DNA from: a virus
Length of the DNA: 42,343 bases
Strand: one strand, 5' to 3'
Virus record (IMG/VR): IMGVR_UViG_3300042988_000100
Location: 1-42,343 of that record
Positions within the stretch are counted from its first letter, which is position 1. Each line of letters starts with the position of its first letter. The position numbers and the translations under genes were made by a program. Under the pieces are notes generated by a model. The model had not been told where the DNA came from, ran no database searches, and saw nothing but the letters and a program-made list of their open reading frames with translations. Shown here in pieces: positions 1-42,343 of the stretch.

Positions 1-80
1 CTGCATTGGGTCGCAGCTTTTCATGTTTCATAGAAGTCCTTCTTCACGGAGGAGGCCCAGACCCTCTTCCGTTATTCGCC
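1..80. repeat. 80-bp contig-end redundancy, copy 1
   Basis: These 80 bases are identical to the last 80 bases of the window. Such an overlap is what an assembler leaves when a circular or terminally repeated molecule closes on itself. The copy holds the first 31 bases (minus strand) of the HExxH gene that is complete at 41947-42294, and the end of the winged-helix gene. It is too short and wrongly placed (inside coding sequence) to be a T7-style terminal repeat. Confidence 0.95.
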
Positions 81-240
81 AGATACGCCCGTATTGGTGG
101 GGGGCTTCTTTAGTTGTGATCAACCCAAGGCTGGCCAGAGCAGCAATCTCCTGGTCGAACTCCCTTGCGAGGTTCGATTGGAGAGAGATGCCCTGGCGAT
201 AGACCGTGAGAAGGATCGAGTTGAATGAGGTTCGATTCAT
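28..240 (-). CDS. Small winged-helix-like protein downstream of DNA polymerase
   Basis: Unrecognised 70-residue protein. The fold looks like a small winged helix: a helical first half (SNLAREFDQEIAALASLGLI) followed by a strand-turn-strand wing (YGRIWRITEEGLGLL), the layout of many small DNA-binding phage proteins. The ATG at 240 sits in a TGATG overlap with the polymerase stop; a TTG three bases upstream is the alternative. No strong ribosome-binding site is visible, so translation is probably coupled to the polymerase. Its stop overlaps the start of the HExxH gene (ATGA) across the contig junction. DNA binding is inferred from fold only. Confidence 0.7.
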   Translation of the reverse strand: MNRTSFNSILLTVYRQGISLQSNLAREFDQEIAALASLGLITTKEAPHQYGRIWRITEEGLGLLREEGLL

Positions 241-2015
241 CAATGAGTGTCGGCCCAGGTCAGGCCGATTTTAGATTCACCTGCCAGAGGGCAGCGGAAG
301 TTGAAGTACTGTCCAGCTAGAGAAACACAGAGCGTAGCCATGGTGGCTATCTGCTCTGCGATCTCCTTCGTGCGGCAGGCGATCTGCACCTCGTCATGTG
401 ACCAGGCACAGAAGGCGTAGTCTCCATCCCAGCCATGCTTGAAATGCTTCTGCAGCTCTTCCTCTAGGAGGACCAGCCACTGCTTGCACACCAGAGCACC
501 GGCTCCCTGGAGGAGAGTGTTCAGTGCAGCGTGTGAGCTTCGAACATGAATATGCCTTCCGTCCAACCCGACAAGGTAGCCTCGTTTAGAAGCTGATTGC
601 ACAGCTTCGACAAGTCGTCCGAGGGCAGGCAGAGAGCGTAGAAACTTAGCTTTGAGTTTTTTACCATCACCTGCAGTTCCAGATACAATGGATCCGATCT
701 TGGCGTCTCCGGCTCCGTAAAGGAAAGCGTAAATGAAGGTCTTTGCTTGGTTCCTCGTATCCAGTCCAGCAGCCTTTTGATTTTCTGTGTGAATGTCTCC
801 ACCTAATAGTACCTCAGCGTATTTGCCACCGTCCCACTTAGCCATGAAGTGAGCCAGGCAGCGGAGTTCTAGGCCACTAGCATCTGCCCCAACCAAGTGC
901 CAACCGTTAGGCACAGTAAAAAGGCTACGACACTCAAGCCCATAAGGAGAGCTAGAAGCAGGCACTTGAGACATATTCGGATAAGCGTGAGTAGCACGTC
1001 CAGTAACTGCTCCGTTCGGGTTAATAGATCCATGAATCTTTCCATTCTTCTCACACTTCATCCAGGCCTGGCCTCCCTCATTGAGCTGGGAGATCCGCTT
1101 CTGGACGAGTAGGTACTCTGTCAATTGCTTGCAGGGTTCGTACTTGAGTTTGCTCAGGACAACTTCATCCACCATGGGCTTGCCGCCCTCAGTGAAATCC
1201 TTGGGCTTCCACCCGTAGAGGGTGATGAGTCGATCAGCGATGTGGTCACGGGACGAGGGGTTAAACTCGATCACCTTGACCTTCTTGACCGGCACACCCT
1301 TGGTGTAGCCTAGGGTCTTGTTGTTGACCTTCGGCACGAAGTCGGGGAGCTGTACCTCCCAGGAGCCAAAGTACTCCTTGAGTTCCCTCTCCAGCTCCCC
1401 ACGGCGTTGGACCAAACGAGCCAGTAGCTCAGCAGCCTTAGGCACATCGAAGCAAAAGCCGTTACGCTCCTGCTTGGCCATGAGCCATGCCACCTGGTGC
1501 TCAAGGTCCAGAGCTTGTTGGGAATAGTCCTTGTCTACAATCTTCTGGTAGAGCTGGGCTGTGACCTCCACGTCCTGGACGCAGTAGTCGAGCATCTCCT
1601 GAGAGAACGTCTCCCAGCCACCATCGTAGTCACCCTTGTAGTTGCCGAGGCGATAGCCCCAGGCAGCCAGTGAGTGTGACCCGAAGAGTTTCCCTGGGAG
1701 TTTCTCCTGCTTGAGGAGAACGTTGTCCGTGTCCTTGATGTTTGCCCAGATCAGTCGCGTGGCAACTAGGGTATCGAACACCTTGGAGGTATCCACCTTG
1801 AACCAAGGGTAGAGTTTCTGGATGACGGGGATGTCATACTTGATCACGTTGTGACCAGCGATAACTACGTCACCCATCATAAATCGAAGACCATCTTCGA
1901 TCTCTTTGGGGGTAACACAGCGGTAAACCTCTGTGCCATCCTTCATCACCAAACAATGTATCTTGCTTACTTCATCCAGCAATCCATCTGTTTCCAAATC
2001 GAATATAAGTGCCAC
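240..2015 (-). CDS. T7-type family A DNA polymerase with 3'-5' exonuclease
   Basis: Replicative polymerase of 591 residues, equivalent to T7 gp5 (704 aa), which works with host thioredoxin and the phage primase-helicase. The exonuclease domain starts at once with FDLETDG (D6, E8), then GHNVIKYD near 54 and YCVQDVE near 145. The polymerase domain shows motif A GADASGLELR (Asp near 378), the O-helix RNQAKTFIYAFLYG (R421, K425, Y429) and motif C WSHDEVQI (Asp near 541). I place the start at GTG 2015 because GAAAGGGAC lies just upstream and the protein then begins directly with the exonuclease strand; an upstream TTG at 2036 is less likely. The palm and thumb are shorter than in T7. Confidence 0.96.
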   Translation of the reverse strand: MALIFDLETDGLLDEVSKIHCLVMKDGTEVYRCVTPKEIEDGLRFMMGDVVIAGHNVIKYDIPVIQKLYPWFKVDTSKVFDTLVATRLIWANIKDTDNVLLKQEKLPGKLFGSHSLAAWGYRLGNYKGDYDGGWETFSQEMLDYCVQDVEVTAQLYQKIVDKDYSQQALDLEHQVAWLMAKQERNGFCFDVPKAAELLARLVQRRGELERELKEYFGSWEVQLPDFVPKVNNKTLGYTKGVPVKKVKVIEFNPSSRDHIADRLITLYGWKPKDFTEGGKPMVDEVVLSKLKYEPCKQLTEYLLVQKRISQLNEGGQAWMKCEKNGKIHGSINPNGAVTGRATHAYPNMSQVPASSSPYGLECRSLFTVPNGWHLVGADASGLELRCLAHFMAKWDGGKYAEVLLGGDIHTENQKAAGLDTRNQAKTFIYAFLYGAGDAKIGSIVSGTAGDGKKLKAKFLRSLPALGRLVEAVQSASKRGYLVGLDGRHIHVRSSHAALNTLLQGAGALVCKQWLVLLEEELQKHFKHGWDGDYAFCAWSHDEVQIACRTKEIAEQIATMATLCVSLAGQYFNFRCPLAGESKIGLTWADTH

Positions 2016-2120
2016 GCTGTCCCTTTCGACTAGCAATAAAAAATAGGCAGGATCGTCAATCTTCCGTCCGAGTAACTAGCCCGGAGTCCTTACAGCGGAC
2101 TTCTACCGCTTGCCTTGAAA

Positions 2121-2321
2121 TTACTTCTTCAGGACGTAGCGAGCGTAACGCTGGCCAGTCACTGGGTGCTTCTTGTGCTGGGTTTCAATGTTGTAACCCA
2201 TGGCCTTCAGCTCGCTAATACGTTTAGTCAAAGACTGGATGGAATAATCCACCAATGCTTCACGCTGCGAAATGCTCTTGGCCTTCTTGAAATGTGCGAG
2301 GAGAATCTGATTCTGTGTCAT
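2121..2321 (-). CDS. Small HTH_39-like DNA-binding protein
   Basis: 66-residue protein resembling the small helix-turn-helix proteins annotated as HTH_39 in phages: ILLAHFKKAKSISQREALVDYSIQSLTKRISELKAMGYNIETQ has the usual order of helix, turn, recognition helix (SLTKRISELKAMG) and strand. The basic tail ends in YARYVLKK. The ATG follows the primase-helicase stop directly, with only a weak GGA upstream, so it is probably translated by read-on from that gene. The 105 bases between it and the polymerase start hold two short hairpins but no further gene. Role unknown; a regulator or DNA-structure protein is possible. Confidence 0.75.
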   Translation of the reverse strand: MTQNQILLAHFKKAKSISQREALVDYSIQSLTKRISELKAMGYNIETQHKKHPVTGQRYARYVLKK

Positions 2322-3929
2322 TTAAAATTCCGAGTTAGTTTCATCTTTGAAATCACCAGTAGTCTCTGAGAGACGACCAGTGTCACGATCATACAGTAGG
2401 CAACCCGCCTCCCCTGTCTCACCGGAGAACCGGTTCTTCAGGACACGCAGAGTTGTCACGTTGGGGTTGTCACCCTGTTGGTTGCGCTCCAAGCCAATGA
2501 CCATGTCACTGAGCTGAGCAATGGAGTGTGAGCCACGGAGCTGGGACAGTGATGTCTTGGCTCCCTCCTCATGCCCCTTGCCATCCGAAGGACGCTTGAG
2601 GTGTGACACGAGGAACATCCCTACCCCTGTCTCTTCGACCAGGGTACGGAGCATGGTCATAGCGTTGTCGATGAGTCGTCTTTCGTCACCATCGCCCAGC
2701 CCAGAGACCACGATGCTGAGGTGATCGAGGACAATCCAATCGCAACCGCAACCCTTTGCAAGGAATCGGACTCTGGAAATGAGATTGTCAATATCACTAG
2801 AGCCGAAATGGTTGTAAAGGAATACACGCCCAGTGCCCAGAGTGGAACTGAAAGCGTGTCGTAGATCTTCTTCACTGACTCCCTCTCTGCTGAGATGCAG
2901 GGGCTTGTTGAGTTCAATGCCCATGAGACCCAGAGCTGTACGCTTAGGGTTCTCTTCGAGCATGATCATGCCGACTGTCTCACCGGCCTTGATCAGGTGG
3001 TGAGCTACCTCGCGGACGATGGCTGACTTGCCTACCCCTGACCCTGCAGTGAGGGTCACCAGCTCGCCCTTGCGAGCACCGTGAGTGATGCTGTTCAGGG
3101 CTGGCCATGGGTATGGGATGGAGGGAATGACCTCAGTGCTGGACACCTGGTCCCAGAGATCCTCACCTGCCAGGATACCGTCAGGACGGTAGGCCTTGGC
3201 ATTCCACATGGCAGAGACGATGGCCTCAGGCTGCCCCTTCTGGAGGCACTCGTTGGCATCCTTGAATGGAAGCGTAGCGATCTTCGCCTTGCCTGCCTCA
3301 AAGAGTTCCACGCATTCAGCCATCGCCTTCTTGCCAGGCTCGTCCTGGTCGAACATGAAGATGACTTCCTCAAACTGGTTGAGGTACTCCAGGTTCTTTT
3401 GGATCGCCTTCTTGGCACCCTGTGCCCCGTTGGGGACAGAGACCACAGGCCACTTGTTGCCCTGCACCTGGCTCACGGTCAGGCAATCGATCTCACCCTC
3501 AGTGACGACGATCTTCTTCCCGCTGTTCCACAGGTTCGCTCCGAAGAGTTGGGCTGTGGAGATGTTCCCCAGGACCGAGAAGTCCTTGTTCGGGGTGCGG
3601 ATCTTTTGGGCAATAAGGGTTCCACTCGCATCGTAGTACGGGGCAATCTGGACAGTGCGCCCTTGGAACTCGCCAACCTGGTAGCCAAATTTCCTGCAGG
3701 TGTCCTCGCGGATACCTCTCTTGATCAGGTCCTGGTATGAGCCTGAGATCAATCCTCGTTCCTTCTTTGCGGTCTGCGCTGGGGCATCCGTGCATGAACC
3801 GTCACCTTTGACGTGTGTGTTGCAAGCAAAACAGAACTGGTGATTGTCTGAGTAAAGAGAGTTGGCATCAGACGAACCGCAGTTCTCACAAGGTATGTGT
3901 CTTAGAAATGTACTTTCGTCCTTATCCAT
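2322..3929 (-). CDS. T7-type primase-helicase (gp4-like)
   Basis: Bifunctional replication protein of 535 residues (T7 gp4A is 566). The N-terminal zinc finger has C14-x2-C17 and C33-x2-C36. A TOPRIM primase core follows with VVTEGEID (E145) and FMFDQDEPG (D194, D196). The C-terminal RecA-like helicase has a Walker A TAGSGVGKS (K301) and, later, WIVLDHLS and SHLKRP motifs. The tail is acidic and ends in a phenylalanine (DETNSEF), as expected for polymerase contact. The ATG at 3929 has AAAAGGA upstream, and a phage-type promoter lies directly before it. It is the first gene of the replication and nucleotide transcript. Confidence 0.96.
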   Translation of the reverse strand: MDKDESTFLRHIPCENCGSSDANSLYSDNHQFCFACNTHVKGDGSCTDAPAQTAKKERGLISGSYQDLIKRGIREDTCRKFGYQVGEFQGRTVQIAPYYDASGTLIAQKIRTPNKDFSVLGNISTAQLFGANLWNSGKKIVVTEGEIDCLTVSQVQGNKWPVVSVPNGAQGAKKAIQKNLEYLNQFEEVIFMFDQDEPGKKAMAECVELFEAGKAKIATLPFKDANECLQKGQPEAIVSAMWNAKAYRPDGILAGEDLWDQVSSTEVIPSIPYPWPALNSITHGARKGELVTLTAGSGVGKSAIVREVAHHLIKAGETVGMIMLEENPKRTALGLMGIELNKPLHLSREGVSEEDLRHAFSSTLGTGRVFLYNHFGSSDIDNLISRVRFLAKGCGCDWIVLDHLSIVVSGLGDGDERRLIDNAMTMLRTLVEETGVGMFLVSHLKRPSDGKGHEEGAKTSLSQLRGSHSIAQLSDMVIGLERNQQGDNPNVTTLRVLKNRFSGETGEAGCLLYDRDTGRLSETTGDFKDETNSEF

Positions 3930-3946
3930 GAAATCCTTTTGTTAGT

Positions 3947-3966
3947 TATCCAAATGTGCAACCATT
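3947..3966 (-). promoter_or_regulatory. Predicted phage RNA polymerase promoter before primase-helicase
   Basis: On the minus strand this reads AATGGTTGCACATTTGGATA. It differs at one base from the sites at 8439-8458 and is nearly the same as those at 5789-5809, 15110-15129 and 37855-37874. It overlaps the stop of the amidase gene and lies 18 bases before the primase-helicase start. Confidence 0.75.
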
Positions 3967-4420
3967 ACTGGAGGCCCTGTTCATGCGCCCACTTCTGAGC
4001 GTCAAAGCAGGGGCACTCCTTCTTCACATCAGGGAAATCTCGGTGACCCTGGATGTGTGCCTTGGGGTACTTCGCCTTGAGCTTCGTCAAGAGAGCTTTG
4101 AGTGAAGTCCACTGGGCTGAGGTGAAGTTGTCCTGGGCGATCTTGGGATCGTCAGCACTGACACCACCGACCATGCAGATGCCGATGGAGTGGGCGTTCC
4201 AGTTCTCCACATGGGCACCAATGGTCGCCTCTTCGCGTCCCTCTTCCACCGTGCCATCACGCTTGATGACGTAGTGGTAGCCGATGCACTTCCAACCCTT
4301 GGCTCGATGCCACTTGTCGATGTCGGCTGCACCTACGTTCTGCTTGGGACCAGTGGCAGAGCAATGAATTGCAATGTAGTCCGTGCTGTCACGAACCTTA
4401 GTATTAGCTTTGTAAACCAT
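3965..4420 (-). CDS. N-acetylmuramoyl-L-alanine amidase (T7 lysozyme-like endolysin)
   Basis: 151-residue zinc amidase of the T7 lysozyme (gp3.5) type, which cleaves the lactyl-amide bond of peptidoglycan. Visible residues are YIAIHCSAT (zinc ligand H19), GYHYVI (Tyr48), GHRDFPD (H126) and KKECPCFDA (K134, C138), which match the T7 zinc ligands and catalytic set. In T7 this protein also binds and inhibits the phage RNA polymerase; whether that holds here cannot be read from the sequence. The start overlaps the endonuclease gene by 17 bases. No signal peptide is present, so release needs a holin. Confidence 0.95.
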   Translation of the reverse strand: MVYKANTKVRDSTDYIAIHCSATGPKQNVGAADIDKWHRAKGWKCIGYHYVIKRDGTVEEGREEATIGAHVENWNAHSIGICMVGGVSADDPKIAQDNFTSAQWTSLKALLTKLKAKYPKAHIQGHRDFPDVKKECPCFDAQKWAHEQGLQ

Positions 4421-4868
4421 TATGTTTCTCCTTCAGCCACGCATCAGGTATTGCCTTGTCTGCGTACTTGAAGTTGTGCTTCTCGCACCAGTCGGCATAG
4501 GTAGTCTTGCTACGCTTGCTGATCTTGGTCTTGGAATTACTGAATACGAATCGAATGTCGTACTCGGGGTGTTGCTTTTGAACGAGCAAATGTTTCTGTC
4601 GATCCTCAGTGAGGAAGCGGCCTTTGCTCTCGATGATGATTCCGTTGGTCAGGACAAAGTCTGGAGTGTACTTCGCGGGTTTCTCTGGTTTCACATAGGG
4701 GATAACCAGTTCCTCAAAGAGAAACCCCACACCCTTCGATGTGAGGTCCTCTGCGATGCGTTCTTCCAGACCAGATCGGAACCCATACTTGAGTCCGACC
4801 TGTGCTGTGCTCAACGGTTTCTTTTTAGAAGTCCTTGTTGTCGGACTCTTCTTCGTTGGTGAAACCAT
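4404..4868 (-). CDS. T7-type endonuclease I (Holliday junction resolvase)
   Basis: Structure-specific nuclease equivalent to T7 gp3, which resolves branched DNA and helps degrade host DNA. The family core is clear: FRSGLEERIAEDL, then YTPDFVLTNGIIIESKGRF (catalytic Asp, Glu and Lys), then FVFSNSKTKISKRSKTTYADWCEKHNFKYADK. The frame runs open to 4955, but the upstream part does not look like the family. I chose ATG 4868 (154 aa), overlapping the ssDNA-binding gene by 44 bases. A TTG at 4811, just after that gene's stop, would give a protein closer to T7 length and is the main alternative. Confidence 0.9.
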   Translation of the reverse strand: MVSPTKKSPTTRTSKKKPLSTAQVGLKYGFRSGLEERIAEDLTSKGVGFLFEELVIPYVKPEKPAKYTPDFVLTNGIIIESKGRFLTEDRQKHLLVQKQHPEYDIRFVFSNSKTKISKRSKTTYADWCEKHNFKYADKAIPDAWLKEKHNGLQS

Positions 4869-5442
4869 TTGATTCAGCGGGGGTATCTTCCGCCTCGTAA
4901 CCCTCTTCTTCACCGAAGCCATAGGCATCGGCACTTGCGCCACCACTGAACTCAACCAGGTCGATCACCTGGACAGCCTTCAGACGGAGCGACACACCAG
5001 CACCGGCAATCGCGGTGTAGTAGGGGATCAACTCGTAGGCGACCTTCACCTTGGAGCCGCCACCAATCTTCGCGTCCTGGAGGGGCTTGCCCTTGGCATC
5101 GAAGATGGCTGGACGCTGCTCGAAGGGATCGCCCTGCTTGGGGGTGACCTTGGCCTTCAGCTTGAAGCGGAAGGTCACAGCACCGGTCTCGTCGTTCACC
5201 TGGTAGGGAGGTTCACCTTCCTTGATACGCTTGCCAGGGTTCTCCTTCTTGGCCTTAGCGATAGAAGCCTCAAACTGTTCATCCAAAAAGGTGACGAGGG
5301 GAGCTGCTGCACTGGGGTCTTTCACCTCCAGAGAGATCTTGTACTCGCCATCAGGATTGAACTTGGTGTCGGGCTTGGTCAAATACGGATACTGAGCAAT
5401 GCCTGCAGGCGTTGTGTATCGGGGGTTCTTTGCTTTAGTCAT
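4825..5442 (-). CDS. Single-stranded DNA-binding protein (gp2.5-like)
   Basis: 205-residue protein of the T7 gp2.5 type, which coats single-stranded DNA and contacts polymerase and primase-helicase. The first residues TTPAGIAQYPYLTKPDTKFNPDGEYKISLEV and the OB-fold strands that follow fit the family. The last 30 residues are strongly acidic and end in DNKDF, the expected partner-binding tail with a terminal phenylalanine. The ATG at 5442 has AAGGAC upstream. It lies between a 36-residue gene and endonuclease I, the same order as T7 genes 2.5 and 3. Confidence 0.92.
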   Translation of the reverse strand: MTKAKNPRYTTPAGIAQYPYLTKPDTKFNPDGEYKISLEVKDPSAAAPLVTFLDEQFEASIAKAKKENPGKRIKEGEPPYQVNDETGAVTFRFKLKAKVTPKQGDPFEQRPAIFDAKGKPLQDAKIGGGSKVKVAYELIPYYTAIAGAGVSLRLKAVQVIDLVEFSGGASADAYGFGEEEGYEAEDTPAESNGFTNEEESDNKDF

Positions 5443-5449
5443 AAAGTCC

Positions 5450-5560
5450 TTACTTCAAATAGCCTTCGTAGGCTTCTTTCATTTCACGAATGATCTGGTT
5501 GCGCTCTGCAATAGAGTTGGCGGTGCGGAAAGTTCCGTCAGGGAAAACAATACGGTACAT
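5450..5560 (-). CDS. 36-residue small protein
   Basis: A short open frame encoding MYRIVFPDGTFRTANSIAER and then a helical, charged tail ending in YLK. The ATG has GGAG at the right distance, the stop is just before the ribosome-binding site of the ssDNA-binding gene, and the upstream gene's stop is two bases before its start. This tight packing supports it as a real gene. The pattern of strand, turn, strand and helix could be a mini-domain. It matches nothing I recognise. Confidence 0.65.
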   Translation of the reverse strand: MYRIVFPDGTFRTANSIAERNQIIREMKEAYEGYLK

Positions 5561-5562
5561 AC

Positions 5563-5763
5563 TTACTCCTCAATGGACATGATAAAAGATTCAACGTCAG
5601 CACCAACCTGCTCGTTGTCTAGGATGTAACCCTGTGCAGCGAGAAATTTGTGGAACTGGTAGGCAATGGCCATCCATGTGCAGTCATCATTGTACTTCTG
5701 CGTGATGTCCACAGCGCCACCGTTAGAATCAAAGCAGCGCATGTAAATCGTCTTGGTAGACAT
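5563..5763 (-). CDS. 66-residue hypothetical protein after the RNA polymerase
   Basis: First gene after the phage-type promoter at 5789-5809. The frame is open upstream, but the ATG at 5763 has AAAAAGGA before it and gives MSTKTIYMRCFDSNGGAVDI, so I start there. The protein is mixed strand and helix with an acidic C-terminus (VGADVESFIMSIEE). It occupies the position of small T7 middle genes between the polymerase and gene 2.5, some of which block host functions. No family is recognised. Confidence 0.75.
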   Translation of the reverse strand: MSTKTIYMRCFDSNGGAVDITQKYNDDCTWMAIAYQFHKFLAAQGYILDNEQVGADVESFIMSIEE

Positions 5764-5788
5764 GAGAGATCCTTTTTCAAAGTTTGGG

Positions 5789-5809
5789 TATTCCAATTGT
5801 GCAACCATT
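5789..5809 (-). promoter_or_regulatory. Predicted phage RNA polymerase promoter after the polymerase gene
   Basis: On the minus strand this reads AATGGTTGCACAATTGGAAT. It lies in the 62-base gap between the RNA polymerase stop and the next gene. It shares the 17-base core ATGGTTGCACAATTGGA with the site before the polymerase gene. It would drive the middle genes toward lower coordinates. Confidence 0.8.
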
Positions 5810-5825
5810 GCCAACTGGTAAACGT

Positions 5826-8339
5826 TTAGGCGAAGCAATATCGGCTGTTGACCACCTCGGACAGGTCCAGGGTGCCTCGTGCCGGTAAGGGTTGGAGCTT
5901 CTCTCGGTTCTTCTCAGAGAGCTGCTCAATGATCTCATCCCTGAAGGACTCAATCACCTCGACCTCACCGTACATCTCGGTGAAGCCCTCACGCACCGTG
6001 TGGTAGAGCTGCTCGACATCCCCTGCCGTGGTCCCGAACGAGTCATGGATCATGGCGAAGTTGTCGATGCCTGCCTGCTTGGCACGGACTACCGTCAGCA
6101 TCATGTGAGCTGCATCGCAGGAGTGGACGAAGTTGGGAGCGATCCCAGAGGACTGCTTGCGGCGGTCCAGATTGTCCTTCTCCTGGTACATCGTGAGGTA
6201 CACCAGCTTGCCGTTGATGGCAGTCTTGACCTTGCGCTTCTCCATGTCGGCATAGGCCTGCATCACGGGGAAACCCACAGGGGTTGTCCATCGCACTGGG
6301 AGTTCCTCAGAGGCAGCCAGAGAGGCAGCCCCTTGGAGCCAGCGCATGGCCTCACCAGCCTTGACCAGGACCTTGTTGACCGAAGTCCAGATCGCCTTGG
6401 CCATGTACTGGGCACCCTGGTAGCCGTCACCCTGGAAGGGGAAGGGTTTACCGGACTGCTTGGCTGGACGGATGATGTCCTCCATGAGCTGCTCCTTGAA
6501 GCCGTACTCCTTGGAGCCGTAGGCCAGCGTCATGACGGATCGCTTGGTCACCTTACGGGTGATCCCGAAGTCCAGCCACTGCTGTGCCAGGGCTTTGGTC
6601 CCGTGCTTCACATAGGCCACACCTTCCTCGGTGTGCTTCAGCTCGTCATCGGTACCGTGGACCAGGTCGTGGTTCACCTGTTCCAAAACCTTGTTGGCAA
6701 CCAGTTGATAGACATCCGCAGGTAGCTCCTTGGGCACAAGGTTGACAGCAGAGCCTCCGACTTCGTCACGTAGCATCGCGGAAAAGTGCTGGATGCCAGA
6801 GCATGAACCGTCCATAGCCACGGGCAGTTTTGATACGAACGACTCGCCATGCTCAGTGAAACCTGCCCACTCGAAGCAGAAGGCAAGGAACTGCCACGGT
6901 TTATCGATCTCGACCCCTCCAATCGTTCCACACCATCCTCGAAATCCGTAAGGATCTCGCGCAATTGCAATGATTTCATCTTCATTATCCTGTACCCAAT
7001 TGACACGGTCTTCAAAGCTGGCCTTGTCGTACCCAGCAACGTTGGCTCCGTGGATAGCCAACCATTTCCAACCCTCGCTGCCCAATGGCTTACCGTTTGC
7101 GAAACGCAACAGAGCCTTCTGAAAGTCAGACCCCTGGGGATTCAAGTGGGGGACAGCGTAGATGCGGCCACGGAAATCGAGCTGGTAGGGGAAGAAGATC
7201 TTGCGGAACTTCTCGTACCTACGGGCGATCCCCAAGGCCATGTTGAACCCAATGCGTTGACCCAAGATCGAGAGGTTCTGGACGTGGACCTTAGCGGCCT
7301 CGATCCGGTACTCTTTCTTGGCTTCCTCATTGGTGTCGATGTCGTGCGGCTTGACCGGCAAGGGCAGGCCATCACGAGACGGCAGACCAGCGATCTCCGA
7401 ACCTGACTCCCAGAGCTGCTCCATCACCTCGAAGACCTGGCTGTTGATCTGCCAGGCGGTACGCTGCAGGGCGTTCACTGCCTCGTACACGATGGGCATG
7501 TCGGTGTGCTTCAGCTCGTCCAGGTAGGCCTTGTTCTTCGACTTCACCAAGCGGATCGGCTTGATGTTGGAGGAGATGTAGCCACCGTTGAACGGGGTGG
7601 TCCAATCCTTGGGCTGCACCACCATGGGTTCGTAGACAGGACGAAGGAACTGGGTCACCTCGTTCTTCTTCTCGATCCACTCAAGGGTCTCAGGCAGGGC
7701 CTTCACGTACTTGATGGACTGGTCCTTATCGACCTTCTGGTGGGTCAGCTCGACCAACCCGACAGCCTGGATCGCAATGTCCAGCATCTTGATGCCAACG
7801 TGGAGGCGGTCAGTGCGAACCCAGCGCTTCCAGCCATCACCCGTGCGGTCAGCCTGGCGGACTGCGTAGATGTGGCGGTAGTGGCCTGAGGTGCGCTTCT
7901 TCGCCCCGATCAGGATCTTCTCGTACTGCTTGCGCTCCAGCTCACGGATGCCAGCGAACCGCAGCTCGTCCTCGATGGCCGTGCCGATAGCGACACCCAC
8001 GAACTGCAGGGTGCGGAGGCTGGAGATACCCGACAGGATCGCCTTGAGGGTGAGGAAGGCCAGCATCGTGGATGGTACATCCTTGACCTTGGGATAGGTC
8101 GTAGAGAAGCGCCCAGCCCGTCCGGCTGCCATTCCCTCTTTCCACTCATCGATGGCCTTGGCGAGCGTCTCCAGGCGGTGAGCCAGGATGGTGGTGCCGT
8201 ATGCGGTGCTCTCTTCGCGGCCTGCATGGATGGCTTTGGAGACATCACGGATGTACCGGTCTGCTCCACGCTGGGTCATACCCTCTTCGAGCTGAATCTG
8301 AATGCTCATGAGGTCATCGTTAGGGTTCATGTCGATCAT
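5826..8339 (-). CDS. Single-subunit T7-type DNA-directed RNA polymerase
   Basis: Phage RNA polymerase of 837 residues (T7 gp1 is 883). Visible motifs are PYQLDFRGRIYAVPHLNPQG near 384-403, motif A VAMDGSCSGIQHFSA (D510), motif B RKVTKRSVMTLAYGSKEYGF (K599, Y607), NFVHSCDAAH (H739) and motif C IHDSFGTTAGD (D766). The C-terminus ends in CFA, like the FAFA end of T7. The specificity-loop region (about 688-735) differs from T7, which fits the unrelated promoter core found here. The ATG at 8339 has AGGAAC upstream; a second ATG three codons later is possible. Integrase and attP lie just upstream, as in cyanophage P-SSP7 and several pelagiphages. Confidence 0.98.
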   Translation of the reverse strand: MIDMNPNDDLMSIQIQLEEGMTQRGADRYIRDVSKAIHAGREESTAYGTTILAHRLETLAKAIDEWKEGMAAGRAGRFSTTYPKVKDVPSTMLAFLTLKAILSGISSLRTLQFVGVAIGTAIEDELRFAGIRELERKQYEKILIGAKKRTSGHYRHIYAVRQADRTGDGWKRWVRTDRLHVGIKMLDIAIQAVGLVELTHQKVDKDQSIKYVKALPETLEWIEKKNEVTQFLRPVYEPMVVQPKDWTTPFNGGYISSNIKPIRLVKSKNKAYLDELKHTDMPIVYEAVNALQRTAWQINSQVFEVMEQLWESGSEIAGLPSRDGLPLPVKPHDIDTNEEAKKEYRIEAAKVHVQNLSILGQRIGFNMALGIARRYEKFRKIFFPYQLDFRGRIYAVPHLNPQGSDFQKALLRFANGKPLGSEGWKWLAIHGANVAGYDKASFEDRVNWVQDNEDEIIAIARDPYGFRGWCGTIGGVEIDKPWQFLAFCFEWAGFTEHGESFVSKLPVAMDGSCSGIQHFSAMLRDEVGGSAVNLVPKELPADVYQLVANKVLEQVNHDLVHGTDDELKHTEEGVAYVKHGTKALAQQWLDFGITRKVTKRSVMTLAYGSKEYGFKEQLMEDIIRPAKQSGKPFPFQGDGYQGAQYMAKAIWTSVNKVLVKAGEAMRWLQGAASLAASEELPVRWTTPVGFPVMQAYADMEKRKVKTAINGKLVYLTMYQEKDNLDRRKQSSGIAPNFVHSCDAAHMMLTVVRAKQAGIDNFAMIHDSFGTTAGDVEQLYHTVREGFTEMYGEVEVIESFRDEIIEQLSEKNREKLQPLPARGTLDLSEVVNSRYCFA

Positions 8340-8438
8340 GTTTAGGTTCCTGTTGTAGTGGTAACTATAGATAATATACCTTTTAGTAATTATCTTAGAG
8401 AGGAGAACTCAGAGATTATCTCTAGTCTCTCTTTCGTC

Positions 8439-8458
8439 TATCCAATTGTGCAACCATT
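8439..8458 (-). promoter_or_regulatory. Predicted phage RNA polymerase promoter upstream of its own gene
   Basis: Minus-strand AATGGTTGCACAATTGGATA, the best representative of the six-site family. It lies about 100 bases before the RNA polymerase start, so the enzyme would amplify its own transcription, or at least read into it. Confidence 0.8.
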
Positions 8459-8481
8459 GGAGTTCCTCCTCTGTTCTCATT

Positions 8482-8533
8482 GGTTGTCTATTGGCAAGTG
8501 GTTGTCACCGTTTGTGACACATTAGTTGTCACA
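8482..8533. repeat. Arm-type integrase-binding repeats, polymerase side of attP
   Basis: The decamers GGTTGTCACC (8500-8509) and AGTTGTCACA (8524-8533) are direct repeats. A truncated copy GGTTGTCT begins at 8482 and an inverted TGTGACA starts at 8514. The same repeat returns on the other side of the tRNA-like core. Short repeated arm sites around a core are typical of tyrosine integrases. Confidence 0.6.
8488..8500. promoter_or_regulatory. Operator-like CACTTGGCAAGTG half-match
   Basis: CTATTGGCAAGTG matches 10 of 13 positions of the perfect palindrome at 10244-10256. It lies between attP and the promoter of the RNA polymerase gene, so a protein bound here could limit entry into lytic transcription. 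It overlaps the arm-repeat cluster. Confidence 0.4.
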
Positions 8534-8600
8534 CGAAGAGTCTAAAGGAAACCTTTTCCCTTAGGTAACACTCTCCATGTGGTAACTGTTCCGTTGCAAC

Positions 8601-8632
8601 GAAAAGAACCCCCTGATTTCTCAGGAGGTTCT
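8601..8632 (-). terminator. Rho-independent terminator downstream of integrase and attP
   Basis: On the minus strand GAACCTCCTGA pairs with TCAGGGGGTTC around a GAAA loop, with one bulge, followed by TTTTC. It would end transcripts coming from the integrase and separate them from the RNA polymerase transcript. Confidence 0.75.
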
Positions 8633-8656
8633 CAAGTGAACTGAGCTGTTCAAAGA

Positions 8657-8711
8657 TGGTGCGGTCGAGAGGACTCGAACCTCCACGGATTTCTCCACTA
8701 GCACCTCAAGC
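8657..8711 (-). other. attP core matching the 3' half of a tRNA-Leu(GAG)
   Basis: Read on the minus strand this is the anticodon loop to CCA end of a leucine tRNA. The loop is TTGAGGT (anticodon GAG), followed by the 3' anticodon stem, the long variable arm TGGAGAAATCCGT, the T arm with TTCGAGT, and the acceptor strand CGACCGC-ACCA. No matching 5' acceptor (GCGGTCG), D arm or complete anticodon stem lies upstream, so it is not a whole tRNA gene. A partial tRNA next to an integrase gene is the classic attP form: on integration it rebuilds the host tRNA. The length of exact identity with the host cannot be set from this sequence. Confidence 0.88.
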
Positions 8712-8740
8712 TGAGGGGTACAAGAGAAATCAATGACTTA

Positions 8741-8798
8741 GGTTGTCACACTATCCCGAAAATCAGCCTCAGTTGTCACAGCTCAATGGCCTGTGACA
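8741..8798. repeat. Arm-type integrase-binding repeats, integrase side of attP
   Basis: GGTTGTCACA (8741-8750) and AGTTGTCACA (8771-8780) are direct repeats 30 bases apart; CTGTGACA (8791-8798) is an inverted copy. They mirror the cluster at 8482-8533 on the far side of the tRNA-like core. Confidence 0.6.
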
Positions 8799-8806
8799 GG
8801 TGGTCT

Positions 8807-9844
8807 TTACCCGTTCACAACCATGAGATGCGGCTTGATGGATACTTGCTCCAGTGCCTCACGGCCTGCCTGAAGATTGCTCGGGGCAAGGTGGGCATAA
8901 CGCATGGTCGTGGTGATGGAGGAGTGACCCATCCAAGCCTGAACCACTGCGAGAGGGACACCACGCTGGACCATACGAGATGCACAGGTGTGCCTCAGCA
9001 TGTGGACGCAGAACTGGGTGTCGTCCTCCAGCCCCATGGCCGTCTTCAGCTCCCACCATTCACGCCTGAGGGTGTGGAAGGTGTAGTCGAAGGGACGGAG
9101 CTGGTTGCCCCTGCGCTGCAGGATCTCAGCCACCCGCTGGGTCACTGGGACAGCTCGTGCCTTGTCCGTCTTGGTCTGCCCAGCATGGAGGTGGAGCATC
9201 CCATTGGCGAAGTCAGACTTGTGCAGGCCCAGCAGCTCAGACCTACGGAAGCCGGTGTCAGTGGCCACCACGATGAAGTCGTAGAGCTGGTGGAGATCGA
9301 GCTGACGGCACATGGCCAGCGCCCTGCTCTCCTCAGCCTCGTCCATCCAGCGGATGCGGTGGCTACCAGGCTTCCTGCGGGGCAGCTTGGGCATGGCCTT
9401 GATCCAGTCCTTCTCCATCGCTGTGGTCAGCATCTTGGAGAGGTGAGAGATCTTGTGGTTGACCGTCTGCCCCTTGTTGCCTTCCTCTTCCCAGGCCTCG
9501 ACGGCATCCAGTGCCATGTCGAAGGTGACCTCCGAGACCGGAGTGTCCTCAGGGATCTGCTCGAAGACCGCCTTGCAGAAAATCTTGTGGGTATCCTGGC
9601 CTTTGTCCTCTTTCCAATAGAGCCTCCAGGTGAGGTCATGGGCTTCTTTGAGGGTGTGGATACCAGCAGGACGTTTTGCAGGCCCTGTAGCTGGTTTTAG
9701 AGGGCTTCCTGTGGCTTTCTGACGGGTCAGTGCCTCAAGTTCAGCGACCTCAGCTTCGTTCTTGGTCTTGAAGCTCTCACGGAATCGATGGGCACCACTG
9801 CCCACAGAGACCATGTAAGCTCCACCACGTTCGTAGATGGGCAT
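8807..9844 (-). CDS. Tyrosine-type integrase
   Basis: Site-specific recombinase of 345 residues. The catalytic set is complete: R200 in ATDTGFRRSELLGL, K225 in GQTKTDKARAVPVT, H281 and R284 in HMLRHTCAS, H307 in WMGHSSITTT, and the nucleophile Y316 in MRYAHL. An N-terminal strand-rich segment (YERGGAYMVSVGSGAHRFRESF) looks like the Arm-binding domain, and residues 63-150 form the SAM-like core-binding domain. The stop is 96 bases from the tRNA-like attP core, and the start is two bases below the MarR-like gene's stop, so both are probably co-transcribed. All active-site residues are intact, so it should be functional. Confidence 0.97.
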   Translation of the reverse strand: MPIYERGGAYMVSVGSGAHRFRESFKTKNEAEVAELEALTRQKATGSPLKPATGPAKRPAGIHTLKEAHDLTWRLYWKEDKGQDTHKIFCKAVFEQIPEDTPVSEVTFDMALDAVEAWEEEGNKGQTVNHKISHLSKMLTTAMEKDWIKAMPKLPRRKPGSHRIRWMDEAEESRALAMCRQLDLHQLYDFIVVATDTGFRRSELLGLHKSDFANGMLHLHAGQTKTDKARAVPVTQRVAEILQRRGNQLRPFDYTFHTLRREWWELKTAMGLEDDTQFCVHMLRHTCASRMVQRGVPLAVVQAWMGHSSITTTMRYAHLAPSNLQAGREALEQVSIKPHLMVVNG

Positions 9845-9845
9845 A

Positions 9846-10166
9846 TCAGTTGCTCCCCAAAATGTTATTCACAGTGATCTGACCCTTCTTGGTGAGACGA
9901 ATTATCTTTTTTCGTCTCTCCATCGGGTCCTCGAATGACTCGATGAGTTTCAGTCCTTCCTCCTTTTTCCTGTTGATCTTCCCAAGAGCACCAATATGGC
10001 GACTAGCAGTGGCCAGCCCTATGCCTGCTCTTTTAGCGATCTCAGAGAGCGACATGCCCTCTGCTTCTTCAGCGACTACGAACAGGCACTTGGCCTGACC
10101 TAGCGGCATCTCTGGGTCGATTGCTGAGATACCTGTAAGAAAGCGAATCGCGTCTGTGGGTGTCAT
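9846..10166 (-). CDS. MarR-like winged-helix transcription regulator
   Basis: 106-residue protein with a MarR-type winged helix: helices around LGQAKCLFVVAEEAEGMSLSEIAKRAGIGLATASRHIGALGKI, of which GLATASRHIGALG is the recognition helix, then a wing (MERRKKIIRLTKKGQITVNNIL). Such proteins bind palindromic operators as dimers. It sits directly upstream of the integrase and is divergent from a plus-strand gene; a perfect palindrome lies 78 bases above its start. An AGGAG lies 12 bases before the ATG. I infer a role in controlling integration or lysogeny, but a regulator of early transcription is equally possible. Confidence 0.85.
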   Translation of the reverse strand: MTPTDAIRFLTGISAIDPEMPLGQAKCLFVVAEEAEGMSLSEIAKRAGIGLATASRHIGALGKINRKKEEGLKLIESFEDPMERRKKIIRLTKKGQITVNNILGSN

Positions 10167-10350
10167 ATGTGGTGCTTGCTCCTATGTGTCTTAGTGACAC
10201 AGGGAGACTCCCACATACCCCGAGTCCGGTCAAGAACAGTTTCCACTTGGCAAGTGTGTAGCGCACCAAATGGTTACCTTGCCCATTGACAACAGTTACC
10301 CGACTCCAACACAAGTGTAACCTGTACTTTACAGACCGGAGGTCCCGAGA
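10167..10350. promoter_or_regulatory. Divergent intergenic control region
   Basis: 184 bases between the MarR-like gene (minus) and the only plus-strand gene. It holds the palindrome CACTTGGCAAGTG, and several GGTAAC-type motifs: inverted GTTACC at 10295-10300, GGTTACC at 10272-10278 and GTAACC at 10318-10323. The decamer GGTAACTGTT occurs here on the minus strand (10291-10300) and again at 8581-8590. A TTGACA lies at 10286-10291, but I see no well-spaced -10 box for either direction. Confidence 0.55.
10244..10256. promoter_or_regulatory. Palindromic operator candidate CACTTGGCAAGTG
   Basis: Perfect 5-bp arms (CACTT and AAGTG) around GGC. Near copies lie over the -35 box of the host promoter at 13824-13853 and near the RNA polymerase promoter. 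Its place next to the MarR-like gene suggests autoregulation. The link to that protein is inference. Confidence 0.55.
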
Positions 10351-10593
10351 ATGCGATTGTCAAATGCGGTGTTGGACGCTGTCAGAAAGGGCGGCGTCGA
10401 GGTCTATTTCGCAGACAGGCATACCACAAGGGTCTGGAACGGCTTGCGCCTCCAAGGGGAACCCATGAGGTATGGCGGCTGGTACTGGGTGAGGAAATCC
10501 AAAGGTAGGGTCGTGGCGGCAGACGAAGACGGACCTTTTAGGACCGAATCCGCTGCCATCAGGGATGCCTTTGTGAAGCTCCAGCTTAGGTAG
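10351..10593 (+). CDS. Only plus-strand gene: 80-residue unknown protein
   Basis: The single gene running against the rest of the genome. The ATG at 10351 has GGAGG a few bases upstream (GGAGGTCCCGAGA), one of the best ribosome-binding sites in the region. The protein begins MRLSNAVLDAVRKGGVEVYF, contains an aromatic patch (RYGGWYWVRKSKGRVV), and ends with a helix (TESAAIRDAFVKLQLR); it is basic overall. No family is recognised. It is divergent from the MarR-like regulator and converges on the early operon, whose last gene it overlaps by 8 bases. Position suggests a role in the lysis-lysogeny choice (antirepressor, Cro-like or excision factor), but this is not shown by sequence. Confidence 0.75.
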   Translation: MRLSNAVLDAVRKGGVEVYFADRHTTRVWNGLRLQGEPMRYGGWYWVRKSKGRVVAADEDGPFRTESAAIRDAFVKLQLR

Positions 10594-10786
10594 AAGAGGG
10601 TTCCCCCGCCTCTTTGACAATGCGGAGCAAGCCCTTCTCCTCCAGGTCTTTCACCATGTTGATGAAGTTGGCCTGGCAGTGCATGGCGATGGAGTCCGCT
10701 GGGTTGTCCTGACACCCGTTGCCCTGCCATACGAACTTCGTTTTGAGGCCTTGTGGTGTGTCCTCTAAAAAGAATGCTGTTCTCAT
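10586..10786 (-). CDS. Last gene of the early operon, unknown 66-residue protein
   Basis: The ATG at 10786 overlaps the stop of the gene before (ATGA) and has AAGGAAC upstream. The upstream open part of the frame has no start signal. The protein has an N-terminal strand pattern (MRTAFFLEDTPQGLKTKFVW), then a helical part (FINMVKDLEEKGLLRIVKEA) ending in GEPSST. It contains two cysteines (QGNGCQDN and MHCQ). No family is recognised. Its 3' end converges with the plus-strand gene. Confidence 0.75.
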   Translation of the reverse strand: MRTAFFLEDTPQGLKTKFVWQGNGCQDNPADSIAMHCQANFINMVKDLEEKGLLRIVKEAGEPSST

Positions 10787-11028
10787 TTGGTTCCTTTTTT
10801 GCAAGGTTGGTCTAATTGTGATTCTGCTCTTCCACACCGCTTACACATGCCCAAGACAACCTGACCATTCCTGTCGCAGATAATTTCTGGGCGGTCTTTG
10901 TCTTCGTCGGTGTAAAGATCGTGATCGAGCTTCTCCTTTTTGCCGAAGGTTTCCTCCCAGCGGCGGTCATATTCCTCTTTAGGCACCTCAATGGGACGTG
11001 GTGCTGAACCCTTGCCACCGTCACTCAT
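10783..11028 (-). CDS. 81-residue protein with an MSDGGKGSAPRP start and a zinc-ribbon-like tail
   Basis: The N-terminus SDGGKGSAPRPIEVPKEEYDRRWEETFGKK is a recurrent start of small phage proteins of unknown role. The C-terminal half has four cysteines (IICDRNG, MCKRCGRAE, QPCKKG), possibly a small metal-binding knuckle. The ATG at 11028 has GAGG upstream; the frame overlaps its neighbours by 8 and 4 bases, showing translational coupling. Function unknown. Confidence 0.75.
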   Translation of the reverse strand: MSDGGKGSAPRPIEVPKEEYDRRWEETFGKKEKLDHDLYTDEDKDRPEIICDRNGQVVLGMCKRCGRAESQLDQPCKKGTK

Positions 11029-11218
11029 TTGGAGCCTCTAGGTACTCAGCGACATCTAGGCAGGCCTTAGCTAGCTCTCTTAGCTCAGTGGCATCTAGGT
11101 AAACCTTACCATCGTCCATATAGCCCTTGATCTCTTTACCACTCACTGTAATACCAAAGTTACCCATAAACTCCATCCAAGATTGTGTCTCTGGACACCT
11201 ACTTTTCATTGTCTTCAT
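11021..11218 (-). CDS. 65-residue early protein, unknown
   Basis: The start is ATG 11218, with GGAGT upstream and an ATGA overlap with the membrane-protein gene; the longer upstream frame is a shadow of that gene. The protein reads MKTMKSRCPETQSWMEFMGN and continues with two strand-turn segments (FGITVSGKEIKGYMDDGKVYLDATEL) and a helix (LRELAKACLDVAEYLEA). It is acidic. No family is recognised. Confidence 0.75.
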   Translation of the reverse strand: MKTMKSRCPETQSWMEFMGNFGITVSGKEIKGYMDDGKVYLDATELRELAKACLDVAEYLEAPNE

Positions 11219-11427
11219 TTCGTACTCCAAACAATTAAACCAAACAAATAGATGCCTGCCGAAGCGGCCTCCACCACGATCAACGCTGTGTCCTTCGCTT
11301 TGATGCCTACGAGACACCAAAGGGAGCCACCGAGTGCTCCGAAGACAAGGTTGAGCGGGTAGATGTTGAGGGCGGTTAGGACCATTCCGATCAGGTAGAG
11401 GCCTGTGCCTGCCCAGCGGGTGGTCAA
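11215..11427 (-). CDS. Small early membrane protein with two or three helices
   Basis: 70-residue hydrophobic protein: TGLYLIGMVLTALNIY, LNLVFGALGGSLWCLVGI and DTALIVVEAASAGIYLFGLIVW are likely membrane spans. Similar small proteins with a LNIYPLN turn are widespread in phages (annotated as DUF6552-like in some). The start is a TTG inside a TTGA overlap with the preceding stop, with AAGGGGAAAC ahead of it, so it should be translated by coupling. It could act on the host membrane early in infection; no function is known to me. Confidence 0.75.
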   Translation of the reverse strand: MTTRWAGTGLYLIGMVLTALNIYPLNLVFGALGGSLWCLVGIKAKDTALIVVEAASAGIYLFGLIVWSTK

Positions 11428-11630
11428 GGGTTTCCCCTTGCACGGATCTTCCTAGCACAAGCAAACCCGTTCACATCCTCACCAACATCTTCGTTCATGG
11501 CTCTTTGGAACTGCTCACAAGTGAACGCACAGGCTTCTCGTTCTTCTGACACCGCATCAAGAACCAACTTTAAAACCCACGCAGAAACATTCCTGTGGCC
11601 TGCTAGTCTTTCAATATCTTTGAGGTTCAT
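11424..11630 (-). CDS. 68-residue early protein, helical
   Basis: The ATG at 11630 has a perfect GGAGG upstream and overlaps the stop of the 42-residue gene (ATGA). The sequence is mainly helical (DIERLAGHRNVSAWVLKLVLDAVSEEREACAFTCEQFQRAM), with a cysteine pair ACAFTC and a third in FACARKI. EEREACAFTCE is a pattern seen in other small phage proteins of unknown role. Part of the coupled operon 11943-10586. Confidence 0.75.
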   Translation of the reverse strand: MNLKDIERLAGHRNVSAWVLKLVLDAVSEEREACAFTCEQFQRAMNEDVGEDVNGFACARKIRARGNP

Positions 11631-11755
11631 AACGGTGCCTCCTCAAACTCCTCTACACGCTTGCCCTCAATTTGCTTGAGTAGCTTTGCCATCTCTTTGG
11701 GAGACAGGCGTGTGAACGGCCAGAGAGGCCAGCCGGATGTGTATGGGTAGTTCAT
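11627..11755 (-). CDS. 42-residue early protein
   Basis: Short frame: MNYPYTSGWPLWPFTRLSPK, then a charged helix (EMAKLLKQIEGKRVEEFEEA). It is joined to both neighbours by ATGA overlaps, which argues strongly that it is translated. Aromatic and proline-rich at the start, helical at the end. No family is recognised. Confidence 0.65.
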   Translation of the reverse strand: MNYPYTSGWPLWPFTRLSPKEMAKLLKQIEGKRVEEFEEAPL

Positions 11756-11943
11756 GCGGCCTCCATGGCATCGTTCAAGGCAAAAAACAGTTGGCCAAGC
11801 ATCAGGGCTTGCTCATCTGACATCCCTGCTTCCTCACGGCTCCGGTGGGAAGTCCGGCCAATGCCCCGTACAATCAGATCAAGCTCTTCAGCAGTGAGTG
11901 TAAGTTTGACTGTGAGTGTCTCTCGCTCAATTGATGCTTTCAT
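11752..11943 (-). CDS. First gene of the coupled early operon, 63 residues
   Basis: The ATG at 11943 has GGAG upstream; the open frame above it contains an 18-bp repeat and is probably leader. The protein MKASIERETLTVKLTLTAEE continues into helices (LDLIVRGIGRTSHRSREEAGMSDEQALMLGQLFFALNDAMEAA). It begins about 150 bases below a good sigma70-type promoter (12095-12124), so it should be among the first genes transcribed by the host polymerase. Unknown function. Confidence 0.75.
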   Translation of the reverse strand: MKASIERETLTVKLTLTAEELDLIVRGIGRTSHRSREEAGMSDEQALMLGQLFFALNDAMEAA

Positions 11944-12094
11944 AATAATCTCCAATGATGAAACCATTGACCGGCCAAGGCGATGCGCTCTGGACAACGA
12001 CAATAGTTTCACTCTTAGAGATTGTAGGATTGTCCCGAAGGCGTCCGCCCCTACACCCAGCGTATTAGTGTGCTCTGGTCAGCACATGAAATGC

Positions 12095-12124
12095 ATTATA
12101 CACAAACTGAAGAGGCTGGGTCAG
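12095..12124 (-). promoter_or_regulatory. Sigma70-like host promoter for the early operon
   Basis: On the minus strand: -35 CTGACC, 18-base spacer ending in TTTGTG, -10 TATAAT. The perfect -10 box with TG two bases upstream suggests strong recognition by host RNA polymerase. It lies in the 217-base gap before the operon starting at 11943. Confidence 0.7.
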
Positions 12125-12160
12125 CCCCTTGGATTTGCAGACAATATCAGCCAGCCAAGT

Positions 12161-12376
12161 CTATGCGCTCAGCTTGCTGGTTTTATCAACCGGCCAAGTC
12201 CCTGCGCTCTGGGCCAAGGCTTGGGCGTAGGTCTTCGCATGGTGGTACGGCGTAGGCCCTAAGGCCTCAAAGCTGGCCACGGTGTGCCACGACAAAAAGA
12301 CAGGGTGCCTCAGTTGGACAGCCAGGGCTTTGCCCATGGTGTAGAGCCGGACCGTAAGGGATACGTTCTCAATCAC
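12161..12376 (-). CDS. 71-residue early protein, unknown
   Basis: I start at GTG 12376, because GGGGG lies seven bases upstream and the overlap with the preceding gene is then only 8 bases; an ATG at 12421 is the alternative. The protein begins with strands (IENVSLTVRLYTMGKALAVQL) and goes on FLSWHTVASFEALGPTPYHHAKTYAQALAQ. One copy of the 18-bp repeat encodes part of the tail (SAGTWPVD) and another overlaps the stop. The YHHAKTYAQA segment looks like the end of a small phage domain, but no family is recognised. Confidence 0.6.
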   Translation of the reverse strand: MIENVSLTVRLYTMGKALAVQLRHPVFLSWHTVASFEALGPTPYHHAKTYAQALAQSAGTWPVDKTSKLSA

Positions 12377-12602
12377 GGCGATACCCCCATTCGGGCATCT
12401 TCCAGCCCATCTCACGGACATACAGGGGCAGATCGGCCAAGCCTATGCGCCCCTCCTGGTAGTCGTGCAGGGCCTTAAGCCACTTGCGGCAATCTTCAGC
12501 GGCTGCCCTGGTGCCATCGTTGGGGTACTTGGCCCCTTCGTACATGGCCAGGTCAGCCAAGAGTTTGCGCTCAATTTCAGCGGGTGACAGGTGGAGGGTC
12601 AT
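12369..12602 (-). CDS. 77-residue early protein carrying two 18-bp repeats
   Basis: The ATG at 12602 overlaps the preceding stop (ATGA). The sequence is helical: LSPAEIERKLLADLAMYEGA, AAAEDCRKWLKALHDYQEG, then IGLADLPLYVREMGWKMPEWG. Two copies of the 18-bp repeat encode the ERKLLADL and GRIGLADL segments in the same frame. Function unknown. Confidence 0.7.
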   Translation of the reverse strand: MTLHLSPAEIERKLLADLAMYEGAKYPNDGTRAAAEDCRKWLKALHDYQEGRIGLADLPLYVREMGWKMPEWGYRRD

Positions 12603-12922
12603 ACAAAGTCCAATTCATCAGTTAAACCCAGTTCCTGCAGGAGTTCGTACCCGTCATGGTAGATCCCCAGCATGCCAGATATGCTGCCGCGGTTGCCGCT
12701 TGGCCATTCCCAGGACTTGCGAAAATCGGCCATTAGTCCTTTTTCCTGGCAGTCCCGCAGATAGGCGCACAAGGTGCCCCAGTCATCCGCACGGCGTGGA
12801 TCACACGGTTGACCCCAAGAATACCGGGCTGCGAAATAGCGCACCATTTGAGACCGGCCAAGTGCATGCGTTTGCTTTATGTAGGACCGGCGATAGTCCA
12901 GGACTTTGCGGATTTTCTCCAT
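12599..12922 (-). CDS. 107-residue early protein, unknown
   Basis: The start is ATG 12922, with AAGGGG upstream; the frame extends higher but without a start signal. Helical and rich in arginine and tryptophan: MEKIRKVLDYRRSYIKQTHA, MVRYFAARYSWGQP, ADDWGTLCAYLRDCQEKGLMADFRKSWEW, LGIYHDGYELLQELGL. It carries one copy of the 18-bp repeat in a third frame (THALGRSQ). It follows a 34-base inverted repeat. No family is recognised. Confidence 0.7.
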   Translation of the reverse strand: MEKIRKVLDYRRSYIKQTHALGRSQMVRYFAARYSWGQPCDPRRADDWGTLCAYLRDCQEKGLMADFRKSWEWPSGNRGSISGMLGIYHDGYELLQELGLTDELDFV

Positions 12923-12969
12923 GTTGAACCCCTTAGGATGTGGCCAGGGCTTGGCCTGCAATCTGCCCA

Positions 12970-13003
12970 CAATTGCCCACGGTATCCCAATGGGCAACAA
13001 TTG
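12970..13003. repeat. 34-base inverted repeat before an early gene
   Basis: CAATTG-CCCA and TGGG-CAACAATTG arms face each other: TTGCCCA (12973-12979) pairs with TGGGCAA (12991-12997), and CAATTG lies at both outer ends. There is no T tract, so it is more likely an operator or leader hairpin than a terminator. A weak copy of the CACTTGGCAAGTG motif follows at 13005-13017. Confidence 0.55.
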
Positions 13004-13018
13004 GCATATGGCAAGGGT

Positions 13019-13786
13019 TTAGGCCGCAAGCTGCAGCGGGATCACCTTTGCGCCAGGATCCACGACAAACCCGGTATAGTCCCGCTTGGCTGCACCTTTG
13101 GCATACAAGGCCACTACAACCCCTTGTGGGTCCAGGTGGCGAATATCGCTATCGTCACCGTCAACGCATTCCATACCCAGGAATGATGCAGGGATCCCCT
13201 TGCGGTCCCTAAAGACAACGGCGATACGCATGCCGTTGGTCTTGGCCTGGTGTACGAACTTCTGATAACCCACGGTCCCGCTATAGGAGAATGTAAGGTC
13301 ATAGTTGGCCGGGATACCCTTGCGGTTGGCCAGCTTGGTGTAGTCGTAGAACTGCAAGTCAGGAAATAGGTTGATAATTGTTGTTTTGCGAACTTTGCCG
13401 TTCATGAACTCATAGTCAAACTCGACATTCTCCCAGCGAATATCTGAAGTCCCATTAAGGCGAACCAGAGGGATCATACCCGCAGCCTTAGCCTTGCGCT
13501 GCAGCCGGGCAATATCACGGACTAGCTGCAGCATGAACCCCTGGCGATCCTGGTGAAACCACTTGGCTTTGTCAATGCGGGATTGTTGCACCGAAGTGAA
13601 AGCCCCACGGCCAGCACTGTAGAGGCATGCAGCTTCGCAACCGGCAACCTTTACCATTGGGCAAGTATTATGGCCAGAGATTGTGCTCGGTGCCATGTAG
13701 AGAATGCCAGTCATGTAACCGTACTTTTGACCCTTGACGGTCTTGGCGTTGGTATCAATGGCCAGGAGTTTGCGAGATTTGATCAT
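13019..13786 (-). CDS. GP88-family phage protein
   Basis: 255-residue protein of the phage family called Gene product 88, first named in mycobacteriophages and found in many unrelated phages and plasmids. Family marks are NAKTVKGQKYGYMTGILYMAPSTISG, the cysteine cluster NTCPMVKVAGCEAACLYSAGRGAF (C42, C50, C54), VRLNGTSDIRWE, and LQFYDYTKLANRKG. The biochemical role is not established; the cysteines could bind metal or an iron-sulphur cluster (inference). The ATG at 13786 has AGGAC upstream and lies about 31 bases below the predicted start of transcription from the host promoter at 13824-13853. It is the largest early gene. Confidence 0.85.
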   Translation of the reverse strand: MIKSRKLLAIDTNAKTVKGQKYGYMTGILYMAPSTISGHNTCPMVKVAGCEAACLYSAGRGAFTSVQQSRIDKAKWFHQDRQGFMLQLVRDIARLQRKAKAAGMIPLVRLNGTSDIRWENVEFDYEFMNGKVRKTTIINLFPDLQFYDYTKLANRKGIPANYDLTFSYSGTVGYQKFVHQAKTNGMRIAVVFRDRKGIPASFLGMECVDGDDSDIRHLDPQGVVVALYAKGAAKRDYTGFVVDPGAKVIPLQLAA

Positions 13787-13823
13787 GGGGATGTAGTCCT
13801 ATGAAAGAGTGATTGTGAAAGGG

Positions 13824-13853
13824 ATTATATCGGCAATGGTTGTCACTTGGCAA
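13824..13853 (-). promoter_or_regulatory. Sigma70-like host promoter for the GP88 gene
   Basis: Minus strand: -35 TTGCCA, 18-base spacer, -10 TATAAT. The operator-like motif at 13844-13856 covers the -35 box, and an arm-like GGTTGTCACT lies in the spacer. Both well-formed host promoters in the window have a TATAAT box and an 18-base spacer. Confidence 0.7.
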
Positions 13854-13856
13854 GCG
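13844..13856. promoter_or_regulatory. Operator-like CACTTGGCAAGCG over the early promoter
   Basis: Matches 12 of 13 positions of the palindrome at 10244-10256 and overlaps the -35 hexamer of the GP88 promoter. Binding here would block host transcription of the early region. Confidence 0.5.
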
Positions 13857-13857
13857 T

Positions 13858-13935
13858 TCAGGCAGTAAGCCAGACCAGGATCACAGCGACAAAGCCCAGG
13901 GAATACAAAACGAAGTTAAAAAAGCGGTTTGGCAT
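13858..13935 (-). CDS. 25-residue single-span membrane peptide
   Basis: Reads MPNRFFNFVLYSLGFVAVIL and ends VWLTA: almost all of it is one membrane helix with a short basic start. GGAG lies at the right distance before the ATG at 13935. Its stop overlaps the operator and -35 region of the next promoter. Tiny early membrane peptides in phages often target host envelope or defence, but that is a guess here. Confidence 0.5.
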   Translation of the reverse strand: MPNRFFNFVLYSLGFVAVILVWLTA

Positions 13936-13949
13936 GGTAGAACTCCAGT

Positions 13950-14111
13950 TTATTCGTCTTCGCCTGGTTCTTCATTTGGGCGGTATGCTAGGTCATAGTT
14001 CGCCCGTTCATCCTCTGGTACGAGTATCGGTACCCCCTTGCTATCTAGAACTTCATTCCCGTAACTATCCAGGGCATACCCGTCACGGCTCACATAGTTG
14101 AATAAACGCAT
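13950..14111 (-). CDS. First early gene: 53-residue protein
   Basis: ATG at 14111 with GGAG upstream; the frame extends to 14147 without a start signal. Sequence MRLFNYVSRDGYALDSYGNE, then strand-rich VLDSKGVPILVPED and an acidic end (NEEPGEDE). DGYALDSYGNEVLDSKG shows an internal half-repeat (YALDSYG and VLDSKG). It is the first gene after the gene-free region, in the place of T7 gene 0.3, a host-defence inhibitor; the acidity would fit a DNA-mimic idea, but there is no family match. Confidence 0.65.
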   Translation of the reverse strand: MRLFNYVSRDGYALDSYGNEVLDSKGVPILVPEDERANYDLAYRPNEEPGEDE

Positions 14112-14368
14112 TTTGAATCTCCAAAAGTTAGGTTTGCGAGGTCTCAAAGATTTTCGAGGCCTTCACATATATAGCATAATAGAATCGTGCCAGCTTTTGA
14201 AAAGTCCTTTAGAATCAACAACTTAAAAGTTCGACTTTGTACCCTAATAGGGAAAACCCTTAGAACTCTTGTAGTCAAAACGCACCGATTACAGTGCAAC
14301 TACTGGATGGGCTTACAGTAAGCTAAAGGTTCTCAAAGTTGAAAGCGCACCGATGCACGAGCACAGGC

Positions 14369-14388
14369 TGTGGATAACTTGTGGATAA
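14369..14388 (-). promoter_or_regulatory. Two perfect DnaA boxes
   Basis: Minus-strand TTATCCACA occurs twice as a direct repeat with a 2-base spacer (plus strand TGTGGATAA at 14369-14377 and 14380-14388). This is the consensus high-affinity DnaA 9-mer. GATGCAC and CATGCACC flank the pair. T7-type phages replicate with their own polymerase and primase, so host DnaA boxes are not expected. Confidence 0.8.
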
Positions 14389-14624
14389 CTCATGCACCGG
14401 CATGGATTGGACCTTGAGAGGCCCTGGTTTGCCCCCTGAACTAGCTTCCAGAGCTAGATAAAACCTAATGAAATCAACGACTTACAGCGCCCCGTGACAG
14501 ACATTGTGCCAGCCGCGGACTAAGTTAGTGCTCACTCACAGGCAACGGGACGGGCACGGGGGGAAAGCGCCACCGCCATTTCTCGAGGTAGGCTCACATA
14601 TTTTTTCAACTAACTATTTTGGAA

Positions 14625-14870
14625 CCTAGAGACCCTCTAGAGGATACCTCCGCGAGCTAGTCCGCATGAACTGAATCACTTGGTAAAGTCTTACCTGGAG
14701 ATACCCTCTACAAAGCTCTAGGAAGCCCTACAAGACCTCTAAAGGTCAAACCCTAGGCTACCCTACTAGTCTGTCCTTTAGCTTGTCCTAGAGACTATCT
14801 GTGTTGGTATTACATTATGGTACTACCACCTAGAGAGGAACCTAAGGACACCCTTAGGTCTATCTCTAAG
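14625..14870. repeat. Array of CCTAGAG-like heptamers
   Basis: Copies or close variants at 14625 (CCTAGAG), 14634 (CCTCTAGAGG), 14716 (CTCTAGG), 14736 (CCTCTAAAGG), 14752 (CCTAGG), 14775 (CCTTTAG), 14787 (CCTAGAG), 14829 (CCTAGAG), 14841 (CCTAAGG), 14852 (CCTTAGG) and 14864 (CTCTAAG). T7 carries arrays of a similar heptamer (CCTAAAG) next to its terminal repeats, so this may mark the packaging or end-processing zone. Confidence 0.6.
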
Positions 14871-15109
14871 ATTAAATCTTAAATACTATATGCTAGCCAT
14901 ATAGGCTTCTAGCTTCCCCCCCTACCCCCCATAGATGTTCTATAGAGAAGTAGAGGCAGTTAGCTAATGAGGCCTGTTATCACAACTAGCTAGTCTGAGT
15001 TAGAGACTTACTACATGCTGAGCACACATTAGGAACCAGCCTGGTCCAAAGACCAGCACCTAATTGGACCGTGTGCCCAGATATAGATGTTCCCCCAGAT
15101 AGAATGTTC

Positions 15110-15129
15110 TATCCAATTGGGCAACCCTT
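15110..15129 (-). promoter_or_regulatory. Predicted phage promoter at the genome end, after terminase
   Basis: Minus-strand AAGGGTTGCCCAATTGGATA, followed by an inverted repeat GATAGAA-CA-TTCTATC at the expected transcription start. It points away from terminase into the gene-free region, like T7 phi-OR, which has a replication role. Confidence 0.7.
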
Positions 15130-15154
15130 AGCTAAGTCGTTGATTCATATAGGA

Positions 15155-16816
15155 TCAAGCTCTAGCCATCCAGGTGGTCTGAGGACGCTCTGAGAGACCA
15201 AAGACATTCCTATGGAAGTTCTTCAGCTCCCTATCCATGGCCAGTGATTTGATCTCAGAGGCTGCCTTGTTGTTGTCTCTGGCCATTGTCTCGGTCCAGT
15301 AGGCTACAGCGATGGCTAGGGCATCCAACCTATCGTCATGGATCAAGGCTCCCCTGTCCCTAGTGAGACGAGTCATCTGGTAGAACAGGGAGTACTTCAC
15401 ATCAGGAGCTGAGTCGAAGTCCTTCTGGATTACCCTCTGGTCCACGATCAGACGATGTGTGGACATCACAGGTTCCAGGGTGTCGATGATACGAGCTTCC
15501 TTCTGTTGGGAGTGTTTCACCTCTTCCACGGTGCAGGGATAGATCCTCGCTAGGACAGGCTTGAGCAACTGGGTGAACATGCCATCACCAAAGTTAGCTT
15601 CGATGATGATGTACTTGACCTGGTTCCTCTTGGCTGCATAGGCCAGGGCTTCGAGGGTGCTCAGCTCATAGCCTCCGGTGATACCCCCTGCCTCAGTGAG
15701 GAAGAGGTTACCTGCCAGGGCTTTGACACAGGCATAGCCGGTCTCGTCCTTACCACGGCCACTAGGGTCGATGGACATCACTGCCCCCGTGTACTCGACC
15801 ATGTCGTCTGAGTGCCACATAGGGCGGTAGTATCGATCCCCTGTGAGAGCCACGTTGGGGAGATCGTTGATGCACAGCTCAGGTGCAGCAGCCCAGGCCA
15901 CCTTGAGATGACCCATAGTCGGGTTCAGGTTCTGCACCACCAGGTCTGACACCTTCAGAGGGTACCTGTCGGCATCACTCAGGGATGTGTCGAGCTGGAA
16001 CTGGAGGGCAAAGCCTGCCTTGCCATACGAGGCCCTACGCTCCAGGAGGTCATCCTCAGAGAAACGCTTGGGATCGGTGGGCAGGGAGACGATCTTAGGG
16101 TCCTTCTCCAGGGCCTGGGTGACCATGGGGGCCAGTTGGCCCTTGTACTTGATCACCTGGGCTAGCTCTGGGTACAGGGCTGGCCAGATACGGACCTCAT
16201 AGCCACGCTCAGGGAGCTGGTTGTAGAGGGACATCTCAGTCTGGGGAGTACCTAGGTAGATGATCCGTCCACCTGGCTTCAGAATAGCGTCAAATTCCTT
16301 CACAGCCTCAGAGAGCTTGTCGCGCATCATCTGGGTGGAGGAGTTGTTGGGTACCTCTACGTCATCAGCGATGAGTACGTCTGCTCGGGAACCCGTGATC
16401 TGACCGGTGATACCCACGGATTTGACAGAGGGGCTATGATCAGGAGTGGCAGGACCAACATCAAAAGCAATAACCGAATCCCTTTGGCCATCCGAGGGCT
16501 TAAGGTGTTGAAGCATGGGAATTTCATTGATCAATCTCTTTACGAAGGTTGAGAAGGCATCAGCTCGTTCCTTACTTGCGGACACCACGAGGATCTTGAG
16601 CTGTGGATTGTTGACCAGGAGCCAACACACGAAGGCTGAAGTCAGCCAGGATTTGCCTACCCCTCGAAAAGCCTCGATGACAGACCGGCGTGGTCCATGC
16701 TGTAGGTAATGGGCAATGTCATATTGAACCGGTGTAGGTTCTGGAAGGTTCAGATGTTTCCAAATAACGTAGGAGAACTTCCTGAAGTCAGAGAGTACTG
16801 GGTGCTTATGGGTCAT
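15155..16816 (-). CDS. terL: Terminase large subunit (gp19-like)
   Basis: DNA-packaging motor and nuclease of 553 residues (T7 gp19 is 586). The ATPase domain has Walker A EAFRGVGKSW (K55) and Walker B VLIADDVEV (D151, D152), followed by the coupling motif YLGTPQTE. The nuclease domain starts with VMSIDPSGRGKDETG (D350), with a further acidic pair in IHDDRLDALA near 505-514. It takes concatemeric DNA through the portal and cuts the ends. Last gene of the late transcript. Frame, length and motifs are intact. Confidence 0.97.
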   Translation of the reverse strand: MTHKHPVLSDFRKFSYVIWKHLNLPEPTPVQYDIAHYLQHGPRRSVIEAFRGVGKSWLTSAFVCWLLVNNPQLKILVVSASKERADAFSTFVKRLINEIPMLQHLKPSDGQRDSVIAFDVGPATPDHSPSVKSVGITGQITGSRADVLIADDVEVPNNSSTQMMRDKLSEAVKEFDAILKPGGRIIYLGTPQTEMSLYNQLPERGYEVRIWPALYPELAQVIKYKGQLAPMVTQALEKDPKIVSLPTDPKRFSEDDLLERRASYGKAGFALQFQLDTSLSDADRYPLKVSDLVVQNLNPTMGHLKVAWAAAPELCINDLPNVALTGDRYYRPMWHSDDMVEYTGAVMSIDPSGRGKDETGYACVKALAGNLFLTEAGGITGGYELSTLEALAYAAKRNQVKYIIIEANFGDGMFTQLLKPVLARIYPCTVEEVKHSQQKEARIIDTLEPVMSTHRLIVDQRVIQKDFDSAPDVKYSLFYQMTRLTRDRGALIHDDRLDALAIAVAYWTETMARDNNKAASEIKSLAMDRELKNFHRNVFGLSERPQTTWMARA

Positions 16817-16892
16817 AGATTGGTTTAAAGGGGTCTAGAAGACGTTTTCAGAGTGAACCTAGGGGTTACCTAGGGTTCACTGAGAAACAGCC

Positions 16893-17126
16893 TTAGGGCT
16901 TGTTTTGGTTGACCAAGTGTTCTTTAAGTTCCTGGAGACCACCAATGTGTTCATCCCCAAGATAAATCTGAGGGACGCCACGGTGGGTATCGCAGAAATG
17001 GTCAAGCACGTTGGGCGACAAGGTCATCACGTTGACATACTCGAATGGCTTACCAGCCTGTGTGAGTAGATCTTTGGCTGTCTGACATGGGGAACACCCA
17101 GTCTTTCCATAGACGGTGTAGGTCAT
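16893..17126 (-). CDS. Glutaredoxin between the terminase genes
   Basis: 77-residue thioredoxin-fold protein: TVYGKTGCSPCQTAKDLL (CSPC active site, C11 and C14), RGVPQIYLGDEHIGGLQEL (cis-proline and glutathione-binding GG) mark a glutaredoxin or NrdH-like redoxin. It would reduce disulphides, perhaps those of the phage class II ribonucleotide reductase. Start and preceding stop share ATGA, so it is translated with the small terminase. Its place between the terminase subunits is unusual for T7-like phages. Confidence 0.92.
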   Translation of the reverse strand: MTYTVYGKTGCSPCQTAKDLLTQAGKPFEYVNVMTLSPNVLDHFCDTHRGVPQIYLGDEHIGGLQELKEHLVNQNKP

Positions 17127-17392
17127 TTCGAGGACATTCGGATTGGGACGACATTGTCATCGTCAAATACGGGGAGATCGGAAAGATCGCCTAGAGGTGA
17201 ACCCTGGGCAGCTATGGCCTCGATCTTGTTGTCCTTCAGAAACTGACGGGCAACGTTGAGGATAGCTGCAGGGGGCATGGAAAGACCTGTCTCAGGGTCA
17301 GTGAAGTCTTGAGACAGGGCATCCGTGAGTACCTCAGCGAGCTTACCGTGAAGGCTACCTAGAGCCTTCTCGTCAGCTTTGCTTAGTGTCAT
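17123..17392 (-). CDS. terS: Terminase small subunit (gp18-like)
   Basis: 89 residues, the same length as T7 gp18. Helical sequence LSKADEKALGSLHGKLAEVLTDAL and SMPPAAILNVARQFLKDNKIEAIAAQGSPLGDLSDLP, with a C-terminal segment that in this family contacts the large subunit. The PPAAILNVARQFLKDN motif is typical of T7-type small terminases. ATGA overlaps with both neighbours. Confidence 0.9.
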   Translation of the reverse strand: MTLSKADEKALGSLHGKLAEVLTDALSQDFTDPETGLSMPPAAILNVARQFLKDNKIEAIAAQGSPLGDLSDLPVFDDDNVVPIRMSSK

Positions 17393-17610
17393 GCGAATAT
17401 AAGTTTGAGAGCTTTGTCAAAGCCAATTGACTGGCCTACGATTACGGCACAAGCACCCATGGCTAACCACTTGATTTGAGAGAGGGTCTTCTCGATACCC
17501 ACGAGACTCCTTTTGAGTGTCTCTGAGATGTCTTGGAGCTTCTTCAGCTCCTCTTGGTGGTCATCCATGCGGTACTCTAGCTTGAGAATACGCTGTTCTA
17601 AGTGGTCCAT
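17389..17610 (-). CDS. XhlA-like membrane protein, copy B
   Basis: 73 residues: a coiled-coil first part (MDHLEQRILKLEYRMDDHQE and on through KKLQDISETLKRSLVGIEKTL) then one membrane helix (WLAMGACAVIVGQSIGF). This is the layout of XhlA-type hemolysin or holin-associated proteins. ATG 17610 fits the paralogue; the frame runs further up but overlaps the preceding gene. It shares about two thirds of its residues with the protein at 18197-18412. It could act in lysis, or anchor at the membrane during infection. Confidence 0.8.
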   Translation of the reverse strand: MDHLEQRILKLEYRMDDHQEELKKLQDISETLKRSLVGIEKTLSQIKWLAMGACAVIVGQSIGFDKALKLIFA

Positions 17611-17612
17611 GG

Positions 17613-18152
17613 TTATTCGTACAGTATGTTCACCGAGCCAGCATCGAATGTGTCGGTGCCGTTTGATGATGTGATGCGGAGGCGGTCTAAAGTGCCACCA
17701 AGTGAAAGGGAGCCACCACCAGTGACGACATAGGTGGAGCCGATGTTGCCATGATGGCTTGCGACCCAGACGTTTCCACCTGTGTTCACCAGCGTCATGG
17801 TGCCCGTAAAGGCGTTGGCGTTGGTTCCACCTGTGACGCAGAGGCCGTTTGTGGCTGAGCTGATGCTGCACTGGTTCGTTGTAGCAATGTAGCCGGTGCA
17901 GGCGCTGTAGCCGGTGGTGACGAGACTACCCGCTCCAAGCTGGACCAGGGTGTTTGCGGAACCACTGAGAGACACACCAAGGTAGGTGATGGTGATCTTC
18001 TTGACCCACGAGGGGATCCCCGTGAAGTCCTTGGTGGTTCCGCTGGTTGTCGCTTGGGACGTACCAAAGGTCAGCGGCTGGACCAAGTCTTCCGGACCAA
18101 TCAGGCCTGCAGTGCTCGGCTTGAGGTTTGCAAGATTACGAGCATTGCTCAT
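17613..18152 (-). CDS. Small tail-fibre-like or decoration protein
   Basis: 179 residues, almost all beta-structure and rich in Gly, Ser and Thr. It starts MSNARNLANLKPSTAGLIGP, a common start of phage and prophage tail-fibre proteins, followed by GTSQATTSGTTKDFTGIPSWVKKITITYLGVS, a segment seen in many prophage fibre-region proteins. AAAGGA precedes the ATG. It sits between the two XhlA-like genes, downstream of the spike, so a host-binding or accessory tail role is likely. Confidence 0.7.
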   Translation of the reverse strand: MSNARNLANLKPSTAGLIGPEDLVQPLTFGTSQATTSGTTKDFTGIPSWVKKITITYLGVSLSGSANTLVQLGAGSLVTTGYSACTGYIATTNQCSISSATNGLCVTGGTNANAFTGTMTLVNTGGNVWVASHHGNIGSTYVVTGGGSLSLGGTLDRLRITSSNGTDTFDAGSVNILYE

Positions 18153-18196
18153 AAATTCCTTTCAAAAAAGACCGAGGGACGAATCCCCCAGTCCAA

Positions 18197-18412
18197 TTAC
18201 AAGAACAGCTTCAAAGCATCCTTGATGCCGAACGACTGGGCAACCACAACAGCCACAGCACCCATGGCAAGGTACTTGATCTGCGAGAGGGTCTTTTCGA
18301 TGCCTGCAAGGGAGCTGCGGAGATCGCTGGAGATGTCCTGCAACTTTTTCAGCTCCTCTGCGTGGTCGTCTACACGAAGCTCCAGTTTTATTACACGATG
18401 TTCGAGTTCCAT
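18197..18412 (-). CDS. XhlA-like membrane protein, copy A
   Basis: 71 residues from ATG 18412, with TGAGG upstream (a TTG at 18424 is possible). Same plan as copy B: coiled coil MELEHRVIKLELRVDDHAEE to IEKTLSQIK, then membrane helix YLAMGAVAVVVAQSFGI. The stretch GIEKTLSQIK and the EELKKLQDIS stretch are identical in both copies. It directly follows the spike gene. The pairing of each copy with an upstream tail gene suggests duplication of a module. Confidence 0.8.
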   Translation of the reverse strand: MELEHRVIKLELRVDDHAEELKKLQDISSDLRSSLAGIEKTLSQIKYLAMGAVAVVVAQSFGIKDALKLFL

Positions 18413-18420
18413 GTACTGCC

Positions 18421-19953
18421 TCAAATTGCCATTGCGTTAGCCTTGATGATCAACACCTTAAGCAGTGCGTTCGTAAGCGTGATAGAACTTCCGGTAAGGT
18501 TTCTCGCTACCACGTTCAAATATGCAATACTTCCGGTCGTCGCCGGAGTGACGGTAAGAAGTAGGCCAGGTTGGTACACATTGGCGAGGCTTGCGACAGC
18601 GACGCAGTCAGAGTCCCAAATTCCATCGACGTATGCGTCGGCAATCAATAGAGCCGTCGAGCCAGCAGGAATCGTGGCCGACACCGTCCGCTTGTAGGCC
18701 CAAAACGCCTTGATGTTTGACGTATTGGCGGATGGGTGGTCTGTGACCGCCAACTCGTTTGCGTAGTTGTACTCTCGGTACGTTGTTCCGCCGAGCGTAC
18801 TGTTAACAAACCGGCGGCGCACGTTGGCACTGAAGTTAACGGTCTGGAAGGACGAACCAGTAACATCTAAAACCAACGTGCCTGTTGCCTTGATGGCATC
18901 AGTGCTTGATGTTCCGCCACAATTGATGATCGTACACTGTCCGCTTGTGGCTTCTGAGGAAAACCCGCCAGTCCCGTTAAAATAACTGTTTCGGATCACC
19001 GTGGTCGAGTCCTCGCCGCGAACTGCCGGTGCAGACGGATTCAACTCAAAATAGCAGTTATCGAACTCCACAGTGCCAGTGCGGATGTAGTACGCCTGTG
19101 CGCTGCCACTGTTGTTACCTTCAATGGCACAGTCGTGGAAAGACAGGATTTTCGATGTTAGCGTGGGGTTTGCATAGAACCCATATCCAGTGTTGAAGCC
19201 GAGGTAGCACTTGTCAAAGGTGATAGTTGTGAAATACCCGTTGTCACCAACACCATTGTAAGAAGGCAGCACACGCACGCCGTTAGTGTTGTAGGTGATC
19301 TCGCACTCTTCAAACTTCAGGTTGAAGATGTTGTTCACATCCACACCATAAGTAAAGCCGGACACCCACACGTTTTTGATCTTAATGTGGCCGGTGAAGC
19401 CATACTCGTTGGCGTCCGAAACGCGAATGCCGGTGCCTGCTGCCGCGCCAGTACCTTCAACAGCAATATCTTTTACTGTGGTCCGGCCAGACACACGGAT
19501 GAAAACACCAGTGAAAGTATTGGTGTCGCATTTGATGCGAGATTGCTGCGGCCCATCGCCAAACATGGTGCAGCCGTCCGGAACAACGATATTTGCCGTG
19601 ATCTTGTAGTTGCCTTTGGGGACGTAAACAGAGCGCCCAGAAGCCAATGCGGCAGTGAAGGCTGCGGTATCGTTCGTGGTTCCATCCCCAACGGCACCAA
19701 AATCCTTAACGCTCACTAGGTCCTTCAGCTTAGCGTCAACGGTTCGTGTTGCCGACCCAGTTCCGGACTGCTGGAAGGAGATGCTGGGCGCGGTAAGTTG
19801 ATTCTCCTTTGCTAGGGGAACACCGCCAGCGGTAGATCCATCATGAACCACCAGAGTCTTCTTGGTGGTGTCCACAGTCACCTCACCGGATGCACCGGTA
19901 AACGCGCTGTGCTGTGCCGTAGTGCCACGGCGAAGTTTCAATTGAGTAGCCAT
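18421..19953 (-). CDS. Pectate-lyase-like tailspike
   Basis: 510 residues. Starts MATQLKLRRGTTAQHSAFTG, the N-terminal module found on many phage fibres and tropism proteins. At 80-130 comes the pectate-lyase-3 signature VSVKDFGAVGDGTTNDTAAFTAAL, then a long parallel beta-helix (repeats of inward Val, Ile and Phe with IRNSYFNG-type turns) to about 400, and a beta-sandwich tail. Such spikes bind or cleave surface polysaccharide. The start follows the fibre stop with no gap (TAAATG). Catalytic residues cannot be named from sequence alone. Confidence 0.88.
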   Translation of the reverse strand: MATQLKLRRGTTAQHSAFTGASGEVTVDTTKKTLVVHDGSTAGGVPLAKENQLTAPSISFQQSGTGSATRTVDAKLKDLVSVKDFGAVGDGTTNDTAAFTAALASGRSVYVPKGNYKITANIVVPDGCTMFGDGPQQSRIKCDTNTFTGVFIRVSGRTTVKDIAVEGTGAAAGTGIRVSDANEYGFTGHIKIKNVWVSGFTYGVDVNNIFNLKFEECEITYNTNGVRVLPSYNGVGDNGYFTTITFDKCYLGFNTGYGFYANPTLTSKILSFHDCAIEGNNSGSAQAYYIRTGTVEFDNCYFELNPSAPAVRGEDSTTVIRNSYFNGTGGFSSEATSGQCTIINCGGTSSTDAIKATGTLVLDVTGSSFQTVNFSANVRRRFVNSTLGGTTYREYNYANELAVTDHPSANTSNIKAFWAYKRTVSATIPAGSTALLIADAYVDGIWDSDCVAVASLANVYQPGLLLTVTPATTGSIAYLNVVARNLTGSSITLTNALLKVLIIKANAMAI

Positions 19954-21750
19954 TTATGAAAGAGTCCCAAAATCAAGGTCTGCCAATTTGTCTGTCGTGA
20001 CGGACGAAGCAACGAGGGCTGAGCCGTTCACGCTGGCGATGGAGAAGCTGCTGAAGGCGTAGACCTCCAGGATGTCGCCCACAGCCGCACCGGAAGTCAG
20101 CACCACAGACACACCATTGGTGGCCGTGTAGTCGTCCCCTCCCCCCACTAGCACGACACCGTTGAGGCTCACCACAAGTCCGCCTGCCAGATAGGACAGG
20201 ATGGTCCCGTTGGAGCTGGTCCCCGAGAAGGTTGTTTGGCCTGCCGTAGCTGTGAAGCGGTAGACCGTCAGGGCCGCTTGGGACATAGACGTTGCGTCCA
20301 CCCAGCCGGTAGCCGTGTAGACACGCATCTTCCCTGCGGTCGTATCGAAATACAGGGCACCAATTACAAGGGCATTGCCGCCATTGTCGAGCGTAGGGGC
20401 TGAAGCCTTGGGACCCAGGTAGCGGTCGTCAAAGTTATCCAAAAGGGCAGCCGCAGAGGCAGCACTTGCAGCAGCCGAAGTTGCCGAAGAGGCAGCGTTG
20501 GTAGCCGAGGTGGATGCGTTAGAGGCCTGAGTGGTCGCTGTGGTTGCACTAGCGGCAGCACTGGTAGCTGAGGTAGCAGCGTCAGTGGCTTTAGTTGTCG
20601 CTACAGCAGCCTGGCTTGTGGCCGTGGTTGCCGAGGAGCTGGCACTCGATGCCGAACTGGCAGCGGCAGTTGCCGAAGCAGCGGCATTACCAGCAGACGT
20701 AGAGGCAGCAGAGGCTTGGCTTGTGGCCGTACCTGCCGATGTGGAGGCGCTGGTGGCCGAGCTGGCCGCAGAGTTTGCAGAGCTGGCCGCATTGGTAGCA
20801 GAGGTCGAGGCGTTCGATGCCGAAGAGGCAGCTTGAGTGGCAGCGGTAGCAGCATTGCTGGCAGCGGTTGAAGCCGTTGTCGCAGATCCAGAGGCAGCAG
20901 ATGCCTGACCCGTAGCAGTTGAGGCTGAGGTAGCCGCAGAGCTTGCAGAGGTGGCAGCCTGTGTGGCCGAGGTAGCTGCAGCATTCTTGGATGTCAGAGC
21001 ATTGGTCTCAGAGGTAGCCGCAGCATTCTTGCTGGAGAGAGCCGAGGAGGCACTGGAAGCAGCAGCCGTAGCTGAGGCCAGGGCGCTAGCGGCGTTGGCA
21101 TCTGCATCCTGAATGACGGTGATGTTGTCAGCCACCGACTGAATGTCAGCAATGTTGTCCGCTACCGTGACAATGTAGGATGTACCGGTACCTGGATTGG
21201 AATCGATGGATTCGGTAATCAAGCCAAGATCCGTAACGATGCCAGTCTCGACACCAAGGTCAGAGGCGACAATCGCCAGGTCAGATCGTGCTCCAGCCAC
21301 TACGGCTACCGCAGGATATTCATAGTCAAGGGTTTGCTTGATGACCGCTTCATCGGGGGCAATTGCAGGAGCGAGATTACCTAGGCGCTTAGCCTGAGCA
21401 TCCCATCGTCCAATTGAGTCTGAGCTGATTGTGTCAGCCACAGCATCTGCAGCTTCCTGAGCGATATATAGGTCAAACAAGGCGAGAAGGTCTAGATCCC
21501 TCTCTAGCAACACAGAGCCATCCGTGAAGTTCACGATGGGTGTGGTCTTAGGTGTGTCCCTCTTGATTTCAATAATTGAACCGGAAGGAGGTGTCGGGGC
21601 AATAGTGACGGTGTTGGCGTTCAGGAAAGTGAACACCGCAACCACACCGTTGACCTTGACCTTCACATGGTCCGAACTAATGTATTGAAATGGAAAGGTG
21701 TAACTGGCAGTGGTACCGTTTCCCGTGTACCGAACTAATGAGTACGCCAC
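19954..21750 (-). CDS. Tail fibre with T7-type N-terminus and long Ala/Ser coiled coil
   Basis: 598 residues. The N-terminal 150 residues (AYSLVRYTGNGTTASYTFPF, EIKRDTPKTTPIVNFTDGSVLLERDLDLLALFDLYIAQE) are the T7 gp17-type tail-attachment domain. Residues about 215-435 are almost only Ala, Ser, Thr, Asn and Gln in heptad-like order, a long trimeric rod. The C-terminal part has a beta domain (QTTFSGTSSNGTILSYLAGG, DDYTATNGVSVVL). The GTG start has GGAG upstream. The fibre likely carries or cooperates with the downstream spike. Confidence 0.93.
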   Translation of the reverse strand: MAYSLVRYTGNGTTASYTFPFQYISSDHVKVKVNGVVAVFTFLNANTVTIAPTPPSGSIIEIKRDTPKTTPIVNFTDGSVLLERDLDLLALFDLYIAQEAADAVADTISSDSIGRWDAQAKRLGNLAPAIAPDEAVIKQTLDYEYPAVAVVAGARSDLAIVASDLGVETGIVTDLGLITESIDSNPGTGTSYIVTVADNIADIQSVADNITVIQDADANAASALASATAAASSASSALSSKNAAATSETNALTSKNAAATSATQAATSASSAATSASTATGQASAASGSATTASTAASNAATAATQAASSASNASTSATNAASSANSAASSATSASTSAGTATSQASAASTSAGNAAASATAAASSASSASSSATTATSQAAVATTKATDAATSATSAAASATTATTQASNASTSATNAASSATSAAASAASAAALLDNFDDRYLGPKASAPTLDNGGNALVIGALYFDTTAGKMRVYTATGWVDATSMSQAALTVYRFTATAGQTTFSGTSSNGTILSYLAGGLVVSLNGVVLVGGGDDYTATNGVSVVLTSGAAVGDILEVYAFSSFSIASVNGSALVASSVTTDKLADLDFGTLS

Positions 21751-21760
21751 TTAAATCTCC

Positions 21761-21794
21761 AAAAGAATCCCCCCAGGTGTGACCCTGAGGGGGT
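21761..21794 (-). terminator. Terminator between gp16-like and fibre genes
   Basis: Minus strand ACCCCCTCAGG pairs with CCTGGGGGGAT around GTCACA, followed by TTCTTTT. It lies between the internal virion protein D stop and the fibre start and may reduce fibre expression by partial termination. Confidence 0.75.
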
Positions 21795-21798
21795 TTAA

Positions 21799-24700
21799 TT
21801 ATTGCTCTTTCTCCGAGTTCGGATAGTCGTTAGCAATGGAATTCAGCAAGGTGCTGATGGGTGCAATGTTATTGAGAGGCAACAACTTGCCCCATGTACG
21901 AATGTCCTGACCTGTAGTCTGATACTCATCCGAGGTTGCATTACGGATTGCTTTCTTGAGAGAGAGCACACCGTTGATGGCCTGGTAGGTTGGGTTAGAC
22001 GCGAGGCTTGAGAGATCCGAGGTAGTCCTCATGCCAGAGAACATCGGGTAGGGAGACACAGTGTCGAACAGGCTTGGTAGCAAGGATGCCTGGGCGATAC
22101 GACCAAACGAGTTGGCTGCAATCTGACCAGGTGCGAGACGCTGCTCCAGGTACGCACTCTTCTTCTCTGGGTCCATACCGAGGGAGTTCGTCATGGTCCT
22201 GCCCATGTAGGACAGAGAGGCCAGGAACGATCCATGCAGCATGGTGGACATGGTGGTCCAGTCACGATGGTTCGCAGCGAACATCAGAGACTTGTTCCAA
22301 CCGTGCATCGAGAAGTTCATGAACTGGAAGACGGTCTTGCCCAACGTGGTGCCCATGATAGGGACCATCGAGGCGAGATCATTCTCCTGGATCACACGAC
22401 GTGATTCACGGTGGATCGCATTCATGAAGGCAGAGTGAGCCTCAGGATCCTCCTTCACCCATCGATCGAGATCGAGCTTGAAGGTCTCAGAGAACTGACC
22501 CTTGGTCGGCTTTGAGTAGGCCTTGAGGTTCTCCATCACACGGGCAGACATGGCCTCATCGAGACCCATCCAGGCGAGACGATCCTTCGTGAGGAACGTG
22601 GAGGGTTTCCCCATCGCTGTATTCACAAAGTGATTCACCAAGGCAACCGCGTGGACACGCTTTTGCTGGATCATGAGAGGTGTCATGCCGGTGTAGTCGA
22701 GCACGGCCTTGGAACCCTTACGCATCCCTGAATCGACGTTGTCGAGCCAGCGATTCATTTTGGTGTCACCGAGGTTTCGTACCCAGTCGTCCTTGGCACC
22801 GAACTCCATGCGAGCCACGTACTCAGAACCAACACCACCAATGGTGTTCTCTAGGTGCTCCAGGAGATCATTGGGGGCCTTGCCGGTAGCGAGGTCACGG
22901 GACAGGGAGCGCAGCTCAGGGATTGCTCTCAGAGTTGTCTTCCAGCCCATCGAGCCAACGATCTGGCCCATCTCGGTTGCCTGGTTCCACACGGCTCCAC
23001 CCATCAGGCGGATCACGTTGAAGGAACGCCACATCTCCATCGACTTGTTCAGCTTTGAGAACTCCTCCTGGGGTAACCCCTGGATTCGATCAAAGGCGAA
23101 CTTGAGGTCGGTACGCATACGATCCACCTCAGCACGGGTCTTGAACTCGTTGCCGAGCTTGTTCTCCGTGGCATCGGCGATCAGCGCATCGATGTCACCC
23201 ACCTTGTAGACATCCAGGTTCTTGGCCATGGCCACACTACCGGCTGTCCTACGGAGGTAGGGTTCCACAATGTCGAAGGCGTTGGTGTGAACGAAGTTGT
23301 TCAGACCCACTTCCACCTTGGTGCCATCCTTCATGGTCCACGTTTCCGTGAACAGCTCATCGATGGTGTTGCGGTGCTTCAGGCTGGCCATTGTGCGGCC
23401 AGTGTCCGTCGCCTTGGTGGGGAACATATCGTCCATCACCTTCAGAGCTTCGGTCTCTGAGTAGCCACCGTTCTGAATCAAGGAGTGCTTGAGGGCTTCC
23501 TTGTCCTGACCACGGAGCAGGTTATCCAAGAGGTCCTGTGTGCGGTTGGCGTGAGCCTCTTCGACGGTGCGGACGTACCACTTACCGAAGCGAGCTGCCT
23601 GCTCGTCAGAGACCCCTTCCCTACCCGCTTGATGTGCTCGTGCCCACCAGCCCTCTACGGCATCACGGCCATAGGTTTGGACCAGGGAGTTCCACTTGTT
23701 CACATCGTGTTTGCGAGGGAGGTAGCGGGGGTTCTTGTCCAGGCCACCAATGAGGGTCACCTCACCGGTCTCTGGGTCACGAACTTCCTGCATGGTCAGA
23801 CCACGCTTGGAGCCACCCTGATCGAGCAGAGGGTTGTTGATGTAGTCCACCACCTTGGCCAGCGTCTTACGCATAGCCTCACCGGCCTTCTGGACCTGTG
23901 GGGGATAATCCTTCTCAACACCGCGAATGTAGTCAGAGACATCCGTCCCGAACTCCTCGAAGGCTTGCCCCTTCTCAGTCCACTTACGGCCAGACTGCTT
24001 GAACCACTCCTCAAACTGAGGATAGGTCCCCTTGCGCATCTCTACGGCCCAGCCTTCAGCCCACTTGGTGGTATCGTCCCATGCGTTGGCACGGACCACA
24101 GCGTGATCCTTGTAACCCACGGTTGTCCCGAAGAGCTTGGAGGCCAAGTCACGGACAGCCTGAGGGACCTTAGCGCCACCTAAGCGGTTCTCTAGACCCA
24201 GACCCCAACCGAAGACGGGAGAGATCTCAGCACGGGATGCAGCGATGGCGACATCCTCACCAATGGCAGGAGATGCAGGAGCAAACTGAATCGTCTCCAC
24301 ACCCATCTTGGGACCACGGTCCATCTGGACAGTGAGCTTCTCATCGACCAATCGGTTGGTCAGATCGAGGGCATCCAAGAGTGCGTTGGTTTCCTTCTCG
24401 CCCATCCCCAAGAGTTTCCTGAAGATGTCAACAATTGCCGATAGGTAAGTTTTACCTGACTCGGTTTTGATCGAAGCCAGGAAATCATGGAACTCCTTGG
24501 CACCCTGGCGTTCACCCGAGTAGATACCTGCGGTGAATTCCTTGAGGTTGGACAGCTTGGTGCGACCACCATTGCTTTCCAGATAGTAGGACTTGAACCC
24601 TTTGGCACGGGCCTCAGCAGCCACCTTATCGAAGAGGGCCTCCAGCTCAGTGACGAGCTGGCCATGGGCTGTGTTCCTGTTCTGGAAGCCATAGTCGATC

Positions 24701-26568
24701 TTGTGGACCGTAGCTCCATGCAGCAGCTCATGCAGGATCAAGCCATCAGAGGTATCATCAGGGAAGAAGGCAGCATGGCGGGTGGAATCATAGAAGCCAC
24801 CGTAGCGCCCAGGTTTGCCACCGAAGGTCGTATCGATGTCCTTCTGACGGATCCGGTAGACCGGCACATCGTCAATGAGTTGATCCTTGAGAGCCTTCGC
24901 GAGGACAGCCACACGGCTATCTGCGGAGGTGGCCAGCCTTTCGACCAACGCCTTGCCTGACTCCTGTTTCCCAAAGCGAACGAGGCCCTGGTAGTTCTTG
25001 TCAACACGGAGGCGGTTGATGGTGTTCTCTAGGTCAGCACGGGTACGGATGCCCACGGCTTCGTAGTCGGTCTTGGGGACACCAGCGGCCTTGACCGTCT
25101 TGATCTTGTCGTCCTTCGTGAACGTGAAGTGGTTATCCACCCAGTCGTTGAAGTCCCAAGTCTTGTCATCTGCACCTGCACGGAAGAGATGACGGCGAAC
25201 AGTTTCCTCAGCACCAAAGTCACGCTGATCGATACGGCCACGGTCAAACACCGGGATCGCTTTGTTCTCTTCGATGATGGTGTTCTTGATTGAGTTGTCC
25301 TTGACATCGTCAAAGCCGAACTCATCGCGAACCTTCTTGATCTGTTCATCAGTCTTAACGCGGACCTCATCGCTCGCCTTCTTGGCGTACTCATCCACGT
25401 TGAAGAGCTTCTTGCCCTCATCGGTGAGGTTGAGGTCAAACTTCTTGAACTCCTCGACCTGTGCTCGCTTACCTTCACGCAGTCCGAATTCACGGAGCTG
25501 CTTCATCTCGTTGGCCAGAGCGACACGCTCCAGGCTGACTGCAGCACCACCGACAGCACCTAGACCCAGGCCCATGAGGCCAGAGATGTAGAGGTCGTCG
25601 TAGGTGCCCAGAGGACGGTTGCCCATCGTGGCAGCATCGAAGGCGATGTTGGTGCCTGCACCCACGAGACCCATGCGGATAGCGTTGGTGATCCTAGAGG
25701 TAGCTGTGAGAAGCCCCTCCCCTCCTGCACCAGGCACGAAGGCGATCAGCGTTGGGAGATCAGCAAGGCCACCCACGAGGCGACCGGTGAAACCAGCCAC
25801 ACCCATCTTGGCCAGCTCCTGCTCTTTCTGCAGGGCATCGAGGGCACGGGCACGGCGATCCTCAGCTTCCTTCGCGGACTTGGCCTGAAGGACATACTCC
25901 CAGTTGTTCTGAGGGATCCCCTCAAGCATCTGCTTGCCGAGGTCCTCAGTCCACCGGAAGTTGGGATCTACGTTGGAGATCGCCTGCTGCTGGAAGAAGT
26001 TGTAGACCGAGTTATCCAGCTTGAAGCCGGTAGCCACAGCGCTGGGCAGGTTGGCCACGTTGTTGACGAAGCCGCCATACTCAGCCTCTTGCTGCTGCTC
26101 GATCTTGTAGAGTTCACTGGCAGAGGGGCTTACGCCACCTCCACCGAATGAGCTGGATGTGAACTGGCCAGACAAGGCCTGTGGCTTGCGGCCATAGAAC
26201 TTATCAATGTAGTCACGGGTCTCAGCGAAAGGGTTACCCTTGGACAACGCAGCGACAGCTCTAGGGCCACCGTTGTAGTCAGCCAGGGCCAGGTCCATGT
26301 TGCCACCATACTTCTTGAGGTTGTCACGCATGTACCTACCAGCGGCATCTGCGGCTTCCTCGAAGTTGTTGGGGTCCTTCAGACCATAGGACTTGGCCGT
26401 ATCCGGCATGAACTGGAAGTAGCCTTGTGCTCCCTTAGGACTAGTCAAACCACCACGAAAGGAGGACTCGATGCCTCCGATCTTGTAGAGGGTTCCTTCG
26501 GGGAGTCCGTATAGCTGTTCCTTCTGGGCGGTAATAGCTTTAGCCTGACCTAAATCAATATCAGCCAT
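21799..26568 (-). CDS. Internal virion protein D (gp16-like) with lytic transglycosylase and zincin-like domain
   Basis: 1589 residues (T7 gp16 is 1318). The first 120 residues are a lytic transglycosylase: IGGIESSFRG (catalytic E34), KGAQGYFQFMPDTAKSYG, LALADYNGG, which opens peptidoglycan during DNA entry. Around 600-690 there is an extra zinc-peptidase-like motif, LILHELLHGATVH (HELLH at 613-617) with KEFTAGIYS (E677) as possible third ligand. The rest is long helical sequence ending in hydrophobic segments that in T7 build the trans-envelope channel. AAAGG precedes the ATG. The extra domain may explain the added length. Confidence 0.94.
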   Translation of the reverse strand: MADIDLGQAKAITAQKEQLYGLPEGTLYKIGGIESSFRGGLTSPKGAQGYFQFMPDTAKSYGLKDPNNFEEAADAAGRYMRDNLKKYGGNMDLALADYNGGPRAVAALSKGNPFAETRDYIDKFYGRKPQALSGQFTSSSFGGGGVSPSASELYKIEQQQEAEYGGFVNNVANLPSAVATGFKLDNSVYNFFQQQAISNVDPNFRWTEDLGKQMLEGIPQNNWEYVLQAKSAKEAEDRRARALDALQKEQELAKMGVAGFTGRLVGGLADLPTLIAFVPGAGGEGLLTATSRITNAIRMGLVGAGTNIAFDAATMGNRPLGTYDDLYISGLMGLGLGAVGGAAVSLERVALANEMKQLREFGLREGKRAQVEEFKKFDLNLTDEGKKLFNVDEYAKKASDEVRVKTDEQIKKVRDEFGFDDVKDNSIKNTIIEENKAIPVFDRGRIDQRDFGAEETVRRHLFRAGADDKTWDFNDWVDNHFTFTKDDKIKTVKAAGVPKTDYEAVGIRTRADLENTINRLRVDKNYQGLVRFGKQESGKALVERLATSADSRVAVLAKALKDQLIDDVPVYRIRQKDIDTTFGGKPGRYGGFYDSTRHAAFFPDDTSDGLILHELLHGATVHKIDYGFQNRNTAHGQLVTELEALFDKVAAEARAKGFKSYYLESNGGRTKLSNLKEFTAGIYSGERQGAKEFHDFLASIKTESGKTYLSAIVDIFRKLLGMGEKETNALLDALDLTNRLVDEKLTVQMDRGPKMGVETIQFAPASPAIGEDVAIAASRAEISPVFGWGLGLENRLGGAKVPQAVRDLASKLFGTTVGYKDHAVVRANAWDDTTKWAEGWAVEMRKGTYPQFEEWFKQSGRKWTEKGQAFEEFGTDVSDYIRGVEKDYPPQVQKAGEAMRKTLAKVVDYINNPLLDQGGSKRGLTMQEVRDPETGEVTLIGGLDKNPRYLPRKHDVNKWNSLVQTYGRDAVEGWWARAHQAGREGVSDEQAARFGKWYVRTVEEAHANRTQDLLDNLLRGQDKEALKHSLIQNGGYSETEALKVMDDMFPTKATDTGRTMASLKHRNTIDELFTETWTMKDGTKVEVGLNNFVHTNAFDIVEPYLRRTAGSVAMAKNLDVYKVGDIDALIADATENKLGNEFKTRAEVDRMRTDLKFAFDRIQGLPQEEFSKLNKSMEMWRSFNVIRLMGGAVWNQATEMGQIVGSMGWKTTLRAIPELRSLSRDLATGKAPNDLLEHLENTIGGVGSEYVARMEFGAKDDWVRNLGDTKMNRWLDNVDSGMRKGSKAVLDYTGMTPLMIQQKRVHAVALVNHFVNTAMGKPSTFLTKDRLAWMGLDEAMSARVMENLKAYSKPTKGQFSETFKLDLDRWVKEDPEAHSAFMNAIHRESRRVIQENDLASMVPIMGTTLGKTVFQFMNFSMHGWNKSLMFAANHRDWTTMSTMLHGSFLASLSYMGRTMTNSLGMDPEKKSAYLEQRLAPGQIAANSFGRIAQASLLPSLFDTVSPYPMFSGMRTTSDLSSLASNPTYQAINGVLSLKKAIRNATSDEYQTTGQDIRTWGKLLPLNNIAPISTLLNSIANDYPNSEKEQ

Positions 26569-28892
26569 TACTTACCTTTCTTTTTGAGAATATCTGTTAG
26601 TTCTGAAACAGGACGGTCCAATACACCCTTCTGTTTGAAGTACTCGTAGGCACCCTTAGATGTCATGTAGGTCAATGCTGCGTTTGTTCCGTAGGGCTGA
26701 GGGTTCTTCTCAGAGTACTCACGGACCACACGCTTGCCCCAGGACTCGTAATCGAGAGCTGACTGACGTTCTTGGATCTTCTGGTTGCGCTCGTTGGTGA
26801 TCGTGTTGCTGATCCACTCGCCCACCTGATCCTTGGTGTAGGTCTGGATCTGACCATTGGCATCAGTCAGAGGAACACCAGCGATCCAGGCGTTGTAGCC
26901 ACCGGACTGGTTTGCTTCGAGACGAATGCGGGAGCCTTCCAGCTTCTGATCGGTAGCGATCTTGCCAGGGACTTCCTTGATGAAACGACCGAACCACTCT
27001 CCCTGGTCCTGACCTTCAGGTACCTGAGGAAGATCCTTGCGGAAGTAGACGGTGTTGTTGATCTTTGCGGTGACTGCAGGGTTCGCGAAGTACTCCACAG
27101 AGGCTCGCACGGCAGCTTTGGCATCAGACACCTGACCAGACTGGACGAGGAGTTCAGCACGGCGACGAATGTCAGCGCCGATAGCTGTGAGGTTCACCTC
27201 TTCGTTGCCACCGAACAGGTTCTTCACCCAGTTCACGGATGAGCTGAACATGCCTGGGTTGACGAGATCGTCCACCGCACCCTTGACCTGGTCACGCTTG
27301 ACCGCTGCGTCCTGGCCTTCGATTCCTCGACGGTTCACCTGGTTCACGAATGCAGCAGCATCATTGATGTTGGGCATGCCACCCTTCTCCATCATGAACT
27401 TGATGTCCGAGAGGAGACGCTGGTTCTCTTTGGAACCGGCATACTTGTCCGCCTCAGCAGGGTTCACCTGAGAGATGTCGAGGTAGGTTTGGATGGCAGC
27501 CTGGCCAGCCTGGTTGAGCTGACCAATGTTCTTGCCGTCATAGCTCCAGCCCACGGATGCGAGGTTGGAGACACCGGCTTGCACGATGCTCTTCCACTGA
27601 GGGTTCTCGACACCGTTGGTGGTGTAGAGCTGGACCTGCTGACCGAAGGGGAGCTTCTTATCCTGGATCTGACGGTCGATAGATGCAGCGGCAGCCTTCT
27701 CGGAATCGAAATCCTCGAGCTGACCTGTGGTGGGGCTGACGACCTTGAGTTTCCCCTTGAGGGCAAACGCAGAGCCTGAAGCCACGGCCACATCCACCGC
27801 CTGCTGGGCAGCAGATTGAGACTGCTCAGCGGCAGACAAGAGCTTGGCTCGATCAGCGTCTCGCTGTTGCTTCTCTAGGGCAGCCTCGTGGCTGTTTCTC
27901 ACAGCCTCGATGGTGGGGGTTGAGAGGAAGCGTTCGTTCTTCTTGACGAAGGCATCAAACTCATCAGCCTTCAGCTCACCCTTACGGGCCTGCTCCACGA
28001 AGGGGCGGATCTCCACGTCAACACGCTGGCGCTCATTCTTGTCCTGCATGACAACGCCATGCTGCTGATAGGACATGAGGGCCTTGCCACCCAGCACACC
28101 ACCGACAGTGAGGCCATTGTCCAGCTTGGACTTGGACAGCTCGCTGATCATCTCAACGTTGCCCTCAGCGGCCAACTGGGCGAACAGGTTGCTCAGAGCT
28201 TCCTTGCCCTGCTCATCCTTCAGGAGAGAGGTCTTACGGAGAAGCTGATAGCGGTCCACGAGAGCTGCTGCAGCTTCACCGGCAGGCTTGCCACGGTTCT
28301 CTTCAAGGATAGTCGAGAGGTTATCGTTGGCTTCCTGAGTGCCTCGCTGGACAAACTGGCTGTCCAGGAGACGAGTGTTGGCAGCAGAGATGTTCTCACG
28401 GAACTGGGTGTACTTCTTATCGAAGCCAGCGATGGTGTACTGGCTCTGTCCAGAGAGAACATTCTCGCGATGCTCAGTGATGTACTTGTCGAGTTCCTGT
28501 TGAGAACCGAACTTCAGCTCACCGCGGTCCATCTTGGACAGGGTATCACGCTCGAAAGAGGCGATGCTGTTCTCACCATAGATATGCTGCACTGTGGCTG
28601 CATAGATGGGGGACTGAGACTGAAGGATCTTACCTTCTTTGATTTGCTTGCCCAGCTCGTCAACGGTCATCGAGTTGGCGTAGGCGGTAGCCTTATCCTG
28701 CTCGCTTGCATTGACTCGCTGAGTGATCTGATCGAGGCCCTGCTGAACACTCTGGGATCCCAGGGCCGCAGCCAACTGGTAAGCCTTAGAAGCGCCAGGA
28801 TCGTTTCGAGCCTGCTCAGTACGAATGTTTGGAGCCGCAATAGTTTGCAGTGCCTCAGCACGGGGGTCATAACCCACTTGAACTCGTGGCAT
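26568..28892 (-). CDS. Internal virion protein C (gp15-like)
   Basis: 774 residues (T7 gp15 is 747), mainly helical and rich in Gln, Ala and Lys: MPRVQVGYDPRAEALQTIAA, long heptad stretches near 90-400, then mixed sequence with YFANPAVTAKINNTVYF. In T7 this protein forms the core tube with gp14 and gp16 and is ejected to build the DNA conduit. Assigned by order (gp14, gp15, gp16) and size rather than a strong motif. Start ATG 28892, 8 bases below the preceding stop. Confidence 0.85.
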   Translation of the reverse strand: MPRVQVGYDPRAEALQTIAAPNIRTEQARNDPGASKAYQLAAALGSQSVQQGLDQITQRVNASEQDKATAYANSMTVDELGKQIKEGKILQSQSPIYAATVQHIYGENSIASFERDTLSKMDRGELKFGSQQELDKYITEHRENVLSGQSQYTIAGFDKKYTQFRENISAANTRLLDSQFVQRGTQEANDNLSTILEENRGKPAGEAAAALVDRYQLLRKTSLLKDEQGKEALSNLFAQLAAEGNVEMISELSKSKLDNGLTVGGVLGGKALMSYQQHGVVMQDKNERQRVDVEIRPFVEQARKGELKADEFDAFVKKNERFLSTPTIEAVRNSHEAALEKQQRDADRAKLLSAAEQSQSAAQQAVDVAVASGSAFALKGKLKVVSPTTGQLEDFDSEKAAAASIDRQIQDKKLPFGQQVQLYTTNGVENPQWKSIVQAGVSNLASVGWSYDGKNIGQLNQAGQAAIQTYLDISQVNPAEADKYAGSKENQRLLSDIKFMMEKGGMPNINDAAAFVNQVNRRGIEGQDAAVKRDQVKGAVDDLVNPGMFSSSVNWVKNLFGGNEEVNLTAIGADIRRRAELLVQSGQVSDAKAAVRASVEYFANPAVTAKINNTVYFRKDLPQVPEGQDQGEWFGRFIKEVPGKIATDQKLEGSRIRLEANQSGGYNAWIAGVPLTDANGQIQTYTKDQVGEWISNTITNERNQKIQERQSALDYESWGKRVVREYSEKNPQPYGTNAALTYMTSKGAYEYFKQKGVLDRPVSELTDILKKKGK

Positions 28893-28900
28893 AGTATTCC

Positions 28901-29428
28901 TTAGCGTACCCGCTTATCAGAGATGCGGGGGTTGTAATAATCGTAGGCAGCCGTACCAATACGGAGAGCAGCACCTGCATAGTCAGGCATTGCTGGAGTC
29001 TTGAGACTGTTGATCTGGCTGGCAGTATCGATACCAATGTTCTCACGTTGGTTGTTGATTGCCATTTCAGCGTTCTGATAGTTCGTCGTAACGGCGCTAT
29101 TGAATCGCTGCTGACGGTTGCCGAGGTCAGACAGGAGGGCATCCACAGACATCCCTGAGATGCCGTTCTCACCGGCAGAAACCTGAGCGGTGGACCTAGC
29201 AGCTCGTGCCTGCATGTTGTTCTCGTCCAGCTTCTGCATCGCAGCCTCACGCTGCTGCATGTGCTCTGCGTTCGTCTGGTTGACGTTGGCAGCCATGGCC
29301 TTCATGGAGTTCTCATACTGACGGCGGTTAGCTGCCTCTTGAGCTGAAGCCTGTTCCTGCTGAGCATTGACAGACATCGCCGTGGACGCAGCCGTAAGAA
29401 CCAGCATTGCGGTGGTTGGTTCACACAT
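28901..29428 (-). CDS. Internal virion protein B (gp14-like)
   Basis: 175 residues (T7 gp14 is 196). A hydrophobic start (MCEPTTAMLVLTAASTAMSV) is followed by a long Gln- and Ala-rich helix (NAQQEQASAQEAANRRQYEN and on), as in T7 gp14, which inserts into the outer membrane on ejection. AARSTAQVSAGENGISGMSVDALLSDL is a segment common to gp14 proteins. Overlaps the gp13-like gene by 8 bases. Confidence 0.88.
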   Translation of the reverse strand: MCEPTTAMLVLTAASTAMSVNAQQEQASAQEAANRRQYENSMKAMAANVNQTNAEHMQQREAAMQKLDENNMQARAARSTAQVSAGENGISGMSVDALLSDLGNRQQRFNSAVTTNYQNAEMAINNQRENIGIDTASQINSLKTPAMPDYAGAALRIGTAAYDYYNPRISDKRVR

Positions 29429-29954
29429 TTGAAATCACCTTATTAAATTCGATGTAGTATTCTCCATCAGGCCCTAGTTGCTTAGGGATGCCGAAGTCGA
29501 AGCCCAACCATTTGAGCCATCGGATATGTTCTTTGTTCTTTGTCCACGCCACGTTGTAGAGGAATGGATAGCCCTCAGACATCTCCTTGAGCCACTCCTT
29601 GGATTCCCTGAGGAATGGCTTGCGGATGTCCTTGAGAAGATCTGAGGCCAGCATCCATGGGACACCGACCTCACCCTTCTTGCCCCCGATCCCGAACATG
29701 CAGACCACCCGACCATCCAAGAGGACGGTGCGGTTGTAGTCACAGCCGAGGTAGGCAGCGCGTAGAGCATCTCCAGGAGTTGCCCTAGCGAGATGCCAGA
29801 TCTCGTCCTTGTCCTCCTGTCTCATGGTCACTGTGAGTTCAGCGACATCCTTGAGAGTAGGTGGACGGACTTCGATATTAGATGGCCTTGCTACGCTTGA
29901 CGTAGAAGCCTTCCCAGTCTGCACTGAGGATTGTACTTGGGAGGGGACTGTCAT
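29421..29954 (-). CDS. Internal virion protein A (gp13-like), GNAT-like fold
   Basis: 177 residues. The segment VRPPTLKDVAELTVTMRQEDKDEIWHLARATPGDALRAAYLGCDYNRTVLLDGRVVCMFGIGG and the later FLYNVAWTKNKEHIRWLKWLGFDFG resemble an acetyltransferase-like domain found in gp13-like proteins of many T7 relatives. T7 gp13 is needed for virion assembly; enzyme activity is doubtful. The ATG at 29954 gives a 77-base overlap with the tail tube B gene; a shorter start is possible, since the first 28 residues are low-complexity. Confidence 0.8.
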   Translation of the reverse strand: MTVPSQVQSSVQTGKASTSSVARPSNIEVRPPTLKDVAELTVTMRQEDKDEIWHLARATPGDALRAAYLGCDYNRTVLLDGRVVCMFGIGGKKGEVGVPWMLASDLLKDIRKPFLRESKEWLKEMSEGYPFLYNVAWTKNKEHIRWLKWLGFDFGIPKQLGPDGEYYIEFNKVISNV

Positions 29955-32253
29955 TTGAAATAGTAATGTTAGTGCCGATGTTCCGGCTCACAACTGGAAC
30001 CAGGAATCGACCTGAGGAAATTGAGTAACGACCAATCGTACCTGAGTCCTGCCCTAAGACCTTCCCAGAGAAGATGTACGAGTACGTCTCTCGTCCAGCA
30101 GGGGTTACCTGCACCTTGAAATACCCAGAGTCTGAATAGTTGAAGGCAGCCTTACGGAGCTGCAGACGACCCTCAGTGTCACTCTTCTGGCCACCCGTCT
30201 GGGTCGCTGTGCGAACCACGATGGTGGAGAGGGTGTAGGTGAAGGTGTACTTACGACCGAAGACGTATGTGCCCCCAGTGATGTTGCCCTGCACCTTGGC
30301 GTTGGTGCCGTCCCAGATCACGTCAAAGATCTCTCCAGCCTTGAGGGTTGGGTGAGACTTGACCACGAGCTGGTAGGTGCCGGTGCTTGGGGCGTACCCC
30401 AGAGCTGTCTGAGAGATGACCGTGTAGCCACCGCTGTAGTCTACGTTACCGGCAGCGAGGTTGACCTTACGATCCAGGTGGACAGTGTAGGGTTCACCGG
30501 CAGCTTGGTAGCCAATGGAGACCGTGGACTTCTCTAGGTACACACCGTCAGCACGGTTCACGACCAGGTACATATCCGAGCCAATGAAGTCCACGTTCAG
30601 GATGGTGGAGTCAGATCCAAAGGACCACTTCGACCATGAACTCTGGAGCTTGTCATTGTTCGCCCAGAAGTATTTGTAGACATAAAGGTTAGATGGGTCT
30701 ACAGTGGACAGAGCAACAATGATGTCCTCATTGGTTGATGCAGCGATCTTGTAGACGCCCGAGGGGATATACCGCGGGAGATGCGAGGTGACATCCAACG
30801 AGTCATTAGACAGGTTGTTGTAGTCAGCGAAATACTCACGGAAGGAAGACCAGTCACCCTTGTCCACAGCGAAGTAGACGTTCTTGCCAATGCCAATAGG
30901 CTTGGCCGTGGTGTTGCAGGGGAACTCAGTGGCCACCTTGATGCCGACAGACTTGGGCGTCAGCAGTTCGTTCTGCTCGATAATGAACTGGGTTTGCTCA
31001 GAGAACAGCAGGAGCTGCTTGTTGAACGGAACGGCATGCTTGAGGATCGAGACCTTGGTGTGACTTGCGTTCACGTCAATCGGATCTGAGTCCAGGAGCT
31101 GGGTGACCGTGGTTCGACCGAAGTTGAAGTACTCTCCTGACTCGGAGAACACCACAGCCTCATCAGCGAGGAGACCTAGGCGGTTGCGGTAGAAGAACAC
31201 GTCAGAGACGGTTTTGCCTACGAACGATGGGAATGGGTTTGATTCATTGTCACCAACGATACGGTCAGTCCATGTGGCTCGCTTGAAGGTGAATGTGCCA
31301 TCAGCCTCACGCACCAGGATGTGGGGCATTGTGGATGCGTCGAAGCCCAGCGTGATGCCCGGCTTGGCGCACTCGACCCACACGCCTTGGCCACCTGAAG
31401 ACGACTTATCGAATTTCACGAAGTAGCTGTCGAAGGGATCGGTAGCGGTCTCACCAGAGCCGGTGCCTGTGATCTCGACCACGAAGCCGTTGGCTGCAGG
31501 ACCTGGGTTGGCAGGAAGGTCAGCAAACTTCTGGAGCTTGCCCTTCACGGCCACCATGCCACCACCGTTGAAGCCATCCTCAGTGCTGATCGTGAAGTCG
31601 GTCGAGCGGCTGATATAGATGGTGGATCCATACTGGGTGTGGCTGTACCCGCTCAGGCCTGAGAGCTGGTCCTCTAGGGCGCTCGCAATCACGTCCGTGG
31701 AGATCGCTGTCGAGTCAGAGGCATCAGAACCATCAGGAGTTGTCCTGTTGGCCACGTTGTTGCCGTTGATCGCGATGTTGTAGTCCTTGCCGTAGTTACC
31801 AGCCTTGACGTTCACCAGGGCCTCAAAGGGTCGCGTAGGTGTGGTCGAGGAGCCAGTAGTGACAACCTTGGTCTTGTTAACGAAGAACGTGTAGTCAGCC
31901 ACAGTCACTGCGGCGAACGATGTCGAGGGCGTGGAAGCGGACAGGTACCCCTTCCCGTTGGGGAAGTTCACGGTCTTCTCATTGCCAGCAACGTCATAGA
32001 CCTTGAGATCACCATTGGTCACCACAGCGATATAACGCTCAGTGGTGTCACGGTTGATCGTGTGGATAAAGCAGTTACCTAGAGGAGTCGATTGGATCTT
32101 CTTTAGGTGTTGTGTTGGCGGACGCTTCTTCAACCCCTGAGAGACAGTGGAAAGACCATTCTCTTGGACTTCGCCCTGAGAGTTCAGTCGAAGAGTAAAG
32201 GGTTGCTGAGAGACACCGTTAACAAAGTTTGGGATTGAAGATGAGATCAGCAT
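29878..32253 (-). CDS. Tail tubular protein B (gp12-like, nozzle)
   Basis: 791 residues (T7 gp12 is 794). Begins MLISSSIPNFVNGVSQQPFT LRL, the standard start of T7-type nozzle proteins, followed by RYIAVVTNGDLKVYD and many beta-propeller strands (DRIVGDNESNPFPSFVGKTVSDVFFYRNRLGLLADEAVVFSESGEYFNFG is highly typical). It forms the tail tip through which DNA leaves. Start two bases below the gp11-like stop. Confidence 0.95.
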   Translation of the reverse strand: MLISSSIPNFVNGVSQQPFTLRLNSQGEVQENGLSTVSQGLKKRPPTQHLKKIQSTPLGNCFIHTINRDTTERYIAVVTNGDLKVYDVAGNEKTVNFPNGKGYLSASTPSTSFAAVTVADYTFFVNKTKVVTTGSSTTPTRPFEALVNVKAGNYGKDYNIAINGNNVANRTTPDGSDASDSTAISTDVIASALEDQLSGLSGYSHTQYGSTIYISRSTDFTISTEDGFNGGGMVAVKGKLQKFADLPANPGPAANGFVVEITGTGSGETATDPFDSYFVKFDKSSSGGQGVWVECAKPGITLGFDASTMPHILVREADGTFTFKRATWTDRIVGDNESNPFPSFVGKTVSDVFFYRNRLGLLADEAVVFSESGEYFNFGRTTVTQLLDSDPIDVNASHTKVSILKHAVPFNKQLLLFSEQTQFIIEQNELLTPKSVGIKVATEFPCNTTAKPIGIGKNVYFAVDKGDWSSFREYFADYNNLSNDSLDVTSHLPRYIPSGVYKIAASTNEDIIVALSTVDPSNLYVYKYFWANNDKLQSSWSKWSFGSDSTILNVDFIGSDMYLVVNRADGVYLEKSTVSIGYQAAGEPYTVHLDRKVNLAAGNVDYSGGYTVISQTALGYAPSTGTYQLVVKSHPTLKAGEIFDVIWDGTNAKVQGNITGGTYVFGRKYTFTYTLSTIVVRTATQTGGQKSDTEGRLQLRKAAFNYSDSGYFKVQVTPAGRETYSYIFSGKVLGQDSGTIGRYSISSGRFLVPVVSRNIGTNITISNDSPLPSTILSADWEGFYVKRSKAI

Positions 32254-32255
32254 GT

Positions 32256-32837
32256 TTATCGATCAATGGTCCTCATCACTCCGTAGTTGGATGTGAGGAT
32301 GTTGTAATCTGCAGTACGTGCCTCGAAGCGGCGCATGGCTCGCAGGGCACGGGCCTCGTCCTGGGCAGTGAATGAAGTCAGGACTTGGGAACCCACCACT
32401 CGCTCTTGGAAAACCCGAGCTGCGCGAACGGTGATGTAGTGACGGGCTGCCTGCGGCAACTCATCGAATTCTATAAGGGTCGTCAGATCCGCTTTGATCG
32501 GTTCTGTGAACGTGTACGTTTTGCCGTTACGGTCGTAGAGACGGTTGCCACGGATGGCCACGTCATAGTCTCGACTGTAGGCGCTCGTATCTACCTCGAT
32601 TGCGTTACCAGGCACATAGATGAAACCATCACTGGCAGGGGTAAGCTGAAACTCGAAGTCTGTGTTGAAATGCCAGCCCTCTTCCTGAACCTGCACAGAG
32701 ACTTCGGCAAGGATGGAACGGGCGGTGACAGCGTCAACAACACCAGTAGCTGCATCGAGAGAGTTGATTGGAGATTCACCAATCGTACCGAGCATGATGT
32801 TTACTGCATCAAGCTCTGTGGTCATTGAAAGAGCCAT
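32256..32837 (-). CDS. Tail tubular protein A (gp11-like, gatekeeper)
   Basis: 193 residues (T7 gp11 is 196). The sequence LDAVNIMLGTIGESPINSLDAATGVVDAVTARSILAEVSVQVQEEGWHFNTD is the classic start of T7 tail tube A. It goes on NAIEVDTSAYSRDYDVAIRGNRLYDR and ITVRAARVFQERVVGS. It joins portal to nozzle. AAAGGA precedes the ATG, and the HNH gene ends three bases upstream. Confidence 0.95.
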   Translation of the reverse strand: MALSMTTELDAVNIMLGTIGESPINSLDAATGVVDAVTARSILAEVSVQVQEEGWHFNTDFEFQLTPASDGFIYVPGNAIEVDTSAYSRDYDVAIRGNRLYDRNGKTYTFTEPIKADLTTLIEFDELPQAARHYITVRAARVFQERVVGSQVLTSFTAQDEARALRAMRRFEARTADYNILTSNYGVMRTIDR

Positions 32838-32840
32838 GAA

Positions 32841-33224
32841 TTATCCTTTGTGAAATGTAAGATAGTCAACTGCCGAGCGTAAGACTTCAACGTTATCGTT
32901 GGCATGTCCCAACATAACATTGCATTTGTGGCACAGGAGTCCTCTTACCTTTCCGGTCTTATGGTCGTGATCGACACAGAATGTTCGGTGGACGTTCCCA
33001 CGTTTTGGTGCGTCTTCCTCGGAGATTCCGCAAAGAGCACAGTGATGTTCTTGTTCCTCAAGCATCCGGTCATAGTCGGCAACAGACAGACCATATGATC
33101 TCTGCATGTTGCGAAGGCTGTTACAGCGTTTGCACCAGCTCTTATAGGTACCTTGAGGCTTGCGGATGTCGAACGATGAGGTGGGCAAGTCTTCCTTGCA
33201 CTTGGTACAATTCTTTGTGTCCAT
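32841..33224 (-). CDS. HNH endonuclease of the recombination endonuclease VII family
   Basis: 127 residues. Two zinc knuckles, NCTKCKE and WCKRCNS, then HHCALCG, and the HNH core FCVDHDHKTGKVRGLLCHKCNVMLGHANDN. This matches the Endonuclease VII family, often free-standing or homing nucleases in phage genomes. The ATG at 33224 lies directly after the T tract of the capsid terminator, with no clear ribosome-binding site, so expression is probably low. It separates the capsid from the tail tube gene, a common insertion point for such genes. Confidence 0.92.
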   Translation of the reverse strand: MDTKNCTKCKEDLPTSSFDIRKPQGTYKSWCKRCNSLRNMQRSYGLSVADYDRMLEEQEHHCALCGISEEDAPKRGNVHRTFCVDHDHKTGKVRGLLCHKCNVMLGHANDNVEVLRSAVDYLTFHKG

Positions 33225-33230
33225 AAGTAT

Positions 33231-33266
33231 AAAAAAAAGGGCCACCCTACGAATAGAGTGACCCTT
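33231..33266 (-). terminator. Strong terminator after the capsid gene
   Basis: Minus strand AAGGGTCACTCTA pairs over 13 positions (three G-T pairs) with TAGGGTGGCCCTT around a TTCG loop, followed by a run of eight T in total. It is placed as T7 T-phi, right after the major capsid gene. Confidence 0.92.
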
Positions 33267-33280
33267 ATTATAAGCCTTGA

Positions 33281-34234
33281 TTAGGCGGTCTTCAGTTCCA
33301 CTGCAGCAGCAGGACGAAGAATACCATGCCCCATGGCATATTTTGCAACCATCAGAGTGCCCTGACGACGAATGTCGTACTGGCTCTCCATGGCCAGGTC
33401 CATCAACTTGACAGTGCCGATAGCAGCCTTGTGAGTCACAACACCAACAGTGTTAGTAAAAGCACCAGCGTAAGTGTCGTTAGAACCAGAAGCCACAGTA
33501 CCAGTGGCAACAGTCGTGCCATAAGGAGCGTGGTTAGTCTTCACAACGTTGATGCCAGCAACACGCAGCACCTTAGCGCCAGCGTATTCACCCTCACCAC
33601 CCCAGAAGCGGTTCATGATCTTAGTGTTCTGAGCCAACAGGTAGTAGGCAGCAGGAGACAAATAAGCGAAACGGTCTTCCTCAGGGATGTACTTCTCGTC
33701 CAACTTCTGAGCAGCAGCGAACAAGCCAGCAACGAGGGCTTCACCAGTGGTGTCGCTCAAGAGAGTGCTAGAAGTCACAGAGCCGCCACCGGATTCACCG
33801 GAGACAGGAGACGAACCGCGAGCGGCCAACACGGCCAACTGGAGCTTATGCTTGTCCATCTGGTAGGCCAATGCCTTACCAATCTGGTCAGCGTAAGGAC
33901 CACGCACGTCGTAGTGGTTCATGGCCTCATCGATGTTGGCGATGAAAGCGTGGCTGATCAACAGGTTGTCGATAGTGATGATCTGTTCATTTGCAGGAAC
34001 GTTCAGACCGGTGATCTCAGCACCAGGAGTGTGGTACTCAGCAGAGATCTTGCCCAAGATTGGGAACTGTGCAGACTTGCCAGAGGCAATGTTGCGGGTC
34101 ATGAACTTGTCTTCAGTAACAGTAGCTTCCTTGAAAGCGGTCAGTACTTCACCTGCGAAGACTTTGAGAAACAGCGCCTTAGCGTCGCCAGAGTTGTTTA
34201 CCTGGCCCAGGCGGCTGGGAGTAGCGTTAGCCAT
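33281..34234 (-). CDS. Major capsid protein (gp10-like)
   Basis: 317 residues (T7 gp10A is 345). MANATPSRLGQVNNSGDAKA LFLKVFAGEVLTAFKEATVTEDKFMTRNIASGKSAQFPILGKISAEYHTPGAEI is the typical T7-type HK97-fold start. It continues with DEAMNHYDVRGPYADQIGKALAYQMDKHKL and ends GILRPAAAVELKTA. It is flanked by its own phage-type promoter and a strong terminator, as expected for the most abundant protein. Codon use is regular. I see no sign of a frameshifted minor capsid form. Confidence 0.96.
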   Translation of the reverse strand: MANATPSRLGQVNNSGDAKALFLKVFAGEVLTAFKEATVTEDKFMTRNIASGKSAQFPILGKISAEYHTPGAEITGLNVPANEQIITIDNLLISHAFIANIDEAMNHYDVRGPYADQIGKALAYQMDKHKLQLAVLAARGSSPVSGESGGGSVTSSTLLSDTTGEALVAGLFAAAQKLDEKYIPEEDRFAYLSPAAYYLLAQNTKIMNRFWGGEGEYAGAKVLRVAGINVVKTNHAPYGTTVATGTVASGSNDTYAGAFTNTVGVVTHKAAIGTVKLMDLAMESQYDIRRQGTLMVAKYAMGHGILRPAAAVELKTA

Positions 34235-34261
34235 AAAAAATATACCTCGTGTAGATTTGAA

Positions 34262-34281
34262 GAAAGTTTGTGCAACCTCCT
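34262..34281 (-). promoter_or_regulatory. Predicted phage promoter of the capsid gene (divergent from consensus)
   Basis: Minus strand AGGAGGTTGCACAAACTTTC keeps the GGTTGCACAA core but not the TTGGA half. It lies 27 bases before the capsid start. Its weaker match lowers confidence, but the place is exactly that of T7 phi-10. Confidence 0.55.
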
Positions 34282-34400
34282 AGAAACCAGACACACTTCA
34301 CGCAAAGTTCTCTCCCGCAGGAGGCAAAGGTCGTGTAATCAGTTCTTAGAATTGCAATTCCACCGCAAAGAATGCAGTGTGGATCGTCTTCATTTCACGA

Positions 34401-34430
34401 GAGAAAGCCCCTCCCCCGTAGGAGGAGAGG
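34401..34430 (-). terminator. Terminator after the holin-like gene
   Basis: Minus strand CCTCTCCTC pairs with GGGGAGGGG around CTACG, followed by CTTTCTC. It lies six bases below the holin-like stop and before the capsid promoter. The T tract is short, so it may be partial. Confidence 0.6.
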
Positions 34431-34436
34431 TTTCTA

Positions 34437-34862
34437 TTACTTGGATATTCCCTTGAGCTTCTCGATGGTACGGTATCCACCTAGGCCAAGCAGGCCAAAG
34501 AGAAGAGTCATGAGGGTGTTGAGATCCATGGCAGGCATAACTGCACGAACCTCATAGAGGGCTAGGAAGAAGGTTGCGAATGGCAGGAATACGAATTGGT
34601 AAAACAATCCGAATACGCAGATCCATCCTACAGCCGGTCTCCAGCCTGACTTAAAGAAACTATCAGAGGCAGCTTCGACCTTGTTGATTTCCATCTGGCC
34701 AGTGGCCAAGGCAGTCTCAGCTTCGAGGACCTTGAGTTCCCCGTTCTGCTGCAGCTTGAACAGCTCCAGCTTGGCCTGAGCTGCCTGCTGTGGATCAGGA
34801 AAGATCTTGTCAAAGACCTTCCCTGCGAGATCGAAGAGACCCCCTAGGAGAAGGGGGTTCAT
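34437..34862 (-). CDS. Holin-like membrane protein (3TM holin type)
   Basis: 141 residues. The first half is amphipathic (LLLGGLFDLAGKVFDKIFPDPQQAAQAKLELFKLQ), the second has membrane spans (AVGWICVFGLFYQFVFLPFATFFLALY and LNTLMTLLFGLLGLGG) and a basic tail. SFFKSGWRPAVGWICVFGLFYQFVFLP is characteristic of the GTA_holin_3TM family. It would release the amidase. AAGGTGA precedes the ATG. Its place between scaffold and capsid is shared with several marine T7-like phages. Confidence 0.85.
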   Translation of the reverse strand: MNPLLLGGLFDLAGKVFDKIFPDPQQAAQAKLELFKLQQNGELKVLEAETALATGQMEINKVEAASDSFFKSGWRPAVGWICVFGLFYQFVFLPFATFFLALYEVRAVMPAMDLNTLMTLLFGLLGLGGYRTIEKLKGISK

Positions 34863-34871
34863 ACGTTCACC

Positions 34872-35663
34872 TTAGAAAATGTTGGAGCGAGCCAACTTGG
34901 CCTGAACCTTGGCGCGGTATGCAGGATCGTTGCGGTATGCAGGATCCGCCATGGCCTTGGTCACCTGTGCGGTGGACTCAAAGACATCGACAGAACCACC
35001 CTTACCGCCACCCAGCATACGCTCAGGCTCACTGCCTACGGCCTTGCCGAACTTGGCAGAGAGACCCAGAGCAGCCAGCTTGGCCTGGTCAGCGTTACCG
35101 GACGAGACAGCGGCATTGTACGCAGCGATCTCTGAGGGAGACATGTTGGCCTTAGCCCATGCCACCATCTCGGTGTATCGCTCACTGCCACCAACCTCAG
35201 ACATGATGTCACCCTCAAACTGGGCGGCTCGTGCCTGTTGACCGGCGATGTAGTTGTCCACCAGGTCCTTGTTGAAGCCAGCCTTGGACAACTTCTCGTA
35301 GCTCTCCTGGGACAGCTCACCCTTAGCGGCGAACTCCTGGGAGAACTCGTTCATGTCCAAGCCCTGCTTCTGCAGTTCAGCCTGGGGGTTCTCGGGGACC
35401 TGGTTGTCACTCGGAGTAGCATTTGGCTCGGTTGGCTTGTTGCCACCTAGCTTGCTCTCCAACTCGGAGTAGGCCTTGGCCATATCCTCGGGTGACTTGA
35501 ACTTCTCTGGGAGCCACTCAGGGCGGCTCTCAGAAGAAGACTGAGGGTCAGTCAGATTGTCCGATGGGATCTGTGCAGACTTGTCTACCAGATCGATCAT
35601 CGCCTGATCGTGACCCTCAGGGGCACCAGGGTTTTCACTTGTAATAACTACAGTATCAACCAT
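34872..35663 (-). CDS. Scaffolding protein (gp9-like)
   Basis: 263 residues, acidic, without hydrophobic core at the start: DPQSSSESRPEWLPEKFKSPEDMAKAYSELESKLGG is the hallmark of T7-type scaffolds. The centre is helical (LSQESYEKLSKAGFNKDLVDNYIAGQQARAAQF) and the end is basic (VQAKLARSNIF), probably the capsid-binding part. The GGAAAC box precedes the ATG. It lies between portal and capsid as expected. Confidence 0.93.
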   Translation of the reverse strand: MVDTVVITSENPGAPEGHDQAMIDLVDKSAQIPSDNLTDPQSSSESRPEWLPEKFKSPEDMAKAYSELESKLGGNKPTEPNATPSDNQVPENPQAELQKQGLDMNEFSQEFAAKGELSQESYEKLSKAGFNKDLVDNYIAGQQARAAQFEGDIMSEVGGSERYTEMVAWAKANMSPSEIAAYNAAVSSGNADQAKLAALGLSAKFGKAVGSEPERMLGGGKGGSVDVFESTAQVTKAMADPAYRNDPAYRAKVQAKLARSNIF

Positions 35664-35673
35664 GTGTTTCCGT

Positions 35674-35847
35674 TTAATAGTCCACTAGAACAATGCCGGT
35701 ACCGTAGACACGGATCAGCTTTGCCTTGGGATCAACTTCAAATTTGACTTTTTCTGCACCTTCACCGAAATACTGGATCACGGGTTTATCTTCTTTTGCA
35801 GACTTCTTAGGTGTTTCCACCTTCATTGCGGGATTAGCGTCAGCCAC
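35674..35847 (-). CDS. 57-residue protein between portal and scaffold
   Basis: From GTG 35847, which has AAGGAG six bases upstream, overlapping the portal stop by 8 bases; an inner ATG would give 50 residues. Sequence MADANPAMKVETPKKSAKED and then KPVIQYFGEGAEKVKFEVDPKAKLIRVYGTGIVLVDY: a charged head and a small beta domain. The good ribosome-binding site and the tight fit argue for a real gene. Function unknown; a minor structural or assembly role is likely from its place. Confidence 0.7.
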   Translation of the reverse strand: MADANPAMKVETPKKSAKEDKPVIQYFGEGAEKVKFEVDPKAKLIRVYGTGIVLVDY

Positions 35848-37438
35848 CAGCGGCTCCTTCTTGTGCTTGTTGTTGATTTGCCAGGTTCTGCTTCATGAGC
35901 TGACCGGCTTGAGTGATCGCTGGGTTCAGTCCCTGCTGTGCCATGGCCATCATCTGGGCCTGCTGCATCTCCTGCTGGATCTGCTCAGGACTCTTGACGA
36001 GACCCTTCATGTCGATACCCAGAGAGGTACCGAGACGCTTCAATGCGTCATCCTTGTTGATTTCAGGAGGCAACTGGGCCACGAGGCCTGCAGCTTGGAA
36101 GAACATTTGGAGCTTGTTCATGTCATTGCCACGACCAAGAGCTTCCATACCTGTAACGATCACAGGCTTCACCGTACCCTTGGGAAGGGTCGGCATCTTC
36201 TTCTTACGCTCCATGGCGAACATGATACGGTTCACCAGAGGCAACTGGAATTCCTGAGACAGGATCGAGTAGATACCACCGAGAGCTGATTCCAGTTCAC
36301 CCGCCATGTAGCGGATCTCTTCGGCTGTCACTCGCTCACCATTGCGCTGGACTGCGGAGTTCAGAAGGAAGGCGAACGACAAGCGTTCTTCGATTCGAGT
36401 GATTGTCTCCAAGGCCACACGGAAGTCGTTGTACTTCTGGAGCTGGAGGACGGTCACGTCCTGGTCGTTACCCTCAACGATGGCACCGTTGTCAGCCTCA
36501 GCCAGCGTCTGCTGTGAGGTTGTGCCGTTGGGGTTCACGAGGAACAGGACCTTGGCTGCAGCAGCCGAGCCTTCAACGATAGCCTGAGAGAGACCTTCGA
36601 GGGACTTGATGTCACCCAGGTACTCTTCCACGTAGCCACGACCGTAGTTCTCACCGTCGATCTTGGTGAAGCGCACGGGGATCCAAGGGGACTTATCCAG
36701 GGGGAATGTGCCCAGAGAACCAGGGACGATCTGTCCTTTGATCTCTTGGTAGATCTCCCACTTGCCGTCTTCACGATAGACGTGGGTGTAGATGTCGCAG
36801 CTCTTATCGTTCTTCTCGTTCTCTTTGGCCTCGTCGTCCCCGTACTTGTAGCCAAGGAGTTCTTGGACATCGTCAGGGAGAGTTGAGGGAGCAACGGTTT
36901 CCTTGACCACAATGTCGAGGACGTTGCCCATGGGGTCACGGCGGACCACATACTTCTCAAGGGGGAACACACGCATGCCACCCGCATCAGGGGTGTAGAG
37001 CAGTGCGTTACCAGAGACGAGCAGGTGTTTCATACCTTCAAAGGCAGAGACACGAATGGCACCAGCCTCGATCTCGGACTGGACTGCACGTTCAATTTTG
37101 TTCAGGCCTTCCTCTACCTGCGCTCGCATCCCTTCCTGTTTCGTCAGGGTCTCAAGAGTGAAGTCATCAATCTGGAGGCGGAAGAATGGAGAGTTGGGAG
37201 GGAGAAGCGCGAGGAGGAGCTTCGAGGCCAGGTTGTTCACACCACGGGCACCCACAGCCTGGAAGGGCGTGTAGTACTTGGTGGCGTTAGAGTGCCCAGC
37301 AGGCGGCACCAAAGTTGGGAGTGTGTACTTAGAGCACTCCCTTGCCCTATTCAGGAAGGGCCAGCGGTCCGATTCCAGCTTGCTGTATAAACCAGCAGCG
37401 GATGGTTCCTGCTCCTTTTCGTTCTTCTCTTCAGCCAT
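35840..37438 (-). CDS. Portal protein (gp8-like head-tail connector)
   Basis: 532 residues (T7 gp8 is 536). The start LYSKLESDRWPFLNRARECSKYTLPTLVPPAGHSNATKYYTPFQAVGARGVNNLASKLLLALLPPNSPFFRL is typical of T7 portals. It ends in a Gln-rich tail (NLANQQQAQEGAAGG). Twelve copies form the packaging channel that binds terminase. Start ATG 37438 with AAGG upstream. Confidence 0.97.
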   Translation of the reverse strand: MAEEKNEKEQEPSAAGLYSKLESDRWPFLNRARECSKYTLPTLVPPAGHSNATKYYTPFQAVGARGVNNLASKLLLALLPPNSPFFRLQIDDFTLETLTKQEGMRAQVEEGLNKIERAVQSEIEAGAIRVSAFEGMKHLLVSGNALLYTPDAGGMRVFPLEKYVVRRDPMGNVLDIVVKETVAPSTLPDDVQELLGYKYGDDEAKENEKNDKSCDIYTHVYREDGKWEIYQEIKGQIVPGSLGTFPLDKSPWIPVRFTKIDGENYGRGYVEEYLGDIKSLEGLSQAIVEGSAAAAKVLFLVNPNGTTSQQTLAEADNGAIVEGNDQDVTVLQLQKYNDFRVALETITRIEERLSFAFLLNSAVQRNGERVTAEEIRYMAGELESALGGIYSILSQEFQLPLVNRIMFAMERKKKMPTLPKGTVKPVIVTGMEALGRGNDMNKLQMFFQAAGLVAQLPPEINKDDALKRLGTSLGIDMKGLVKSPEQIQQEMQQAQMMAMAQQGLNPAITQAGQLMKQNLANQQQAQEGAAGG

Positions 37439-37446
37439 GAAATACC

Positions 37447-37659
37447 TTAACTAGGAATGTTCAAACCAGAACCTGCAGAACCTGTATCAGGCTGGGTACG
37501 GTCAATACGAAGGGAACCACGACCACGGTTGGCCGAGAGGGCCGATGCGTCCTTGCGGTTATTGCCCTCAGCAGGAGCCACGGTAGCCAGCGGTGCGGGA
37601 GCTGCGGGAGCTGGAGGGGGTGGAGCTGGAGGCGGACTCGACGGTGTTGAGAGGCACAT
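37447..37659 (-). CDS. Small proline-rich tail-assembly-like protein
   Basis: 70 residues: MCLSTPSSPPPAPPPPAPAA, then the conserved end RGRGSLRIDRTQPDTGSAGSGLNIPS. Small proteins with a Pro-rich start and an SLRI...GLNIP ending lie just before the portal in many T7-like phages and are often compared with T7 gp7.3, a tail assembly or adsorption protein. That link rests on position and the C-terminal motif. Confidence 0.7.
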   Translation of the reverse strand: MCLSTPSSPPPAPPPPAPAAPAPLATVAPAEGNNRKDASALSANRGRGSLRIDRTQPDTGSAGSGLNIPS

Positions 37660-37661
37660 AA

Positions 37662-37850
37662 TCAGTTCTCTAGAATGTTTTGGTTCTGTAAATTGAACTG
37701 GTGGCGCAGCAGTCGGACAACCGTAGTCTGCCCCTGCAGGAAGAGATAATCTTCTAGTGCAACGGGGCCGCTTGGCAGTCGATCTGAGAAACGCTTTTCC
37801 AGTTCATCGAGTAATTCTTTAGGGACAGTTGGGAACTTATTGTTATCCAT
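37662..37850 (-). CDS. First late gene: 62-residue conserved phage protein
   Basis: MDNNKFPTVPKELLDELEKR FSDRLPSGPVALEDYLFLQGQTTVVRLLRHQF. The FPTVPKELLDELEKRFSDR start and the QGQTTVVRLL part match a small family found at this place in many T7-like phages; the role is unknown. GGAAGA precedes the ATG, and the phage promoter lies directly before it, so it is the first gene of the main late transcript. Confidence 0.75.
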   Translation of the reverse strand: MDNNKFPTVPKELLDELEKRFSDRLPSGPVALEDYLFLQGQTTVVRLLRHQFNLQNQNILEN

Positions 37851-37854
37851 ACGT

Positions 37855-37874
37855 CTTCCAATTGGGCAACCATA
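37855..37874 (-). promoter_or_regulatory. Predicted phage promoter for the structural operon
   Basis: Minus strand TTATGGTTGCCCAATTGGAA. It sits in the 55-base gap between ribonucleotide reductase and the first late gene, four bases before the start codon of the latter. Confidence 0.75.
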
Positions 37875-37905
37875 AGGAATACGGGGGTATTACACCCCCA
37901 TATCC

Positions 37906-39891
37906 TCATCGAATAGGACAGGCTCCAGTCGCACAATCCTCACCCTGGATCTCATCCAAGCTGTTCGCCTGGTCGATCTCTAGAGGCTGAATGAACGAGC
38001 TGTACTTCTCGAAGGCTTCCTTGGTCACCACCTCCTGAGGGAGGTACTTGTAACCCAGGTCCTTGGCTGTCTTGGTGGGATCAGCGCGGAACAGGAAGCT
38101 CACACCAACGTACACATTCCAGTTCTCCATGAGCCAGTCGATGATGGCCGGAACCTCATCCACTGAGTAGGAGATCGTGGCTGACACGTTCTGCTGGCAC
38201 CAGTTCTCCATGAGCATCTTGTATCGCTCAAGCTGACTCACGGCTGACTCAAGGTTCACCTCCATCTCGACACCGTCCTTGACGAACTTGTCGAATGGCA
38301 CACCTTCCCAGCTCACAGGGAATGTGATCAGTACTGACTCTGGGTCGGTAGGGTTATCGAATACACGATAGCCAGCAGCACGACATAGAGGGACGAGAGG
38401 ATCATGCTTGGAGAAATTAACATTGTTGAAGACGTACTTTCCTAGCGGCTTGTGAACACCTTCAGTGGTGTCCATAATCTTCGATAGTGTCCCACTGGGC
38501 TTGATGGTCGTGACGTTCTTCGGGCGCGGTAACCCAAACTCGTCAGCCATGCTGTAAGCTCCCGCAGTAGCTGTTCTCTGCAGTTCGGTATAGTCATAAG
38601 CACCCAAGTCTGGTCGCCGCACGATACCCGTAAGGCCCACCCCGCAGAGGCGTAGGAACTCGTTGTTGAGATGCCAAGCCTCTTGGAGGATACCATCTCG
38701 GAGATCAACACAGGTTTGCCGGTAGTTAGCTCGTGCCGCAAGATGGATTGCACGTCGGAGACCGGAAGAATCGCCTTTGAATTTTCCAACATCAACTTCA
38801 GTTAAGTTACAGAATGACTTGTTGCCGAGTAAGATCTCAGCACATGGGTTACAGCCCTTGAACCAGGGTGCTCGCTTAGTCGCTGTCTGGGCGTTTATGA
38901 ATCCAGGTTCGGATCCACCCGCTTCCACCATCAGTTCGAAGATATGCTCTAAGTCCTGGCGGAGGGGTTTGCTCTTGAAAAGGAGGGAGTTGTTTGACTG
39001 GGCACGTTGGATGTTTGTCACCCACCAGTCCTTCTTTGCTACTGCGAACTCTTGCCACTCGTCCTCACCATAGGTGAACAGAGCAATCTCCGCAGAGCGT
39101 CGGGAGCTGAGTACAGTGCCGAGCCAATTGACAATATCAAGTATGTCAATACGACTAAGAAGGCTCCCAGCGCGGCGATTGAGGATGTGAAATATTGATT
39201 CATACGCTTTCGCTATTGCGGCATCACCAGAAGAGATCCAGCCGTAACCCTTGAGGCGTTCACCTGCAGGACGGATCTGAGAGAAGTCGAGGACCAGCTT
39301 GTCGGCAGCATGGGGATGTGCCATCAGCTTACCTACAGACTTGGCCCAGGCCTCGGCTGAGTCACCTACTTGGATTGTCCAGGTTTTGGTTTGCGGGTCG
39401 AAGGTTTCTTTATTACCTTCATTACCACCCTTTTCCGTCCGCTCAGAGCGGAGTACTTCGAGTTGACCAATCGGCTTGCGGAATCCAGTGAGTTGGCCAA
39501 CCACAGGAGAGAAGCCAACACCACAGCCCTGAAGCAAGAGCCACAGGATGTCCACACAGTCTTGAACAGTTTCAACATTTGTAAAGGAGCAGTTAAATTG
39601 AGAAGCCTCGCGCTTCTTTGCTACGTCTGTACCACCCAGCCAGAGGGTGCGACCAGACATGAGGACCTTGCGTTCCAGCATGAGCTGACGGAGTTCGTTC
39701 AGCTCATCCTTGATGCCGGTATGGTATGTGCCTGCACGTTCCCAAAGCCAAGCCTGGTGAGCAATGACTCGGTCTACAGTTTCCTGCCAGGTCTCAAAGA
39801 CCTTGCCTGAGTCATCCTTAGGACGGTTGTAGGTACGGCGTGTGATTAGCTGTGCACGGAGGGATGGGTTATCGGTTGTCGCCTGAGCCAC
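37906..39891 (-). CDS. nrdJ: Class II (B12-dependent) ribonucleotide reductase
   Basis: Monomeric adenosylcobalamin-dependent reductase of 661 residues, converting ribonucleotides (probably triphosphates) to deoxy forms without oxygen or a second subunit. The radical-site motif is GCNPCAEILL (N348, C350, E352). The reducible pair fits C101 (FNCSFTN) and C361 (SFCNLTEV), and the C-terminal shuttle pair is C653 and C658 (DCATGACPIR). The GTG start has AAGGA upstream. It resembles the Lactobacillus-type RTPR (739 aa). It ends the nucleotide-metabolism block before the late promoter. Its activity depends on host cobalamin. Confidence 0.94.
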   Translation of the reverse strand: MAQATTDNPSLRAQLITRRTYNRPKDDSGKVFETWQETVDRVIAHQAWLWERAGTYHTGIKDELNELRQLMLERKVLMSGRTLWLGGTDVAKKREASQFNCSFTNVETVQDCVDILWLLLQGCGVGFSPVVGQLTGFRKPIGQLEVLRSERTEKGGNEGNKETFDPQTKTWTIQVGDSAEAWAKSVGKLMAHPHAADKLVLDFSQIRPAGERLKGYGWISSGDAAIAKAYESIFHILNRRAGSLLSRIDILDIVNWLGTVLSSRRSAEIALFTYGEDEWQEFAVAKKDWWVTNIQRAQSNNSLLFKSKPLRQDLEHIFELMVEAGGSEPGFINAQTATKRAPWFKGCNPCAEILLGNKSFCNLTEVDVGKFKGDSSGLRRAIHLAARANYRQTCVDLRDGILQEAWHLNNEFLRLCGVGLTGIVRRPDLGAYDYTELQRTATAGAYSMADEFGLPRPKNVTTIKPSGTLSKIMDTTEGVHKPLGKYVFNNVNFSKHDPLVPLCRAAGYRVFDNPTDPESVLITFPVSWEGVPFDKFVKDGVEMEVNLESAVSQLERYKMLMENWCQQNVSATISYSVDEVPAIIDWLMENWNVYVGVSFLFRADPTKTAKDLGYKYLPQEVVTKEAFEKYSSFIQPLEIDQANSLDEIQGEDCATGACPIR

Positions 39892-40183
39892 TTATAGTTC
39901 CTTTGGTCTTGCGACCAGATAGTTTAATAATATTACTTACGGCAATCTCATCGAGAGTGAGGGCGTTGTCGTCAGCAATGGCAGTGATCATCCACAGAAT
40001 GTCACCGAGTTCCTTCTTGAGGTTCTCTCGGTGGTCATGGATGTTGTACCCATCACGGCGACCCTTGGCTTCCAGGGAGAGGAGTTCACCCACCTCCCCT
40101 GCCAGGTTCAGCAATGCGTAGATGTCGTCGGCTGTCTTGAGCCGGAAGCTCATGGCCTCACTTTGATACTGGGTAAAGTTCAT
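39869..40183 (-). CDS. mazG: MazG-like nucleotide pyrophosphohydrolase
   Basis: 104 residues from ATG 40183; the longer frame above overlaps DUF3310 in another frame. The metal-binding helices are clear: LAGEVGELLSLEAKGRRDGY (ExxE) and LKKELGDILWMITAIADDN (ExxD). MazG proteins hydrolyse (d)NTPs or ppGpp to monophosphates. In phages they are thought to tune nucleotide pools or the host stress signal. It overlaps both neighbours, by 23 and 26 bases. Confidence 0.9.
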   Translation of the reverse strand: MNFTQYQSEAMSFRLKTADDIYALLNLAGEVGELLSLEAKGRRDGYNIHDHRENLKKELGDILWMITAIADDNALTLDEIAVSNIIKLSGRKTKGTISGSGDNR

Positions 40184-40520
40184 CGTAGTTCTCAATGAGA
40201 TATTCGAGATAGTGGATGGCCTTGGCCAGGTCCTCTGTCTTGTTCTTGCCCTTGTGACGCAAGACATACTTGATGACATTGCCTTCCCAATAGTTCAGGT
40301 CCCAGGCACGGATGATGTCCCATGGCTGGATGGCGTTGAAGTAATGCTCACCGCCCACCTGCTTGTGCTGCTTGGAACCATCGGTCACACCGGTAGCCAC
40401 AGCCTTCTGCATGGCTTGCCAGTCTTCCTCTTCCTCACGAGTAACAGCGAGGGTCTCAGGGAACATCTCGATCTGACGGCTTATTGGGTTACCAAAGAAT
40501 TGGTGCAAGTGGGGGTCCAT
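40158..40520 (-). CDS. DUF3310 (SaV-like) protein
   Basis: 120 residues. The C-terminal half has the family pattern QVGGEHYFNAIQPWDIIRAWDLNYWEGNVIKYVLRHKGKNKTEDLAKAIHYLEYLIE. DUF3310 proteins are common next to nucleotide-metabolism genes in phages; function unknown. The N-terminal 50 residues are unlike the family core. It overlaps the exonuclease end by 40 bases. Confidence 0.88.
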   Translation of the reverse strand: MDPHLHQFFGNPISRQIEMFPETLAVTREEEEDWQAMQKAVATGVTDGSKQHKQVGGEHYFNAIQPWDIIRAWDLNYWEGNVIKYVLRHKGKNKTEDLAKAIHYLEYLIENYDELYPVSK

Positions 40521-41290
40521 AAAATTACTTTCTTGTTTACATGATCATAGTCTGAGTGGCGGCAGATACGGGCAACTCGTGCCTGCACCAACGCCTCCTC
40601 CTCACCAAAGCCAGCCTTGTCGTATGCCTTCACGACATGCTTCCAGTAGATCTCTCGGAGCTGGGCAGAGTTAGCCCAAGGGGTACCCTCTTCCATGGCC
40701 TTCTGGAGGATCTTACCGGCAGCCACAGGACCGACCCCAGGGCAACCAGAGTAGCCATCGGTGGTGTCACCGGTCAGGGTCTGGAGCATGTGGTAGTAGT
40801 CTGCCTCGTGCTCTGTCACCTCGAAGAACTCACCGCTCTTGAAGTTGTAGTGCTTGCCGGGGATTGTCTTGAAGTCCTTGTCGATGGAGCAGACGATCAG
40901 CTCACGGACAGGGTCGAGCTTGGAGGGCTGGGTAGCCCAGATCCCCAGGACATCGTCACCCTCAAGGCCAGGCATCGAGATGCACTTGTAGTTCTCCTCA
41001 GCGATCTCCTTGAGGAAACGCAGGAGCATGGGCTTACGCACACCAGAGCGGTTGCTCTTGTAGGTGGGCAGCACACCCTTCCTCCAGTTGTCTCGGTCAG
41101 AGAACATGAGGTAGAAGTCATCAGCCTCGACCTTGTCCACGATGGTGTTCAAGATCGTGTTGAATGCAGCAATGGCATCAGGCTCAAAGGCGTGGAGGGT
41201 CCACATCCCATCGCCCCAATCAAAGGACTGTTCTGAAACTACTGCAGCCTGGTAAGCCAGGATGTCTGCATCTATGAGAGCAACGCGCAT
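40481..41290 (-). CDS. 5'-3' exonuclease (gp6-like)
   Basis: 269 residues from ATG 41290 (MRVALIDADILAYQAA); the upstream frame adds only sequence inside thyX. Acidic metal ligands are seen in LIDAD, MFSDRDNWRKGVLPTYKSNR and LEGDDVLGIWAT, then SIDKDFKTIPG and the helix-hairpin-helix TTDGYSGCPGVGPVAAGKIL. In T7 gp6 degrades host DNA to feed synthesis and removes RNA primers. Confidence 0.93.
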   Translation of the reverse strand: MRVALIDADILAYQAAVVSEQSFDWGDGMWTLHAFEPDAIAAFNTILNTIVDKVEADDFYLMFSDRDNWRKGVLPTYKSNRSGVRKPMLLRFLKEIAEENYKCISMPGLEGDDVLGIWATQPSKLDPVRELIVCSIDKDFKTIPGKHYNFKSGEFFEVTEHEADYYHMLQTLTGDTTDGYSGCPGVGPVAAGKILQKAMEEGTPWANSAQLREIYWKHVVKAYDKAGFGEEEALVQARVARICRHSDYDHVNKKVILWTPTCTNSLVTQ

Positions 41291-41946
41291 ACTTTTTCTT
41301 TCTTCTCGTGGTTCATGAGGAATTCCCACGAGGTGGGGTAAAGGGAAGCCATCTCATCGGTGATACGCTGAGCGACTACACGGGTCTCTGCCTGTGTGTG
41401 GCTGTCTAGTCTTAGCTGACACATTCTGGCCCAGGCGTACAGTGTTCCCGTCCAGATCCATTCAGTCATGGTGTTCTGAGGGAGGACCATACGAGCCTGC
41501 TCAGGGCAGACACCTGCCTTCAGCATGAACTTGTAGGTGTCCAGGGCATCAGCCGCAGCCACCTTGGCTGGGTCAGTGAGGAACACGATTTCCGTATCCC
41601 CACTCCCCTGTTTCACGTTCTCTGCACGAGAGCGCCATGCCTCAGGGAAGAAGAACTCGGGTTCATTATCCACGTAGCGGCGGCTCACCTCATTCCATGA
41701 GAAACCCACGGTGTGCTTCACCAACTGGCGAGCGACAAAGATAGGAGCCTTGACTCGGAACGTTACTGAGCAATGTGCAAAGGGGGACCAGTGGTTGTGC
41801 TGAGCTAAGTACTTAATGAGACCGCGGTCTGTCTTGTAGTCAAACTCGTCGTGCTCCTTATCGAAGCTCACGCGAGCAGCGTTCACTACAGTGAGGTCGC
41901 TACCCATGTGGTCCATGTACTCTACAGCAATGTCAGTAATGTTCAT
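41272..41946 (-). CDS. thyX: Flavin-dependent thymidylate synthase ThyX
   Basis: 224 residues. ThyX makes dTMP from dUMP with FAD and methylene-tetrahydrofolate. Family marks are VNAARVSFDKE, LIKYLAQHNHWSPFAHCSVTFRVKAPIFVARQLVKHTVGFSWNEVSRRY, and LRLDSHTQAETRVVA near the end. The usual RHRx7S motif is altered here to KHT-x8-S (K77, H78, S88), with R89 and R90 conserved. GGAAC precedes the ATG at 41946. Confidence 0.95.
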   Translation of the reverse strand: MNITDIAVEYMDHMGSDLTVVNAARVSFDKEHDEFDYKTDRGLIKYLAQHNHWSPFAHCSVTFRVKAPIFVARQLVKHTVGFSWNEVSRRYVDNEPEFFFPEAWRSRAENVKQGSGDTEIVFLTDPAKVAAADALDTYKFMLKAGVCPEQARMVLPQNTMTEWIWTGTLYAWARMCQLRLDSHTQAETRVVAQRITDEMASLYPTSWEFLMNHEKKEKVCALLS

Positions 41947-42294
41947 TTAAAGTTCCAAATGTGGTGGGTTTTGAATTGCCTGGAAATATTTCAGGAGACT
42001 TGGGTTGTCCATGATGACACCCATCATGCCAGAGGCCATGCGCCTAACAATGACTTCCTCATCAGCACCACCCATGGCGATACTCATGCAGTACCAGACG
42101 GCATGGAAGATCTCATGGAGGAGTGTGTCTGCCTCTTCCACTGGGTGCTGGCCATCCTTGACGATGATGATGCACTGGTGGTTGTTGCACAGACCTAGGT
42201 TCTCGGTGCCCAGCAATGAGTCGTCTTCATAGATAACTACGTAGTTGCGGCCCATGATACGGACTGCATTGGGTCGCAGCTTTTCATGTTTCAT
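41947..42294 (-). CDS. Small HExxH zinc-metalloprotease-like protein
   Basis: 115 residues. An N-terminal beta part (KLRPNAVRIMGRNYVVIYED) is followed by EEADTLLHEIFHAVWYCMSI with HEIFH and DEEVIVRRMASGMMGVIMDNPSLLKYFQAI, where the Glu pair may give the third ligand. Such small HExxH proteins occur in many phages; substrate unknown. AAGGAC precedes the ATG, which overlaps the winged-helix stop (ATGA) through the contig junction. Confidence 0.8.
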   Translation of the reverse strand: MKHEKLRPNAVRIMGRNYVVIYEDDSLLGTENLGLCNNHQCIIIVKDGQHPVEEADTLLHEIFHAVWYCMSIAMGGADEEVIVRRMASGMMGVIMDNPSLLKYFQAIQNPPHLEL

Positions 42295-42343
42295 AGAAGT
42301 CCTTCTTCACGGAGGAGGCCCAGACCCTCTTCCGTTATTCGCC
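42264..42343. repeat. 80-bp contig-end redundancy, copy 2
   Basis: Second copy of the first 80 bases. It contains the true start of the HExxH gene (to 42294) and the last residues of the winged-helix gene, whose body lies at 28-240. Joining the copies gives a circular map without gaps. Confidence 0.95.

Follow-up and report, generated by a model that had tools for sequence, protein, structure and literature searches.

The window, by which we mean the whole stretch of 42,343 nucleotides that was analysed, is a complete, circularly assembled genome of a T7-like podovirus bearing a site-specific integration module. Positions 42264-42343 are an exact 80-bp repeat of positions 1-80, which makes the contig a closed circle of 42,263 bp. 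Genes for T7-like virion and packaging proteins are present (major head, tail, internal virion and terminase proteins; PHROG), and the remaining genes that were tested are those of a T7-like phage (Pfam, PHROG). The features discussed below are located as follows.

5826-8339, minus strand: T7-type single-subunit RNA polymerase, 837 aa (PF00940, E=8.5e-117; PF14700)
8441-8457, minus strand: ATGGTTGCACAATTGGA, probable promoter of the phage polymerase upstream of the polymerase gene (repeated motif)
8501-8533, no strand assigned: putative P' arm with GTGACAAC at 8501-8508 (minus) and TGTGACA at 8513-8519 (plus) and 8527-8533 (minus) (repeated motif)
8604-8633, minus strand: hairpin of 13 bp with a U-rich tail directly downstream of the core, probable terminator (fold z -4.4)
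8657-8712, minus strand: proposed attP core, the 56-nt 3' part of a tRNA-Leu(GAG) from the anticodon stem-loop to CCA (exact match to a bacterial tRNA)
8742-8798, no strand assigned: putative P arm between integrase and core with TGTGACA at 8744-8750 (minus), 8774-8780 (minus) and 8792-8798 (plus) (repeated motif)
8807-9844, minus strand: tyrosine integrase, 345 aa (PF00589, E=1.6e-25; PHROG integrase)
9846-10166, minus strand: small MarR-like helix-turn-helix regulator adjoining the integrase gene (PHROG 9665, transcriptional regulator; MarR structures by profile)
13824-13853, minus strand: best sigma-70-like promoter of the early region, TTGCCA-18-TATAAT (consensus scan only), a candidate source of early transcription through the integrase gene

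Between the terminase and the early genes lie 1.4 kb without a large open reading frame on the coding strand (13787-15154), probably the site where the ends of the linear genome were joined. A duplicated small gene is suggested at 17402-18403, close to the tail fibre region, by two pairs of related segments (98 and 74 nt) whose members are 805 nt apart and 70-73% identical.

The integrase gene directly precedes the polymerase gene. When 12 homologues were aligned, a complete catalytic set emerged, consisting of R200, K225, H281, R284, H307 and Y316, with H281 nearly invariant and the other residues invariant. Together with the match to PF00589 this confirms the presence of all six catalytic residues, as reported in an earlier sequence-only reading of this DNA. 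A MarR-like regulator beside the integrase is a frequent, not universal, feature of temperate T7-like phages (Autographiviridae with integrase), and it is present here as well; in the alignment of the MarR-like protein of the window the row of gp10 from Pseudomonas phage LUZ100 is 32% identical.

Read on the minus strand, the core is AGCTTGAGGTGCTAGTGGAGAAATCCGTGGAGGTTCGAGTCCTCTCGACCGCACCA; it begins with AGCTTGAGG and ends with CGCACCA, and its 5' end lies 94 nt past the stop codon of the integrase gene on the same strand. The sequence-only reading had described this segment as the 3' part of a tRNA-Leu lacking the 5' half, which stands, with the length corrected from 55 to 56 nt and the spacing from 96 to 94 nt. 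ARAGORN detected no complete tRNA in the window, Rfam gave no match at the gathering threshold, and the 80 identical bases at the two contig ends, which close the circle, leave no place for a tRNA beyond the window. The possibility that the core is a piece of a complete phage tRNA gene was thereby ruled out. When the 5' half of the host gene was joined to the phage core and the phage sequence downstream of it, the product was recognised as a complete tRNA-Leu(GAG), in contrast to the phage sequence by itself.

An exact 54-nt pattern of the core was scanned against 84,980 species genomes and was found at one place, within a complete tRNA-Leu(GAG) gene on contig CANJNI010000008.1 of a Beijerinckiaceae MAG. 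An exact match of this length within a tRNA with the right anticodon, in one of 84,980 genomes, is not chance. All 56 nt of the core correspond to positions 30-85 of this tRNA, and the identity ends at both sides. The core is thus matched over its full length by a bacterial tRNA-Leu(GAG) and lies outside any complete phage tRNA, and the 56-nt identity supports both its assignment as attP and tRNA-Leu(GAG) as the target. Genes encoding LplA/B-type ligase and acylphosphatase domains are located in the vicinity of the bacterial tRNA gene. The MAG lacks a match to the phage polymerase, so that its site is probably empty. The next 14 best matches among 298 genomes of the family show 4-5 mismatches over the 56 core positions. 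A loosened pattern in which the variable arm was freed matched 4 of the 298 family genomes, whereas a class-wide draw of 327 genomes yielded only the same MAG. Judging from these matches, the Beijerinckiaceae are fairly likely to be the host family, and the true host species may be unsampled. The earlier claim that this tRNA gene identifies the host accordingly holds in part: the exact match and the loosened pattern point to the family, but the species is not fixed.

The genome has six copies of TGTGACA, five of which are located within 279 bp around the core (8513-8798) and on both sides of it, an arrangement that occurred in 0 of 200,000 random placements. The motif is kept in close relatives. 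More distant phages carry a different repeated motif at the corresponding place, for example GGGACAC in L076. The simplest reading is that the TGTGACA repeats are likely arm-type sites of the integrase. Exact copies upstream of the MarR-like gene are absent from the window and from most of the relatives examined, and the motif was therefore rejected as an autoregulatory operator of this gene.

The core is followed downstream by the hairpin, the P' arm, ATGGTTGCACAATTGGA and the polymerase gene, in this order. The hairpin at 8604-8633 is conserved in eight phages, and two of its pairs are changed on both sides. A simple promoter and terminator scan did not list it, and we therefore used the fold and the covariation instead, which indicate a probable terminator. 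The motif RTGGTTGCMCAATTGGA recurs on the coding strand, with at least five good copies (window positions 3949, 5792, 8441, 15112 and 37857, minus strand), and ATGGTTGCACAATTGGA is also found before the polymerase gene in several relatives. Its recurrence suggests that this motif is probably the own promoter of the phage polymerase.

In relatives whose integrases are 57-94% identical the core is located on the same strand, its CCA end lying 132-157 nt beyond the integrase gene. An identical core is present in L003 and L006 (integrase 94% and 78% identical), and further tRNA-Leu(GAG) cores, most of them with other variable arms, were found in L004, L005, L008, L067-L071 and L073. Other phages carry cores of tRNA-Leu(UAG) (L007, L074, L076), of the UAA type (L077), of the CAA type (L079) or a tRNA-Cys-like core (L078); the isoacceptors of these half-tRNAs were assigned by visual inspection of the anticodon loop. 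Ten GAG cores were aligned, and all 70 stem cells scored in the variable arm and the T arm are paired, with three pairs changed on both sides, although the sequences are few and the rows related. This variation with pairing kept fits cores that are required to rebuild a functional tRNA in different hosts. For the variant cores of L004, L005 and L068-L071 a search for hosts in the class-wide draw matched only the same MAG, and three family genomes (G073, G125 and G200) possess a variable arm that is similar, not identical, to the variant cores. Taken together, the relatives show that the tRNA-Leu isoacceptor used as target, and the host, can change without loss of the tRNA fold.

Some relatives show unusual layouts. 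L068 (4457-5797) contains two 3' halves of tRNA-Leu(GAG) with differing variable arms, each with its own TGTGACA sites. These halves enclose 1.3 kb with two open reading frames without Pfam match, and the segment looks like cargo trapped between two attP sites. In total L068 has 11 copies of TGTGACA, about twice the usual number. In L074, with an integrase of 49% identity, the integrase gene and a 3' half of tRNA-Leu(UAG) are followed by tRNA-His and toxin-antitoxin-like genes, which looks like a junction between prophage and bacterium. The order in L076 (4242-5411) is integrase, 3' half of tRNA-Leu(UAG), tRNA-His, complete tRNA-Leu(UAG), a hairpin-like sequence and polymerase; this possibly reflects a prophage at each of two neighbouring tRNA-Leu genes, the capture of host DNA or an assembly effect.

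A search for an integrated copy of the window phage or its close clade at tRNA-Leu(GAG) was negative in samples of 298 family, 398 order and 337 class genomes. Of the two things that a search of bacterial genomes was expected to reveal, the core within tRNA-Leu(GAG) was thus found, but a prophage at this place was absent from these genomes. The lysogeny at tRNA-Leu(GAG) claimed by the sequence-only reading stays a prediction: no prophage of this phage was found in these samples, and integrating T7-like cyanophages lack stable lysogens (PMC8776855). More distant T7-like prophages were identified in G012, G991 and G667, with polymerases 36-42% identical to that of the window. Here the polymerase gene is located at one end and the integrase gene at the other, about 37-40 kb apart, and the prophages interrupt tRNA-Leu (UAA), (CAA) and (UAG), respectively, at the anticodon loop. 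The left end consists of the 5' half of the tRNA-Leu followed by the polymerase gene, the right end of the integrase gene followed by the 3' half, and joining the host flanks at the core yields complete tRNAs. Each of these prophages (L048, L061, L169-L172) has a short core and a complete replacement tRNA-Leu next to the integrase gene, in contrast to the long 3' half of the window phage. The disrupt-and-replace design of these prophages and of LUZ100-like phages is already described (PMC8631192, PMC6811365, PMC10865867), and we rejected it as a new finding. An attP between integrase and polymerase that is split on integration is supported by these distant examples, not for the window phage itself. 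The layout in G393 uses tRNA-Tyr, G437 has another layout, and the junctions in G191 and G561 gave no clear reading. G301 (L050, 10217-10498) has a complete tRNA-Glu(CUC) and, about 200 nt downstream and on the same strand, the start of a divergent T7-like polymerase gene, an arrangement that a prophage end would show.

From these data we propose the following model. The tyrosine integrase would bind the TGTGACA arm sites flanking the core, and the anticodon stem-loop of attP would recombine with that of a host tRNA-Leu(GAG), probably in the Beijerinckiaceae. Since the phage would supply the 3' 56 nt, the host tRNA would be restored at the junction. The predicted attL consists of the host 5' half, the core and TCTTTGAACAGCTCAG, and the predicted attR of CTTGTACCCCTC, the core and the host downstream sequence. 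Because attP lies between integrase and polymerase, a prophage would carry the integrase and the early genes at one end and the polymerase gene at the other, where it would directly follow the restored tRNA gene, with the conserved terminator in between. In the free genome the host polymerase could reach the T7-type polymerase gene by read-through from the early and integrase operon; integration would separate this gene from the upstream early promoter and could thereby silence it, and the MarR-like protein may act as a second control. For the window phage we infer integration, stable lysogeny, the role of the arm sites and the silencing of the polymerase from sequence. An integration module of the kind described is with high probability the best explanation overall. 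The further idea that integration itself is the switch between lysis and lysogeny, with the polymerase silent until excision, is unlikely to hold and is offered tentatively. In mycobacteriophages with an integration-dependent switch, integration alters the repressor gene, and the T7-like switch proposed here would differ from this. A non-exhaustive literature search on integration-dependent immunity yielded mycobacteriophages and no T7-like case.

Several other explanations have to be weighed against this model. One is that the tRNA part does not work as an attP but was left behind as a relic by an earlier integration or by imprecise excision, or serves another purpose as a decoy or tRNA fragment; this is very improbable. 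It is true that the core matches one MAG only and that the LUZ100 authors view the tRNA-Leu of their phage as an integration remnant (PMC10134795), but the core agrees with a bacterial gene at each of its 56 nt, the variable arm differs between phages with the pairing kept, and the distance and orientation of the core relative to the integrase gene are conserved together with the arm sites. A relic would decay, and the conservation of core, pairing, spacing and arm sites thus argues against it. The TGTGACA repeats could, in turn, be operators through which the MarR-like regulator controls the polymerase promoter, as MarR control of the polymerase has been proposed for LUZ100 and related phages (PMC10134795) and the sites occur on both sides of the core, three of them between terminator and polymerase promoter. 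We regard this as unlikely, because the integrase-side copies have no polymerase promoter to control, the regulator gene itself has no upstream sites in the window or in most relatives examined, and the phage with two cores has about twice as many copies.

If integration is real, the host might nevertheless be another alphaproteobacterium that shares the 3' half of tRNA-Leu(GAG) by chance, and the match would then not identify the host family. The exact match in only one of 84,980 species genomes, the many unsampled freshwater and soil lineages and a core that is, outside the variable arm, common to four family genomes are compatible with this; the loosened pattern, with only the same MAG among the class-wide 327 genomes against 4 of 298 in the family, makes it rather doubtful. 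It is also conceivable that the module, like that of T7-like cyanophages, lets the phage integrate only transiently in the course of a lytic infection and that no stable prophage state exists. Such a function would agree with phage S-TIP37, which integrates in an int- and attP-dependent manner without lysogens (PMC8776855), with LUZ100, for which stable lysogens are lacking (PMC10134795), and with the absence of a clade prophage at tRNA-Leu(GAG) from about 1,000 sampled genomes. However, the cyanophage authors suggest missing regulatory genes as the cause (PMC8776855), and the window phage has a MarR-like gene by its integrase gene. Furthermore, inducible T7-like lysogens at tRNA-Leu are published for Rhizobium (PMC8631192), resident T7-like prophages exist in related bacteria, and the closer relative L074 resembles a bacterial junction; we consider purely transient integration improbable. 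With the integration module as the preferred reading, an uncultured phage clade gains a probable host family and an exact candidate attB. An attP between the integrase and a self-amplifying polymerase would also offer a simple possible route to temperate T7-like phages, a question standing since P-SSP7.

The window phage is of an already known kind, a T7-like phage with an integrase and a tRNA-Leu site, and is a new member that would restore the tRNA by a long 3' core on the coding strand. Such phages are described for cyanophages, pelagiphages, freshwater SAR11, rhizobia and Pseudomonas (PMC8776855, PMC6811365, PMC8631192, PMC10134795). Among the named phages of the phage collection, Bordetella phage vB_BbrP_BB8 (MK984681, Gyeongsanvirus, Autographiviridae) has the closest integrase (51%; polymerase 66%). 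It likewise has the integrase directly upstream of the polymerase, but no tRNA part was recognised between them. LUZ100 (PMC10134795) shares the order MarR-like gene, integrase, terminator, phage promoter and polymerase; its authors propose that read-through of the terminator by the host polymerase sets the polymerase loop going. However, its integrase is only 37% identical, a complete tRNA-Leu(UAA) is located upstream of the integrase gene on the other strand, and downstream of the integrase gene there is only a short sequence resembling an anticodon loop. This sequence, GACTTAAAA (L029, 3900-3960), as in the anticodon loop of tRNA-Leu(UAA), lies just downstream of the integrase gene and before terminator T4. 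It is likely the attP core of LUZ100, and the tRNA-Leu(UAA) likely a replacement rather than a relic. In the freshwater T7-like Limnohabitans phage YIMV22061 (PQ492660) a MarR-like gene, integrase, tRNA-Leu and polymerase follow in order, but the tRNA-Leu(UAA) is complete and on the opposite strand, and the integrase is 38% identical.

An integrase beside a T7-type polymerase, for which the sequence-only reading had cited P-SSP7 and pelagiphages, is indeed documented there. In the cyanophages P-SSP7 and S-TIP37 the integrase is followed by an attP identical to part of the host tRNA-Leu, and integration was shown (PMC8776855); their cores of 39-44 bp, however, are described as matching the first half of tRNA-Leu, and no stable lysogeny was obtained. 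The HTVC019P-group pelagiphages and uv-Fonsiphage-EPL (PMC6811365) are T7-like and integrate into tRNA-Leu, with one prophage in a freshwater SAR11 genome, but their target is tRNA-Leu(TAG) and they carry their own replacement tRNA-Leu. The Rhizobium phages vTRX32-1 and RHEph01 (PMC8631192) are temperate and T7-like as well, with integration at the tRNA-Leu anticodon loop and inducible lysogens; they combine a 12-bp core with a complete replacement tRNA-Leu, whereas the window phage has a 56-nt core restoring the gene and carries no tRNA. In tRNA-dependent lysogeny (PMC10865867) a short common core (about 10 bp) that does not rebuild the tRNA is combined with a phage-encoded complete tRNA of the same isotype. 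The window phage lies outside this class on both counts, as its 56-nt core rebuilds a complete tRNA-Leu(GAG) and its complete circle encodes no tRNA.
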